Shown in pieces: positions 1-64,000 of a stretch of 64,000 nucleotides of DNA (positions are counted from its first letter, which is position 1; the number at the start of each line of letters is the position of its first letter). The position numbers and the translations under genes are program-made. The stretch is taken from the NCBI RefSeq assembly GCF_025995175.1, contig NZ_BAPV01000004.1, forward strand, positions 186,001 through 250,000, in the 5' to 3' direction. Below the pieces are notes generated by a model. The model was not told the origin of the DNA. It saw only the letters and a program-made list of their open reading frames with translations, and did no database searches. This stretch comes from Asaia krungthepensis NRIC 0535. GTDB lineage: Bacteria > Pseudomonadota > Alphaproteobacteria > Acetobacterales > Acetobacteraceae.

Positions 1-236
1 GCCCGGTTCACAGTTTCGACAAATCTGGACATGTCGCCCGATTTACCCTGCAATCCGTGCAGGTGCATCAGTTTTTTTGAATATGCCTCTCTTGGCGAAA
101 ACCGGAGACGGTCCCCGCACAGGGTATTCCCTGTTGCAAGGAAGATGCTGGAGCACGCGAAGAAAATATCCATCTCCAGCATTGTAACAACGAGCAATGG
201 ATGGCACTAAAATTCAATACGGTTCAATAACAAGAA
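1..236. other. Leader/intergenic region, no gene seen
   Basis: No convincing coding frame is visible. A 6-bp stem at 47-63 is followed eight bases later by seven T residues, and could be the weak terminator of a gene lying left of the window. A 9-bp inverted repeat (145-153 with 174-182, 20-base loop) lies about 55 bases before the ABC gene and could be a regulatory hairpin. No promoter could be assigned with confidence. Confidence 0.4.
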
Positions 237-1079
237 ATGGTCGCTGCCATGACCCTGCCGGTCGACATCAATCAGCTGTCCAAAGGCTATGACCGCAAGC
301 CGGTGCTGGAGAATATCTCGCTTGCCCTGCCTCAGGGCAGCATCACAGCTCTGCTCGGTCCCAATGGCGCGGGCAAGACAACGCTGCTCGGCTGCCTGCT
401 GGGCCTCCTCGTCCCGGATAAAGGGCGTGTATCGCTCTGGGGCGAGAGTGCAGGAGATCTGTCTGCATTGTCACGCAGTCGCATCGGCTTCGTACCGCAG
501 ACCCTCACCGGCCTGACCTGGTTCCGTGTCGGTGAATTGCTCGATTACTTCGCCGCCTATCGGGACAATCCCGAGGCCGCAGAAGACAAACGCTGGGCCG
601 ATTGGGCAGGGCTTGATCGCAAATCCCGTATCTCTGCCTTGTCGGGCGGTGAGAGACAACGCCTCGCGATTGTTCTGGCCCTGCGTTTTTCGCCGGATCT
701 GCTCATTCTGGATGAGCCGGTCGCCAGCCTCGACCCCCAGGCACGACATGATTTCATTGCGCTCTTGCACGAGACAGCCCGACAGCGCGGCGCAACGATC
801 CTGCTTTCCTCTCACATCCTGTCCGATCTGGAACGGCTCTGCTCGCGCTTCGTCATTCTGAGCAGAGGGCGCATCGTGACGGCGTTCGAGGATGAAGACC
901 TTCAGCGCAGCATACGGCATCTCGCCCACGCGCCGGACGCGGCACTGGGTCTGAGCATCATGGCGCAGGCGGCCGATGGCAGCGTCTGGGTGAAAGGCTG
1001 GACGCCTGCCCATGAAGGGCTCAGCCTCGAACGCCTCCCCGGTGATCTCGAATCCCTGTTTCTGGCGCTCACGCGATGA
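237..1079 (+). CDS. ABC transporter ATP-binding protein
   Basis: This is the cytoplasmic ATPase subunit of an ABC transporter, 280 aa. Walker A is GPNGAGKT at residues 41-48, a Q-loop glutamine sits near 88, the signature LSGGE is at 135-139, Walker B LLILDE at 155-160 and the switch histidine near 193. It resembles the single-domain ATPases that pair with ABC-2 type permeases. Its stop overlaps the ATG of the next gene by four bases (ATGA), so the two are translationally coupled and the downstream membrane protein is its likely partner. An in-frame ATG at 249 is an alternative start, and neither start has a strong Shine-Dalgarno sequence. The substrate cannot be told from sequence. Confidence 0.9.
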   Translation: MVAAMTLPVDINQLSKGYDRKPVLENISLALPQGSITALLGPNGAGKTTLLGCLLGLLVPDKGRVSLWGESAGDLSALSRSRIGFVPQTLTGLTWFRVGELLDYFAAYRDNPEAAEDKRWADWAGLDRKSRISALSGGERQRLAIVLALRFSPDLLILDEPVASLDPQARHDFIALLHETARQRGATILLSSHILSDLERLCSRFVILSRGRIVTAFEDEDLQRSIRHLAHAPDAALGLSIMAQAADGSVWVKGWTPAHEGLSLERLPGDLESLFLALTR

Positions 1080-2464
1080 GAGACTGCCTGACTGCACTGC
1101 GCCTCTACGCTTCGCCTGTCTTCCTGCGTGAGAATTTCTTCTGGATCGTGGGAGCGATTTACGCGGTTCTCTGCTTCAGCATGGCCATCGCCGCCCATGC
1201 TCATCTGACACAACCCGAAGATGCCCGGATAACGTTCACCCTCGCTATTTCGTCATGGTGGCTCACGCTCCTCAGCAGCTTCACAGCCATTAATGCGCAT
1301 TACTGGCGTCAGACACGCTCGCCCATGACTTTTCTCATGCCCCGTCTGCGCAGGGCGGAGTATCGGGCGGTCCTCGTCGTACTCCTTGTCGCGTTTTTCA
1401 TCCTCTCCATCCCGCCTCTGCTGCTTGAAGCCCGGCTTCTGAACACGATAGCTTTGGAGGCCCTGGCTCTCGCTCTTTATTCCGGTGCCGATCAGGTTGG
1501 GCCTAGCCAGTTGCGCCGCAAACCGCGCCGTGTTCGACTGGTCGCGACACGTATCCTTTTTCTCTTCGTCCTCGCCCCAAGGGTACAAAGGCTGATTTTC
1601 GACGCCCCATGGCCTGCAGCCCTGGCGCTATTGCTGGCAAGTTCAGCCGTTACGCTTCATGAGCTCCGGTTCACGGATTTCCGCCTAGACCCCGCACCGC
1701 CCCTTTCAGACACATCTTCACGGTTTTCGGATATGGCGGCCCGCTTTCGCGGGCGGAGCGGCTTCCTGATGTGGCGGCCGCCTTTCCTGCCCCGGGTCCC
1801 GGTCAAAAATCTTGCACGGTTCGAGCGTCCCGTGACCCTGATCATCGGCAGTGTCGGGCTGACACTCTGCTTCTCACTCCTGAGCGTTGCGGTGCCAGCC
1901 ATCACCCTGTTTCACATGCCCCCACCCGGGTATTTTCGCCACAGCCTCCCCCAGAGCGCGAGACAGGTCATGATGTTCGCGGGTATTGGGCTCTGCTTCT
2001 GGATGCGTGAACGCGGCGACTGGCCGTTTCTGCTGACCCTCACACCTTTTGGCAGCAAACATAACTTCGTTCGTGAAATCCTGCGTCTTCATCTGGGTTG
2101 CGCCCTGATGGCCGGGGCGGCAACAGGCCTGACAACGGCGGTCATGCTATGGATGGATGAGCGCATGTCTCTCCCGCTCGGTCTGGCGACGGGCATGGCG
2201 GATGCATTGCTTCTTGTGGGGTGCACCTGCATCCCCGCCCTGGCCTTTCTGACCCCGCGTCTCAACCGGCCATCCATCATCGCTCTTCTGAATATAATGT
2301 GCGTGCTCGTTGTCTTGCAGTTTGCGGCACTGACCATGAGTGAGAGCATGTCGCCTCTGCGCTGGCTGCTGCCTTGCTGTGCTGTTGCGGCAGCGGGTCT
2401 GGTCTACCTCATCGTGCCGCGTACCCTTGCGGGTCAGGACTGGCCGATCGAGCCCCCACGCTAG
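1076..2464 (+). CDS. ABC transporter membrane permease, unknown substrate
   Basis: A 462-aa polytopic membrane protein with about ten hydrophobic segments, for example near residues 18-40, 50-70, 95-115, 250-275, 335-360 and 430-447. A basic arginine-rich cytoplasmic stretch lies in the 140-150 region. It overlaps the preceding ATPase gene by four bases, so it is inferred to be the membrane partner of that ATPase. No named family was recognised beyond a general ABC-2-like permease character. Peptide, lipid or drug export are all possible. The coding call is secure because the frame is long, coupled and hydrophobic. Confidence 0.75.
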   Translation: MRDCLTALRLYASPVFLRENFFWIVGAIYAVLCFSMAIAAHAHLTQPEDARITFTLAISSWWLTLLSSFTAINAHYWRQTRSPMTFLMPRLRRAEYRAVLVVLLVAFFILSIPPLLLEARLLNTIALEALALALYSGADQVGPSQLRRKPRRVRLVATRILFLFVLAPRVQRLIFDAPWPAALALLLASSAVTLHELRFTDFRLDPAPPLSDTSSRFSDMAARFRGRSGFLMWRPPFLPRVPVKNLARFERPVTLIIGSVGLTLCFSLLSVAVPAITLFHMPPPGYFRHSLPQSARQVMMFAGIGLCFWMRERGDWPFLLTLTPFGSKHNFVREILRLHLGCALMAGAATGLTTAVMLWMDERMSLPLGLATGMADALLLVGCTCIPALAFLTPRLNRPSIIALLNIMCVLVVLQFAALTMSESMSPLRWLLPCCAVAAAGLVYLIVPRTLAGQDWPIEPPR

Positions 2465-2580
2465 AAAAGCCTCTGCATGTCACTGCGCGGGAAAGGTCAA
2501 GGCGGGGCCAAGCATGGACAGACGGCATCAGAGTGATACCCTGCCTCTGTTACACGATTGACCGCTATCCGGAGTGATCC

Positions 2581-5313
2581 ATGCCTGTGCTGCCCCCTCT
2601 GCGTAACGCGCTGCTCGCGTCGAGCCTGCTCATGGCGCCCGTCCTGCTTCTCAACGCGACTTCAGGCAGTGCCCGGGCCGAAACGCAGGCTGTCTCTTCC
2701 CGGTCGGGTAATCCTTCGCCTGCTGCAACGGCCATGTCGGGTGCAGTGCGTGAAACCCTGTCCAACGGGCTGCGTGTCGTGATCGTCCCTGACCGCCTGG
2801 CTCCGGTGGTACAGACGCAGGTCATCTATCTCTCCGGTTCCGCCGCAGCCCCCGCAGGGTTTCCGGGGACGGCCCACGCGCTCGAACACATGATGTTCAA
2901 CGGCTCGAAGGGACTCAGCCGCGATCAGCTCTCCACGGTAAGCGCGCGTATCGGCAATGTGAGCAATGCCTTCACGACAGAAGACACGACCCAGTATTAT
3001 TTTCAGGCCCCGGCCCATTATCTGGACGTGCTTCTCAGGATCGAAGCCGACCGTATGCGCCATGTGCTCCTAAGCGACGCCGACTGGTCCCATGAACGCG
3101 GGGCGATCGAACAGGAGGTCGCCCGCGACCTGTCCATGCCCTTCGAGCGATTCACGATCCAGCAGAATCAGGCCCTGTTTGCGGGCACGCCCTATGAGCA
3201 CGACGCCCTGGGCACGCGTGAGTCTTTCGACAAGACCGATTCCAGGCTGCTCAGGGGCTTCTATGACAGCTGGTATCAGCCCAATAATGCCATCCTTCTG
3301 ATCGTGGGCGATGTGGACCCGACCGATACGTTGCAGAAGGTCAAGGCACAGTTTGCTGCCATTCCCGCCGGCAAGCTCCCCCCGCGCCCGGTCATTACTC
3401 CAGGTCCTGTCAAACCCGCCACCATCACGCTCGATAGTGACTATGCCACGGGTATTCTCAGCATCGGCTTTCGCATGCCCGGGTCGAATAGCCCGGACAT
3501 GGCCACAGCCCAGATCCTAGCCGATGTCCTCAGCAGCCAGCGCGGCGCGCTTTTCGCGCTCGTCCCGCAGGGCAAGGCGCTTGCAACGGAATTTGCCTAT
3601 AATGCCCGCGTGCAGGCCGGCGTTGGTAATGCGCTCGCAGCCTTTCCCAAGGGACAGGATCCGAGTGCCCTCCTCGCAGAGATCCGCGGCATCCTGAACA
3701 CGATACGCAGCAAGGGCGTCCCGGCTGAACTGGTCGACGCCGCCAAGCGCAAGGAACTGGCCTCACTCGAATATAACGCCAACAGCGTGAGCGAGCTGAC
3801 CCAGAGCTGGGCCTCCGCCCTGGCCTATAACGGTCTGGAGTCACCGGAGGATCTGATCAAGGCCTATCGGGCGGTCACCCCTGAGATGGTCAATGCCCTG
3901 GCGGCCAAAGTGCTGGACCCCGCCCATGCCATTACCGGCATCCTGACCCCGTCGGGGCGCAAGGCACCGGATATCAGCACAGGCAAGGGACCTGAGTCGC
4001 TGCTGCCTCCCCCCTCCGGCACTGTCAAGCTGCCGGACTGGGCCGCGAGCGCCCTTGCCGATCTTCCCGCGCCGCAGAAACTCACCCAGCCTACGGTCTA
4101 TACCCTGAGCAACGGCATCACATTGCTGGTCCAGCCAGAGCATGTCAGCCACACGGTCGTTCTCTATGGCAGCATCCGTCACAATAACGACCTGCAGCAG
4201 CCCAAGGGGAAAGAAGGCGTGGCCGGTCTGACCAGTGATCTTTTCCTCTATGGAAGCAAGACCCATGACCGGCTCGCCATGGCCACAGCGCTTGACGCTC
4301 TGGCCTCCGATGCCAATGCGGGGCTCTCTTTCTCGCTCAATGCCCTGACGCCGCAATTCGACAAGACGCTGTCTCTTCTCGCCGAGATGGAATTGCATCC
4401 TGCCTTTCCGATCGAGGCTTTTTCCATCCTCAAGCAACAGGCCATTGCCACTCAGGCAGGCGTGCTGCAATCGCCGGGTTACCGTTTCCAGCGTGCCCTG
4501 ACCAAAGCTCTCGCCCCTGCAAACGATCCAACATTGCGCGAGACAACGCCTCAATCGCTTTCCTCACTGACTCTGCGGGACGTCCAGGATTTCTATAACG
4601 CCGCCTATCGACCGGACCTGACCACCATTGTCGTGATCGGCGATATCACACCGGAAAAGGCGAAATCCTCCGTCGAGGCAGCCTTCTCGGGATGGACCGC
4701 TCATGGCGCCAAGCCCGTGGTCGATCTTCCGCCCCGCCCCCAGAACAAACCGTCCCAGGCGGTTGTGGACGATCCGGGCCGTGTGCAGGATTCCGTCTAT
4801 CTCGCCCAGACCATCGCGAGCGGCATCCATAATCCGGATCGCTATGCTCTTGAGGTGGGCAATGAAATCCTTGGGTCAGGCTTCTCATCGCGCCTCATGC
4901 AGGATCTGCGCGTCCGAACCGGCATGGTCTATACGGCCGGGAGCGATCTTGGCTGGTCTGCCAATCGTGGGGCTTTTCTCATCACCTATGGCTCAGATCC
5001 CGACAAGACGACCAAGGCGCGCGATGCTGCGGTTCACAACGTGACGGCCATGCAGAGCGCGCCGGTCTCGGACGATGAACTCCTGAACGCGAAAGCCTCC
5101 ATCCTTCGCGCCATTCCCATGGATCGCGCCAGTTTCGGCGGCATTGCCGGGCAATATCTCTCCCTCGCCGATCTCGGCCTGCCGCTCTCGGAACCCGATG
5201 ACCGCGCCTCAGCCGTGTATCGCATGAGCGCCAGGCAGGTGCAGGATGCCTTCCATCACTGGATCCGCCCTCAGGACATGGTCCAAATCATTCGCGGCCC
5301 GGCGCCGCGATAA
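2581..5313 (+). CDS. Secreted M16 family zinc metallopeptidase, two-domain
   Basis: A 910-aa insulinase/pitrilysin-family (M16) protease. An N-terminal signal peptide runs to about residue 33 (hydrophobic core, then ARA-E), which suggests a periplasmic location. The inverted zinc motif HxxEH is HALEH at 99-103, and the third zinc ligand is Glu177 or Glu179 in the IEQEV stretch. The C-terminal half (from about 505) repeats the M16 fold without the metal motif, as in single-chain members built of an active and an inactive half. It stands alone after a 116-base gap, so the nearby ABC transporter may or may not be related. PqqL-like periplasmic proteases are the closest comparison. The physiological substrate is unknown. 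Confidence 0.92.
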   Translation: MPVLPPLRNALLASSLLMAPVLLLNATSGSARAETQAVSSRSGNPSPAATAMSGAVRETLSNGLRVVIVPDRLAPVVQTQVIYLSGSAAAPAGFPGTAHALEHMMFNGSKGLSRDQLSTVSARIGNVSNAFTTEDTTQYYFQAPAHYLDVLLRIEADRMRHVLLSDADWSHERGAIEQEVARDLSMPFERFTIQQNQALFAGTPYEHDALGTRESFDKTDSRLLRGFYDSWYQPNNAILLIVGDVDPTDTLQKVKAQFAAIPAGKLPPRPVITPGPVKPATITLDSDYATGILSIGFRMPGSNSPDMATAQILADVLSSQRGALFALVPQGKALATEFAYNARVQAGVGNALAAFPKGQDPSALLAEIRGILNTIRSKGVPAELVDAAKRKELASLEYNANSVSELTQSWASALAYNGLESPEDLIKAYRAVTPEMVNALAAKVLDPAHAITGILTPSGRKAPDISTGKGPESLLPPPSGTVKLPDWAASALADLPAPQKLTQPTVYTLSNGITLLVQPEHVSHTVVLYGSIRHNNDLQQPKGKEGVAGLTSDLFLYGSKTHDRLAMATALDALASDANAGLSFSLNALTPQFDKTLSLLAEMELHPAFPIEAFSILKQQAIATQAGVLQSPGYRFQRALTKALAPANDPTLRETTPQSLSSLTLRDVQDFYNAAYRPDLTTIVVIGDITPEKAKSSVEAAFSGWTAHGAKPVVDLPPRPQNKPSQAVVDDPGRVQDSVYLAQTIASGIHNPDRYALEVGNEILGSGFSSRLMQDLRVRTGMVYTAGSDLGWSANRGAFLITYGSDPDKTTKARDAAVHNVTAMQSAPVSDDELLNAKASILRAIPMDRASFGGIAGQYLSLADLGLPLSEPDDRASAVYRMSARQVQDAFHHWIRPQDMVQIIRGPAPR

Positions 5314-5558
5314 TATGTCACCCCTCACGCATATGGAGCGCCGCTCCATATGCGCCCGGAATATTCGACAAGCCGCACGATCACGACGAGAAGGGAGAAA
5401 GCGTATTCCTGTCGATGGCAAGGCGAAAGGAATGACAGTCGTCCCGTCTAACGCGGCCCCATAGCAGGTAGCCACCGGAAAACCCGGCCACGCAGACACT
5501 CGGCGAAACGGATGAGGAGAGCGGGGGCAGGCGACCCCGCACCGTCCGGATGAGCCGA
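5314..5558. other. Intergenic region between convergent genes
   Basis: No gene is visible. It holds the 27-base palindrome listed separately and a GC-rich hairpin (5521-5526 with 5535-5540). That hairpin could end transcription of the minus-strand upp unit, although it lacks a U tract. Confidence 0.5.
5328..5354. repeat. Perfect 13-bp inverted repeat with one-base centre
   Basis: The arms cgcatatggagcg and cgctccatatgcg are exact reverse complements around a single C. The repeat starts 15 bases after the M16 protease stop. It has no T tract on either strand, so it is not a standard intrinsic terminator. A protein-binding palindrome or a 3' end stabilising hairpin would both fit. Confidence 0.85.
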
Positions 5559-5786
5559 TCAGAACCCTTCGGGCGCCGAGCCCGAGGCCTCTGCGATCGC
5601 CTCGCCTTCTTCCTGCAGATAGGTGCGCAGGTCACCGCCGGACGCAGTGTTCAGATCACGCTCGGTGATCCCTTCCAGCCCCGCTGCTGCAACACAGGCC
5701 TGTACCGCCTGATCCGGCGTGCCCCATTGCGTATGATTGGCTTCGACCCAGCTATCGAGCCATTCGTCGACATCTTCGCTGGTCAT
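5559..5786 (-). CDS. Small acidic hypothetical protein downstream of upp
   Basis: A 75-aa soluble, acidic protein that I could not assign to a family. It is Glu/Asp-rich with a Trp-containing N-terminal helix (residues 5-16) and a Gly/Glu-rich end. Its ATG lies two bases after the upp stop, which fits co-transcription and translational coupling. The lack of membrane segments suggests a cytoplasmic protein. The tight spacing is the main reason to call it a gene rather than a chance frame. Confidence 0.65.
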   Translation of the reverse strand: MTSEDVDEWLDSWVEANHTQWGTPDQAVQACVAAAGLEGITERDLNTASGGDLRTYLQEEGEAIAEASGSAPEGF

Positions 5787-5788
5787 GT

Positions 5789-6430
5789 TCAGCGTGTTCC
5801 GAACAAACGGTCACCGGCATCGCCAAGCCCCGGACGGATATAGCCCTTTTCATCCAGGCCACGATCGATCGAGCAGGTCACGATGCGCACATCCGGGTGA
5901 CGGGCCGTCAGGCATTCCACGCCCTCAGGCGCTGCCAGAAGGCACACGAAGATGATCTTGCGCACACCGCTGGCCTTGATACGGTCGATAGCTGCAGCGG
6001 CACTGTGGCCGGTGGCCAGCATGGGGTCGACCACGATGCATTCGCGATCCGCCACGTCATCGGGCAGCTTCATGTAGTATTCGACCGCTTCAAGGGTATC
6101 GTGATCGCGATATAGCCCCACATGCCCCACGCGTGCCGCGGGAATCAGGTCAAGCATGCCATCGAGAATACCATTTCCGGCGCGCAGGATCGAGACGAAG
6201 CAAAGCTTCTTCCCCGAGAGCTGACGCCCTTCCATGGTTTCGAGAGGTGTCTGGATCTGGACAGGTTCGGTGCTGAGATCGCGCGTTGCCTCATAGCACA
6301 TGAGCAGGCTCAGCTCGCGTGTGAGGCGACGGAATCCCGCGGTCGAAGTGGATTCCTGACGCAGACGGGTCAGCTTGTGCTGGACGAGCGGGTGGTCGAG
6401 CACGACCACAGAGGGAGGAAGGGCAGTCAT
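5789..6430 (-). CDS. upp: Uracil phosphoribosyltransferase
   Basis: Converts uracil and PRPP to UMP in pyrimidine salvage; cytoplasmic. The 213-aa product has the usual family length. It carries the PRPP-binding loop [12 protein letters not shown] (about 133-144), the SILRAG motif (80-85) and the uracil-binding C-terminal [12 protein letters not shown] segment. The start is the ATG giving MTALPP, since the frame extends upstream but only this start fits the family. It lies 32 bases after msrB and two bases before a small unknown gene, so the three are probably one transcript. Confidence 0.95.
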
Positions 6431-6462
6431 GGCGCCATCCTTAGCGTCAAATCGTTGCGATG

Positions 6463-6849
6463 TCAGCTTGGTTCGAAGCGCAACGCCACACCATTCATGC
6501 AGAAACGCAACCCGGTAGGTTTCGGCCCGTCCGGGAACACGTGACCCAGATGTCCCTTGCATTGCGCGCAATGCACCTCGATGCGTGTCATGCCATGGGT
6601 CTTGTCCACGGTGGTTTCGGTCATGCCCTCACGCGGGCGAAAGAAGGATGGCCACCCGCTCCCGCTCTCATATTTCGTATCGGAATCGAAAAGCGGGGCG
6701 CCACATCCGGCGCAGTAATAGACGCCCATACGCTTCTCGTCGTTCAGAGGGCTCGAGCCCGGTCGCTCCGTACCGTGTTCGCGCAGAACGCGATGCTGCT
6801 CGGGGGTCAAGGGCAGGCCGCAGCTTGGCATCTGGATATCATCACTCAT
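6463..6849 (-). CDS. msrB: Peptide methionine-(R)-S-oxide reductase
   Basis: Repairs oxidised methionine (R-sulfoxide) in proteins using thioredoxin; likely cytoplasmic because no signal peptide is present. The 128-aa MsrB fold shows two zinc CxxC pairs (Cys46/49 and Cys94/97) and the catalytic Cys117 in RFCMN. The start is the ATG giving MSDDIQ, preceded by an AGAAGGAT ribosome binding site; the longer frame lacks one. A 7-bp hairpin (6884-6890 with 6894-6900) lies just upstream and could be an operator or the end of the decayed upstream gene. Probably co-transcribed with upp. Confidence 0.95.
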
Positions 6850-6921
6850 GATTGCGATCCTTCTTTCCGACAGACGTGACATTCCCGCATCGTATGCGGG
6901 GCTGGCTCATGATATGGAGGA

Positions 6922-7607
6922 TCAACGTCCCAATTTCATCGGGTTTGCCGAAATCCCCTCCGATATCCTCTGATTCTGCCCCACCTGGTGGATGAGCCGC
7001 GCCATGAAGACGGACATAATCCGGCGTACCTGATGATGCGCTGACCGAGCCGCATAGTTGGCACCCGGCCCCACAGCGTCGACCAGAAGTACAGGTACCA
7101 GCTTACCTGGCGCCAGCAGAGAGGCGCAGGTCCCGAGGCTGGCCGTTACGACAGCGCTCCAGGAGCAGGTGAAATCGAGCCTCACGGGCGCAGGAGTTGC
7201 GGCAATACATGCACTGAACCTGATTGGAACAGATGGGGTCTCGCCACATAGCGCATGAAGCGTCCACCCTGTCTCTTCTGGCGACGCGAGACAGGGCCTA
7301 TCGGCAAGTTCACGAGGCGATGACGGTGATCCCGCTCGCCCCAGAAGCGACGGCGCAGCAAACAGACCGCTCTCACAGCTTTCGATGCGCCTGACACGAT
7401 CACTGTCCGCCTGCATCCCCTCGCACCGGGAGATGAGAATCATAGGGGCGTCGCACTGTCTGAAATCGGGCGGGTCCATTCTGACCCGGAGCGAAACATC
7501 CAGCACGGGCATCGCGGCTAGCATCGTCCGAGTAACAGGATTGACCCGGGAAGTGAGGACCGCGGGTCACGATCCGGGTTTTCGATCTGGAGCGCGAGAC
7601 GTGTCAC
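6922..7607 (-). pseudogene. Decayed LysR-type transcriptional regulator
   Basis: An open frame (6922-7524, 200 aa) reads like the effector-binding half of a LysR regulator. A stretch resembling 'AAPSLLGRAGSPSSPRELAD' is followed by a W-L motif, and near the end by LAPGKLVPVL and NYAARS. The N-terminal helix-turn-helix is not in this frame. Upstream, 7578-7607 reads VTRLALQIEN in another frame, like the recognition helix, and the sequence between has stops and shifts. I infer a gene broken by small indels, although a functional truncated protein cannot be excluded. No divergent target gene is evident. Confidence 0.5.
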
Positions 7608-7944
7608 ATTTCCTACCAAGAATAACTCATGAGCGAGATCTAACTCGTCGAGTAGCCTCGCTTGTTCCTGTCGGGGACGCGGATCTCCCCTATTCTTTTA
7701 AGAGGGGCCGAGCCTTGCGGCCTGTTACCAGCGCTTTTGGCGCCTTTGCGATCACGATGCGATGCCCCGCTGGCGACTTCGGTTCCCCCCTCCGCTTTTG
7801 CCCGGTCAGGCGCGAGAGGCACAGGCACCGCCGCGCCATGACAGGAAATTCAGCAAGAACAAAAAACGACGAGACGCTTCCCGTGGCAGTTCGCATCTGC
7901 ACTGAAATGCGGCATGGTGCGCGCAAATTTGCAGGAGGCTTTTC
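7608..7944. other. Intergenic region upstream of gpmI
   Basis: No supported gene is seen. The stretch ends with a strong ribosome binding site (AGGAGG near 7933) for gpmI. No clear promoter hexamers were recognised. Confidence 0.4.
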
Positions 7945-9483
7945 ATGTCCGCATCCCTTCCCGGCACGCCCCGCCCGGTCATGCTCGTCATTCTCGACGG
8001 GTTCGGTGACAGCGCCATTCGCGAGGACAACGCGGTTGCCCTCGCCAACACGCCGAACTTCGACCGTCTCTGGGCCAGTTCTCCCCACGCCTATCTGAAA
8101 GCCTGTGGTGAGGATGTCGGCCTTCCTGAGGGGCAGATGGGCAATTCCGAAGTGGGCCATCTCAATATCGGGGCAGGCCGTGTGGTCATGCAGAACCTGC
8201 CGCGCATCAGCCGTGCGGCGCGTGATGGCTCCCTTGCCAGCAACCCTGCTCTTTGTGGCTTCATCGACGCGCTCAAGGCGAGCAAGGGGACGTGTCACCT
8301 CGTCGGGCTGATCTCCCCGGGTGGCGTACACGCGCATATGGATCATGTGGTCGCCCTGGCCAAAATCGTGGCAGGGGCCGGCATCAAGGTTGCGGTCCAT
8401 GTCTTCTCGGACGGGCGCGATACCCCGCCGGATTCCGGCACGGGCTATCTCCGCAGTCTCGCCGCCGAGCTGCCCGAGGGCGCTTTCATCGCCACGGTGA
8501 GCGGGCGCTATTACGCCATGGACCGCGATAACCGGTGGGAGCGTGTGAGCCTCGCTTATGACGCCATCGTCTCGGCGAAGGGCGAACATGCCGACGATGC
8601 GCTGGGCGTTCTGCCTTCTCATCAGGCCAAGGGCGTGACCGACGAATTCGTGGTGCCCACCGTGATCGGCGATTATGCCGGGATGCAGGATGGCGATGGC
8701 GTTCTCTCGGCCAATTTCCGCGCTGACCGTATCCGTGAATTGCTCGATGCGATGGTCTTCCCCGATTTCGACGGGTTTGAACGGTCCAAAGTCGTGAAGC
8801 TGGCTTCTGTCTGCGGCATGACGGCCTATAGCTCGGCCCTCGCGCCCTTCATGAGCGTGATGTTCCCCAAGGAATCCATGGAGCACCTGCTGGGAGATGT
8901 CGTTTCCCAGGCAGGTCGTGGCCAGCTGCGCATGGCCGAGACAGAGAAATACCCGCACGTCACCTACTTCCTCAATGGCGGGCGCGAGGCCGTGTTACCG
9001 GGGGAGGAGCGTATCCTCGTCGCCTCGCCCAAGGTCGCGACCTACGATCTGCAGCCGGAAATGTCGGCCCCTGAACTGACTGACCGTGCGGTCGAGTCCA
9101 TCGAAAGCGGCAAGTTCGACCTTATCGTGCTGAACTTCGCCAATCCCGACATGGTGGGCCATACGGGCGTACTCTCAGCCGCCATCAAGGCGTGTGAGGC
9201 CGTGGATACCGGTCTGGGACGCATCGTGGCGGCCATCGACAAGATGGGCGGCGCTCTGATCGTGACAGCGGATCACGGCAATTGCGAAACCATGCGCGAT
9301 CCGGTGACGGGCGGTGCCCATACAGCCCACACACTCAATCGCGTGCCGGTCATCCTGCATGGCGCTGCGGGTGTCACGACTATTCATGACGGCAGGCTGG
9401 CGGATCTGGCTCCAACCCTGCTCACCCTGATGAAGCTCGATAAGCCGGCGGAAATGTCCGGCAAATGCCTCATCAACGGCTGA
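7945..9483 (+). CDS. gpmI: 2,3-bisphosphoglycerate-independent phosphoglycerate mutase
   Basis: Interconverts 3- and 2-phosphoglycerate in lower glycolysis and gluconeogenesis; a cytoplasmic two-domain Mn-dependent enzyme. The 512-aa length fits the family. Visible landmarks are the metal-binding ILDGFG near residue 18, the phospho-acceptor serine Ser68 in MGNSEVGHLNIGAG, the FSDGRDTPP motif (about 153-161), and the C-terminal metal motifs NFANPDMVGHTG and TADHGN. An AGGAGG ribosome binding site lies eight bases before the ATG. The envC-like gene starts seven bases after its stop, so they share a transcript. Confidence 0.97.
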   Translation: MSASLPGTPRPVMLVILDGFGDSAIREDNAVALANTPNFDRLWASSPHAYLKACGEDVGLPEGQMGNSEVGHLNIGAGRVVMQNLPRISRAARDGSLASNPALCGFIDALKASKGTCHLVGLISPGGVHAHMDHVVALAKIVAGAGIKVAVHVFSDGRDTPPDSGTGYLRSLAAELPEGAFIATVSGRYYAMDRDNRWERVSLAYDAIVSAKGEHADDALGVLPSHQAKGVTDEFVVPTVIGDYAGMQDGDGVLSANFRADRIRELLDAMVFPDFDGFERSKVVKLASVCGMTAYSSALAPFMSVMFPKESMEHLLGDVVSQAGRGQLRMAETEKYPHVTYFLNGGREAVLPGEERILVASPKVATYDLQPEMSAPELTDRAVESIESGKFDLIVLNFANPDMVGHTGVLSAAIKACEAVDTGLGRIVAAIDKMGGALIVTADHGNCETMRDPVTGGAHTAHTLNRVPVILHGAAGVTTIHDGRLADLAPTLLTLMKLDKPAEMSGKCLING

Positions 9484-9490
9484 GTCGTTC

Positions 9491-10837
9491 ATGCCGGTCA
9501 CGAAACCTGTCCTGACCGGCCTTTGCCTGCTCGCTGCCTTCTGTGTACCGCGTCTTTCAAGCGAGGGCGCCGAAGGCTGGCACACCCAGCCCCGCCTCGT
9601 TCTGGGCCGCCTCAGCTTGGTCAGTCAGGCTGCAGCAGCCCACGCCCCCGTTAAAAAGCCTGCGGTATCGACCGCAAGCCAGCGCGCCCTCGACGCAGCA
9701 AAGCGCGACCGCGCTGCACTTCTCGCTCGCAAGGCGCGCGAGGCATCGCTGATTGATGCCCAGCGCAAGGCCCAGGCCAAGGCCACACGAGATGCCGCCA
9801 TCGAGGCCGATAAGGCACGCCATTTCTCGGCCCTGACCGATCGGGCGGCCAGCGAGTTGGCCGCCACAGAAAAGACCATTACCGCCCTCACCGACGATAT
9901 CGCGCGCCTGACCGCGCAGCAGGAAGCGCAGCGCGCGGCGCTTGCCCAACGCCGTGCCAGTCTCCAGGCCATCCTGCCTGTTGCGCTGCGTCTGTCACGC
10001 TATCCGGGCACGTCTTTCGTAGCGTTGTCGGGTCAGGCTGACGACTCCGTTCAGGGTCTTAGTCTGATCGCAGGCCTGACACGCCTCACCGCGCGTCAGG
10101 CCGATGACCTGCACGGACAGCAGGTTCTGCTGGATCAGACGGCGCAGGAACTCGCCCAGCGAAACAGCGCGCTCGAAAAGGCGCGCGCCACCCTCGCCCG
10201 TCTGCGCGACGTGAATGCGCGTAAGATGGATCAGGCCACCCATCAGCAGGAAGAGGCCGAGGCACGCGCCAGACAGGCGCGCGACGATATCGCGGCGGCG
10301 ACTGCGAAGGCCGCAACGCTGGATGACGCCCTGAGCGCCATCGACAAGGTACAGGCCAGCTTGCGGGCGCGTATGGAAGAGGAGGCGCGCGCGCTCGAGC
10401 GCGCCAATCAGAAGGCAAAAGCCGAGGCGATGTCGGCTCAGGCCAGAAAACTCTCGGAGTCTCACGGTTCGGGCGTCAGCCATGGCGGGGGACATGGGCC
10501 GGTTTCAGGGACCGTCACGACTTTCTGGCATCAGAGCACCGAAAGCGGACCAGCGACGGGCCTCACCTATGCCGCCTCTGCGGGAAGCGCCGTCAGCGCG
10601 CCCTGCGCCGGGCAGGTCGATTTTGCCGGTCCCTTCCGCTCCTTCGGTAACATGGTCATTCTCGATTGCGGGCGGCATTACCGCTTCGTGCTCTCGGGGC
10701 TGGGTGCGCTCTCGGTGTCCAGCGGGCAGGCAGTGGGCCGCCACGAAACGCTCGGCAGCATGGGCCCCGGAGGGGGAGCGCTCTTCGTGCAACTTCGCTC
10801 GGGCAGCAGCATCATCGACCCGCGCCCCTACCTGTAA
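9491..10837 (+). CDS. EnvC-like murein hydrolase activator
   Basis: A 448-aa protein with an N-terminal hydrophobic segment, a long Ala/Arg/Glu-rich coiled coil (about 60-330) and a C-terminal LytM/M23 fold (about 345-448). EnvC-type proteins activate cell-wall amidases at division, using the coiled coil for septal recruitment. The M23 domain here lacks the zinc-binding HxH and HxxxD residues, which is typical of activators rather than peptidases. It follows gpmI by seven bases and precedes ctpA, the usual alphaproteobacterial order. A role in daughter-cell separation is inferred from family and context. Confidence 0.85.
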   Translation: MPVTKPVLTGLCLLAAFCVPRLSSEGAEGWHTQPRLVLGRLSLVSQAAAAHAPVKKPAVSTASQRALDAAKRDRAALLARKAREASLIDAQRKAQAKATRDAAIEADKARHFSALTDRAASELAATEKTITALTDDIARLTAQQEAQRAALAQRRASLQAILPVALRLSRYPGTSFVALSGQADDSVQGLSLIAGLTRLTARQADDLHGQQVLLDQTAQELAQRNSALEKARATLARLRDVNARKMDQATHQQEEAEARARQARDDIAAATAKAATLDDALSAIDKVQASLRARMEEEARALERANQKAKAEAMSAQARKLSESHGSGVSHGGGHGPVSGTVTTFWHQSTESGPATGLTYAASAGSAVSAPCAGQVDFAGPFRSFGNMVILDCGRHYRFVLSGLGALSVSSGQAVGRHETLGSMGPGGGALFVQLRSGSSIIDPRPYL

Positions 10838-10899
10838 GGGGGCTTCAGGATGGGTTCGCCGGGGAATGATCGGATCGCTCTTGGCGATTCTGCGTTGTT

Positions 10900-10928
10900 T
10901 CGACAGAGTGCATCAAGAACGCTATAGA
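10900..10928 (+). promoter_or_regulatory. Candidate sigma70 promoter for ctpA
   Basis: TCGACA (10900-10905) and TATAGA (10923-10928) are separated by 17 bases, in the 203-base gap before ctpA. This would let ctpA and rppH be expressed apart from gpmI-envC. Inferred from hexamers only. Confidence 0.45.
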
Positions 10929-11040
10929 TTGAGCCTCTCCATTCGGCAGGGACGCCGTATCGGCCCCCTGCCAACAGACAGACGCTAACAGGATCGGCTT
11001 CGGAGTATGCGCTCCGCACCGGATTCAAGGGATGAATTGC

Positions 11041-12540
11041 ATGAAGCTCCGCACTGGTCTGCTGCTCGGAACGGCATTCCTGGCCGGAATCACCGCCGGT
11101 CCGACACTGGAAGCCGTCATGGCGCCAAGCCTTGGGCAGATGATCAGCAGCAAGGCTTTCGCCAAGGAGGTCGTGGCCGACCCCGATAATCACAGCGAGA
11201 CCCTGCGCCTGCTCACCCTGTTCGGCACGGTGCTCGATCTGGTGCGCGCCGAATATGTGGAGCCGGTCAGCGACAAGGACCTGATCACCAACGCGCTCGA
11301 CGGCATGGTGGGGGGGCTCGACCCCCATAGCTCCTACATGAACGAAAAGCAGTTCAAGGAGATGCAGATCCAGATCAGCGGCAAGTTCGGCGGTCTGGGC
11401 GTGCAGGTTCAGCAGCAGAATGGCCATATCCGTGTGGTCTCGCCCATCGACGGCACCCCGGCCTCCCGCGCCGGGCTGAAGCCCGGTGACTACATCACCG
11501 AGGTCGACGGCAAGTCTCTCGAAGGGCTGACACTCGATCAGGCCGTAACCAAGATGCGCGGTGACCCAGGTACCAAGATCACCCTGACGATCGTGCGCGC
11601 CAAGGAACCCAAGCCGCTCAAGATCACCATGACCCGTGAAGTGGTCCATGTACAGGTCGTGCGCTCGTCGCTCTACGGCAATATCGGGTATATCCGCATC
11701 TCCGAATTCGACGACGATACCGAAACCGCGCTGCATGAGGCCTATGACAAGCTCAAGGCCAAATCGGGCAACAAGCTTCAGGGTCTCGTGCTCGATCTGC
11801 GTCTGAACCCGGGCGGCAAGCTCGATCAGGCCATCGCCGTCAGCGATGATTTCATCCCCGAGGGCGAAATCGTCTCGATCCGCGGCCGCCATGCGGAGAA
11901 CAACCGCCGCTGGGATGCCAAGGGCACCGATATCACCGGCAAGCTGCCGATTGTCGTGCTGATCGACGGCGGCTCGGCCTCTGCCTCCGAAATCGTGGCC
12001 GGTGCGCTGCAGGATCATCGCCGCGCCGTCCTGGTGGGCGAGAAATCCTTTGGCAAGGGCTCGGTTCAGTCGCTCATTCCCGTCCCGGGCCATGGCGCGG
12101 TGCGTCTGACCACGGCGCGCTACTATACGCCTTCGGGCCGCTCCATTCAGGCGCTGGGCATTGCGCCCGATATTGTGGTGAAGGAGAGCAAGGACGACGA
12201 TGGCTACGGCTATCGTGAGGCCGATCTCGCCCATATCATCACTAACACGGGCGGCAACAAGAACAAGGCTCCGGCCCGCACGGATCTACCTTCCATCTCG
12301 GGCAGCATCCCTCATGCGCCTGCCGATAACTGGCCGCGTTTCGACCCGGCCAAGCCGGCCACCGACTTCCAGCTTCAGCAGGGGCTGCGTGTGGTCCGCG
12401 CCATGGCCTCTCTCCCCGACGAGGCCCTGCCGCTGGGCCAGCCCGCGGCCGACAAACCGGCGGACAAGAAGGAAGACAAGCCGACCTCGCCGCCCCCAGC
12501 GCCTCCTCAGGCGCAACAGACCACGCTACCCCATCACTGA
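11041..12540 (+). CDS. ctpA: Carboxy-terminal processing protease (S41)
   Basis: A periplasmic serine protease that trims or degrades proteins from their C terminus, 499 aa. After an N-terminal signal segment it has a PDZ domain (about 100-180), then the S41 catalytic domain with the nucleophile Ser314 in SASASE and the general base Lys339 in SFGKG. The spacing of 25 residues matches E. coli Prc. The C-terminal tail is Pro/Lys/Ala-rich. An upstream in-frame ATG at 11032 exists, but AAGGG is correctly spaced for the ATG at 11041. In other bacteria CtpA-type proteases control levels of cell-wall hydrolases, which fits the envC neighbour. Confidence 0.95.
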   Translation: MKLRTGLLLGTAFLAGITAGPTLEAVMAPSLGQMISSKAFAKEVVADPDNHSETLRLLTLFGTVLDLVRAEYVEPVSDKDLITNALDGMVGGLDPHSSYMNEKQFKEMQIQISGKFGGLGVQVQQQNGHIRVVSPIDGTPASRAGLKPGDYITEVDGKSLEGLTLDQAVTKMRGDPGTKITLTIVRAKEPKPLKITMTREVVHVQVVRSSLYGNIGYIRISEFDDDTETALHEAYDKLKAKSGNKLQGLVLDLRLNPGGKLDQAIAVSDDFIPEGEIVSIRGRHAENNRRWDAKGTDITGKLPIVVLIDGGSASASEIVAGALQDHRRAVLVGEKSFGKGSVQSLIPVPGHGAVRLTTARYYTPSGRSIQALGIAPDIVVKESKDDDGYGYREADLAHIITNTGGNKNKAPARTDLPSISGSIPHAPADNWPRFDPAKPATDFQLQQGLRVVRAMASLPDEALPLGQPAADKPADKKEDKPTSPPPAPPQAQQTTLPHH

Positions 12541-12555
12541 TCACGATCACCTCTC

Positions 12556-12585
12556 CCGGCCCCTCCCAGAAGGGGCCGGTTTCTT
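12556..12585 (+). terminator. Intrinsic terminator after ctpA
   Basis: A 9-bp GC-rich stem (12556-12564 with 12571-12579) has a six-base loop and is followed by tttctt. It lies only 14 bases before the rppH ATG, so partial readthrough is needed unless rppH has its own start point. Confidence 0.75.
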
Positions 12586-12599
12586 ATGGACTCACCGCC

Positions 12600-13097
12600 A
12601 TGATCGATCCGCAGACCCTACCTTATCGCCCCAATGTCGGCATCATGCTGTTCAATCGTGAGGGTGCCTTGTTCCTGGCCAGACGCACGGATCTGCGTGA
12701 TGTGTGGCAATGCCCCCAGGGCGGTATCGACGATCATGAATCTCCAGAGGAAGCGGCCATAAGGGAATTGCGTGAGGAAACGGGACTGCGCCATGGCACA
12801 TTACTGGGTAGCTATCCCGGATGGCTTTCCTATGACCTGCCCGCGCATCTGATCGGCAAGGCACTCCACGGCCGTTATCGTGGCCAGACCCAGCGCTGGT
12901 TTGCAATGCGCATGACCGAACCGGACACAGCGATCAATCTTGCAGGAGACGGGACGGAACCCGCCGAATTCGACAAGTGGGAATGGGTGGCACCCGATGA
13001 GGTGCTCCGCTTCAATCTGGGGTTCAAACGCGCCTTGTATGAACAGATCCTGCCGACACTCTCCGCCCTCGCCCCGCCGCTCCCGGCAAAGGGCTAG
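12600..13097 (+). CDS. rppH: RNA pyrophosphohydrolase (Nudix)
   Basis: Removes pyrophosphate from 5' triphosphate RNA ends and so can trigger decay. The 165-aa protein has the RppH opening PYRPNVGIMLFN and the Nudix box GGIDDHESPEEAAIRELREE (41-60, continuing TGL), with the catalytic glutamates in REEL-type context. The WQCPQGG motif that marks RppH over other Nudix enzymes is present at 36-42. It sits right after the ctpA terminator without a strong ribosome binding site. The related Ap4A hydrolase activity is the main alternative name. Confidence 0.93.
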   Translation: MIDPQTLPYRPNVGIMLFNREGALFLARRTDLRDVWQCPQGGIDDHESPEEAAIRELREETGLRHGTLLGSYPGWLSYDLPAHLIGKALHGRYRGQTQRWFAMRMTEPDTAINLAGDGTEPAEFDKWEWVAPDEVLRFNLGFKRALYEQILPTLSALAPPLPAKG

Positions 13098-13140
13098 GCA
13101 GCAGCCTTCCGACCGTCCCGGTCGGGCCCGAATGCCCCCC

Positions 13141-14979
13141 TCACAGGGCGGCTTCGGTCACACCGGCTTCAACGGGGGCCATATCAAGTCCTTCCACGAG
13201 GTCGAGGGACTGATTGCGCACGAGACGGGCATAGAGTCCCCCCTGTGCCTGCAATTCGGTATGCGTACCGAGCTCGACGGCTGCTCCGTCACTCATCACG
13301 ATGATCAGATCGGCGCTTTTTACGGTGGAGAGACGATGCGCCACGATGATCGTGGTGCGGTCGCGTCGCAGGTCGGACAGGGTCGCCTGCACTTTCGCCT
13401 CGCTCTCGGAATCGAGTGCACTCGTGGCTTCATCGAGCAGAAGGAGGCGCGGATCACGCAGCAGGGCGCGCGCCAGGGCGACGCGCTGCCTCTGCCCCCC
13501 TGAGAGTCGCTGGCCGCCGGGGCCGACGCGCGTATCGAGCCCCATGGGCAGGGTGTCGGCAAAATCCACCGCCGCCGCGAGGGCGGCGGCTTCGACCTCG
13601 GCACGGCTCGCATGCGGGCGACCGATGCGAATATTATCGAGCACCGACATGTCGAAAAGCGTCGTATCCTGACTCACATAGGCTATCGCGTCGCGCAGAT
13701 CGTCCAGTCGGAGGTCGCGCAGATCGACCCCATCCAGCAGGATTTTGCCGCTGCTCACATCATGAAGCCGAGGGATGAGCGAAAGCGCTGTCGACTTGCC
13801 TGCGCCCGAGGGGCCGACCAGCGCTACAGTCCAGCCGGGACGCACGTCGAAGCTGAGTGCTCGCAATCCGGCGCGCCCATCTGGATAAACGAACCCGACC
13901 TCTTCGAAGGTCAGACGCCCATGGCCCGGCGGCAGGCTGCGCGCATCCGCGCGTTCCGCCACGGCGGGCGGCTCGTCGATGACGGAGAAGACACGTTCCA
14001 GCCCGCCAAGCCCTTCCTGAAGCGCGGCGTTGAGCGAGCCCAAGGCCCTGAGCGGACGCGATGCCGCAAAAAGCGCGGCGATGAACGCGGTGAAATCGCC
14101 CAGCGTAGCCCCGCCCATGGCGGCGCGCCATCCGGCAAAACCGAGTACGGCTGCAATAGCCGTTCCGCCCAGAACCTCCAGTACCGGATCGACGCGGGCA
14201 CGCCCGCGCGAAATGCGCCAGAACGCCTCGTGCAACAGGTCGAGAGAGTGATCCACGCGACGGGATTCGCTCTCTTCCATGCGATAGACCCGCACCTGTC
14301 GCGCCAGGGCAAAACTCTCATTGAGGAGGGTCGCGGTTTCGCCAATCTGCTCCTGCATGCCCCCCGAGGCCCGACGCACCCTCTTGCCCAGTTTCTGGAT
14401 CGGTACGGCGGCAACGGGATAGAGCACCAGCGCAATCAGGCTGAGCTCCCAATCGGTGTAGATCATCGAGGCCACAAGCCCGACCACCGTCACCACGTCG
14501 CCCAGCGCGTTGACGGCGCGGATCATGGCCTCACGTATCGAGACGGCGTCGGTGGTGAAACGCGCCGCCCATTGCGCAGGCGCTTCCTTTTCGATGCGGG
14601 CAATGTCGGTGCTCAGCGCATGGGCGAACATGCGTGATTGCAGGCCGCGAATGACCACCAGAACCAGGCTCTGGACCGAGAGGGTCTGACCGTATTGCGT
14701 GGCGGCCTTGAGCCCTGTGACGAGCACGACCAGCGCAGGAACCTGATAGAGAATACGCGGATCGTGCACCGCGAACATATCGACGGCTCGCTTGATCACC
14801 AGTGGATAAAGCGCTGTCAGCCCGGCCGTCAGAACGGTCAGTACGACTACGCTGGCCAGACGCCCGACATGCTGGCGCACTTCCTCACGCCAGATACGAA
14901 AGAGCATCTGACGCCCCTGCGCCCCCTGAGGGTCAATGCGTCGCAATTGGGGCTGATTTGCGGGCTGCGCTGTTTTCAT
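13141..14979 (-). CDS. ABC exporter, fused membrane and ATPase domains
   Basis: A 612-aa half-transporter expected to act as a homodimer in the inner membrane. The type I exporter transmembrane domain with six segments covers about 40-320. The nucleotide-binding domain follows, with Walker A GPSGAGKST, signature LSGGQ, Walker B LLLLDEA and a switch histidine in VAHRLST. It resembles MsbA or multidrug/lipid exporters, but the substrate cannot be told from sequence. It lies nine bases downstream of cca on the same strand, so the two are probably co-transcribed. The convergent rppH ends 43 bases away. Confidence 0.9.
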   Translation of the reverse strand: MKTAQPANQPQLRRIDPQGAQGRQMLFRIWREEVRQHVGRLASVVVLTVLTAGLTALYPLVIKRAVDMFAVHDPRILYQVPALVVLVTGLKAATQYGQTLSVQSLVLVVIRGLQSRMFAHALSTDIARIEKEAPAQWAARFTTDAVSIREAMIRAVNALGDVVTVVGLVASMIYTDWELSLIALVLYPVAAVPIQKLGKRVRRASGGMQEQIGETATLLNESFALARQVRVYRMEESESRRVDHSLDLLHEAFWRISRGRARVDPVLEVLGGTAIAAVLGFAGWRAAMGGATLGDFTAFIAALFAASRPLRALGSLNAALQEGLGGLERVFSVIDEPPAVAERADARSLPPGHGRLTFEEVGFVYPDGRAGLRALSFDVRPGWTVALVGPSGAGKSTALSLIPRLHDVSSGKILLDGVDLRDLRLDDLRDAIAYVSQDTTLFDMSVLDNIRIGRPHASRAEVEAAALAAAVDFADTLPMGLDTRVGPGGQRLSGGQRQRVALARALLRDPRLLLLDEATSALDSESEAKVQATLSDLRRDRTTIIVAHRLSTVKSADLIIVMSDGAAVELGTHTELQAQGGLYARLVRNQSLDLVEGLDMAPVEAGVTEAAL

Positions 14980-14988
14980 CCCTGCCGT

Positions 14989-16206
14989 TTACCTTTCTCG
15001 GCCTTGCGGGGAAAGGGGCAGACGGTTTTTGAGCTCGGCCAGACAGGCCTTACGATCAGGCAGACATCCCCTGTCGCGCCACCATGCCTGAAGACTGGCG
15101 AGAGCCACGCCGATTGCGGGACCCGGGAGTCCTCCGGCTTCCAGCACGTCGCGTCCCGCCAGCGGAAATACCGGACGCTCCATGCCGATCAGTCTGGCGC
15201 GTAGCGCATTCCATGCTTCCGGCGGTGTTTTGTCATCCTGCGTCTGAAGCAGCCAGCTCCGGTCGAGCAGCGTCTGATGTTCCACCATGGCAAGCAGACG
15301 CCGGAGCGCATCGTCATCGCATTGCGGGGACACGATATCCGTCTTGTTAGACCGATCTGGCCCTCGCATGAGGGCGAGGCGTTGCGCCTGCTTGCCAGAG
15401 AGGCGCAATCTCTCTGCAAGGTCTGGCGCGTCACTCAACAGACCCAGCCTCAGAACACCATCCTCAGGTACACCGAGCGATAGGCCTCGGACCAGCCTCT
15501 CAGTCTGGGGTGACGCGATGATGCGGTCCAGCACATCCGCTGCCTCCATATGGTCAAGGCAGCGTGCCAGATGCGGCCCGGTGAGGATGCGCAGCATCTC
15601 GCTCGCGAGACGCTCGGCCGATAGCCCGCCAATCATCCCGGCAAGGCCACGTATGGCCGTCATCGCCTCCGGATCGGGGCGATCCCCGCCGAAACGCGCA
15701 TCGAAGCGGAAGAAGCGCAGGATACGCAGGGCATCTTCCTCAATGCGTCGCCCAGCTTCTCCGACAAAGCGTACTCTGCACGCAGCGAGATCGCTACGCC
15801 CGCCGAAATAGTCGTGAATCACACCGAAGCGGTCGCAGAACATTGCATTGATGGTGAAATCGCGCCGCGCCGCATCTTCCTGCCAGTCTGTGGTCCAAGC
15901 GACCTCGGCATGACGCCCGTCCGTCGCGACATCGCGCCGCAGGGTGGTAATCTCGTATGGGATCCGATCGATCAGCGCCGTGATCGTGCCATGCGCAAGC
16001 CCGGTCGGAATAGTCTTTATTCCCGCGTCCTCGAGAAGGGCTTGAACCTCGTGAGGAGGCTCGGGGGTCGCCAGATCGAGATCATGGACATGCTGCCCCC
16101 CGAGCAGAAGATCGCGCACCGAACCGCCAACGAGACGGGCCCCGGGCAAAAAGCGCCAGAGCCGGTCCAGGCCGGAGCGCTGGGGAAGCTGGTCGAGAAG
16201 TGTCAC
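14989..16206 (-). CDS. cca: CCA tRNA nucleotidyltransferase
   Basis: Adds or repairs the 3' CCA of tRNA; a class II nucleotidyltransferase, 405 aa. The head domain shows GGSVRDLLLG (27-36), the catalytic carboxylates in DLDLA, and RRDFTINAM, followed by the nucleotide-selecting helix RIEEDALRILRFFRF. The start is a GTG at 16206, because no ATG is found in frame before the upstream gene ends. It follows the DUF1285 gene by 41 bases, an arrangement common in alphaproteobacteria. A poly(A) polymerase (pcnB) annotation is possible for this family, but the length and motifs favour CCA addition. Confidence 0.92.
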   Translation of the reverse strand: MTLLDQLPQRSGLDRLWRFLPGARLVGGSVRDLLLGGQHVHDLDLATPEPPHEVQALLEDAGIKTIPTGLAHGTITALIDRIPYEITTLRRDVATDGRHAEVAWTTDWQEDAARRDFTINAMFCDRFGVIHDYFGGRSDLAACRVRFVGEAGRRIEEDALRILRFFRFDARFGGDRPDPEAMTAIRGLAGMIGGLSAERLASEMLRILTGPHLARCLDHMEAADVLDRIIASPQTERLVRGLSLGVPEDGVLRLGLLSDAPDLAERLRLSGKQAQRLALMRGPDRSNKTDIVSPQCDDDALRRLLAMVEHQTLLDRSWLLQTQDDKTPPEAWNALRARLIGMERPVFPLAGRDVLEAGGLPGPAIGVALASLQAWWRDRGCLPDRKACLAELKNRLPLSPQGRER

Positions 16207-16247
16207 GGCAGACCCGGTCGAAAAATCACTGAAGGATATCCCGCCCT

Positions 16248-16823
16248 CTAGGGCGCTGGCATCGGAGCGAGGGGGAAGAAGATGTCATGGCTCCATACCC
16301 CCATGCAGGGGCGGCATCCCACATGGCCGGGAACGGCCAGCGCCACAAGCTCATAATAGACCGGGCGCGAAAGGCGCGCGAGAATGGGCTTGTCGCCCTC
16401 GCCGCGTCGTACCTGCACATAGGGAATGGCGGCGCAATCCTCTGACGGGGGATGATCCCAGTCCACGATCAGAGGATGGGACGGACCCACACAGAGCAGC
16501 TCGTCCATGTTGGTGCGCAGGCACAGATTCTGCTGGCGCCCGCATCCCCCCCGGAAATCGAGCTCGCGCACGATAAAAGGCGCATCTTCCACCTGGATGA
16601 TACCGGCCTCGGTTGGGGTGCGCAGCCAGAAATCCCCTGCCCGATCGCGCGTGAGCATGGAGCCGAACAGACAGAGCATCTCCTTGCGCTTCACGGGCGA
16701 GCCCCGATAGAGCCAGGTTCCGTCACGACGGATAATGAAGGGAAGCGCGCGCGGCGCTGTCTCGCCGTCCCTGCCCGTTTCCTTGCCGGAAGCGTCGATG
16801 CGTTCATCGTTCTCGCAGGTCAT
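16248..16823 (-). CDS. DUF1285 domain protein
   Basis: A 191-aa protein of the DUF1285 family, known from structures but without an assigned reaction. Features include the motif DGTWLYRGSPVKRKEM, a Cys-rich stretch around GGCGRQQNLCLRTN, and a FFPL tail. The ATG at 16823 is used here; the frame extends to a TTG at 16871 (207 aa), and neither start has a strong ribosome binding site. It is divergent from the MoxR operon and directly upstream of cca. DUF1285 genes are regularly found beside MoxR/DUF58 operons in alphaproteobacteria, so a shared envelope or stress role is possible. Confidence 0.85.
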   Translation of the reverse strand: MTCENDERIDASGKETGRDGETAPRALPFIIRRDGTWLYRGSPVKRKEMLCLFGSMLTRDRAGDFWLRTPTEAGIIQVEDAPFIVRELDFRGGCGRQQNLCLRTNMDELLCVGPSHPLIVDWDHPPSEDCAAIPYVQVRRGEGDKPILARLSRPVYYELVALAVPGHVGCRPCMGVWSHDIFFPLAPMPAP

Positions 16824-16968
16824 CGGCAGCTCAGCGCAGCCCGATGCCCGTTTTGCCCCACCTTCCCTCAACGCTCTCTCCGCTCGTGGTCCAAAAATCT
16901 GGTCTCATGCTGCAAGTTGGGTCGTCTTATGGCTTGATGAAACCCCCGGAACTGTCAGATTGGCAAAT

Positions 16969-17997
16969 ATGAGCCAGAACGATCTCTCTTCCTTCCCCGC
17001 CCGGCCCTTCTCCGATACGACACAGGCGGAGCTCGCCATGGCAGAGCGCCTGACCGCACAGCTTGGCGCGGTACGCAGCGCCATCGGTCAGGTCGTGCTC
17101 GGCCAGCGCGACGTGATCGACCGGCTTCTGGTCACGATCCTTTCCGGAGGTCACGCCCTTTTGATCGGCGCGCCAGGTCTGGGCAAGACGCTTCTGGTCA
17201 GCACGGCAGCCCATGTGCTTGGGCTGGACACACGCCGTGTCCAGTTCACACCCGATCTGATGCCCTCGGATATTACGGGCAGCGATATTCTGGACGAGGA
17301 TGAGAACGGACGGCGCTTCTTCCGCTTCGTGAAGGGGCCGATCTTCACCCAGCTTCTTCTGGCCGATGAGATCAATCGCGCCAGCCCCCGCACACAATCG
17401 GCCCTGCTTCAGGCCATGCAGGAATATGAGGTCGCCCAGGCAGGGACCAATCATAAGCTGCCCCGGCCTTTCCATGTTCTGGCAACCCAGAATCCGATCG
17501 AGCAGGAAGGCACATATCCGCTTCCCGAGGCCCAGCTCGATCGCTTCATGCTGCGCATCGCCCTCAGCTTCCCCGAGCGCGATGCAGAGCGCGAAATGCT
17601 GCTTCAGACCACGGGTGCCGAGACCGCCACCGCCCCCGTCCTGCTTTCAGCGCGCGACCTGATCGATGCGCAGGCGCTCGTGCGCAGTCTGCCGGTGGGC
17701 GAAAAAATCCTTGAGGCGATCCTGACACTCGTGCGTGGCCTGCGCCCCGAAACCGCCTACAAGCCCGACATCGCGTCCTCTCTGCTCTACGGCCCCGGCC
17801 CGCGCGCGGCCCAGGCCCTGATGCTGAGCTGCCGCGCTCAGGCGCTTCTGGATGGTCGCCTGAGCCCGAGCCTCGACGATCTGGCAGAACTTGCAGAACC
17901 GGTTCTCGCCCATCGCATGGCGCTCAGCTTCTCCGCACGCGCGTCCGGGCAGAAGGTCGAGGCTCTGATCGCATCGGCCGTCGAGACGCTTCTCTGA
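16969..17997 (+). CDS. MoxR family AAA+ ATPase
   Basis: A 342-aa AAA+ ATPase of the MoxR group, thought to act as a chaperone that helps fold, load metal into or activate VWA-domain partners. Walker A is GAPGLGKT at residues 67-74, Walker B LLLADE near 129-134, and a sensor/arginine region reads ATQNPIEQEGTYPLPEAQLD. The start is the ATG giving MSQNDL; the longer frame upstream is unlike the family. Its TGA is followed two bases later by the GTG of the DUF58 gene. This is the first gene of a four-gene operon whose partners all look like VWA or membrane proteins. Confidence 0.93.
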   Translation: MSQNDLSSFPARPFSDTTQAELAMAERLTAQLGAVRSAIGQVVLGQRDVIDRLLVTILSGGHALLIGAPGLGKTLLVSTAAHVLGLDTRRVQFTPDLMPSDITGSDILDEDENGRRFFRFVKGPIFTQLLLADEINRASPRTQSALLQAMQEYEVAQAGTNHKLPRPFHVLATQNPIEQEGTYPLPEAQLDRFMLRIALSFPERDAEREMLLQTTGAETATAPVLLSARDLIDAQALVRSLPVGEKILEAILTLVRGLRPETAYKPDIASSLLYGPGPRAAQALMLSCRAQALLDGRLSPSLDDLAELAEPVLAHRMALSFSARASGQKVEALIASAVETLL

Positions 17998-17999
17998 TC

Positions 18000-18950
18000 G
18001 TGAGCGGTTTTTTCGCGACATGGCGACGCAAGGCCGGGTTGAGCGCTTCAGGCTCTCGGCCCAGTACCTCCCCTGACCGGCATCCCGATACGCAGGTACC
18101 GGCCGAGGCCGAGGCCCTCCTTCCCCCGCTCGTGATCGAGGCGGAACGTATTGGGCGGCAACTACGCGCAGGTGTGCATCATCAGCATCGCGCCGGAGCG
18201 GGCGAGGATTTCTGGCAATACCGACCGGCTCACGACCACGAACCCGCCCACCGCATCGACTGGCGGCAATCAGCGAGAAGCGACCAGCTCTGGGTGCGTG
18301 AGCGCGAGGCCGAGGGCGCGCAGCTTCTTACCCTGTGGTGCGATCCTTCCCCCTCCATGGCCTGGCGCTCACGAACTACCCTGCCCCTGAAGCAGGATCA
18401 GGCCCGACTGGCCACACTCTCCCTCGCCGCTGCCGCACTCCACGGAGGAGAACGCGTCTCGTTGCTCAACGGGCCGGAACAGGAGCGCTCTGTCAGCGGT
18501 GCCCATTCCCTGACGCGTCTGGGCCAGAACCTGACCGTCGGTCCCGCAGCGAGCCTGCCCAATCTCGATACGATACGCCCCTGGGGCCAACTCGTTCTGG
18601 TCAGCGATTTCCTCTTCCCGCCTGAAACGCTCGAAGCATTGCTGCGCGACATCGCCGCGCGTCCGGCCAGAACCGAACTGCTCTGCATTCTCGACCCGGC
18701 TGAACGAAGCCTGCCCTATGCCGGGCATATCAGCTTCAACAGTCTGGAGGGAGAGGAGCGCCTGACCCTCCCTGCCGTCGAGACGCTGATGGAGTCCTAT
18801 GAACAGGCAATGAAAGCCCATCTCGACCAGATGACCCGTCTCGCCGAGGCGCATCGCGCGGGGTTGACCCTTCATCATACCGATCAGCCGCTTCTTCCCG
18901 CCCTGCTCGCGCTTTATGCCCGTCTCAGCGGGGGGAAGCTGCACGCATGA
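18000..18950 (+). CDS. DUF58 domain protein (VWA-like)
   Basis: A 316-aa protein with the DUF58 signature: a gly-rich GAGEDFWQYRP stretch followed by HRIDWRQSAR (about 67-92), then a VWA-like fold opening with WCDPSPSMAW. DUF58 proteins are encoded next to MoxR ATPases and are thought to be their substrates or partners. The start is a GTG two bases after the MoxR stop, and the end overlaps the next ATG by four bases. There is no transmembrane segment, so it is probably cytoplasmic or peripheral. Confidence 0.88.
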   Translation: MSGFFATWRRKAGLSASGSRPSTSPDRHPDTQVPAEAEALLPPLVIEAERIGRQLRAGVHHQHRAGAGEDFWQYRPAHDHEPAHRIDWRQSARSDQLWVREREAEGAQLLTLWCDPSPSMAWRSRTTLPLKQDQARLATLSLAAAALHGGERVSLLNGPEQERSVSGAHSLTRLGQNLTVGPAASLPNLDTIRPWGQLVLVSDFLFPPETLEALLRDIAARPARTELLCILDPAERSLPYAGHISFNSLEGEERLTLPAVETLMESYEQAMKAHLDQMTRLAEAHRAGLTLHHTDQPLLPALLALYARLSGGKLHA

Positions 18951-21754
18951 TCTTTCTCACCCCCCTTGCGCTGTTCGGCCTTGTCGCGCTGCCGCTTCTG
19001 TACTGGTTGGTCAAGGCGACGCCGCCTCCCCCGAGAGAGCAGGTCTATCCCTCGCTCGAGATCCTGCGTCGCCTGACATCGGGACGCGCCGATACCGCAC
19101 GCTCGCCGCTCTGGCTGCTGATCCTGCGTCTGGCAGCCGTTGCCTTGCTTGTTCTCGGCCTGGCACAGCCTGTCTGGCTTGGACGCAGTCTGACCTCCGG
19201 CGCCGATCGTGCCCTCGTTCTGGTGCTGGATAATGGCTGGGCGGCCGTGCCCCACTGGCAGGAACGTCTGCGCGCGGCCCGCAGCCTGGCGGAGCGCCAC
19301 CTCAGGGCCGGGCAGGATGTGACATTGCTGCTGAGCGCGCCCGATCCCGATGGAAGCATGGCCGCGCCCTTCACTACTCGGGACCGGGCCCGTTTCGAAG
19401 AACGCCTGCTGGCCCTCTCGCCCCATTCCTGGCCAACCGACCGCGCACGCCTGGCGAGCCAGCTCAGGAACCTCGATCAGACGGGCGCCCAGTCTCCTGC
19501 GCATGATATCGTTTTCCTCTCCGATGGGGTTGCGACAGGATCAGACCGAGCGCTGACCTCTGCTCTCGCTCACCGTTCCAACCCGGTGAGCGACATGCGC
19601 TGGACCGGCTGCGACACCATGCTTCTGGCCGCGCAGCAGGACGATCACGGCGTGCTGTCGGCCACAGTGAGCGCCCTCGCCTGCGCCGCCCCGAAAGCGT
19701 CCCCCGTCAAACCCGGGGCACTGACCCTGCGTGTCCGGGCGGAAAATGGGGGCACGCTCGGTCTCTTCCCTCTTGGCGCAGCGCCTGACAAACCCACTAT
19801 CCTGCCTCTGCCGCCATTGCTGCGAAACAGAGCCAGCCGCATCGTTCTGGAGCGCGATACCGGGCCGCTTCCCGGCCCCTCCGCCATCGCCCTGCTCGAT
19901 GAGGGCGATCACCGCCATCCGGTTGGTCTGTTGACACAGGGCAGCCAGGACACACCCCTCACCGGCCAGGGGTTCTTCCTCGCCCAGGCGATCAGCGGCG
20001 TCGGCACGTTGCATCGCGGCACCGTTCCCGAGCTGCTCAAGCAGAAGCTCTCGGTTCTGATCGCCACAGATGGCACGCTCGCCGATGAAACCACGCGTCA
20101 TCTGGTCGCAGACTGGGTGCGTCAGGGTGGCGTACTCATCCGGTTTGCCGGGCCGGTTCTCGCCTCTGACCCCCAGGCTGCCCTGCATGACATGGCAAGA
20201 ACACTTCTGCCTGTGCCTCTGATCAACGGGATGCGTCAGCTTGGGGGGCCGATGTCCTGGGGCAAGCCGCAGATCCTCTCGGCCTTTGCGGAGCACTCGC
20301 CTTTCGAGGGGCTGACCCTGCCCAAGGAAGTCACGGTAACCCGACAGGTTCTGGCCGAACCAACACCGGAGCTGGGCAGTCATGTCTGGGCGCGCCTGAG
20401 CGATGGGACGCCGCTCGTGACAGCCAGCGCCTTCGGCCAGGGAGAGCTGGTCCTGTTTCATGTGACTGGCACCGCAGACTGGTCGAGCCTGCCGCTCTCA
20501 GGGCTGTTCCCGGAGATGCTGGAACGTCTGGTCGATCGCTCTGCCGGCCAGCAGGACCCAGCCGTGCTTCGCACACTTGTCCCCTTTGCCATGCTCGATG
20601 CCCAGGGCAATCTGGTTCCCCCGCCGGAAGCAGCACGCCCCATCGCGGTCGAGGCGCTGGGCCATACCGCCCCCGATGTACAGCATCCTCCCGGCACTTA
20701 CGGTCCGCATCTCGCAAGCAAGGCCTTCAATCTGGGTAATGCCCTGCCTCCGATCTCGGATGAGCCCATGCTCGGCAAGGCGCTTACCCCTGATCGCGTG
20801 TCACCCGATCATGTTCTCGCTCCGTGGCTGCTCGGCGCTGCTCTGCTCCTGCTGCTGGCCGATTGCCTGATCGCCCTCTGGCTACGTGGGCTGATCGGAC
20901 GCCTGACCGTGATCGGTTTCCTTATCGGTGCAACGCTTCTGCCTGTGCCGCACGCCTCGGCGCAAGCTGGTACCGCGCCGCATGCCCAGCCCTCGGGCGA
21001 GGATGACGAGACGCCCCCCCATCAAAACGGCGTCACCCATGGCATCGTGCCCGGCGCCGCACTCGAGACCCGTCTGGGATACATCCTGACGGGACATGAC
21101 GATATCGATCAGGCCTCACGCGAGGGACTGCAAGGGCTGTCGAACTACGCCTCCGATCGCTCCTCCGCCGTAATGGGTCATCCGGACGGCCTCACGCCGG
21201 GCAAGGACGATCTCGCCTATTATCCGCTGATCTACTGGCCGATCACCGAAGACGTGCAGGAAGACCCGAAGCGTTCCGTTGCGCTCAACAGCTTCATGGC
21301 GCATGGGGGCATCCTGATGCTCGACACGCAGGGCGTAGGCTCGGACCTCTCGACACGCGATGAGGGGCAGACACGTGCCGCCTTGAAACGCGCCACGTCA
21401 GGCCTGGTCGTGCCGCCGCTCTCGAAGCTCGATGACCATCACGTCCTGGCTCACAGCTTCTATCTGCTGCATGACTTTCCCGGACGTGTTCAGGGCCTGC
21501 CCGTCTGGGTGGCGCGCAGTGGTGATGACAGCAATGATGATGTCAGTCCCATCATTATCGGGGCTGGAGACTGGGCCCATGCCTGGGCCATGGATGCGCA
21601 GGGCAATACACCCTATGCCGTCATTCCGGGCGGGGACGAACAGCGTACTCAGGCCTATCGTTTTGGCGTCAATCTGCTGCTCTACGCGCTGACGGGGAAT
21701 TACAAGGCCGATCAGATGCGCGTTCCCGAACTTCTGAAGAGGATGGAACAATGA
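18947..21754 (+). CDS. BatA N-terminal / DUF4159 membrane protein
   Basis: A 935-aa protein built of a BatA-type N terminus with two membrane helices (about 5-22 and 55-75), a long periplasmic VWA-like and gatase-like middle, further membrane helices near 625-665, and a C-terminal DUF4159 domain (about 700-930). It overlaps both neighbours by four bases, so the operon is translationally coupled throughout. The domain mix suggests an envelope-spanning complex assembled with the MoxR ATPase, by analogy with BatABD systems in other bacteria. The biochemical role is not known. Confidence 0.85.
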   Translation: MIFLTPLALFGLVALPLLYWLVKATPPPPREQVYPSLEILRRLTSGRADTARSPLWLLILRLAAVALLVLGLAQPVWLGRSLTSGADRALVLVLDNGWAAVPHWQERLRAARSLAERHLRAGQDVTLLLSAPDPDGSMAAPFTTRDRARFEERLLALSPHSWPTDRARLASQLRNLDQTGAQSPAHDIVFLSDGVATGSDRALTSALAHRSNPVSDMRWTGCDTMLLAAQQDDHGVLSATVSALACAAPKASPVKPGALTLRVRAENGGTLGLFPLGAAPDKPTILPLPPLLRNRASRIVLERDTGPLPGPSAIALLDEGDHRHPVGLLTQGSQDTPLTGQGFFLAQAISGVGTLHRGTVPELLKQKLSVLIATDGTLADETTRHLVADWVRQGGVLIRFAGPVLASDPQAALHDMARTLLPVPLINGMRQLGGPMSWGKPQILSAFAEHSPFEGLTLPKEVTVTRQVLAEPTPELGSHVWARLSDGTPLVTASAFGQGELVLFHVTGTADWSSLPLSGLFPEMLERLVDRSAGQQDPAVLRTLVPFAMLDAQGNLVPPPEAARPIAVEALGHTAPDVQHPPGTYGPHLASKAFNLGNALPPISDEPMLGKALTPDRVSPDHVLAPWLLGAALLLLLADCLIALWLRGLIGRLTVIGFLIGATLLPVPHASAQAGTAPHAQPSGEDDETPPHQNGVTHGIVPGAALETRLGYILTGHDDIDQASREGLQGLSNYASDRSSAVMGHPDGLTPGKDDLAYYPLIYWPITEDVQEDPKRSVALNSFMAHGGILMLDTQGVGSDLSTRDEGQTRAALKRATSGLVVPPLSKLDDHHVLAHSFYLLHDFPGRVQGLPVWVARSGDDSNDDVSPIIIGAGDWAHAWAMDAQGNTPYAVIPGGDEQRTQAYRFGVNLLLYALTGNYKADQMRVPELLKRMEQ

Positions 21755-23823
21755 GCCATCTCACCTTCATGCCGCTTCTGCCGCTCTGGCTGATCGCAGG
21801 GTCGGGCGCCATGATCGCCCTCCTGGGCCTGTACATGCTGTTGCGCCGCGCCCCCGGCGCGGTCGCGCGCGTGCTTGCCCTGCTGGTGATCCTGCTGTGG
21901 CTCAGCGGTCCCAGGCTCAGCCGACCCTTCTATGAGCCGGCGCCGCAGGATGTGCTGCTCGTTGTCGATCACTCTCCCTCCATGGCGTTGCGCCATCGTC
22001 TCGACAGTGCCGAGAAAGCCGTCGCGCAACTTCAGCAATCGGCACGCAACATTGCCGGACTGACGCTTCATACCGTCACGGTCGCGGGCGGAGATCATCA
22101 CGGCACGCGGCTTTTCGACGCCATTGCGCAGGCCGATCTGCCTCCGGGGCGCTTCAGTGGCGCCATATTGGTCACGGATGGCATGGTGCATGACGCCCCT
22201 GCCAGCCTGCCCACCCTGTTCACGCGGGAGAACAGTCCCCTTCCGCTCCATGTATTGCTGACTGGCAAGGGCGAGGAAACCGACCGGCGCCTGCGTGTTC
22301 TTCAGGCCCCCCCCTATGCGCTTGTCGGCAAAACGGCGACCTTACGTGTGCTGGTGGAGGATCTGGGGGGCCCGGCGGGACAGGATGTCACCCTCACCTT
22401 GCACCAGGGTGACGCCCCCCCACGACAGATTGCGGCACGCTCGAGCGCGCCCGTCGATATCGACATCCCCATCCATCAGCCGGGCGAGTTGCTGGTCACC
22501 CTGACCGCCTCACCGCTGGCGGGGGAATCGAGCACGCGCAACAACAGCGCCATCGTGCGCATCAACGGTGTGCGTGACAGGCTGAAGGTCCTGCTCGTCT
22601 CGGGCACGCCCAATCAGGGTGAGCGCGTCTGGCGCCGTCTGCTCAAGGCCGACCCCTCCGTCGATCTCGTGCATTTCACCATCCTGCGTCCGCCGGACAA
22701 GGATGACGGTACCCCGCTTTCCGATCTGGCGCTCATTCCGTTCCCCATCAAGGAGCTGTTTCAGGACCGTATCAAGCAGTTCGACCTGATCATTCTGGAC
22801 GGCTTCCATAATGCTGGAATCCTGCCTCAGGATTATCTGGCGAACATCGCCGATTACGTGCGCGAGGGCGGAGGGCTGCTGCTGACGGCCGGCCCCGAAT
22901 TCACCGAAGATGGCACATTGCAGGACACGCCGCTCGCAGAGGTACTGCCTGCCCATGTGCCGGGCGATGGTATCGTGAATGAGCGCTTCGTGCCCCAGCT
23001 CACCGATGCCGGCAAGCGACACCCGGTCACCTCCGGCCTGCAACCCGGATGGGGTCCGTGGTATCGTGCCCTCTCCTCTGACCGGGTGCACGGTACAACG
23101 TTGCTCAACGGTCCGTCGCAACAGCCTCTGCTCGTGCTCGATACGGTGCAGAAGGGGCGCGTGGCCCTGCTCCTCTCTGACCAGCTCTGGCTCTGGTCAC
23201 GCGGCGAGGGCGGCGGCGGCCCTCAGGCGGAACTGCTCAAGCGCCTCTCGCACTGGCTCATGAAGGAGCCCGATCTGGAAGAGAACCAGCTCCGCGCGAC
23301 CTTGAGCGATAACAGCCTGCGTATCGAGCGTCACAGCAATACCGCCCGCCTCGACCATCCCGCCATGGTCACGGCACCCGACGGCAAGGTCACCCCTCAG
23401 CCCCTCACCGCCGAGGGCAACGGTGTGTTCGGCGCGCGCATTGCCACTAATGGTGCGGACGGGCTCTGGGTCATCCATCAGGATCGGCTGACCGCAGTGG
23501 CGGCGCAATCGACGCGCAACCCGGTCGAAGATGCCGATCTGCGCGCGACCGCAACCCGTCTCGCGCCTCTGGCCGCACAGTCTCATGGCAGCACGCAATG
23601 GCTCGGGACGCTCAGCCATGCCCCAGAAATCCGGCAGGTTTCGCCTGACGCACGGGGCGCAAGCCTTGCCGGATCGGGCTGGATCGGCTTTCCGCGCCAA
23701 CTCGTGCCGGTTGCATCGTCCAGCCGCCTGACCGCGCTCTGCCCCTCATGGGTGGCACTTTGCGGTGTGTTGGCTCTTCTTTTTCTCGGCTGGTGGCGCG
23801 AAGGCCGACTTCGCCGCCGATAG
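21751..23823 (+). CDS. VWA/gatase-like membrane protein, end of MoxR operon
   Basis: A 690-aa inner-membrane protein with two N-terminal helices (about 10-30, 38-52) and one C-terminal helix (about 665-682), leaving most of the chain in the periplasm. A VWA-like MIDAS start DHSPS lies near 74-78, and ILVTDGM near 144-150 is a further VWA landmark. Residues 290-420 resemble a class I glutamine amidotransferase-like fold (FDLIILDGFHNAG, then GGGLLLTAGPEF) without an evident catalytic triad. It overlaps the preceding gene by four bases. It is probably the last member of the complex; function unknown. Confidence 0.82.
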   Translation: MSHLTFMPLLPLWLIAGSGAMIALLGLYMLLRRAPGAVARVLALLVILLWLSGPRLSRPFYEPAPQDVLLVVDHSPSMALRHRLDSAEKAVAQLQQSARNIAGLTLHTVTVAGGDHHGTRLFDAIAQADLPPGRFSGAILVTDGMVHDAPASLPTLFTRENSPLPLHVLLTGKGEETDRRLRVLQAPPYALVGKTATLRVLVEDLGGPAGQDVTLTLHQGDAPPRQIAARSSAPVDIDIPIHQPGELLVTLTASPLAGESSTRNNSAIVRINGVRDRLKVLLVSGTPNQGERVWRRLLKADPSVDLVHFTILRPPDKDDGTPLSDLALIPFPIKELFQDRIKQFDLIILDGFHNAGILPQDYLANIADYVREGGGLLLTAGPEFTEDGTLQDTPLAEVLPAHVPGDGIVNERFVPQLTDAGKRHPVTSGLQPGWGPWYRALSSDRVHGTTLLNGPSQQPLLVLDTVQKGRVALLLSDQLWLWSRGEGGGGPQAELLKRLSHWLMKEPDLEENQLRATLSDNSLRIERHSNTARLDHPAMVTAPDGKVTPQPLTAEGNGVFGARIATNGADGLWVIHQDRLTAVAAQSTRNPVEDADLRATATRLAPLAAQSHGSTQWLGTLSHAPEIRQVSPDARGASLAGSGWIGFPRQLVPVASSSRLTALCPSWVALCGVLALLFLGWWREGRLRRR

Positions 23824-23883
23824 GGAGTCGCCAGCTTGTTAACGATCCTTTATAGTCGGCCCATGCGCCACTCGAGACGTCAC

Positions 23884-24504
23884 ATGAATGTCCAACGACT
23901 TTTTCCCCTGATGCTGACGGCAAGTCTTGCCGCCACACCGGTCCTGTTCGTTCCCTGGCATGCTGCGCATGCCCAGTCTGCAGACGATGCGGAAGCGGAA
24001 CAGGAAGCCGAAGAGGCGCAGAAGAAGGCTGAGGCACGCCGTGCCGCCAAGGCAGCCGCTCCGCCATCGGCGCTCCCCGGCGCAGATTCGCAGGAACAGG
24101 ATGCGGGCCACGCCAATGTGGACCTTAATCCGACCGAGGCGCTGTTCGATGCGATCAATCGCGGATCGCTGAACGCCGCCAAGGAGGCGCTCAATCGCGG
24201 CGCGGACATGAACGCGAAGAACGTGCTGTTCCAGACCCCACTCGACATGGCAATCGACCTGAACCGCAAGGACATCATGTTCCTGCTGCTCTCGATGCGG
24301 ACCTACGACAATGACAGCCGCCTCGCTGTCGAGACGTCTCATTCGCAGATCGAGACCGATGCCAAAGGCAATGGCCATCTGACCATCAAGGGCAAAGGCC
24401 GCAAGGGCGCATCCGCCATGGCCGTTGCGAGCAAGGGACATCCGGCGATCTCGGGAGGGCAGCCCCAGCCCGATATCGGCTTCCTCGGTTTCGGCGGTCG
24501 CTGA
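23884..24504 (+). CDS. Secreted ankyrin-repeat-like small protein
   Basis: A protein of about 206 aa with a signal peptide (hydrophobic core then AHA-Q, cleavage near residue 30), so periplasmic or secreted. An Ala/Glu/Lys-rich coiled segment follows (about 32-60), then one to two ankyrin-type repeats (ALFDAINRGSLNAAKEALNRGADMNAK and the next repeat) and a Gly/Lys-rich tail. In-frame starts at 23863 and 23836 would only lengthen the N terminus. A TTAA-N6-TTTA sequence at 23839-23852 resembles a CtrA half-matched site. It is 60 bases after the MoxR operon and ends in its own terminator. Partner proteins are unknown. Confidence 0.8.
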   Translation: MNVQRLFPLMLTASLAATPVLFVPWHAAHAQSADDAEAEQEAEEAQKKAEARRAAKAAAPPSALPGADSQEQDAGHANVDLNPTEALFDAINRGSLNAAKEALNRGADMNAKNVLFQTPLDMAIDLNRKDIMFLLLSMRTYDNDSRLAVETSHSQIETDAKGNGHLTIKGKGRKGASAMAVASKGHPAISGGQPQPDIGFLGFGGR

Positions 24505-24568
24505 GGACCTGCTCGCTTTCTCTCGTCCATGACCCACGGCACGGGTCAGGAAGCAGATCGGTCATCAA

Positions 24569-24600
24569 AAAGAGCGGATCGGGTTCCCGATCCGCTCTTT
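24569..24600. terminator. Strong bidirectional intrinsic terminator
   Basis: A perfect 15-bp stem (24569-24583 with 24586-24600) with a two-base TT loop. The arms begin with A and end with T runs on both sides, so it can stop transcription from either direction. It separates the ankyrin-type gene from the GH3 remnant. Confidence 0.9.
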
Positions 24601-24605
24601 CCGTT

Positions 24606-25465
24606 TCAAGGCTGGAATGGAAGAAACGAGCCCCCTCTATCGTTGGCCGTCTCATGACGCGGGCTCTGTGTCCATTCCGGCATGGAGATGCTTTCACCGA
24701 GGATTGGCGTCAGAGCGTCGCGCCGTAACTCGAAACGACAGGTACCGGACAGACGCCGCCAAGACGCCCCCTCCACCCGGGCGAGCAGGCGCGGCTCGAG
24801 TGGTGCCGTGACCCACTCACTCGCCCCAGCCTCCAGCATGATCTTGCCAAAATCCGACAAGCTGGGACTGAAAGTCAGGCTCATCCTCGCGCAGCGCATA
24901 GATTGGCACCACCTCCGCACCGAGCACCCGGCCCGTGCTGGTAACGCGTAGGGTCGCGGTCAGCGTTTCCCGGTCTAGCGCGAAATCCGAATGGGCAAAG
25001 CGCGTATAACTGAGTCCGTGCCCGAAGGGGTAAGCCACCCGACGTTCGATGCGCGAGAACCAGCGATAGCCTATATCGGCGCCTTAGATCCTGTAATCCC
25101 GATACACGACAGGCCGATCGACTAGCTGGACGGGATTGGACACGACGCTCTGCGGATCGATCCGCGCGGGGCAAGGCAGATCCTCTTCGCTCAGCGGGAT
25201 CGTGAAAGGCAATCTTCCCGAGGGGGAGACATGACCGAACAGGAGCGCGGCGATCGCCTCTCCGCCGACCGCCCCGGCATAGAATGCATGGAGAATGGCG
25301 GGCACACTCTCCCGCCTCGGCATCAGCACCGGACCTCCGGTCTCCAGAACCACGATGACCCGGGGATTATGCGCTGCGATGCGTGTGATCAGGGCCTCCT
25401 GATCATGCGGCATTCCCGAACCAGCCGGACACTCGGCCCGGCCATGGCAGGCTGGTCGATGCGCC
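24606..25465 (-). pseudogene. Glycoside hydrolase family 3 (beta-glucosidase) remnant
   Basis: Only the C-terminal part of a GH3 enzyme remains. Reading right to left, DQEALITRI, VIVVLETGGPVLMP, GGEAIAALLFG and SGRLPFTIP match the GH3 C-terminal sandwich domain. An in-frame TAA (25084-25086) then interrupts YRDYRI/GADIGYRWF. The frame continues through YPFGHGLSYTRF into the fibronectin III-like tail, where it shifts around 24830-24880 (LVGF to KIMLEAGASEWV). The N-terminal catalytic TIM barrel with its nucleophile is absent, and the remnant begins right at the ccrM stop. An intact enzyme cannot be made. Confidence 0.88.
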
Positions 25466-26554
25466 TCAGCCCACGTTCCGCAGCGGGGCCTGGGCGTGCT
25501 CGGTACGCAAGATGTCGATCTGGACGATCTCGCCCTGACGCTCGAAATACCAGAAAGTCCAGCCATTGCACGAAGGGGCATTGGTCAGAATGGCCCCCAT
25601 CTTATGGATGGAGCCGCGATGGCTGCCTGAGACAAGACTGCCATCGGGCATGACCGTCGCACTGACGCGGCGCTGACGATCAAAGAGTTCGGTCCCGGCG
25701 GGCAGGGCGCCCTGCTCGACAAAACTACCAAACGGTACGCGCGGCATCTCGCGCTTGGCGGGGGTGATCGCCAGTTGCTCATCCGAGAGACGGATTTCTG
25801 CCTCCACTCGGGCACGCGCCGCCTCGATATAATCGGGATGACGTTCAATCCCGATGAATCGCCGCCCAAGACGCTTGGCCATGGCGGCAGTCGTTCCACT
25901 GCCCGAGAAGGGATCGAGCACGATATCGTCCACGACGGTGGAAGCAATGAGCACACGATGCAGCAGGCTCTCGGGCTTTTGCGTGGGATGCAGCTTCAGC
26001 CCATGGGCGTTGCGCAGGCGCTCATTGCCGGTGCAAAGTGGCAGATACCAGTCGCTGCGCATCTGCATGTCGTCATTCAGCGCCTTCATGGCCTGATAGT
26101 TGAAGCGATATTTGCTCTCTGGGCCACGCGCGGCCCAGATCAGGGTTTCATGCGCGTTGGTGAAGCGTCGCCCACGGAAATTGGGCATCGGATTGGCCTT
26201 GCGCCAGACGATGTCGTTCAGGATCCAGAAGCCCAGATCCTGCATGATGGCGCCCAGCCGGAAAACATTGTGATAGGAGCCGATCACCCAGATCGTGCCA
26301 TCCTTGGTCAGCAGGCGCCGCGCCTCGGCGAGCCATTCACGCGTGAAATTGTCGTAGGTCGCGTAATCGGCGAATTTGTCCCAGGCGTCGTCCACCCCGT
26401 CGACCACGCTCTCATCGGGGCGGCGCAGTTCACCCCTAAGCTGCAGATTATACGGCGGATCTGCGAAGATGCAGTCGATGCTCGCATCGGGAAGGCTGCG
26501 CATCGTGTCGATGCACTCGCCGCACAGGATCTGATCGAGGGGGAAATCCTGCAT
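25466..26554 (-). CDS. ccrM: CcrM-type adenine DNA methyltransferase (GANTC)
   Basis: Transfers a methyl group to adenine in GANTC, the cell-cycle methylation system of alphaproteobacteria. The 362-aa beta-class enzyme has DPPY at 32-35, the AdoMet motif DPFSGSGTT at 214-222, and the CcrM-specific C-terminal domain (about 272-362) with SHRGSIHKMGA and a CNGWTFWY motif. The start giving MQDFPL overlaps the rnhB stop by one base (TAATG), so the genes are translationally coupled; the longer upstream frame only overlaps rnhB. Five GANTC sites lie in the region before rnhB, suggesting feedback by its own methylation. Confidence 0.95.
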   Translation of the reverse strand: MQDFPLDQILCGECIDTMRSLPDASIDCIFADPPYNLQLRGELRRPDESVVDGVDDAWDKFADYATYDNFTREWLAEARRLLTKDGTIWVIGSYHNVFRLGAIMQDLGFWILNDIVWRKANPMPNFRGRRFTNAHETLIWAARGPESKYRFNYQAMKALNDDMQMRSDWYLPLCTGNERLRNAHGLKLHPTQKPESLLHRVLIASTVVDDIVLDPFSGSGTTAAMAKRLGRRFIGIERHPDYIEAARARVEAEIRLSDEQLAITPAKREMPRVPFGSFVEQGALPAGTELFDRQRRVSATVMPDGSLVSGSHRGSIHKMGAILTNAPSCNGWTFWYFERQGEIVQIDILRTEHAQAPLRNVG

Positions 26555-27195
26555 TAGATGGCTCCGACCGGTTGGGCTGCGCACGCAAGGAGGGCGCGTA
26601 TGGGGGCGAATTCGCGCCGATGATGAGGGGTGACACCGGTCTGTTTCAGACCGGCCATATGCAGGGCCGTGCCGTATCCGGCATTCTTTTCCCAACCATA
26701 GGTCGTGTGACGTTCCGAAAGCCGTGTCATCAGCCGGTCACGAATGACCTTGGCGATGATCGACGCTCCGGCGATGGAGAGGCTCTTGCGATCGCCGCCC
26801 ACCACTGCAAGGGCGGGACAGCCCAGAGCAGGCAGACGATTACCATCCACGAGCGCCATGTCAGGCATGAAGCCCAGATGAGCCAGAGCACGCTGCATCG
26901 CCAGATGACAGGCCTTGCCAATATTGATCCGCTCGATTTCCGGGACCGATGCCGCGCCAAGACCGATCCTGACCGCAGGGTGGGCCATCAGCGCGGCGAA
27001 GGCAGCATCGCGCCGTTTCGCGCTCAGGCGCTTTGAATCGTCGATCATCGCAGCAAGGGGCGGCTCGGGGGGAGTGAGAAACACCAGAGACGCTGCGATG
27101 ACCGGCCCTGCGAGAGGGCCGCGCCCGACCTCGTCAAGGCCGACTATCCTCTGTTCCGGTGCCCCATTGGCAAGTTCGAGAGAATAGTCCGGCAT
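26554..27195 (-). CDS. rnhB: Ribonuclease HII
   Basis: Cleaves RNA in RNA/DNA hybrids and single ribonucleotides in DNA. The 213-aa protein has the catalytic Asp21-Glu22 in GLDEVGRG, the DDSKRLS motif, and VDGN, with the conserved acidic residues in place. The start is the ATG giving MPDYSL; a GTG 54 bases upstream only lengthens the N terminus. Its stop overlaps the ccrM start. Transcription starts from a region dense in GANTC sites. Confidence 0.94.
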   Translation of the reverse strand: MPDYSLELANGAPEQRIVGLDEVGRGPLAGPVIAASLVFLTPPEPPLAAMIDDSKRLSAKRRDAAFAALMAHPAVRIGLGAASVPEIERINIGKACHLAMQRALAHLGFMPDMALVDGNRLPALGCPALAVVGGDRKSLSIAGASIIAKVIRDRLMTRLSERHTTYGWEKNAGYGTALHMAGLKQTGVTPHHRREFAPIRALLACAAQPVGAI

Positions 27196-27240
27196 GCGGT
27201 GTTGCAAAATCCCTGGCGATAGAAACGAAACAGACTGCTC

Positions 27241-27315
27241 GAGTCGCACAGTCTTACGAATCGCTTTTGAATCACCCGAATCGCCCTGTAAACCCCATTC
27301 GCGCGCCGCTGAATC
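27241..27315. promoter_or_regulatory. Cluster of five GANTC (CcrM) sites upstream of rnhB-ccrM
   Basis: GANTC occurs at 27241-27245, 27258-27262, 27269-27273, 27278-27282 and 27311-27315. By chance one is expected about every 256 bases. The cluster lies between the terminator of the CsbD-like gene and the rnhB start, where the rnhB-ccrM promoter must be. Core promoter hexamers were not clear; TTGACA on the minus strand near 27331-27336 is a possible -35. Confidence 0.85.
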
Positions 27316-27337
27316 TTTTTTGTTGTGTCAATACGAG

Positions 27338-27365
27338 AAAAGGGGACCACATCACTGTGGTCCCC
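27338..27365 (-). terminator. Intrinsic terminator of the CsbD-like gene
   Basis: A perfect 10-bp stem (27342-27351 with 27356-27365) with a four-base loop, followed on the minus strand by TTTTCT. It isolates the CsbD-like gene from the rnhB-ccrM promoter region. Confidence 0.88.
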
Positions 27366-27418
27366 CTTCGTTTGACGGCGACACTGCCCAATCAGGGCCG
27401 CGTTCTATAAGCCTTGGC

Positions 27419-27712
27419 TCACTTCTTCTTGGAACGACCGAAGAAGAGCGCGCCTAGGATCGTGCCGACCAGAATGGCGACGCTGAGAGAAATCAGCGGG
27501 CGGTCCTGCACGAAAGCCGTTGCCTTTTCCAGCGTGGTTTCGGCATCGTCGTACAGATCGGCAAATTCCTGCTGGGCCATGCCGGAAAGCTGGTCGATCT
27601 TGCCTTCGGCCTGGAGCTTGGCATCGCCTGTCAGGCCACCAGCCGCATCCTTCAGACGGCCCTTGGCTTCGTCGAGCAGACCTTCACCTTTTTTTTCAAC
27701 TGCATCGGCCAT
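27419..27712 (-). CDS. CsbD/DUF883-like membrane-anchored stress protein
   Basis: A 97-aa protein. Residues 1-44 match a CsbD-like repeat (KGEGLLDEAKGRLKDAAGGL then TGDAKLQAEGKIDQLSG). The rest resembles DUF883 (ElaB/YqjD type), with an amphipathic helix and one C-terminal membrane anchor (about 70-90) ending in RSKKK. Proteins of this kind are commonly induced by general stress or in stationary phase, and some bind ribosomes. AAAGGA is best spaced for the ATG at 27712; an ATG two codons upstream is possible. An EcfG-like promoter lies upstream. Confidence 0.85.
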   Translation of the reverse strand: MADAVEKKGEGLLDEAKGRLKDAAGGLTGDAKLQAEGKIDQLSGMAQQEFADLYDDAETTLEKATAFVQDRPLISLSVAILVGTILGALFFGRSKKK

Positions 27713-27764
27713 TGTCATAATCCTTTCACTAAACGGACTTGAAAACATCCGTGACGATAGGACG

Positions 27765-27790
27765 AACGACGCATAAGCAAAACGGTTTCC
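27765..27790 (-). promoter_or_regulatory. EcfG-like promoter candidate of the CsbD-like gene
   Basis: On the minus strand GGAAAC (27790-27785), 16 bases, then CGTT (27768-27765). The alphaproteobacterial general stress sigma factor EcfG prefers GGAAC-N16-17-CGTT, so there is one deviation. The distance to the start codon (about 50 bases) is suitable. Confidence 0.35.
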
Positions 27791-27977
27791 TGAACCGCAT
27801 TGCTTAATTAGGGTCCTGACATGGAGCTGCGAGTAACGTGGGATGTTGTGAATTGTTTCGTCTTTGAACTAGAATTTAGCTGACGTCATGATAAGGCGGC
27901 CTCAAATAACGTATGTCTCAGACACCAGATGGCGCATGTGACCGCTCCTGGATTTGGGTGATGGAAGACGAGAAGAG

Positions 27978-29291
27978 ATGACTGATCAGACGGGCCCCGA
28001 CCGGACCCAGCCTGCGCGCCATGCTGCGCCCCACCCTTCTGCCTCGCCCTCACCGGGCAAGCCGCGCCGCAGGCGTCGGCTCCTCTTCATTATCGGCGGC
28101 ATTCTGGTTGTGCTTCTGGCCGTGGCCTTCCTCAGGCCTCACGGCACGAAGACTCACGGCACACGCGGCAGTCATCGTGGCAGCGCCAGCGCGCAGCGCA
28201 ATGGCGACGCCACACCGGTTGCGGTCGCCGTGGTGAAGACAGGCGACATGCCCGAAATCCTGACCGAGCTCGGCACGGTGGTGCCCATCACAAACGTGAC
28301 GGTGCAGGCCCGCGTGAGCGGCTACATCATGAATGTGGAGTTCAAGGAAGGGCAGCACGTGAAGGCCGGTGACGAGCTGGTGCTCATCGATCCGCGTCCT
28401 TATCAGGTTGCGCTGGAGCAGCAACTCGGCACGCTGAAGCAGGATCAGGCCCAGCTGGCCGATGCCCGCATCAATGCAGGGCGCTATGACAAGCTGATCA
28501 AGCAAAACTCGATTGCGGCCATGACCGCCATCGATGCGCAATACAAGGTCCAGCAGCTTGAAGGCACGGTCAAGCTCGACCAGGCCAATGTCGATAATGC
28601 GCGCCTGAACCTTTATTACTGCCATATCATCGCCCCCGTCGATGGGCGCGTCGGCATCCGCGCCGTCGATATGGGCAATTACTTCACAGCCGGGCAGTCA
28701 GGCGGCTTGACCATTCTGACGCAGATGCAGCCGATCTCGGTCATCTTCACCTTGCCTCAGGATCAGTTGCCGCAGGTCATGGACAGGCTGCATGCGGTTG
28801 GTCAGCTTCCGGTCGAGGCATGGGACAGCGCGAACCTGAACAGGATTGCCACCGGCACCGTCAAGGCGCTGGATAGCCAGATCGACACCGCGACGGGCAC
28901 GGTTCGCATGCGCGCCATTTTCAGCAACGAGGACGAGCACCTCTTTCCGAACCAGTTCGTCAATGCCCGCCTGCTGGTCGATACGCTGCACAACGTCATC
29001 CTGCTCTCGTCCAATGCGCTTCAGACCGGTCCGGACGGGCAGTTCGTCTATGTCGTCAAGGACGACAACACGGTCGAGGTCCGCAATGTCACGACCGGTA
29101 TCGCCAGCAATGACGTGACCGTCATCAAGACCGGGCTCAAACTGGGCGAGCGCGTGGTGACCGATGGTACCAACCATCTGCGCCCCGGTGCCAAGGTGAG
29201 CATCCCTGCCGATAGCGGAAATGCTGCGGACAACGCAGGCAAAGGCGAAGCCATGACTGCGCCCGCCCCCGCAGCCAAGCCCGCGCAGTAA
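27978..29291 (+). CDS. mdtA: RND efflux periplasmic adaptor (MdtA/AcrA family)
   Basis: A membrane fusion protein that links the RND pump to the outer-membrane channel. The 437-aa chain has one N-terminal membrane segment (about 34-52) after a basic stretch, the barrel-sandwich/lipoyl halves (VSGYIMNVEFKEGQHV and the matching APVDGRVGIR), a coiled-coil hairpin between them (about 145-205), and a beta-barrel domain. The start is the ATG giving MTDQTG, preceded by GAGAAGAG. It is the first gene of a four-gene pump operon and mdtB follows after eight bases. Confidence 0.93.
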   Translation: MTDQTGPDRTQPARHAAPHPSASPSPGKPRRRRRLLFIIGGILVVLLAVAFLRPHGTKTHGTRGSHRGSASAQRNGDATPVAVAVVKTGDMPEILTELGTVVPITNVTVQARVSGYIMNVEFKEGQHVKAGDELVLIDPRPYQVALEQQLGTLKQDQAQLADARINAGRYDKLIKQNSIAAMTAIDAQYKVQQLEGTVKLDQANVDNARLNLYYCHIIAPVDGRVGIRAVDMGNYFTAGQSGGLTILTQMQPISVIFTLPQDQLPQVMDRLHAVGQLPVEAWDSANLNRIATGTVKALDSQIDTATGTVRMRAIFSNEDEHLFPNQFVNARLLVDTLHNVILLSSNALQTGPDGQFVYVVKDDNTVEVRNVTTGIASNDVTVIKTGLKLGERVVTDGTNHLRPGAKVSIPADSGNAADNAGKGEAMTAPAPAAKPAQ

Positions 29292-29299
29292 GCCCGCCC

Positions 29300-32200
29300 A
29301 TGAATCCGTCTCGCCTTTTCATCGATCGCCCGGTCGCCACATCGCTCCTGATGCTGGCGATCATGCTGACCGGTCTGCTCGGCTATCACTTTCTGCCGAT
29401 TTCGGCCCTGCCTCAGGTGGAATATCCGACCATCACGGTCTCGACCTTCTATCCGGGCGCAGGACCGGATGTGATGGCGACCTCGGTCACGGCGCCGCTC
29501 GAAACCCAGCTTGGCCAGATGCCGGGCCTCGACCAGATGACCTCGCAGTCATCGGGCGGCGCTTCGGTCATCACGCTGCGCTTCGGGCTCGACATGTCGA
29601 TGGATATTGCCGAGCAGGAAGTCCAGGCCGCCATCAACCAGTCCAATTCACTCCTGCCGACCGACCTTCCGGCGCCGCCGATCTATGCCAAGGTCAACCC
29701 GGCCGATACCCCCGTGCTCACTCTGGGCATCACATCGCGTACCCTGCCCCTGACCGAGGTCCAGGATTTCGTGAATACGCGCCTCCAGCAGCGCGTCAGC
29801 CAGATTTCCGGCGTGGGTCTCGTCACGCTTTCGGGGGGGAATCGCAAGGCAATACGCGTCCGGATCAACATCCCCAAGCTGACTTCCTACGGTATTGCTA
29901 TCGACACGGTGCGCACCACCATCGGCACCGTCAACATCAACTCCCCTACGGGCACGTTTGACGGGCCGCATCGCTCGACCACACTGCGTATCGACGGTCA
30001 GATCTCCTCAGTCGACCAGTTGATGAACCAGATCATCGCTTATCAGAACAATGGCCCGATCCGCCTGCGCGATGTCGGCACCGTTGTTCAGGGCCCAGAG
30101 AACGATCAGCTTGCTGCCTGGTCGGACAAGACCCCGGCACTGATCCTGAACGTGCAGCGCCAGCCGGGCGCCAATGTGATTTCGGTGGTCGATAACGTGC
30201 TGGCCGTATTGCCCCAGTTGCGCAAGACCCTGCCACCCGGAATCGAGATCACCCCTCTCACAGACCGCACCACCACCATTCGCGCCTCGGTGGCGGATGT
30301 GGAATTCGAGCTGGGCATGGCCATGCTGCTCGTGGTGGCCGTGATCTTCGTGTTCCTGTTCAACGTGCCTGCCACCATCATCCCGAGCCTGAGCGTGCCG
30401 CTCTCGCTGATCGGCACGCTGGCGGTGATGTATCTGCTCGATTTCTCGCTCGATAATCTCTCGCTCATGGCTCTGACCATCGCGACGGGCTTCGTGGTCG
30501 ATGACGCCATCGTGGTGATCGAGAATATCGCGCGCTACATCGAGATGGGCGAAGATCGCTACACCGCCGCCGTCAAGGGCTCGCAGGAGATCGGCTTCAC
30601 CATCATCTCACTGACGGTGTCGCTCATCGCCGTGCTGATCCCTTTGCTGTTCATGAGCGATGTGGTCGGGCGCCTGTTCCACGAATTTGCGATGACGCTG
30701 GCCATCACCATCGTGATTTCGGCCATCGTCTCGATCACCCTCGTGCCCATGATGTGCGCCCGCCTGCTGAGCGAGCGCAGCCATGACGAACATGCGAGCA
30801 CGCGCTTTCAGCGCGTCGCGGCCCGCGTTGGCAATGCCATCGAGCGGATGATCGCCACCTATGCACGCTGGCTCGATTTCGTCCTGCGCCACCAGACGGG
30901 AACCCTGCTTGTTGCGTTGGGAACCTTCGTGCTGACCGTGTTCCTCGCCGTGATCATCCCCAAGGGGTTCTTTCCCCGTCAGGATACCGGCGTGGTGCAG
31001 GGTATCACCGAAATGGCGCAGGCCATCTCGTTCGACAGCATGAAGAAGCATCAGGAGGCGGTCATAGCCGCCGTGCTCGACGATCCGGATGTGGCCAGTG
31101 TGTCGAGCTTCGTCGGTATCGACGGGCAGAACATGACGCTCAATGTCGGGCGCATGCTGATCAACCTCAAACCCCTCGAACAGCGTACGAGCGGGCTCTC
31201 CGCCATTCTCAGGCGCCTTGCCGACCGGGGCAGTTCCACCCCCGGGGCTCGGCTGTTCCTTCAGCCTGTCCAGGATCTGTCGCTCGACTCCACGGTTTCG
31301 GCCACGCAGTATCAGTTCCTGCTCGAAAACCCGGATTACGACACCTTCAAGACCTGGGTGCCCAAGCTGCTCACGGCGTTGCAGCAGGAACCCGCTTTGG
31401 CCGATGTCACCTCAGACCTCCAGGCCGAGGGGCTTGTTGCCCATGTCGATCTCGATCGCACCAATGGGGCGCGCTACTCGATCACGCCGCAGACCATCGA
31501 TAACCTGCTCTATGACAGCTATGGTCAGCGCCAGATCTCGACCATCTACACGCAGTCCAACCAGTATCGCGTGATCCTCGAGACAGAGCCGCGCTTCCAG
31601 CATGATCTGGCGAGCCTCGGTCAGCTTTATCTGCCCGGCATCTCCAGCGAGGCAGGTCAGAGCTCGTCCGGTCCGACCCGCCTGCCCACATCGGGTCTCG
31701 TGCCCCTGCATCAGGTGACGACCATTACCAAGGGACTCGCCCCGCTGCTGATCACGCATTTCGGGCAGTTCCCGGCCACCACCGTGTCGTTCAACGTGGC
31801 CGAGGGCTATTCGCTGGGTGCAGCGACGAACGCCATCGACCATGCCGCCTCGACCATTGGCCTGCCCCCTGCTTTCCAGACCGCGTTCCAGGGAACGGCC
31901 GCAGCATTCCGATCCTCGCTGAGCAATGAACTCTATCTGGTGATTGCGGCGCTTGTGGCCGTCTATATCGTGCTGGGCGTGCTCTATGAGAGCTTTATCC
32001 ATCCCATCACGATCCTCTCGACCCTGCCCTCCGCGGCCATCGGGGCGCTGCTTGCGCTCTCGCTCTGCGGCATGGATCTGGATGTGATGGGGATCATCGG
32101 CATCGTGCTGCTGATCGGTATCGTCAAGAAAAACGCCATCATGATGATCGACTTCGCGCTTGAAGCCGAACGTCTGGATGGTCTGCCTCCGTTCGATGCC

Positions 32201-32479
32201 ATCCGTCGCGCGGCGCTGCTGCGTTTTCGTCCGATCCTGATGACGACACTCGCCGCCTTCTTCGGTGCCCTGCCGCTCATGCTGGGCCACGGTGTGGGGT
32301 CGGAGCTGCGTCGTCCGCTCGGCGTGTCGATTGTGGGTGGGTTGCTGCTATCGCAGCTTCTGACCCTGTTCACCACCCCGGTCATCTATCTGCTGATGGA
32401 CCGCATCGCCGCCGCCACGCGCCGTCGCTTCGGCCTGCGCTCCATGTCCGAACGTCTTGCCGAACAGGGTGGCGAGTGA
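29300..32479 (+). CDS. mdtB: RND efflux transporter, MdtB-like
   Basis: A 1059-aa inner-membrane resistance-nodulation-division transporter with twelve membrane helices and two large periplasmic loops. The proton-relay pair appears as DD in GFVVDDAIVVIENI of helix 4 (about 398-411). MdtB and MdtC form a heteromultimer in E. coli, where they export bile salts, novobiocin and other compounds. The opening MNPSRLFIDRPVATSLLM is typical of MdtB. Its TGA overlaps the GTG of the next gene by four bases. Confidence 0.93.
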   Translation: MNPSRLFIDRPVATSLLMLAIMLTGLLGYHFLPISALPQVEYPTITVSTFYPGAGPDVMATSVTAPLETQLGQMPGLDQMTSQSSGGASVITLRFGLDMSMDIAEQEVQAAINQSNSLLPTDLPAPPIYAKVNPADTPVLTLGITSRTLPLTEVQDFVNTRLQQRVSQISGVGLVTLSGGNRKAIRVRINIPKLTSYGIAIDTVRTTIGTVNINSPTGTFDGPHRSTTLRIDGQISSVDQLMNQIIAYQNNGPIRLRDVGTVVQGPENDQLAAWSDKTPALILNVQRQPGANVISVVDNVLAVLPQLRKTLPPGIEITPLTDRTTTIRASVADVEFELGMAMLLVVAVIFVFLFNVPATIIPSLSVPLSLIGTLAVMYLLDFSLDNLSLMALTIATGFVVDDAIVVIENIARYIEMGEDRYTAAVKGSQEIGFTIISLTVSLIAVLIPLLFMSDVVGRLFHEFAMTLAITIVISAIVSITLVPMMCARLLSERSHDEHASTRFQRVAARVGNAIERMIATYARWLDFVLRHQTGTLLVALGTFVLTVFLAVIIPKGFFPRQDTGVVQGITEMAQAISFDSMKKHQEAVIAAVLDDPDVASVSSFVGIDGQNMTLNVGRMLINLKPLEQRTSGLSAILRRLADRGSSTPGARLFLQPVQDLSLDSTVSATQYQFLLENPDYDTFKTWVPKLLTALQQEPALADVTSDLQAEGLVAHVDLDRTNGARYSITPQTIDNLLYDSYGQRQISTIYTQSNQYRVILETEPRFQHDLASLGQLYLPGISSEAGQSSSGPTRLPTSGLVPLHQVTTITKGLAPLLITHFGQFPATTVSFNVAEGYSLGAATNAIDHAASTIGLPPAFQTAFQGTAAAFRSSLSNELYLVIAALVAVYIVLGVLYESFIHPITILSTLPSAAIGALLALSLCGMDLDVMGIIGIVLLIGIVKKNAIMMIDFALEAERLDGLPPFDAIRRAALLRFRPILMTTLAAFFGALPLMLGHGVGSELRRPLGVSIVGGLLLSQLLTLFTTPVIYLLMDRIAAATRRRFGLRSMSERLAEQGGE

Positions 32480-35400
32480 ACATCACACGCCCCTTCATCC
32501 TGCGGCCGGTAGCCACCTCGCTCCTGACCGCAGCGATGCTGATTGCTGGGCTTCTGGCCTATACCATGTTGCCCGTGGCCGATCTGCCTAATGTGGATAT
32601 GCCCGTCATCATGGTACAGGCGCAGCAATCCGGCGGTTCCCCGACCGAAATTGCGAGTACCATCGCAGCCCCCCTGGAGCGTCATCTTGGTGCCATAGCG
32701 GGTCTGTCGGAAATGACCTCGCAATCCATGGTTAATCAGGCGCGGATCATCCTGCAATTCGATCTGTCGCGTGACATCAATGGGGCCGCGCGCGATGTCG
32801 AGGCCGCCCTGCAAGCCGCCCGTGCCGATCTGCCCACCACGCTGCGCACAAATCCGAGCTATCAGAAGGCGAACCCGAACGGCGCGCCTATTCTGGTCAT
32901 GGCGCTTACCTCCCCCACCAAGACGCCGGCCATGCTCTATGACCAGGCGACCAACGTGCTGCAACAGCAGCTCAGCCAGGTGCAGGGTGTGGGTGAAGTC
33001 GAAGTGGGCGGCGGCGCCCTGCCCGCCGTGCGTGTGGAGGTCAACCCCCTTCTGCTCTACAAGTTCGGCATCGGTTTCGAGGATGTGCGCGCTGCACTGG
33101 CCTCCGCCAACGCCCATACGCCCAAGGGTTTTATCGATCAGGGTGGCTATCGCTTCACGCTCGATACCAATGACCAAGCCGAAACGGCACAGGCCTATCG
33201 TGATCTGATTATCGCCTATCGCAATACGCGCCCCGTACGACTCTCGAGCGTTGCCGAGGTCAATGACAGCGTCGAAAACCTGCGCACACTGGGCGTCTAT
33301 AACGGGCAGCGCGCCGTGGTGGGGCTGGTTTTCGCCCAAGCCGGGGCGAACGTGGTCAAGACGACCGACCAGATCAAGGCGCGGCTTCCGCTCATCCGCG
33401 CAGCGCTGCCCCCCGATATCGACCTGCATATCGCCGTCGACCGCTCCAAGACCATTCGCGCCGCCCTGGACGATACCAAGCTCACCCTCATCCTCGCCGT
33501 GGTGCTTGTCGTGCTGGTCGTGCTCGTCTTCCTGCAATCGGCCCCGGCCATTCTGGTTCCGGCGATTGTGGTGCCAACCTCGATTATCGCGACCTTCGCC
33601 GCCATGAAGCTGCTGGGCTATCAGCTCGACAACATGTCGCTCATGGCGCTCACCATCTCGACCGGCTTCGTGGTGGATGACGCCATTGTGGTGCTGGAAA
33701 ATATCACCCGCTACCTCGAGAAAGGCCATTCCCCGCTCAAGGCCGCGTTGATCGGAGCGGGTGAAGTCGCGTTCACGGTTGTGTCCATCACCCTGTCGCT
33801 GATTGCGGTGTTCGTGCCGATCATTCTGCTGGGCGGGATTGCCGGGCGTCTGTTCCATGAATTCGCCATGACCATTTCGATCACGCTGGTGATCTCGATG
33901 ATCCTGTCGCTCTCCCTCACTCCCATGATCTGCGCCATGCTCCTGCGCCCGGCGAAAGAGGCCCATAAGCGTGCGCGCATTGCTGTCATCATCGACCGCG
34001 AAATCACCCGCATCACCGATGGCTATGTCGCTTCGCTCGACTGGTCGCTGCGCCATCGCTGGCTGATGCTGCTCAGCCTGCCACTGACACTCTTCATCGC
34101 AGGCGCCCTTTTCGTGAAGATGCCGAAAGGCTTTTTCCCTGACGAGGATACCGGCATGATGATGGGCCATATCATCGGCGATCAGTCGGCGTCGTTCAGT
34201 CAGATGAGCGAGAAGACCTATCAGGTAGCCAGGACCGTCTCGAAAGACCGCGATGTCGCGGCTATTGTGGGGTTTCTCGGTGGGCGTCAGGCCAACCAGG
34301 CCAATCTTTTTTCGTCGCTCAAGGATAAATCCGCCCGCAATGATACCGTGACCCAGACGATCGAGCGCCTGGGCCGCAAATTCAGCCACATGGTGGGTGC
34401 CGAGGTCTTTTTCATGGCACCTGGCGCCGTTCGTGCAGGCGCCCGCGGTGGCAATGCCTCCTATCAATACGCCCTTCAGGGGCCCGATGCCGATGAGCTG
34501 TTCACCCTCACACCCAAGGTGGTCGAAGCCTTCCAGAAAATCCCGGGACTGATGGATGTTTCTTCCGATCTGAGCGAGGGCGGTTCGGCGCTGGATGTGA
34601 AGATCAACCGTGATCTCTCCTCGCGCTTCCAGATCACCCCGCAGCTCGTCTCGAACATCCTGTTCGATGCCTATGGCCAGCGGGCGGCCTCGGTCATCTA
34701 CAAGCCTATCAACCAGTATCGCGTGATCATGGAGGCGGCGCCGCGCTTCTGGAAAGATCCGACCACGTTGCAGCAGGTCTGGATCAGCACCTCGGGCGGA
34801 ACAGCCTCCGGCAGTGTGGCCTCGAACCGGATCCGCGTCGTGACAACCAGTACCGCCTCGACCAGCGTATCGACCGCCGATTCAAACTATCAGAACCAGA
34901 TGGCGAATAGTCTGGCGGGGGGCAGCAATGCCTCGTCTGGCTCCGCGGTGGCAACGAGCGCTGAAACCATGGTGCCGCTCACGCTGACCTCCCATATTGT
35001 GCCTGGCACAACCGCACTGAGTGTGAACCATCAGGGGCAGTCCGTCGCGACCACCGTCTCATTCAACCTCAAGCCCGGAGTCTCGCTGGGCGATGCGGTG
35101 ACCGCCATCAATGCAGCACTGATCAAGCTGCACGTGCCGTCAGACATCCAGGGTGGGTTCGCGGGTAATGCAGCGCTGTTCCAGAAATCGGTCAATGACG
35201 AGCCGCTTCTGATCCTGGCCGCTCTGGCTGCGGTCTATATCGTGCTCGGCGTGCTTTATGAAAGCCTTGTTCATCCGCTGACCATCCTGTCCACCCTCCC
35301 CTCGGCAGGTGTCGGGGCCATTCTGGCACTGCAGATCTTCGGAGAGGAGTTCTCCCTCATTGCGATGATCGGGGTGATCCTGCTGATCGGCATCGTGAAG

Positions 35401-35754
35401 AAAAACGCGATCATGCTGATCGACTTCGCCATGCAGGCGCAGCGCGAAGGGGCCTCCCCGGAGGAGGCCATCCGACAGGCCAGCGCCCTGCGCTTTCGCC
35501 CGATCATCATGACCTCGCTCGCGGCGGCGCTGGGCGCGGTTCCGCTCATCATCGCCAATGGCTATGGTGCTGAGCTGCGTCGCCCGCTGGGCATCTCCAT
35601 TCTTGGTGGTCTGGTGGTGAGCCAGGCCCTCACCCTCTACAGCACGCCCGCCGTGTTCCTGACGCTCGATGCGATGGGACGCAGGATCTCACGGCTTTTC
35701 CAATCCGCCTTCATGCTTTTTCGCCGGCCCCATCAGGATCAGACCCAAGGATGA
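32476..35754 (+). CDS. mdtC: RND efflux transporter, MdtC-like, with low-complexity insertion
   Basis: A 1092-aa RND transporter, the second pump subunit. The helix 4 relay GFVVDDAIVVLENI is intact (about 396-409). A Ser/Thr/Ala/Asn-rich stretch at about 775-830, not seen in mdtB, lies in the second periplasmic loop and looks like a flexible insertion. The start is a GTG (ATG-less overlap GTGA with mdtB). The C terminus overlaps the outer-membrane gene by four bases. MdtB plus MdtC side by side indicates a heterotrimeric pump. Confidence 0.93.
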   Translation: MNITRPFILRPVATSLLTAAMLIAGLLAYTMLPVADLPNVDMPVIMVQAQQSGGSPTEIASTIAAPLERHLGAIAGLSEMTSQSMVNQARIILQFDLSRDINGAARDVEAALQAARADLPTTLRTNPSYQKANPNGAPILVMALTSPTKTPAMLYDQATNVLQQQLSQVQGVGEVEVGGGALPAVRVEVNPLLLYKFGIGFEDVRAALASANAHTPKGFIDQGGYRFTLDTNDQAETAQAYRDLIIAYRNTRPVRLSSVAEVNDSVENLRTLGVYNGQRAVVGLVFAQAGANVVKTTDQIKARLPLIRAALPPDIDLHIAVDRSKTIRAALDDTKLTLILAVVLVVLVVLVFLQSAPAILVPAIVVPTSIIATFAAMKLLGYQLDNMSLMALTISTGFVVDDAIVVLENITRYLEKGHSPLKAALIGAGEVAFTVVSITLSLIAVFVPIILLGGIAGRLFHEFAMTISITLVISMILSLSLTPMICAMLLRPAKEAHKRARIAVIIDREITRITDGYVASLDWSLRHRWLMLLSLPLTLFIAGALFVKMPKGFFPDEDTGMMMGHIIGDQSASFSQMSEKTYQVARTVSKDRDVAAIVGFLGGRQANQANLFSSLKDKSARNDTVTQTIERLGRKFSHMVGAEVFFMAPGAVRAGARGGNASYQYALQGPDADELFTLTPKVVEAFQKIPGLMDVSSDLSEGGSALDVKINRDLSSRFQITPQLVSNILFDAYGQRAASVIYKPINQYRVIMEAAPRFWKDPTTLQQVWISTSGGTASGSVASNRIRVVTTSTASTSVSTADSNYQNQMANSLAGGSNASSGSAVATSAETMVPLTLTSHIVPGTTALSVNHQGQSVATTVSFNLKPGVSLGDAVTAINAALIKLHVPSDIQGGFAGNAALFQKSVNDEPLLILAALAAVYIVLGVLYESLVHPLTILSTLPSAGVGAILALQIFGEEFSLIAMIGVILLIGIVKKNAIMLIDFAMQAQREGASPEEAIRQASALRFRPIIMTSLAAALGAVPLIIANGYGAELRRPLGISILGGLVVSQALTLYSTPAVFLTLDAMGRRISRLFQSAFMLFRRPHQDQTQG

Positions 35755-37289
35755 CTTCCTCTCCGTCCCGCTCAGCCCGACGTATGTCCCTCCTTGCCGC
35801 GTGCTGCATGCCCCTGCTTTCGGGCTGCTTCATGGTGGGCCCCGATTATCATCGCCCCCATGCGGTCATCTCGGCCCACTTCAAGGAAGCCCCCACACCC
35901 CCAGCCGGGTGGGGTGTGGCCAGGCCGCAGCTTGCCGAAGCGCCCAAAGGCGCCTGGTGGGAGGTGTATCATGACCCTCAGCTCAACTGGCTTGAGTCGC
36001 AGGTCGCGATATCGAACCAGAACGTGAAGCAATATGAGGCGCAGTATCGCAAGGCCGAGGCGACGATCGATTCGATCCGTGCGCAGCTTTTCCCGACACT
36101 GTCCGGCTCGTTCAGCTTCAGCCGCAACGCCCAGGGCAGCGGCTCTCGCAGCGCGAGTTCGGGATCGGTGGTCAATTACTCCAGCACCACAACGGTCAAT
36201 ACGTGGAATACCGGCCCCTCGGCTTCCTGGACGCTCGATGTCTGGGGACGTATCCGCCGTCAGATCCAGCAACAGGTGACGGCTACGCAGGCCAGTGCGG
36301 CCGATCTGGCCAATGCGCAGCTTTCCTACCAGTCCCAGCTCGCAAATGCCTATTTCAACCTGCGCTATCAGGACAGCCTGAAAAAACTCTATGAAGACAA
36401 TGTGGGGTATTTCCGTCAGGCCCTGACCATCGTGCAAAACCAGGTCGATGCCGGTGTCACAGACCCGAGTTCGCTCTGGCAGGCGCGATACCAGTTGCAG
36501 CAGACCGAAGCCCAGGCCACACAGGCCGGAATTACCCGGGCACAATATGAGCATGCTATTGCCGTTCTGATCGGTCGGGCGCCTGCCGATCTGACGATCC
36601 CCGTGGGGGCGCTGCCGCTCACCCTGCCTTCGACGCCCAATGCCATCCCATCTGTCCTGCTTCAGCGCCGCCCTGATATCGCTGCGGCGGAGCGGAACAT
36701 GGAAGGATATAATGCCGAGATCGGCTATTATATCGCGGCGTTCTACCCCGAGATCTCGGTCAGTGCGACCTACGGCTATAGCGGCAACCCGCTCCAGACC
36801 CTGGTTCAGGCAGCAACGCGATTCTGGTCACTTGGGGCGTCGTCAACCGAAACGCTCTTCAACGGTGGTGCCCGTACCGCAGCCGTGCGTGAAGCCCGCG
36901 CCGATTACGACGCGTCCGTGGCGACCTATCGCCAGACCGTACTGACGGCGCTTCAGGGTGTTGAGGATAACTTGTCGAATCTGCGCATCCTTCAGCAGCA
37001 GCAGGCTCAGCAGGATGTCGCTGTAAAGTCGGCTCAGGAGGCGGTACGCGTTTCGCTCAACGAATACATGGCAGGAACGCAGACCTACACCACTGTTCTG
37101 ACAAGCCAGCAGAATGCTTTGAGCTATGAGGTGCAGGCTCTCGGTATCCACCAGAGTCAGGCTATTGCCCATGTTGACCTGATCGTGGCGATGGGCGGGG
37201 GCTGGGATGTTTCGCAACTGCCCAGCAAGGCCTCGCTTCAGACAAACAACCCGCTCCTGCCGGAATTCATCTCGAAAACCAGCCAATAG
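35751..37289 (+). CDS. RND efflux outer-membrane lipoprotein (NodT/OprM family)
   Basis: A 512-aa TolC-like outer-membrane factor. The lipobox LSGC (23-26) gives Cys26 as the lipidated residue, followed by MVGPDYHRP, the standard opening of this family. Two outer-membrane efflux repeats (about 75-270 and 285-490) form the helical tunnel and barrel. It overlaps mdtC by four bases, so the tripartite pump is encoded complete. The operon ends with a strong terminator. Confidence 0.93.
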   Translation: MTSSPSRSARRMSLLAACCMPLLSGCFMVGPDYHRPHAVISAHFKEAPTPPAGWGVARPQLAEAPKGAWWEVYHDPQLNWLESQVAISNQNVKQYEAQYRKAEATIDSIRAQLFPTLSGSFSFSRNAQGSGSRSASSGSVVNYSSTTTVNTWNTGPSASWTLDVWGRIRRQIQQQVTATQASAADLANAQLSYQSQLANAYFNLRYQDSLKKLYEDNVGYFRQALTIVQNQVDAGVTDPSSLWQARYQLQQTEAQATQAGITRAQYEHAIAVLIGRAPADLTIPVGALPLTLPSTPNAIPSVLLQRRPDIAAAERNMEGYNAEIGYYIAAFYPEISVSATYGYSGNPLQTLVQAATRFWSLGASSTETLFNGGARTAAVREARADYDASVATYRQTVLTALQGVEDNLSNLRILQQQQAQQDVAVKSAQEAVRVSLNEYMAGTQTYTTVLTSQQNALSYEVQALGIHQSQAIAHVDLIVAMGGGWDVSQLPSKASLQTNNPLLPEFISKTSQ

Positions 37290-37334
37290 GGATACCCCGC
37301 CTCACCTCCCGGCACAGACTGGGAGAGAAACACG

Positions 37335-37371
37335 AAAAAGGGGGAGAGCCTTGCGGCTCTCCCCCTTTTTT
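37335..37371. terminator. Terminator of the MdtABC operon
   Basis: A 16-bp stem (37335-37350 with 37355-37370), loop ttgc, with A run before and T run after. The symmetry makes it bidirectional, serving the convergent DUF1328 gene as well. Confidence 0.92.
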
Positions 37372-37395
37372 ATGGCGCCTCCGAGGAGAGCGTAC

Positions 37396-37569
37396 TCAGG
37401 TCACAGCCTTGCCGACGAAGACGGCAATGACGAGGAAGAGCACGAAGAGAGCGATGAAGAGGAAAAAGAGGATCTTCGCGATGCCTGCCGACGCCGCAGA
37501 GATACCGGTGAAACCGAAAAGCCCTGCAATCAGGGAAATGATCAGGAAAAATATGGCGAGCTTGAGCAT
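37396..37569 (-). CDS. DUF1328 small membrane protein
   Basis: A 57-aa protein made of two hydrophobic helices (about 3-20 and 30-52) with the [21 protein letters not shown] core of the DUF1328 (UPF0391) family. The start is the ATG giving MLKLAI, with GAGGGG upstream. Function unknown; members are often stress induced in alphaproteobacteria. The upstream region carries an EcfG-like promoter similar to that of the CsbD-like gene. Confidence 0.88.
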
Positions 37570-37599
37570 GGCGAACCCCTCTTTGTTCTGTTCGGGGTC

Positions 37600-37624
37600 A
37601 ACGCGATCTCGCAATGAAAGTTCG
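37600..37624 (-). promoter_or_regulatory. EcfG-like promoter candidate of the DUF1328 gene
   Basis: On the minus strand CGAAC (37624-37620), 16 bases, then CGTT (37603-37600). It has the same 16-base spacing as the candidate before the CsbD-like gene. One base differs from GGAAC. Confidence 0.35.
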
Positions 37625-37655
37625 TCCGGTATTCATCCACCGGTTGAGGCATCTC

Positions 37656-38069
37656 TCACCGGGTTTCGGGGAACACAAACACGACCACGAATTCCTCGCA
37701 CCACAGCTCCATGGTCTCACTGAACTGGTTCAGCCGACGGAAATAGCGCTCATGCTCGCGACGCCAATAGGCAAGGCTTCTGTCTCCCTCGCCTTCCTTG
37801 GCGGCGAAATCCGCGCTCACATCGCAGTAGCGTCTTTTTTCGAGCGAGCACGTGCGAATGATCGCTCGGGGCTGGTCCCGTCCGTCGCAGACAACATTGA
37901 GTTGACCGGTGACGGTTTGCTGCCCGTCAATCGCGGCCCAGCATGTGCCGGTCTTGATGCCGCGCAGAACAAGTTCGAGGAGTTCGTCGGCCAAAGCCGG
38001 GTTATCGCCAAAGGAAAAGCGCTCAAGGCTCTCCCAATCCGCCGGCGGTGCGGAAAGAATATCGGTCAT
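37656..38069 (-). CDS. ASCH domain protein
   Basis: A 137-aa protein with the ASCH fold: an early ADELLELVLRGIKTGTCWA segment carrying the conserved GxKxxT-type motif (GIKTGT, about 38-43) and a CSLEKRRYCDVSADFA strand region. ASCH domains resemble PUA RNA-binding domains, and some act on modified nucleosides such as N4-acetylcytidine. The start ATG lacks a clear ribosome binding site and sits ten bases after a terminator-like hairpin. A TTG at 38120 would add 17 residues. Confidence 0.82.
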   Translation of the reverse strand: MTDILSAPPADWESLERFSFGDNPALADELLELVLRGIKTGTCWAAIDGQQTVTGQLNVVCDGRDQPRAIIRTCSLEKRRYCDVSADFAAKEGEGDRSLAYWRREHERYFRRLNQFSETMELWCEEFVVVFVFPETR

Positions 38070-38078
38070 GATGCCACA

Positions 38079-38114
38079 GAAAAAGGCGCCGTCGACGAAT
38101 GTCAACGACGCCTT
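38079..38114 (-). terminator. Terminator after the polyol permease gene
   Basis: On the minus strand an AAGGCG/CGCCTT stem with inner pairing is followed by a T run (TTTTTCT). It lies just before the ASCH gene start and should limit readthrough into it. Confidence 0.6.
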
Positions 38115-38152
38115 GAACAAGCGAGAGCCACTTTATCTTGAGCAGGGTTTGT

Positions 38153-39466
38153 TCAGTGTCCCACTGCTGTGACGCTCTCACCTCGGGCAAGAGCCTCCTG
38201 CGTGTAGCGACGGGCCTCGTCAGAGATACGCAGTGTGACCGTCATGCCAGCCGCGGCGAGATAGATCAGGGCAAAGGCCCAGATGATCCCTTCCATACCG
38301 AAGCCGAACACGCTCTCGCAGATACCGGCGATGGCAGGACCGACCCAGGTACTTGCGCCTGCGCCAAGACCGAGGATGGACAATGCCGCAGCCTTCTCCT
38401 TGGGGCAGATTTGAGGCATCAGGCCCGAAAGCGGCACGAAAGCGGCAACGGTAGCACCGTAGAAGATACCCACAGCGGCGGCGGCGGCGAAATTCCCTGG
38501 ATACCAGACCGGAATGTAATAAAAGAGCGGGATCGAGACGAAGCCGCCGATACCGCCGAAAACGGACACGATGAAACGATGTCCAAGCGCATCGGCCAGC
38601 ATGCCGGAGACCAGATTGAACAGGATGTTGCTCAGGAAGATGAGCGACAGCAGGTTGAGCCACTGGCCCTGGGTGAAGCCGAGATGGTCGATGAAGAAGG
38701 CAGGCATGATCGCAAGAAAGGCATATTCCGAGGAGGTGTCGATTGTCCTCACGATACCTGCAATCAGCGTTTTCGGTTCACGCCACATGATGCTGATGGA
38801 GCCGAAGAAGATGTCGCGCGTGCTCACGTGATCCGGCAACAGACGCTTCTTTCCAGTCGGTTCATGCGTGAACAAGAGGGCGACCAGACCGCCGAGGATG
38901 ACGAGACCCAGCGAACACCAGAACGTTGCAAGCTCACCAATCGCCGGAATGGCGTAGCGGGCAAACTGAGAGCCAAGTGTCGGGAGACCAGCCGAGAAGG
39001 AGAACCAGAACCACCCGGCGGCCGAGCCCAGCATGGTCGCGGGCGTGGCAGCCGCAATCCAGACAAGGAACCCATACGCGAAGAGCGGATAGGCGAAACC
39101 GCGCAGCGTGTAGAACAGGAGCGTCATGGTGAAGTTGTTCGGCCCAAGCCCCAGAGCGAGAAGGCCGACTTCCAGCACGGCCCAGAGAATCAGGCCGATC
39201 CACATGACACGTTTTGGGCCGTAGAGATCCGATAGCGGGCCTGAAAACCACGCCGAGATCATGACCGTGATGCCATAAGTCGTGAAAAGCAGATTCACGT
39301 CACCCTGTGTATGCCCGTTATGCAGCATGAAGGTGTCGAGATAGCCCGCCTCCACACCATCGCCGATCATGAACAGCAGCAGGCCGACGAAGCCGAAAAA
39401 GAGGGGGCGTGGAATACCGAGGATCTCTGCGATCCCGCGTCTCTGGGTTGTGCGTGCCTCAGACAA
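38153..39466 (-). CDS. MFS transporter, polyol permease type
   Basis: A 437-aa major facilitator with twelve predicted helices. The helix 1-2 region MIGDGVEAGYLDTFML and the helix 2-3 loop GPLSDLYGPKR match the RbtT/DalT/CsbX polyol permease group (ribitol, arabinitol, xylitol). Acetic acid bacteria oxidise and consume sugar alcohols, so such uptake fits. The start is a TTG with AGGAG about eight bases upstream. The nearby 270 bases upstream hold only a candidate promoter; no regulator or dehydrogenase is adjacent. Confidence 0.8.
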   Translation of the reverse strand: MSEARTTQRRGIAEILGIPRPLFFGFVGLLLFMIGDGVEAGYLDTFMLHNGHTQGDVNLLFTTYGITVMISAWFSGPLSDLYGPKRVMWIGLILWAVLEVGLLALGLGPNNFTMTLLFYTLRGFAYPLFAYGFLVWIAAATPATMLGSAAGWFWFSFSAGLPTLGSQFARYAIPAIGELATFWCSLGLVILGGLVALLFTHEPTGKKRLLPDHVSTRDIFFGSISIMWREPKTLIAGIVRTIDTSSEYAFLAIMPAFFIDHLGFTQGQWLNLLSLIFLSNILFNLVSGMLADALGHRFIVSVFGGIGGFVSIPLFYYIPVWYPGNFAAAAAVGIFYGATVAAFVPLSGLMPQICPKEKAAALSILGLGAGASTWVGPAIAGICESVFGFGMEGIIWAFALIYLAAAGMTVTLRISDEARRYTQEALARGESVTAVGH

Positions 39467-39743
39467 AGAAGCTCTCCTGTATCTACACGCAGCGCGAGCG
39501 TACCGGACCTCATTGCCCGGGCGGCATGGGATGCGTGGTGACTGGTCCTACGAGAGTGCTCGGACCGTATGAAAAACCAGAATGGGGGAACGCGTCAGGG
39601 CGCTCGGATATTCATTCCGGTTCCCGATCCTGTGAAGAAAGGATCGGTATCGGCATAGCTCAGAAATCCCGCCTTGGGCGTTTGGATTGATGCTGCCGAT
39701 TGGTTGGGTTGGTCATAAATGATTTGAAAGAAATTTGTAAGCC
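39467..39743. other. Intergenic region upstream of the permease gene
   Basis: No gene seen. On the minus strand TTACAA (39740-39735), 17 bases, then TATGAC (39717-39712) is a weak promoter candidate for the permease gene, giving a leader of about 240 bases. Confidence 0.35.
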
Positions 39744-39778
39744 AAAAACAAAAAGGCCGGGCAGTTTCCTGCCCGGCC
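39744..39778 (-). terminator. Terminator of the alpha operon (after rplQ)
   Basis: A perfect 10-bp stem (39755-39764 with 39769-39778), loop of four, followed on the minus strand by TTTTTGTTTTT. It closes the ribosomal cluster. Confidence 0.93.
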
Positions 39779-39807
39779 CTTCTGACGCTTCTGAATTCCT
39801 GACGGAA

Positions 39808-40233
39808 TCAGGCAGCCATCGGCTCTTCACCCGACTGATTGAACACCGGGCCGCTATCCTTGCCCTTGGCGTCAACATCGCGGTCGACCATTTCGACAAC
39901 GGCCATATCGGCGTTGTCGCCATAGCGCACGCCAGCCTTCAGCACGCGGGTATAGCCACCCGAACGGCCCTGGTAGCGCTCTGCAATGGTCGAGAACAGC
40001 TTGGTGACGATGGTCTCGTCGCGCAGCTGTGCGAAAGCCTGACGACGTGCATGCAGCGTGCCACGCTTGCCGAGCGTGATCAGCTTCTCGACGATCGGGC
40101 GAATTTCCTTCGCCTTGGGCAGCGTCGTCGTGATCTGCTCGTGCTTGATGATAGCCACGGCCATGTTGCGGAACATGGCTGCGCGGTGGGTCGAGGTTAC
40201 GTTGAGCTTACGCCCAGCAACACCATGACGCAT
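39808..40233 (-). CDS. rplQ: 50S ribosomal protein L17
   Basis: Large-subunit protein near the peptide exit tunnel region. The 141-aa product opens with [20 protein letters not shown], the L17 signature, and has a C-terminal extension typical of alphaproteobacteria. It is the last gene of the alpha operon, 38 bases after rpoA. Confidence 0.97.
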
Positions 40234-40271
40234 GATCGGGTTTCCTTACTCTGCTTTCTACCGGATAGGGC

Positions 40272-41291
40272 TCAGAACGTCTCGTCGAGACGCTTCGCCA
40301 GATCCTCAATGTTCTCGGGAGGCCAGGCCGGAACATTCATTCCCAGCGACAGACCCATGGAAGTCAGGACTTCCTTGATTTCATTCAGCGACTTGCGGCC
40401 GAAATTCGGCGTACGCAGCATTTCCTGCTCCGACTTCTGAACGAGATCGCCGATATAGACGATGTTGTCGTTCTTCAGGCAGTTCGCGCTACGGACCGAA
40501 AGCTCAAGCTCGTCAACCTTGCGCAGCAGGTTGCGGTTGAACGGCAGATCATCACGCGGCTCTTCCTGACGGACCGGGCGCGGCTCGTCGAAGTTGATGA
40601 AGAGCTGGAGCTGATCCTGCAGGATACGAGCAGCCAGTGCGAGGCTGTCTTCCGGCGTTACAGCGCCATTCGTCTCGACCGTGAGCAGAAGCTTGTCATA
40701 GTCGGTCACCTGACCCACGCGGGTCGGCTCGACCTTGTACGACACCTTGCGGACCGGGGAGTAGATCGCATCGATGGGGATAAGCCCGATCGGCGCGTCT
40801 TCCGGACGGTTGGCGGCGGCCGGAACATAGCCCTTGCCCATGTTCACGGTGAATTCCATGCCCAGCTTCACGCCGTCATCGAGCGTGCAGATCACGAGGT
40901 CGGGGTTCATGATCTCGATGTCATGACCGGCCTGGATCTGTCCTGCACGCACTTCACCGGGGCCCGTAGCCGTCAGCACCATGCGCTTGGGGCCTTCGCC
41001 ATGCATACGCAGGGCAAGCTGCTTGATGTTCAGCACGATGTCCGTCACGTCCTCGCGGACGCCCGGCACGGACGAGAACTCATGCAGCACGCCGTCGATC
41101 TGGATCGCGGTGACGGCAGCGCCCTGAAGCGAGGAGAGCAGCACGCGACGAATCGCGTTGCCGAGCGTCATGCCAAAACCACGCTCCAGCGGCTCGGCAA
41201 TCACCGTGGCTGTCTGCGTGGGCACGGAGCCGGGCGCGACTTCCAGCTTTTCCGGCTTGATAAGGGACTGCCAGTTCTTCTGGAGGACCAA
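40272..41291 (-). CDS. rpoA: RNA polymerase alpha subunit
   Basis: The 339-aa alpha subunit nucleates polymerase assembly through its N-terminal domain (about 1-235, with [16 protein letters not shown]) and contacts UP elements and activators through the C-terminal domain (about 250-325, with [14 protein letters not shown] and [16 protein letters not shown]). The start is a TTG giving MVLQKNWQ, with GAAAGG as ribosome binding site; no ATG is suitable. It follows rpsK after 156 bases that hold two hairpins. Confidence 0.97.
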
Positions 41292-41392
41292 TGTCGTGGC
41301 CTTTCAAACAACTTGTCCCGCTGGGGCCCAACGGAACATCAACCGCACCGGAGCGCGGTCAGAACGTGCCGGTGGCCTCTCCCGGGGGACAG

Positions 41393-41441
41393 ACCACCTA
41401 CGGACGGGTGGTGACAGACAACCGGCCCCCGGAGGGGCCGG
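41393..41441 (-). promoter_or_regulatory. Two hairpins in the rpsK-rpoA spacer
   Basis: An 8-bp stem (41422-41429 with 41434-41441, loop of four) and a 6-bp stem (41393-41398 with 41407-41412) lie in the leader before rpoA. There is no U tract. They could affect RNA stability or rpoA translation. Confidence 0.45.
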
Positions 41442-41447
41442 AGCCAA

Positions 41448-41840
41448 TCAGACGCGACGACGCTTGCGCGGACGGCAGCCGTTATGCGGCACCGGGGTCA
41501 TGTCGCGGATCGACGTGATGGAGAACCCGACGGCCTGAAGGGCACGCAGAGCGCTCTCACGGCCCGAACCCGGACCCGAAACTTCGATTTCCAGCGTCTC
41601 CATGCCGTGGTCACGAGCCTTGCGGCCTGCGTCTTCCGCGGCAACCTGAGCTGCATACGGGGTCGACTTGCGCGAACCCTTGAAGCCTTGGGCGCCAGCC
41701 GAGGACCATGCAATCGAGTTACCCTGGGCGTCGGAGATGGTGATCATGGTGTTGTTGAACGTCGAAAGAACGTGCGCGACACCGGAGATGATGTTCTTGC
41801 GCTCCTTCTTACGGATACGCGGAGCTGCGGCCTTGGCCAT
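41448..41840 (-). CDS. rpsK: 30S ribosomal protein S11
   Basis: Small-subunit platform protein, 130 aa. Conserved stretches include [21 protein letters not shown] and the C-terminal [18 protein letters not shown] end, which shapes the decoding platform with S7. Second gene of the alpha operon. Confidence 0.97.
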
Positions 41841-41933
41841 AATGAGGTCGTCCTGTCAAACTGAGCAGTGAGCGGAGGGCGATAGGCCAGCCCGGGGGCC
41901 GGACATCGCCACACTCCGCCTAGGATGCGCGGA

Positions 41934-42311
41934 TTAGCGCGTCGCTTTCTTCTTACCGGCGATGGCCACGGCCTTGCCCTTGCGGGTGCGGGCATTCGTG
42001 TGGGTACGCTGGCCACGGACAGGCAGACCACGACGGTGACGGAGACCGCGGTAGCAACCAAGGTCCATCAGACGCTTGATGTTCATCGCGGTTTCGCGGC
42101 GGAGGTCACCCTCGACGCGGTAGTCACCATCGATCAGTTCGCGGATCTTCACGATCTCGTCGTCGCTCAGCTCGTTGACGCGCTTGGCATCAGGAACTTC
42201 GAGCTTGGAGCAGATTGCCTTCGCCGTCGACGGACCAATGCCGTAGATGTAGCTCAGGGCAATGACTACCCGCTTGTTCGTCGGAATATTTACGCCGGCA
42301 ATACGCGCCAC
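41934..42311 (-). CDS. rpsM: 30S ribosomal protein S13
   Basis: Small-subunit head protein that contacts P-site tRNA, 125 aa. The start is a GTG giving (M)[12 protein letters not shown]; a longer upstream frame exists but is not S13-like, and GGGAG is well spaced for the GTG. The C-terminal [18 protein letters not shown] matches the family. First gene of the alpha operon, with its own promoter and a hairpin just before the ribosome binding site. Confidence 0.96.
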
Positions 42312-42325
42312 GCCACTCACTCCCT

Positions 42326-42345
42326 GCCTGGCCGGAAGGCCAGGC
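42326..42345 (-). promoter_or_regulatory. Leader hairpin directly before rpsM
   Basis: A perfect 8-bp stem (42326-42333 with 42338-42345) with a UUCC loop lies only a few bases before the rpsM ribosome binding site. Its position suits translational control or mRNA protection. Confidence 0.5.
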
Positions 42346-42468
42346 TCTCTTTCTGCTTCGACCCAGATTTTGGGCCAGTTCAATCGAAACTGATCAGTCC
42401 GCTAAAGAATCGACCGCCTCGCAAGGCATCGATCACCGCGCCTGTCAGCACCTGTGTCGAGGGCGCGC

Positions 42469-42496
42469 AATATATCGAGCACCCCCCTTGAGTCAA
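42469..42496 (-). promoter_or_regulatory. Sigma70 promoter of the alpha operon (rpsM-rpsK-rpoA-rplQ)
   Basis: On the minus strand TTGACT (42496-42491), 16 bases, then TATATT (42474-42469). The -35 box overlaps a GANTC site (42490-42494), so CcrM methylation could influence it. The leader to rpsM is about 150 bases. Confidence 0.75.
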
Positions 42497-42520
42497 ATAA
42501 AACCGTTCACATTTGCGTGA

Positions 42521-43111
42521 TCACCGCGCAGGGGTCGTAGTCCCCAGCTTGAGCGCAGCGACAATCGCGTCATGGACGGCGTCCATGCTCTGCATTCCGT
42601 CGATACGGATCAGCCTGCCCGCATTCTCGTAATAAGGGAGAATGGGGGCCGTCTGATCGCGATAGACCTGAATGCGGTGCCTCACGGTATCAGGCTCGTC
42701 ATCGGCACGGCGCGTGCCGTCTGGTGCGCGACGCTGTGCCAGACGACCCACGATCTGCTCGGCATCGACCTCGAGCAGCAGGACCGCGTCGATCTTCATC
42801 GAGCGCGCTGCCAGCATCGTGTCGAGAGCCTCTGCCTGGCTCTCCGTACGTGGAAAGCCATCCAGAATGAACCCATGGGCGCAGTCGGACTGCAGGGTCC
42901 TGCTCTTGATCAGGTCGATCATCACCGGGTCCGGCACGAAGGAACCGGATTCGACGATTGACTTCACATTGAGGCCGAGCGGCGTGCCCGCCGCCATCTC
43001 GGCACGCAGCATGTCGCCGGTCGATATCTGCTTGAGACCATAGCCCTGCTCGAGACGCTGAGCCTGGGTCCCCTTCCCCGCGCCCGGCGGACCAAGAAGA
43101 ATGATGTTCAT
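42521..43111 (-). CDS. adk: Adenylate kinase, short LID form
   Basis: Interconverts ATP, ADP and AMP. The 196-aa enzyme has the P-loop GPPGAGKGT (7-15), the AMP-binding STGDMLRAE region, and the LID reduced to a short RRAPDGTRRADDEPDTVRHR-type loop without a zinc module. It overlaps the secY stop by four bases (ATGA), the common spc-operon arrangement in alphaproteobacteria. Confidence 0.96.
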   Translation of the reverse strand: MNIILLGPPGAGKGTQAQRLEQGYGLKQISTGDMLRAEMAAGTPLGLNVKSIVESGSFVPDPVMIDLIKSRTLQSDCAHGFILDGFPRTESQAEALDTMLAARSMKIDAVLLLEVDAEQIVGRLAQRRAPDGTRRADDEPDTVRHRIQVYRDQTAPILPYYENAGRLIRIDGMQSMDAVHDAIVAALKLGTTTPAR

Positions 43112-44487
43112 CGACGGCGTGCTCCCCGACCCATGTCAGATTTGCCAGCATTGCGACCGCGCTGCTTGCGAATCAGTCCCTGATAACGGTGAGCGACGAG
43201 ATGCGACTGGACCTGAGTCATCGTGTCGATTGTCACCGATACAATGATGATCAAGCTCGTGCCACCGAAGTAGAAGGGCACGTTGTATCGGCTGATCAGG
43301 ATCTGGGGAAGCAGACACACAGCCACGAGATAGAGAGCGCCTATCGTCGTCAGACGGGAAAGGATCCGGTCGAAATAGCGGGCAGTGTTCGATCCGGGAC
43401 GTATTCCAGGGACGAAGCCGCCCTGTTTGCGCAGATTCTCGGCCGTCTCTTCAGGGTTAAACGTTACTGCCGCATAGAAATACGAGAAAAACAGGATCAT
43501 CGCGGCGTAGAACAGCATGTAGAGCGGCTGTCCCTGCCCCAGTTCCTGACCCAGCGTGTTCAACCAGCCGGGCATGCCCTTGCCGTTCATGAAGCCCGCA
43601 ATTGTCACGGGGATCAGAAGCACAGATGACGCAAAGATCGGGGGGATGACGCCTGCGGTATTGACCTTGAGCGGCATGTGCGAGGAGTCGCCACCGAACA
43701 TGCGGCTTCCGACCTGACGCTTGGGATACTGGATCACCACCCTGCGCTGCGCCTGCTCCATGAACACGATGAATGCGATAGTCGCACCCGCGAGAACGAG
43801 AAAGAGCAGCACAAAGAAAGGCGAAAGCGCCCCGGTATAACCGAGCTGAAAGAGGCTCGCGAGCGCATGGGGAAGGTTCGCCACAATACCGGCGAAGATG
43901 ATAAGCGAGATACCATTCCCGACACCCCGCGAGGTGATCTGCTCCCCCAGCCACATCAGGAACATCGTGCCGCCAACAAGCGTCACCACGCAGGACATGA
44001 TGAAGAAGGGTCCCGGGGCCACGACGGCCAGCGCTCCCGTCTTGCTGGTCATGTGCTCAAGTCCCACGGCGATGCCATAAGCCTGAAACAATGCGATCAG
44101 CACGGTGAGGTAGCGCGTATAGGCGTTCAGCTTCTTGCGCCCCTGCTCACCTTCCTTCTTCAGGGTCTCAAGCGAGGGCAGCGCCGTGGAGAGCAACTGT
44201 ACGATGATCGAGGCGCTGATATAGGGCATGATGTTCAGAGCGAACACGGTCATACGCCCAAGCGCACCACCGGTGAACATGTCGAACATGCCGATGATGC
44301 CGCCCTGATTCTGATTCAGGAGCTGACCCATCACGGTCGCATCGACACCAGGGACCGGAATATACGTGCCCAGGCGATAGATGATGAGCGCGCCCAGCGT
44401 GAACCAGATACGCTTTTTGAGTTCGGTCGCCTTGGCGAATGAACTCAGATTGAGATTGGCGGCAAGCTGCTCGGCTGCGGAGGCCAT
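43108..44487 (-). CDS. secY: Protein translocase channel SecY
   Basis: The central pore of the Sec translocase, 459 aa with ten membrane helices. Landmarks are the plug-region motif near TVFALNIMPYISASIIVQLL, the GGTMFLMWLGEQITSRGVGNGISLIIFAGIV stretch and the C-terminal NLRKQGGFVPGIRPG loop that contacts ribosomes and SecA. The ATG has AAAGGA upstream. A terminator-like hairpin ends only about 15-20 bases before the start. Confidence 0.97.
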   Translation of the reverse strand: MASAAEQLAANLNLSSFAKATELKKRIWFTLGALIIYRLGTYIPVPGVDATVMGQLLNQNQGGIIGMFDMFTGGALGRMTVFALNIMPYISASIIVQLLSTALPSLETLKKEGEQGRKKLNAYTRYLTVLIALFQAYGIAVGLEHMTSKTGALAVVAPGPFFIMSCVVTLVGGTMFLMWLGEQITSRGVGNGISLIIFAGIVANLPHALASLFQLGYTGALSPFFVLLFLVLAGATIAFIVFMEQAQRRVVIQYPKRQVGSRMFGGDSSHMPLKVNTAGVIPPIFASSVLLIPVTIAGFMNGKGMPGWLNTLGQELGQGQPLYMLFYAAMILFFSYFYAAVTFNPEETAENLRKQGGFVPGIRPGSNTARYFDRILSRLTTIGALYLVAVCLLPQILISRYNVPFYFGGTSLIIIVSVTIDTMTQVQSHLVAHRYQGLIRKQRGRNAGKSDMGRGARRR

Positions 44488-44502
44488 CCACCGGTCCTTT
44501 CA

Positions 44503-44538
44503 ACAAAAACAGCGTCGCCGCAGGCGCGGGACGCTGTT
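44503..44538 (-). terminator. Terminator-like hairpin between rplO and secY
   Basis: On the minus strand AACAGCGTC pairs with GACGCTGTT, and the inner CCGC pairs with GCGG across a GCCT loop, giving about 13 bp with one bulge. GTTTTTGTTG follows. It has every feature of an intrinsic terminator yet lies inside the spc operon, so partial termination or attenuation is likely. Confidence 0.65.
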
Positions 44539-44556
44539 CAGGATTACCGTCGTTCG

Positions 44557-44578
44557 TCGCGCACGAAAAGGTGCGCGA
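44557..44578 (-). repeat. Second hairpin in the rplO-secY spacer
   Basis: A perfect 8-bp stem (44557-44564 with 44571-44578, six-base loop) just after the rplO stop. It has no U tract, and may protect the 3' end of upstream mRNA. Confidence 0.55.
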
Positions 44579-44594
44579 TGAGCGTTTCGGGCGA

Positions 44595-45080
44595 TCAGGC
44601 TTCTGCCGGAGCTTCAGCCTTGGCGGCAACCTTGACAGAGCCACCAGCCTTCTCAACAGCCGCAATTGCAGTTGCCGAGGCGCCGGAGACTTCAACGGTC
44701 ACGGCGCGGGTCAGCTCGCCCTTTGCCAGCAGGCGGATACCGGCATACTTGCCAGTGCCCACCAGACCAGCGGCGCGCAGAGCCTCTTCCGTGATCGTCG
44801 CGTCTGCCTGAAGCTTGCCATCAGCCAGTGCACGGTCGATCGCGCCCAGATTCACAGGAGCAAATTCCTTGCGGAAGATGTTCTTGAACCCGCGCTTCGG
44901 CATACGACGGTACAGCGGAAGCTGACCACCCTCGAAGCCGTTCAGCGAGACGCCTTCACGGGCCTTCTGACCCTTGACGCCGCGACCGGAGGTCTTGCCT
45001 TTGCCCGAGCCGATACCACGGCCCAGACGCTTCTTGCGGTAACGCGCACCGGCGTTATCGCGCAGTTCATTCAGGTTCAT
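44595..45080 (-). CDS. rplO: 50S ribosomal protein L15
   Basis: Large-subunit assembly protein, 161 aa. It opens [20 protein letters not shown] and has the Gly-rich [21 protein letters not shown] region. An Ala/Glu-rich tail (KAEAPAEA) is added. It starts one base after the rpmD stop. Confidence 0.96.
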
Positions 45081-45081
45081 A

Positions 45082-45267
45082 TCAACCCTCCACCTGGATA
45101 AGGTGGGCAACCTTGCGGATCATGCCGCGAACCGAAGGAGTATCCTCCAGTTCACGAACACTGCCGATGCCGCGCAGGCCCAGACCCACGAGGGTCTCAG
45201 CCTGGCCGGGCTTGCGCCCGATAGCCGAAGCGATCTGCTTGACGCGAACAGTCTTGTTCTCAGCCAT
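45082..45267 (-). CDS. rpmD: 50S ribosomal protein L30
   Basis: Large-subunit protein, 61 aa, with the L30 pattern [20 protein letters not shown] and [15 protein letters not shown]. It overlaps the end of rpsE by eight bases, which indicates coupling. Confidence 0.95.
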
Positions 45268-45841
45268 TGGTCGCCTCCACTGCCTCGTCAGACGATGCAT
45301 CACGCTTTGCAAACAGCTCAGAGGCCTTCTTGCCGCGGCGGCTTGCGACAGCGCGGGGGCTGCTGCAACGCTCGAGAGCGGCGAAGGTCGCCTTGACCAT
45401 GTTATGCGGGTTACGGGTCCCGAGGGACTTCGCAACAACGTCATTCACGCCCAGCGATTCGAAAACGGCGCGCATCGGGCCGCCTGCGATGATGCCGGTA
45501 CCGGCTTCAGCTGCACGAACCACGACCTTGCCGGCACCAAAATGCCCGTAGGAATCGTGATGCAGCGTGCGGCCTTCCTTCATCGGAACGCGGATCATCG
45601 TGCGCTTGGCGCGCTCGGTGGCCTTGCGGATTGCTTCCGGCACTTCACGGGCCTTGCCCGCTCCATACCCGACGCGACCCTTCTGGTCACCAACGACAAC
45701 CAGGGCAGCAAAAGCGAAGCGGCGTCCACCCTTGACCACCTTGGCCACGCGGTTGATCGTTACCAGCTTGTCGACCAGATCGTCGCCTTCGCGTTCCCGC
45801 TCGCGACCACCACGGCCGCCTTCTCTTGGCTCACGTGCCAT
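45260..45841 (-). CDS. rpsE: 30S ribosomal protein S5
   Basis: Small-subunit protein important for decoding accuracy and mRNA entry, 193 aa. After a Gly/Arg/Glu-rich N-terminal stretch it has [17 protein letters not shown] and [17 protein letters not shown]. The start is the ATG giving MAREPREG; the longer frame runs into rplR. It ends eight bases inside rpmD. Confidence 0.96.
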
Positions 45842-45854
45842 GTGTGATCCTTCC

Positions 45855-46217
45855 TTAGAACGAAAGGCCGCCCTCGCGGGCAGCTTCGGCCAGCGCCTTG
45901 ACGCGACCATGATAGAGATACGCACCGCGATCGAACACAACCGCCGTCACGCCGGCGGCCAGAGCGCGCTCTGCAACCAGCTTGCCAACGACCGAAGCCG
46001 CATCGACATTCGCACCCGTCTTGCCGGACTCGCGAAGAGTCTTCTCGAGGGTGGAAGCGCTGGCGAGAGTAACGCCCTGAGCGTCGTCGATCACCTGTGC
46101 GTAGATGTTCTTGCCAGAACGGAAGACCGACAGACGCGGCCGGCCACCGCTCTTGCGGCGAAGCTGGAAGCGAAGCCGCTGACGGCGCCGTTCCTGCAAT
46201 CCATGCTGCGTAGCCAT
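45855..46217 (-). CDS. rplR: 50S ribosomal protein L18
   Basis: Binds 5S rRNA with L5 and L25. The 120-aa protein shows [20 protein letters not shown] and [19 protein letters not shown]. Its ATG overlaps the rplF stop by one base (TAATG). Confidence 0.96.
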
Positions 46218-46753
46218 TATTTCTTCTTGCCTTCCTTACGACGGAGAACTTCGGTCTCGTAACGCACGCCCTTGCCCTTATAGGGTTCCGGCTTGCGGAA
46301 GTTACGGATGTCGAGCGCAACCTGACCAACACGCTGCTTGTCGTTCCCTTCGACCGTGATGGCCGTGGGACGGGGCGTGGTGATCTTCACGTCGGCGGGG
46401 ATCGGGTAGACGACGTCGTGGGAATAACCCAGATTCATCACCAGATTCGAACCCTGCACGCTGGCGCGGAAACCCGTACCGGTGATTTCGAGCGTCTTGC
46501 TGAAACCTTCGGAAACGCCCTTGACCAGGTTGGCGACGATGGCGCGGGTTGTGCCCCACATCGTCCAGGTCTCACGCGAGCGGTTACCCACAGGAAGGAT
46601 CGAAACCTTGCCGTCTTCCACCTTCGCCTGAACGAAGCGGGTCAGAGGCATACTCAGCGAACCGCGCTTGCCCTTGGCGGTCAGGGACCCGTCAGCAATG
46701 GACACATCCACGCCAGCAGGAATGACAACCGGATACTTGCCTACTCGTGACAT
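46217..46753 (-). CDS. rplF: 50S ribosomal protein L6
   Basis: Binds near the sarcin-ricin loop of 23S rRNA. The 178-aa protein begins [17 protein letters not shown] and ends with the conserved [23 protein letters not shown] longer upstream frame overlaps rpsH and was not used. Confidence 0.96.
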
Positions 46754-46763
46754 GTGATCCTCC

Positions 46764-47162
46764 TCAGAAGACGCGGCAGAGGACTTCGCCACCGACATTC
46801 GCGGCGCGAGCCTCGATATCCGAAAGGATACCGCGCGGGGTGGACAGGATCGACACGCCGAGACCGGCATACACGCGCGGCAGCTCCTTGATCTTGGAAT
46901 ACACGCGACGGCCCGGCTTGGACACGCGGTGGATTTCCTTGATCACGGGCTGGCCGTCTGCATATTTCAGCTCGATGCGCAGCTGGGAGACACCGGCGCG
47001 CAGCTCTTCCGTGGTGTAGCCACGGATGTAACCTTCGCGACGCAGCGCTTCCAGAACGTTCGCACGCAGCTTGGAAGCCGGCGCGATGCAAGCCGCGTGA
47101 CGTGCACGCTGGGCATTGCGAATGCGGGTGAGCATATCACCCAACGGATCGGACAGGGACAT
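46764..47162 (-). CDS. rpsH: 30S ribosomal protein S8
   Basis: Primary 16S rRNA binder in the central domain, and in E. coli the feedback repressor of the spc operon. The 132-aa protein opens [20 protein letters not shown] and ends [10 protein letters not shown]-type (here [18 protein letters not shown]). It lies 11 bases after rpsN. Confidence 0.96.
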
Positions 47163-47173
47163 TCGCTTCTACC

Positions 47174-47479
47174 TTACCAGCTCGACTTGACCATACCGGG
47201 GATCTGGCCGGTGGAGGCCAGGTCGCGCAGGGCGATACGGCTCAGCTCGAACTTGCGGTAGTTCGCGCGGGGACGTCCCGAAACCTTGCAGCGCAGACGG
47301 AAACGAACGCGCGACCCGTTGCGCGGCATTTCTGCCAGCTTCAGGGTTGCGTCGAAACGCTCCTCTACCGGAAGGCTCCGGTCCTTGATGATATCTTTCA
47401 ACGCGGTCCGCTTCGCCTTGTCGCGCGTCGCCATATAGGCGCGCTTGGCGTTGCGGTTCACGGCGGAGATTTTTGCCAT
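47174..47479 (-). CDS. rpsN: 30S ribosomal protein S14
   Basis: Small-subunit head protein, 101 aa, of the zinc-free long type (no CxxC pairs). The C-terminal GRPRANYRKFELSRIALRD motif is clear. A 115-base spacer with a hairpin separates it from rplE. Confidence 0.96.
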   Translation of the reverse strand: MAKISAVNRNAKRAYMATRDKAKRTALKDIIKDRSLPVEERFDATLKLAEMPRNGSRVRFRLRCKVSGRPRANYRKFELSRIALRDLASTGQIPGMVKSSW

Positions 47480-47546
47480 GCTAAATCTTCTCCCGGAACC
47501 TGTCGGGCCAATCCCAACGGTTTTCCAAACAGCGTGTGTATATAGG

Positions 47547-47583
47547 GAGCCGGGCTTCCTTTGAAAAGGAAAAAACCCGGCTC
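47547..47583 (-). promoter_or_regulatory. Hairpin in the rplE-rpsN spacer
   Basis: An 8-bp outer stem (47547-47554 with 47576-47583) encloses an inner cctttgaaaagg hairpin and a T6 run. It is the longest spacer inside the spc genes and could hold an S8-type control or a processing site. The T run lies inside the loop, so it is not a normal terminator. Confidence 0.5.
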
Positions 47584-47594
47584 AACCCGATAAA

Positions 47595-48161
47595 TCAGGC
47601 AGTGAAGGGCAGATCGAACGCCTTGAGCAGCGCTTTTGCCTCTTCATCGCTCTTCGCCGTGGTGACGAAGATGATGTCCATGCCGCGTACGGAGTCGATC
47701 TTGTCGTAGTCGATTTCCGGGAACACGATCTGCTCCTTGATGCCCATGGCGAAGTTGCCACGACCGTCAAAGCCCTTGTTGGGGGGCAAACCGCGGAAGT
47801 CACGGATGCGCGGCATCGCGATCGTCACGAGACGATCGAGAAATTCGTACATACGCGCGCGACGCAGGGTCACCTTACAGCCGATCGGCAGGCCTTCACG
47901 GATCTTGAAGCCGGCGATTGCCTTGCGGGCAACCGTCTTGACGGGCTTCTGACCGGAGATGGCTGCCATTTCGGCAACAGCGGCATCGAGCTTCTTCTGG
48001 TCGCCGGCGGCTTCGCCAACGCCCATGTTCAGCACGATCTTTTCCAGCTTGGGAACCTGCATGGCGTTCTTGTAGCCAAACTGCTCACGCAGCTTGTCAC
48101 GGAGAACGTCGTTGTAACGCTGCTGCAGGCGCGGCTGGATGCGGGTAATGGTCTCGCTCAT
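47595..48161 (-). CDS. rplE: 50S ribosomal protein L5
   Basis: Binds 5S rRNA and contacts P-site tRNA. The 188-aa protein has [11 protein letters not shown], the [21 protein letters not shown] segment and a FPEIDYDK end. Placed between rplX and rpsN as in most bacteria. Confidence 0.96.
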
Positions 48162-48171
48162 TGTCGCCCCC

Positions 48172-48492
48172 TTAGCCTTCGATCACTTCGCCGGTCACCT
48201 TGGCGACACGGACCTTGCGTCCATCCTCGAGCTGACGGAAACCGACGCGAGTCGGCTTGCCGCTCTTCGGATCGACGAGCTTCAGGTTGGACAGATGAAC
48301 CGGCATTTCCTTGGCGATGATACCGCCTTCCTGGTTCATGCGGGTCGGCTTCTGGTGACGCTTGGCCACGGCAACGCCACGCACGATGGCCTTTTCGACC
48401 TTCGGCAGAACGGCCAGGACTTCGCCACGCGTGCCGCGCGATGAGCCGGAGAGGACCAGAACCTGGTCACCCTTCTTGATACGAGCAGCCAT
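48172..48492 (-). CDS. rplX: 50S ribosomal protein L24
   Basis: Assembly initiator of the large subunit, 106 aa, with the KOW motif [20 protein letters not shown] near the N terminus. Its ATG overlaps the rplN stop by one base (TAATG). Confidence 0.96.
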
Positions 48493-48860
48493 TATAGCAC
48501 CTCCGGAGCCAGGGAGATGATCTTCATGAACTTGCGCGCACGCAGCTCACGAACCACCGGGCCAAAGATACGCGTACCGATCGGTTCCATCGACTTGTTG
48601 ATCAGCACGGCCGCGTTCTTGTCGAAGCGGATGGCGCTGCCGTCAGCACGACGAACGGGGTAGGACGTGCGAACGATGACGGCCTGATGCACGTCACCCT
48701 TCTTCACCTTGCCGCGGGGAATCGCTTCCTTGACGGACACGACGATCACGTCGCCGACCGAGGCGGTTTTCCGCTTGGAGCCGCCCAGCACCTTGATGCA
48801 CTGCACCTGACGTGCGCCGGAATTATCGGCGACGTCCAGATTGGTCTCGGGATGGATCAT
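48492..48860 (-). CDS. rplN: 50S ribosomal protein L14
   Basis: Forms part of the subunit interface with L19. The 122-aa chain contains [20 protein letters not shown] and the [13 protein letters not shown] end. Usually the first gene of the spc operon; here it follows rpsQ after 14 bases. Confidence 0.97.
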
Positions 48861-48874
48861 TTCTCAGTCCCCTC

Positions 48875-49156
48875 TTACGCTGACGCCTGAGCCGGTGCCG
48901 CAGCTGCTGCCTCAAGGGCCGCACCGTTGCGGGTAATCACCGTCCAGGTCTTGCGCTTGGAAATCGGGGCGCATTCTTCGATGCGCACCGTGTCTCCGAT
49001 CTTGCACTCGTTCAGCTCGTCATGCGCCGCGTACTTCTTGGAACGACGAATGAACTTCTTATAGAGCGGGTGCATGATACGACGATCGACAAGAACGGTA
49101 ACCGTCTTGTCCATCTTGTCGCTCGTCACTCGCCCTGTCAGGACGCGCCTTGGCAT
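48875..49156 (-). CDS. rpsQ: 30S ribosomal protein S17
   Basis: Primary 16S rRNA 5' domain binder, 93 aa, opening [19 protein letters not shown]. An Ala-rich C-terminal tail extends past the family core. The longer upstream frame lies in rpmC and was not used. Confidence 0.96.
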
Positions 49157-49169
49157 CGTCCGTCTCCTC

Positions 49170-49403
49170 TCAGGACTCTGCGGCAGACGTTTTTGCGCCC
49201 GCCTTGTTCTTCGATTGATGCGCCACCGTCTTGATGCGAGCAATCGCACGACGGAGAACGCGAACGCGTCCGACTCCCTCGGACTGGCCCGTGGCAGCCT
49301 GGAACCGGAGGTTCAGCTGCTCACGCTTCAGGTCCAGAAGAAGGGCCTGCAGTTCATCAGGGGACTTGGCGCGAAGATCGGCTACCTTGTAAGCGTCAGC
49401 CAT
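49170..49403 (-). CDS. rpmC: 50S ribosomal protein L29
   Basis: Exit-tunnel protein, 77 aa, with two helices ([20 protein letters not shown] and [11 protein letters not shown]). A short Lys/Ala tail is added. It starts two bases after the rplP stop. Confidence 0.95.
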
Positions 49404-49405
49404 TC

Positions 49406-49822
49406 TTATGCCTCCCCGATACGGGTGATGAACTTGGTCTTGATCGGCAGCTTCGCTGCGCCAAGAGCCAGGGCCTCACGTGCCACTTCAGGCGGCACGC
49501 CTTCGATTTCAAACAGCACGCGACCGGGCTTCACGCGGGCCACCCAGAACTCGGGCGAGCCCTTGCCGGAGCCCATGCGGACTTCGGCAGGCTTCGTGGA
49601 AACCGGCAGATCCGGGAAAATCCGGATCCACACGCGACCGGCACGCTTCATCGCACGAGTGATCGCACGACGCGACGCCTCGATCTGGCGTGCGGTGATA
49701 CGTTCGGGTTCAAGAGCCTTAAGGCCGAACGCGCCGAAATTCAACGTCGTTCCGCCCTTGGCCAACCCATGAATGCGGCCCTTATGGGCCTTGCGAAACT
49801 TAGTCCGCTTCGGGGAAAGCAT
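49406..49822 (-). CDS. rplP: 50S ribosomal protein L16
   Basis: Large-subunit protein near the A site, 138 aa, starting [19 protein letters not shown]. The conserved [17 protein letters not shown] end is present. Confidence 0.97.
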
Positions 49823-49869
49823 GGTGTCGTATCCTCATGCGCCTCGCGGCGCTTGTCATAATCTACTGC

Positions 49870-50547
49870 TCAGCGCTGCGGCGCTTGTTCCGCAGCACGA
49901 CGGTCCTGAGCCATCGGATCATGGGCAAGGATTTCACCCTTGAAGATCCAGACTTTCACACCGCACGTACCATAGGTCGTCTTGGCAGTGGCGATACCGT
50001 AATCGATGTCGGCGCGCAACGTGTGAAGTGGCACGCGACCTTCGCGATACCACTCGATACGAGCGATTTCCGCACCACCGAGACGGCCGGAGCAGTTGAT
50101 TCGGATACCCTGCGCGCCAAGACGCATGGCAGACTGAACCGCACGCTTCATTGCACGACGGAAGGCCACGCGGCGCTCCAGCTGCTGTGCAATGTTCTCG
50201 GCAACCAGGGTTGCGTCGATTTCGGGCTTGCGGATCTCGACGATGTTCAGCGCAACGTCGGTCTTTGCCAGGCGGCTCAGATCCTTGCGCAGAGCGTCGA
50301 TGTCCTGACCCTTCTTGCCGATGACGACGCCGGGACGCGCTGCATAGATCGTGACGCGCGGCTTCTTGGCCGGACGCTCGATCACAACGCGGGAGACGCC
50401 TGCACCCGACAGCTTGCGACGCAGATAGGCGCGCAGCATCAGGTCTTCATGCAGCAGACGGGAATAGTCATTGCCAGCGTACCAGCGGCTATCCCAGGTG
50501 CGGTTTACGCCGAGCCGGAGCCCGATCGGATTGACTTTGTGTCCCAT
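49870..50547 (-). CDS. rpsC: 30S ribosomal protein S3
   Basis: Lines the mRNA entry tunnel with S4 and S5. The 225-aa protein has [13 protein letters not shown], the KH domain with [11 protein letters not shown], and the C-terminal WIFKGEI motif. The ATG giving MGHKV lies one base after the rplV stop; the longer frame is inside rplV. Confidence 0.97.
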
Positions 50548-50548
50548 A

Positions 50549-50980
50549 TCAGGCTGCCTTCTGCTCTGCTGCGTCCTTGCCCTTGCCCTTCGGCGCAGGC
50601 GCTTCGTCTGCAGCGCGCTCGGCAACGACGATCTTCAGGTGGCTGAAGAACTTCTCGATGCGCGAGGAACGACCACGGCCACGAGCGTGGAAACGCTTCA
50701 TGACGATCGACTTGCCAACTTCTGCGGTCTTGACCACGAGCTGATCGACATCGAGCTGGTGATTGTTCTCTGCATTGGCCACGGCGCTCTCGAGGGTCTT
50801 GCGAACCTGCTGAGCGATACGGCGACGCGAGAACGTCAGCGCTGCGATTGCCTTGTCTGCCGGCTGGTTGCGGATCATCGCCGCAACCAGGTTCAGCTTG
50901 CGCGGGCTGACGCGGATGTTGCGGGCAACAGCCTGCGCTTCCGTATCAGCGAGTGTGCGAATGTGCTTCGGCTTGCTCAT
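50549..50980 (-). CDS. rplV: 50S ribosomal protein L22
   Basis: Lines the exit tunnel; its loop is a macrolide-resistance target. The 143-aa chain has [19 protein letters not shown] and [15 protein letters not shown] Lys/Ala-rich C-terminal extension (about 122-143) goes beyond the family core. Confidence 0.96.
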
Positions 50981-50982
50981 GA

Positions 50983-51261
50983 TCAGCCCCGCTTCGACTT
51001 CTTGTCGGAAGCATGACCGGGGAACGTGCGTGTCGGCGAGAACTCACCGAACTTGTGCCCGACCATGTTTTCCGTCACCTGCACCGGCAGGAACTTGTGG
51101 CCATTATAAACGCCGAACGTGAGCCCGACGAACTGCGGCAGGATGGTGGAACGACGCGACCAGATCTTGATCACCTCATTACGACCCGAAGCGCGCGACG
51201 CTTCAGCCTTGCCGAACAAGTACCCGTCAACGAACGGGCCCTTCCAGACGGAACGTGCCAT
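50983..51261 (-). CDS. rpsS: 30S ribosomal protein S19
   Basis: Small-subunit head protein contacting the A-site finger, 92 aa. It starts [16 protein letters not shown] and includes [17 protein letters not shown]. Confidence 0.97.
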
Positions 51262-51278
51262 CTCTGTTTGCCCCCTTC

Positions 51279-52109
51279 TTACTTGCCGGTCTTGCGGCGA
51301 CGGATGATCAGGCTGTCCGTCTTCTTGTTAACACGAGTCTTGTAGCCCTTGGTCGGCTTGCCCCACGGCGTAACCGGATGACGGCCACCAGAGGTACGGC
51401 CTTCACCACCACCATGCGGATGGTCGACCGGGTTCATGACGACGCCACGGTTATGCGGACGACGGCCAAGCCAACGGTTACGACCGGCCTTGCCGAGATG
51501 CTGGTTCATGTTGTCGGGGTTCGACACCGCGCCAACAGTGGCCATGCATTCGCCACGGACGAGACGGAGCTCACCGGACTGCAGCTTGATCTGGGCGTAG
51601 CCGGCATCCTTGCCGACCAGCTGGCAATATGTGCCAGCCGAACGCGCGATCTTGCCACCTGCACCGGGCTTCAGCTCGATGTTGTGCACGATCGTACCGA
51701 CAGGCATCGAACCCAGCGGCATGGCGTTGCCCGGCTTCACGTCGGTGCGTTCGCCAGCGATCACCTGATCGCCAACCTTAACGCGCTGCGGTGCCAGGAT
51801 GTAAGCCAGCTCGCCGTCTTCGTACTTGATCAGCGCGATGAAGGCGGTGCGGTTCGGGTCATATTCCAGACGCTCGACCGTGCCGGCCACATCGAACTTG
51901 CGACGCTTGAAGTCGACATAGCGGTAGGACTGCTTGTGCCCGCCGCCACGGAAACGCGACGTGGTACGACCGTGGTTGTTACGGCCGCCCGTCTTGTTCT
52001 TGCCTTCGGTCAGCTGCTTGACCGGCTTGCCCTTATAGAGCTCGCTGCGATCGATCAGAACCGTGCCACGTGTGCTCGGCGTCGTGGGATTAAAGTGCTT
52101 GAGTGCCAT
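51279..52109 (-). CDS. rplB: 50S ribosomal protein L2
   Basis: Essential for subunit joining and peptidyl transfer. The 276-aa product starts [20 protein letters not shown] and has the conserved [17 protein letters not shown] loop with the catalytic-site histidine. Confidence 0.98.
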
Positions 52110-52125
52110 GGTATCCTATCCCGCG

Positions 52126-52467
52126 TCAGCCCAGCTTCGCGGTGAGGTCAATGGACTGACCTTCCGCAAGCTGAACATACGCCTTCTTGATGTCCGAACG
52201 GCGACCAGGACGGCCCTTGACCATCTTGGTCTTGCCCTTCTGCACCAGCGTGTTCACGGAGACGACCTTGACGCCGAAAAGCGTCTCGACCGCAACCTTG
52301 ATTTCCGGCTTCGCGGCGGTCATCGCCACGCGGAAAACAACCTGGTTACGCTCGGAGAGGGCCGTCGCCTTCTCGGTGATGAGCGGCGCGCGAACGATGT
52401 CAAACATCGCTTCACGCGTCATGCGCTGCGCCTTTGTGCGGCGCGCAAGAACGATGCCCGTGGTCAT
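52126..52467 (-). CDS. rplW: 50S ribosomal protein L23
   Basis: Docking site for trigger factor and SRP at the tunnel exit. The 113-aa frame includes [18 protein letters not shown] and [15 protein letters not shown]. The ATG at 52467 overlaps the rplD stop (ATGA), favouring coupling; ATGs at 52422 and 52407 would give a core closer to the usual family length. Confidence 0.94.
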
Positions 52468-53078
52468 GCCAGGCGCTCCTTGAGACCCTCGAGCCCTGCG
52501 CGCGTCAGCACGAGAACATCGTGGTTCAGAATGTCATAGACGTTGGCGCCGATCGTGGGCAGCACGTCGATCTTGGGCAGGTTGCGCACAGCGCGACCGA
52601 AAGCCACATCAACGGCCCCGTCGACGATCAGGGCGGAGGACCAACCCAGCGCAGCCAGCTTTGCAGCGGCTTCACGGGTCTTGGTCACACCAGCGGCCTG
52701 ATCGATGACGATCAGCTTGCCGGCTGCTGCCTTCTGCGACAGCGCAGAGATCAGGCCGAGGCGACGCACCTTCTTGGGCAGGTCATAGCCATGGTCGCGA
52801 ACGACCGGACCATGAACGACGCCACCAGTGCGAAACTGCGGTGCGCGCAGCGAGCCCTGACGTGCCGAGCCTGTGCCCTTCTGGCGGTACGGCTTCTTGG
52901 TCGTGCCAGAAATCTCGCCCATGCCCTTGGTGCGGTGCGTGCCAGCGCGGCGCTTGGCCAGCTGCCAGTGAACAACGCGTGCCATGATGTCCGTGCGCGG
53001 GGTAGCGCCGAACAGTTCCTCTGGCAGGGTCACCGTTCCGGCGCTGCCATTATCGAGGGTTTTGATATCGTATTCCAT
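52464..53078 (-). CDS. rplD: 50S ribosomal protein L4
   Basis: Tunnel protein, and in E. coli the repressor of the S10 operon. The 204-aa chain has the [14 protein letters not shown] loop that reaches the tunnel and the [18 protein letters not shown] region. Confidence 0.97.
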
Positions 53079-53090
53079 CGCCCTCAGTCC

Positions 53091-53774
53091 TTAACCGGCG
53101 GCCGCCGCAGTCGCTGCCGGGTACGGCGCATCTGCATGGCGGGCCTTCTTGATCGCATCGCGGATCATCACCAGGCCATTCTTGGCACCCGGAATCGAAC
53201 CACGAACCATGATCAGGTTGCGTTCGGCGTCAACGGCTGCCACTTCGAGATTAAGCGTCGTGATGCGCTCGTCACCCATATGACCGGCCATTTTCTTGCC
53301 CTTGAAGACCTTGCCCGGATCCTGGCGCTGACCCGTCGAACCATGCGAACGATGGCTGATGGACACGCCGTGGGAGGCTTCAAGACCAGCGAAGTTCCAG
53401 CGCTTCATGACGCCGGCGAAGCCTTTGCCCTTGCTGGTGCCGGTGACGTCGACCTTCTGGCCAACGACGAAGTGGGCCGCAGAGAGCTTCGTGCCAGCCT
53501 CAAGCACGGCATCTTCTGCCACGCGAAACTCGACAAGAGTCTTCTTCGGCTCCACCTTGGTGCGAGCATAATGGCCACGCATCGGCTTGGTGACGTTCTT
53601 CACCTTTGCCTTGCTCATGCCGATCTGCACTGCGGTGTAGCCATCACGCTCCTGCGTGCGGGCGTCCACAACCTCGACCTCGTCGAGATGCAGCACTGTG
53701 ACCGGCACATGTGTGCCATCTTCCTTGAATAGCCGGGTCATTCCCAGCTTCTTTGCGATCAATCCGGTACGCAT
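53091..53774 (-). CDS. rplC: 50S ribosomal protein L3
   Basis: Peptidyl-transferase-centre protein, 227 aa. It starts [16 protein letters not shown] and holds the [17 protein letters not shown] and [23 protein letters not shown] loops, the latter including the methylated-glutamine region. It starts 10 bases after rpsJ. Confidence 0.97.
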
Positions 53775-53784
53775 CGTCTGGACC

Positions 53785-54093
53785 TTAAAGTTTGATCTCG
53801 ACGTCAACGCCAGCGGCGAGGTCGAGCTTCATGAGGGCGTCCACGGTCTGCGGTGTCGGCTCAACAATGTCGAGCAGGCGGCGATGAGTCCGAATTTCGA
53901 ACTGCTCGCGGCTTTTCTTGTCCACATGTGGGGAACGGTTCACAGTGAACCGCTCGATATGCGTCGGTAGCGGGATAGGACCCCGAACCCGCGCACCCGT
54001 ACGCTTCGCCGTGTTTACGATTTCCTTCGTGCTGTTGTCGAGCACGCGGTGATCGTACGCCTTTAGGCGAATGCGGATGTTCTGGTTGTCCAT
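53785..54093 (-). CDS. rpsJ: 30S ribosomal protein S10
   Basis: Small-subunit protein and NusB partner in antitermination. The 102-aa chain opens [19 protein letters not shown] and has [29 protein letters not shown]. The start is internal to a longer frame that runs into the tuf-rpsJ spacer. Confidence 0.97.
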
Positions 54094-54160
54094 CTTACCA
54101 ATAATCCAACTCGTTGGGGTTCGGGTCTTACCCTGCTCCCTCCTGGTCCCTTCTAAAGCC

Positions 54161-54190
54161 GACCCCGGCCGGATTACTCCGACCGGGGCC
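54161..54190 (-). promoter_or_regulatory. Stable hairpin in the tuf-rpsJ spacer
   Basis: A 12-bp stem (54161-54172 with 54179-54190; two G-U pairs in RNA) with a six-base loop, 27 bases after the tuf stop. The following bases (GGCTTTAG) contain only three T. It may partly terminate, or protect the abundant tuf mRNA end. Confidence 0.55.
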
Positions 54191-54216
54191 AACCAAATCA
54201 GGGCCCGTGCTTACAA

Positions 54217-55407
54217 TCAGGCGCTGATCGAGGAGACCACGCCTGCACCGACGGTGCGGCCGCCTTCACGGATAGCGAAGCGGAGACCTTCGTCCATGGC
54301 GATCGGAGCAATCAGCTCGACGTCCATGGCAACGTTATCGCCCGGCATGACCATTTCCGTGCCTTCCGGCAGCTGAACGACGCCCGTGACGTCGGTCGTG
54401 CGGAAATAGAACTGCGGACGGTAGTTTGTAAAGAACGGAGTGTGACGTCCGCCCTCTTCCTTCGTGAGGATGTAAGCCTCGGCCTTGAACTTCTTGTGCG
54501 GGGTGATCGAACCCGGCTTTGCAAGAACCTGACCGCGCTCAACGTCTTCACGCTTCGTGCCGCGAACCAGCGCACCGATGTTGTCACCGGCTTCACCGCG
54601 ATCGAGCAGCTTGCGGAACATCTCGACGCCAGTGACGGTCGTCTTGACGGTGTCCTTGAGGCCGACGATTTCGACTTCGTCACCTACGTTCACAACGCCA
54701 CGCTCAACGCGACCCGTGACAACCGTACCACGACCCGAGATCGAGAACACGTCTTCGATCGGCATCAGGAACGGACGGTCAACCGGACGCTCCGGCTGCG
54801 GGATGTAGGTGTCAACCGCTTCCATCAGCTCGAGCACGCGATCTTCACCGATTGCTGCGTCGCCGTCTTCGAGCGTCACCAGAGCCGAACCCTTGACGAT
54901 GGGGATATCGTCGCCGGGGAACTGGTAGGACGAGAGAAGCTCACGGACTTCCATTTCGACGAGCTCGAGAAGCTCGGCGTCGTCAACCTGGTCAACCTTG
55001 TTCAGGAACACGACCAGCGCCGGAACGCCAACCTGGCGAGCGAGCAGGATGTGCTCACGCGTCTGGGGCATCGGGCCGTCAGCAGCGGAGACGACCAGGA
55101 TTGCGCCGTCCATCTGGGCGGCACCCGTGATCATGTTCTTGACGTAGTCAGCATGGCCCGGGCAGTCGACGTGGGCGTAGTGACGGTTCTTGGTCTCGTA
55201 CTCAACGTGAGCGGTGGAGATCGTGATGCCGCGAGCGCGCTCTTCAGGAGCAGCGTCGATCTGGTCATACGCACGGAAGGTCGCGCCGCCGGACTTGGCG
55301 AGCGTCTTCGTGATTGCAGCCGTCAGTGAGGTCTTGCCATGGTCAACGTGACCGATGGTGCCAATGTTGCAGTGCGGCTTCGTCCGCTCAAATTTAGCCT
55401 TAGCCAT
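54217..55407 (-). CDS. tuf: Elongation factor Tu
   Basis: GTPase that delivers aminoacyl-tRNA. The 396-aa protein has G1 GHVDHGKT, G3 DCPGH, G4 NKVD and the kirromycin/beta-barrel domains II and III. The start giving [12 protein letters not shown] is the second of two adjacent ATGs and is best spaced from GGAGAG. It directly follows rpsG, with no fusA between. Confidence 0.98.
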
Positions 55408-55512
55408 CATTCTCTCCATAACCCACCGCCGAAGGTGCGGCGGGGAAGATTGCTAATTCGTACCAGGCACCTCCGAAGGAGGCACCCGGGGAAATCGGTT
55501 AGCCTGTTCAGC

Positions 55513-55989
55513 TTACCAACGATAGTGGCTGAATGCTTTATTTGCTTCAGCCATACGATGCGTGTCTTCGCGCTTCTTGACGGCGGAGCCGCGATTGTTG
55601 ATCGCGTCCATCAGCTCGTTGGAAAGGCGTTCCTGCATCGTGTTTTCACCGCGCTTGCGCGAGGCGTCGATCAGCCAGCGGATGGCAAGGGCCTGACGGC
55701 GCTCGGCACGGACTTCGACGGGGACCTGATAGGTCGCACCGCCGACGCGGCGGGAGCGAACCTCTACGGCCGGCTTCACGTTGTCCAGAGCCGCATGGAA
55801 CATGGCGACCGGGTCAGCCGTGGCACCGCCACGACGACGCACGGACTCAAGCGCACCGTAAACGATGCCCTCGGCTGTGGACTTCTTACCATCGTACATC
55901 AGAGCGTTCATAAAACGCGTGATGACGACATCTCCGAACTTCGGATCGGGAAGGATCTCACGCTTTACAGCGCGATGACGGCGACTCAT
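55513..55989 (-). CDS. rpsG: 30S ribosomal protein S7
   Basis: Nucleates the 16S 3' domain and in E. coli represses the str operon. The 158-aa protein opens [20 protein letters not shown] and ends [11 protein letters not shown]. It starts 14 bases after rpsL. Downstream a 105-base spacer leads to tuf, where fusA would normally lie. Confidence 0.97.
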
Positions 55990-56003
55990 GCCTGAATTTC
56001 CTC

Positions 56004-56375
56004 TTACTTCGGACGCTTCGCGCCATACAGCGAACGGCGCTGACGACGCTTGGCGATGCCCTGCGTGTCAAGCACGCCGCGCAGGATGTGATAACGCACA
56101 CCCGGCAAATCTTTTACACGGCCGCCGCGGATCAGCACGACGCTGTGTTCCTGCAGGTTATGGCCTTCACCCGGAATGTAGCTAACGACCTCATACCCGT
56201 TGGTCAGGCGCACCTTTGCCACCTTACGCAGGGCCGAGTTCGGCTTTTTCGGGGTAACCGTATAGACGCGCGTGCAAACGCCGCGCTTCTGGGGGCAACC
56301 CTGGAGGGCCGGCACTTTATTCCGCTTGGCGGCAGGCTCACGGCCCTTGGCGATCAACTGGTTGATGGTCGGCAT
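56004..56375 (-). CDS. rpsL: 30S ribosomal protein S12
   Basis: Decoding-centre protein, 123 aa, with [13 protein letters not shown] and [15 protein letters not shown]. The lysines equivalent to E. coli Lys42/43 and Lys87 ([10 protein letters not shown]) are present, the streptomycin-sensitive form. The longer upstream frame is leader sequence. Confidence 0.98.
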
Positions 56376-56585
56376 ACGCCCTTCCCGATCCTTGCTCACT
56401 GCTAGATCGAGCGACGCCCGATCTGCTTGCTTCCAACAAAATTCAGCGCGCGGCAGAATGCCGCCCGCTTTTGACTCTTTCACTACCGGCCTGAGCCTCA
56501 CCCGAGGGCGGCGGCACCGTTAGCGTTTGATGCTGTCTATCAACGGCTCAGACGCCTTAGGAGACGGGGGTAGCCGAGGGCGCGG

Positions 56586-56614
56586 ACCCTATGGCCGTTT
56601 CGGATGAAAGTCAA
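56586..56614 (-). promoter_or_regulatory. Sigma70 promoter of the str operon (rpsL-rpsG-tuf)
   Basis: On the minus strand TTGACT (56614-56609), 17 bases, then TAGGGT (56591-56586). Three GANTC sites lie 22 to 50 bases upstream of the -35. The start would lie about 200 bases before rpsL. Confidence 0.7.
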
Positions 56615-56635
56615 GCATACTCTAGCGTTCTGCCC

Positions 56636-56663
56636 GATTCTCGTTCGATTCCCGTCTCGAATC
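56636..56663. promoter_or_regulatory. Three GANTC sites upstream of the rpsL promoter
   Basis: GANTC at 56636-56640, 56647-56651 and 56659-56663. They occupy the zone where UP elements or activators would bind. Another lies in the leader (56473-56477). Confidence 0.7.
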
Positions 56664-56676
56664 GCCGGATACGAAA

Positions 56677-56700
56677 TCGGGCGGGTATTACCCCGCCCGA
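56677..56700 (-). terminator. Terminator candidate after rpoC
   Basis: A 9-bp stem (56677-56685 with 56692-56700), loop of six, followed on the minus strand by TTTCGT. Weak U tract. Confidence 0.55.
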
Positions 56701-56729
56701 TCCCAAACGTAAACTAGTTTTTCCGAGAC

Positions 56730-56752
56730 GCCACAGGGGTTTCCCCTGTGGC
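56730..56752 (-). terminator. Hairpin directly after rpoC
   Basis: A perfect 10-bp stem (56730-56739 with 56743-56752) with a three-base loop, 12 bases after the rpoC stop. No U tract follows, so it may work with the second hairpin or protect the 3' end. Confidence 0.55.
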
Positions 56753-56764
56753 AGTCATTAGGTT

Positions 56765-61015
<4,251 letters not shown>

Positions 61016-61041
61016 GCGCCGAAATCCCATTTCACGGAGCG

Positions 61042-61057
61042 GGCCGGAAGACCGGCC
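61042..61057 (-). promoter_or_regulatory. Hairpin before rpoC
   Basis: A 6-bp GC stem (61042-61047 with 61052-61057) with a UCUU loop in the rpoB-rpoC spacer, close to the rpoC start. Similar in position to the hairpin before rpsM. Confidence 0.45.
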
Positions 61058-61103
61058 GCGCCCGCGTTAGCAACAAACACAGAGAAGGCAGAGACAAAGC
61101 GCA

Positions 61104-64000
61104 TCAGATCGCGCTCTGCTCCAGATCGACATTCAGGCCGAGCGACTTCAGTTCCTTGATCAGAACGTTGAAGCTCTCGGGGATACCGGCCTCGAAATCA
61201 TCCTGCTCACGCACAATGGCCTCATAGACCTTCGTACGGCCGGAAACGTCATCGGACTTGACCGTGAGCATTTCCTGCAGGGTGTAGGCGGCACCGTAAG
61301 CTTCAAGAGCCCAGACTTCCATCTCACCAAAGCGCTGGCCACCGAACTGCGCCTTACCACCCAGCGGCTGCTGTGTGACGAGCGAGTACGGACCGATCGA
61401 ACGGGCATGGATCTTGTCGTCGACAAGGTGATGCAACTTCAGCATGTAGATGTAGCCGACCGTGGTGCGACGCTCGAAAGCCTCGCCCGTACGGCCGTCG
61501 ATCAGCTGCGACTGGCCCGACTTGTCTACACCGGCCTTCACCAGCATGTCCTCGATATCCGGGATCGACGCGCCGTCGAACACCGGCGTTGCGATCGGCA
61601 CGCCCTTACGGAGGTTGCCGGTCAGCTCAAGAAGCTGCTCGTTCGGCAGGGTCGCGATATCGCTTTCGAACACGGCGTCGCCATAGACGTCACGCAGGCT
61701 CTCAAGCAGCTCGAGCTTGCGCTCGCCCGTGCGCTGGTAGTCATCGGCAATCTTGCCGATGTTCTGGCCGATATTGGCGCAGGCCCAGCCCAGATGGGTC
61801 TCGAGAATCTGACCGACATTCATGCGCGACGGCACGCCCAGCGGGTTCAGAACGAGGTCGACCGGCGTACCATCTTCAAGGAACGGCATGTCCTCAACCG
61901 GCACGACGCGCGAGACGACACCCTTGTTACCGTGACGACCGGCCATCTTGTCACCCGGCTGCAGCTTGCGCTTCACAGCCACGAAGACCTTGACCATCTT
62001 CATCACGCCCGGCGGCAGCTCGTCACCGCGCTGCAGCTTCTCGACCTTGCTGTCGAAACGGGCCTGGATCTTGCCAACGGCAGCGTCGTATTCGCGGCGC
62101 AGCGTTTCCAGCTCGGACATCACGCTGTCATCGCTGACCGTGATGTTGCGCCAGGCGCCACGCGGATGCTCGTCCAGAACCTCGTCGGTGATGACCGTGC
62201 CTGCACGGATACCCTTAAAGCCAGCCGCAGCCGTCTGGTTCAGCAGACGCTCACGCAGACGGGCCACGAAGCTGCGCTCCTGAATGGCGCGCTCGTCGTC
62301 ACGATCCTTGGTCAGACGCTCGATCTCGGCGCGTTCGATCGCCATGGCGCGCTCGTCCTTATCCACGCCACGGCGTGAGAAGACGCGCACGTCAACGATC
62401 GTACCGCTCGTGCCCGGGGGCAGCTTGAGCGAGGTGTCGCGAACGTCAGAAGCCTTTTCACCGAAGATGGCGCGCAGAAGCTTTTCTTCCGGCGTCATCG
62501 GGCTTTCGCCCTTCGGTGTGACCTTGCCGATCAGAATGTCGCCCGGATTCACCTCAGCGCCGACATAGACGATACCCGCCTCGTCGAGATTGCGCAGGGC
62601 TTCCTCACCGACATTCGGAATGTCGCGGGTGATTTCTTCCTGACCCAGCTTGGTGTCACGCGCCATGACCTCGAATTCCTCGATATGGATCGAGGTGAAC
62701 ACGTCATCACGGGCGATACGCTCGGAGATGAGGATCGAGTCTTCGAAGTTGTAACCGTTCCAGGGCATGAACGCGACGAGCACGTTGCGGCCCAGAGCCA
62801 GTTCGCCCAGCTCGGTGGACGGACCGTCAGCGATGATGTCACCGGCATGAACCGTGTCACCCACGCGCACCAGCGGACGCTGGTTGATGCAGGTGGACTG
62901 ATTCGAACGCATGTACTTGCGCAGACGATAGATATCGACGCCCTGGGTCGACCCGGCTTCGTCGGTGGCCCGCACAACGATACGTGCACCGTCGATCTGG
63001 TCGATCACGCCATTGCGCTTGGCAACGATGGTCGCACCCGAGTCATGGGCCACAGCGGCTTCCATGCCCGTGCCGACCAGCGGCGCATCGGCGCGTACCA
63101 GCGGCACGGCCTGACGCTGCATGTTCGAGCCCATCAATGCGCGGTTGGCGTCATCGTTCTCAAGGAACGGAATGAGCGCGGCGGCGACCGAAACAAGCTG
63201 CTTGGGCGACACGTCGCAGGCCGTGACCTGCTCGGGCGGCACCAGGCGGAAGTCACCCGAACGACGGACCGAAACCAGTTCGTCGGTCAGGCGACCCGTG
63301 CTCTTGTCCTGAGCCGCATCGGCCTGGGCAACGATAAGCTTGTCCTCTTCCATGGCGGAGAGGTACTTCCAGCCGGCCTGCAGCACACCGTCCTGAACAA
63401 GGCGGTAAGGCGTCTCGATGAAGCCGTACTTGTTCACCTTCGCATAGGTCGAGAGCGAGTTGATCAGACCAATGTTCGGTCCTTCAGGCGTCTCAATCGG
63501 GCAGATGCGGCCGTAATGCGTCGGATGAACGTCGCGGACTTCGAAGCCAGCGCGCTCACGGGTCAGACCGCCCGGGCCAAGCGCCGAAAGACGGCGCTTA
63601 TGCGTCACTTCGGAGAGCGGATTGGTCTGGTCCATGAACTGGCTGAGCTGCGACGAGCCGAAGAACTCACGCACAGCAGCAGCGGCAGGCTTGGCGTTGA
63701 TCAGGTCATGCGGCATGACCGTATCGACATCGACCGAACCCATACGCTCGCGAATGGCGCGCTCCATGCGGAGCAGACCGACGCGATACTGGTTTTCCAT
63801 CAGCTCGCCGACGGAGCGGACACGACGGTTACCGAGATTGTCGATATCGTCGATCTGGCCGCGGCCATCCTTGAGCTCGCACATGATCTTGACGGTGCGT
63901 AGGATGTCTTCCTTGCGCAGAACGCGCATGGTGTCCGGCGCATCGACTTCAAGACGCATGTTCATCTTCACGCGACCCACGGCCGAGAGGTCGTAGCGGT
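61104..64000 (-). CDS. rpoB: RNA polymerase beta subunit (5' end cut by window)
   Basis: About 964 residues of the C-terminal part are visible; the frame is open through the window edge ([13 protein letters not shown]), so roughly 400 N-terminal residues lie outside. The rifampicin-binding cluster reads [23 protein letters not shown] and LSALGPGG, with all the usual sensitive residues. Further landmarks are the [11 protein letters not shown] active-site loop and the C-terminal [24 protein letters not shown] clamp anchor. Adjacent to rpoC as in nearly all bacteria. Confidence 0.98.

Follow-up and report, generated by a model that had tools for sequence, protein, structure and literature searches.

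The window analysed here, i.e., the whole stretch of 64,000 nucleotides from Asaia krungthepensis NRIC 0535, carries on its minus strand the gene for ribonuclease HII (rnhB) followed by the gene for CcrM, the adenine methylase that targets GANTC. The start of rnhB is the conserved ATG at 27195 (the protein begins MPDY), and its stop codon overlaps the ccrM start by one base (TAATG, 26552-26556); therefore, rnhB and ccrM very probably constitute one operon. Against NF050803 the methylase gave E=8e-186 and 617 bits, the strict cut-off of 830 not being reached, and it is 99% identical to the CcrM of Asaia sp. W19, the nearest named relative. A csbD-like gene lies upstream of the rnhB promoter region on the same strand. 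The features of the locus are as follows.

25466..26554, minus strand: ccrM, GANTC adenine methylase with a C-terminal RAMA domain (NF050803, PF01555, PF18755)
26554..27195, minus strand: rnhB, ribonuclease HII, first gene (Pfam PF01351 and NCBIfam NF000595, both over cut-off)
27241..27245: GANTC (GAGTC) in the predicted leader, at about +13 to +17, within a short inverted repeat; also present in Swaminathania
27258..27262: GANTC immediately before the predicted start point, at about -5 to -1, with a counterpart in many acetic acid bacteria
27264..27269, minus strand: predicted -10, CAAAAG, 17 bp from the predicted -35
27269..27273: GANTC (GATTC) at offset 19 from the predicted -35, the class-wide offset also being 19; on the minus strand its final base doubles as position 1 of the predicted -10
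27278..27282: GANTC (GATTC) at offset 10, in the spacer between the predicted -35 and -10; class-wide, the first site lies at 7-10
27287..27292, minus strand: predicted -35, TTTACA, counterpart of the class-wide TTGAC, its TT nearly invariant in the alignment
27311..27315: fifth GANTC, upstream of the predicted -35 and variable within Asaia
27342..27365, minus strand: terminator-like hairpin in the gap between the csbD-like gene and the promoter, the stem being followed by a short T run

On the minus strand at 27332-27416, the BjrC68 sRNA family also scored below threshold (E=3e-4; 25.5 bits against a cut-off of 39), in a match that follows the csbD-like gene and takes in its terminator-like hairpin.

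An earlier, sequence-only reading had called attention to five GANTC sites in 75 bases before rnhB-ccrM, where fewer than one would be expected, and both statements proved right: the sites start at 27241, 27258, 27269, 27278, and 27311, i.e., 46-120 nt upstream of the rnhB ATG, and about 0.13 would be expected in 75 bases at the local density. The cluster represents the maximum of GANTC density in the window, which as a whole is poor in this motif (109 observed versus 336 expected, a three-fold depletion). At the mean density of the window, about 0.05 (0.046) clusters of five sites in 75 bp would be expected in a genome of 3.5 Mb, and about 0.26 genome-wide if the non-coding density applied throughout. 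A search of the whole genome returned about 33 places with at least three GANTC in 75 bp, with five sites found only before rnhB and at most four elsewhere.

Four of the sites (27241, 27258, 27269, and 27278, spanning 27241-27282) are invariant in seven Asaia sequences, and the fifth, at 27311, is lost in one of them (L093) and displaced in another (L005). The stretch from the predicted -35 to the 27258 site is nearly invariant in the same sequences, while its flanks vary. Among the acetic acid bacteria, all 91 distinct regions upstream of rnhB contain two to six GANTC in 150 bp; in 72 distinct regions, GANTC is enriched 20.7-fold over the downstream part of the loci and reaches 31 per kb, with 15 control palindromes far below it (the next gapped palindrome, TTNAA, which is part of GATTCAA, reaches 5.6-fold). 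The N letter of these sites is T in 135 cases, C in 105, G in 97, and A in 45, and the use of all four letters is what would be expected if methylation sites were being kept rather than one fixed factor-binding sequence. The comparison across Acetobacteraceae, in which a lack of conservation among relatives had been named beforehand as a refutation, thus found the sites conserved, and it supports strong selection on the GANTC sites upstream of rnhB.

In an alignment of 31 of these regions TGATTCA is invariant, and conservation is highest in it, in the AA that follows, and in a TT located upstream. The TT with GANTC at both offsets (10 and 19) is present in 56 of the 91 acetic-acid-bacterial regions, and the -10 forms include CAAAAC, CAAAAG, CAGCAT, and CAGAAT. 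A single upstream pattern for all acetic acid bacteria was rejected, as it fails in 32 of the 91 regions; those lacking the exact core are mostly Acetobacter-like, and nearly all of them keep several GANTC. In Acetobacter and its relatives the sites lie inside an inverted repeat instead of the exact core. Such a repeat, of up to 15 bp with a loop of 7-9 nt, stands 20-65 nt before rnhB in the Acetobacter-like leaders (L183-L208), with GACTC/GAGTC in its arms and outer pairs that partly covary, and a second inverted repeat, of the TTTACCGG...CCGGTAAA type, is located further upstream. These covarying repeats suggest that RNA or operator roles may exist there as well.

For Asaia we predict a promoter with a 17 bp spacer between TTTACA and CAAAAG, and with GANTC at offsets 10 and 19 from the -35. 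The placement of the cluster where the operon must be transcribed, as the sequence-only reading had it, accordingly agrees with the prediction, the sites falling in the putative core promoter and leader. The -10 of Gluconobacter oxydans is lax, with T or C first and A second (PMC5756330), and CAAAAG agrees with it at positions 1 (C/T) and 2 (A). A plain sigma70 consensus scan of the Asaia rnhB upstream region gave no match, which the degeneracy of the predicted -35 and -10 would explain, and a TTGACA upstream of the 27311 site was rejected as the -35, as it is not retained across Asaia. On the minus strand, the extended motif YGAKTCK is fitted by CGATTCG at 27278-27282, and it is misfitted at the final base by TGATTCA at 27269-27273; this extended GcrA motif was unconfirmed in Brevundimonas (PMC7987155).

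Outside the acetic acid bacteria the GANTC cluster is found directly before ccrM and not before rnhB; therefore, we sampled 125 ccrM loci from 80 alphaproteobacterial families other than Acetobacteraceae. Families were counted by their assigned labels, with two genomes each counted as a family of its own, gene starts were fixed by motif and alignment, and the class-wide statistics were weighted by family, without a species tree. The 200 bp before ccrM hold a mean of 3.38 GANTC per locus, with arrays of up to nine sites; in 57 of the 80 families at least one member reaches three or more, and 15 of the 125 loci have none. The density peaks at 28.6 per kb between -100 and -51, versus about 1 per kb between -500 and -301, and the 7.5-fold enrichment is the highest among 16 gapped palindromes (the next reaches 2.05). 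When distances are counted from TTGAC, GANTC occupies two places, offsets 7-10 and offset 19 exactly (family-weighted counts of 32.0 at 19, 0 at 18, and 3.5 at 20). The resulting core, composed of TTGAC followed by two GANTC, the second of them usually lying exactly 19 nt from TTGAC, was recovered in 44 of the 125 loci (33 families), compared with 2.05 +/- 1.3 matches expected when TTGAC was rotated (maximum 7 in 500).

Where a GANTC stands at 19 from TTGAC (41 loci), A(+24) and T(+28) are invariant, and neither had been selected for. The most important bases of a sigma70 -10 are A at position 2 and T at position 6. As these two bases are invariant without having been used to pick the loci, we read the class core as a sigma70-like promoter with a -35 of TTGACN, a 17 bp spacer, and a -10 of CANNNT. 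Its layout is TTGAC-N-GANTC-N-TGANTCA-NNN-T, with two sites about one helical turn apart in the spacer between -35 and -10, and with the last C of the second GANTC as position 1 of the -10. A genome-wide search of 241 genomes found the exact pattern in 122, mostly once or twice in each, and many of the exact-core matches, among the matches listed, are the ccrM promoter.

The traits shared by Asaia (27264-27292) with this class-wide core are the TT at the -35, GANTC within offsets 7-10 and at 19, and the A at 24. The departures, i.e., TTTACA in place of TTGAC and G rather than T at offset 28, make the Asaia promoter a predicted degenerate relative of the core rather than a full member, and the acetic-acid-bacterial cluster appears related to the class-wide ccrM promoter. 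Judging from its place directly before ccrM in other Alphaproteobacteria, the cluster follows the ccrM promoter, not rnhB. That the operon starts with rnhB had been taken for a peculiarity of this DNA; the gene order is right, but the RnhB signature motif also lies at most 1.1 kb upstream of ccrM in 106 of the 125 loci outside Acetobacteraceae, and the pair is therefore old. What is special to the acetic acid bacteria is the overlap of the two genes together with a putative ccrM promoter before rnhB, a position that would be due to this overlap.

The promoter of Caulobacter crescentus ccrM resembles the present one in that GANTC sites precede the gene and, according to PMC3973325 (citing Stephens et al. 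1995), methylation most probably acts on ccrM transcription itself. It differs in being activated by CtrA, whereas the full CtrA box TTAA-N6/7-TTAA was absent within 250 bp upstream in all 115 acetic-acid-bacterial loci, and in that the widespread class core uses TTGAC and two spacer GANTC. A CtrA orthologue is encoded in the Asaia genome (54% identity; NF045991 316 bits, cut-off 350). Three loci of one family carry 5-7 GANTC around a CtrA box of TTAA-N7-TTAA without the TTGAC core. This family is probably Caulobacteraceae; its CtrA is 82% identical to a C. crescentus CtrA sequence. The earlier claim that the density in Asaia is higher than in Caulobacter is contradicted by the 5-7 sites of these loci. 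Their lack of the TTGAC core agrees with the loss of the GcrA target predicted for Caulobacterales (PMC7987155). No significant trade-off was seen across families between having a CtrA box and having a GANTC array (Fisher p=0.24).

GcrA reads m6A GANTC, brings the sigma70 polymerase to m6A promoters, and binds sigma domain 2 (PMC7403470), the part of sigma70 that deals with the -10. The Asaia genome encodes a GcrA (PF07750 over cut-off, C14:57017-57721), although a divergent one (NF050816 86.5 bits, cut-off 280), and the protein is present in all Asaia and in 35 of the 36 sampled genomes of the family, the exception being an incomplete genome. In Caulobacter, a GANTC between -10 and -35 accompanies activation at a defined time of the cell cycle (PMC4287350). 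The sequence-only reading had proposed a regulator that reads hemimethylated DNA; a reader of m6A GANTC is indeed encoded, but it need not be hemimethylation-specific and would likely be of the GcrA/sigma70 kind.

Taken together, we consider it reasonably probable that the ccrM unit has its core promoter and leader in this cluster, and that this promoter is methylation-sensitive and of the GcrA/sigma70 type, with CcrM feeding back on its own rnhB-ccrM operon. From the geometry of the sites we infer a scenario in which the two genes would be co-transcribed from the predicted promoter, CcrM would methylate the sites, and this methylation would change promoter activity, on or off, most likely through the putative binding of the sigma70 cofactor GcrA, acting on sigma domain 2 at the -10. 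Replication would render the sites hemimethylated and could thereby reset the promoter, which might time its control, and the additional sites, close to the start point and within the leader, might let more methylation events be read.

Several other explanations have to be weighed against this scenario. Coincidence, or a relaxed avoidance of GANTC in non-coding DNA, would draw on the higher frequency in the non-coding than in the coding DNA of the window (3.0 versus 1.5 per kb), and an excess of this kind has been reported for Alphaproteobacteria (PMC3973325); against the 31 GANTC per kb upstream of rnhB in acetic acid bacteria and the sites kept across genera at fixed offsets, its probability is next to nothing, and chance clustering is ruled out by the site counts, the genome-wide search, and the acetic-acid-bacterial enrichment. 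It is also improbable that an RNA hairpin or palindromic operator in the rnhB leader is the selected feature, with the palindromic GANTC coming along. The Acetobacter repeat, with GANTC in both arms and its partly covarying outer pairs, and a 12-bp palindrome around a central GATTC in Acidomonas would speak for it, but the GANTC pairs of Acetobacter themselves never vary, the N letter is free, other palindromes lack a similar enrichment, and the repeats change between genera while GANTC stays. Furthermore, no Rfam-described leader RNA lies over the promoter and leader, the sub-threshold BjrC68 match being upstream of the promoter, and an RNA hairpin was rejected as the main explanation, covariation being partial in Acetobacter and no two-sided pair change occurring in Asaia.

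The remaining two alternatives keep methylation and dispense with GcrA. One is that m6A, both at the upstream border of the -10 and where the DNA melts, directly alters opening by RNA polymerase without any reader, as could be imagined from the site that shares a base with the predicted -10, from the other at about -5 to -1, and from the sampled alphaproteobacterial genomes in some of which GcrA was not detected; it has no need for the extra upstream and leader sites, and since GcrA accompanies the Asaia-type promoter in every genome of the family that was inspected for it, bar one incomplete genome, we give it little chance. The other would invoke a different protein, one that recognizes pairs of helically phased GANTC in the hemimethylated state and that, once the DNA has been replicated, either sequesters the promoter or activates it, in a SeqA-like manner. 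In the Dam/SeqA system of E. coli, methylation sites that cluster at intervals of about one helical turn can be recognized while hemimethylated; this is an analogy only (another methylase and another site), and no SeqA is known in Alphaproteobacteria. In favour of such a protein would be the arrays of up to nine sites in 200 bp, the preferred spacing of 9-11 bp between neighbouring GANTC before ccrM, and a 10.5 bp periodicity over all pairs (family-weighted z=4.4; p for the best period 0.0035). The neighbour spacing is partly set by promoter geometry, however, and the periodicity comes mostly from nearest neighbours and is weak beyond 15 bp (z=2.3, p=0.016), and may therefore reflect the promoter core alone; long-range helical phasing was rejected for this reason. 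With GcrA sufficing as a candidate, a separate reader of this kind seems unlikely.

The preferred reading, a GcrA/sigma70-type promoter under feedback by CcrM, resembles the known GcrA-dependent methylated sigma70 promoters (PMC3667746; Haakonsen 2015 via PMC7403470) in its GANTC near the predicted -10 and in the presence of GcrA, and it differs from them in the two fixed offsets, the second site sharing a base of the predicted -10, and the extra sites. A prediction from single extended GANTC motifs had already placed ccrM among the core targets of GcrA in many orders outside Caulobacterales, with a loss in Caulobacterales itself (PMC7987155); in its available part, that study used one extended motif anywhere from -200 to +100, without promoter geometry, arrays, or relocation before rnhB. 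GANTC counts before cell-cycle genes were also given in another study, which left them without a conclusion (PMC2877005). In the open-access literature, to which our search was confined, no description of the fixed two-site geometry, the arrays, or the relocation before rnhB was found.

In the alphaproteobacterial cell cycle the timing of CcrM plays a central part, and what textbooks say of its control derives from Caulobacter, in which CtrA drives ccrM. We tentatively put forward, as a possibility rather than an expectation, a conserved alphaproteobacterial module in which the gene for the methylase has one GANTC built into its sigma70 -10 and another a helical turn further upstream, such that promoter opening would be a direct readout of methylation; autoregulation by CcrM would then be widespread and the CtrA form of Caulobacter derived. 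If the fixed two-GANTC promoter is common, ccrM might in most Alphaproteobacteria be governed by a sigma70 cofactor together with the methylation state, and Caulobacter would be the unusual case. The question of CcrM self-control is long-standing, and the core geometry names the exact bases to mutate, so that direct tests of whether CcrM methylation controls ccrM, and via which protein, become feasible in several laboratory species.

Additionally, a second double-GANTC promoter, TTGAC-N5/6-GANTC-N6-GATTC (often TGTGATTC), was observed in many alphaproteobacterial families (L387-L406, e.g., L393:1081-1491), a few bases before a short gene; all ten of the proteins tested match DivIC/FtsB, the septum formation initiator, and the promoter of this division gene seems to be built like that of ccrM. 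Smaller clusters were noted elsewhere in the Asaia genome. Three GANTC in 25 bp lie about 105 bp upstream of clpP (C8:102039-102063; L248:1540-1564), and their counterpart in another Asaia (G192 C6:90310) keeps the three sites with a changed N letter. Three further sites stand between rpoC and rpsL at 56636-56663 of the window, in a stretch that was considered as a tRNA and is not one; four other Asaia genomes retain this cluster, with N letters and intervening bases that have changed. Three-site clusters are also located just upstream of the genes for a TonB siderophore receptor (C2:89173-89221) and a MocR-like regulator (C4:102919-102961) and of hemE (C20:137326-137356).
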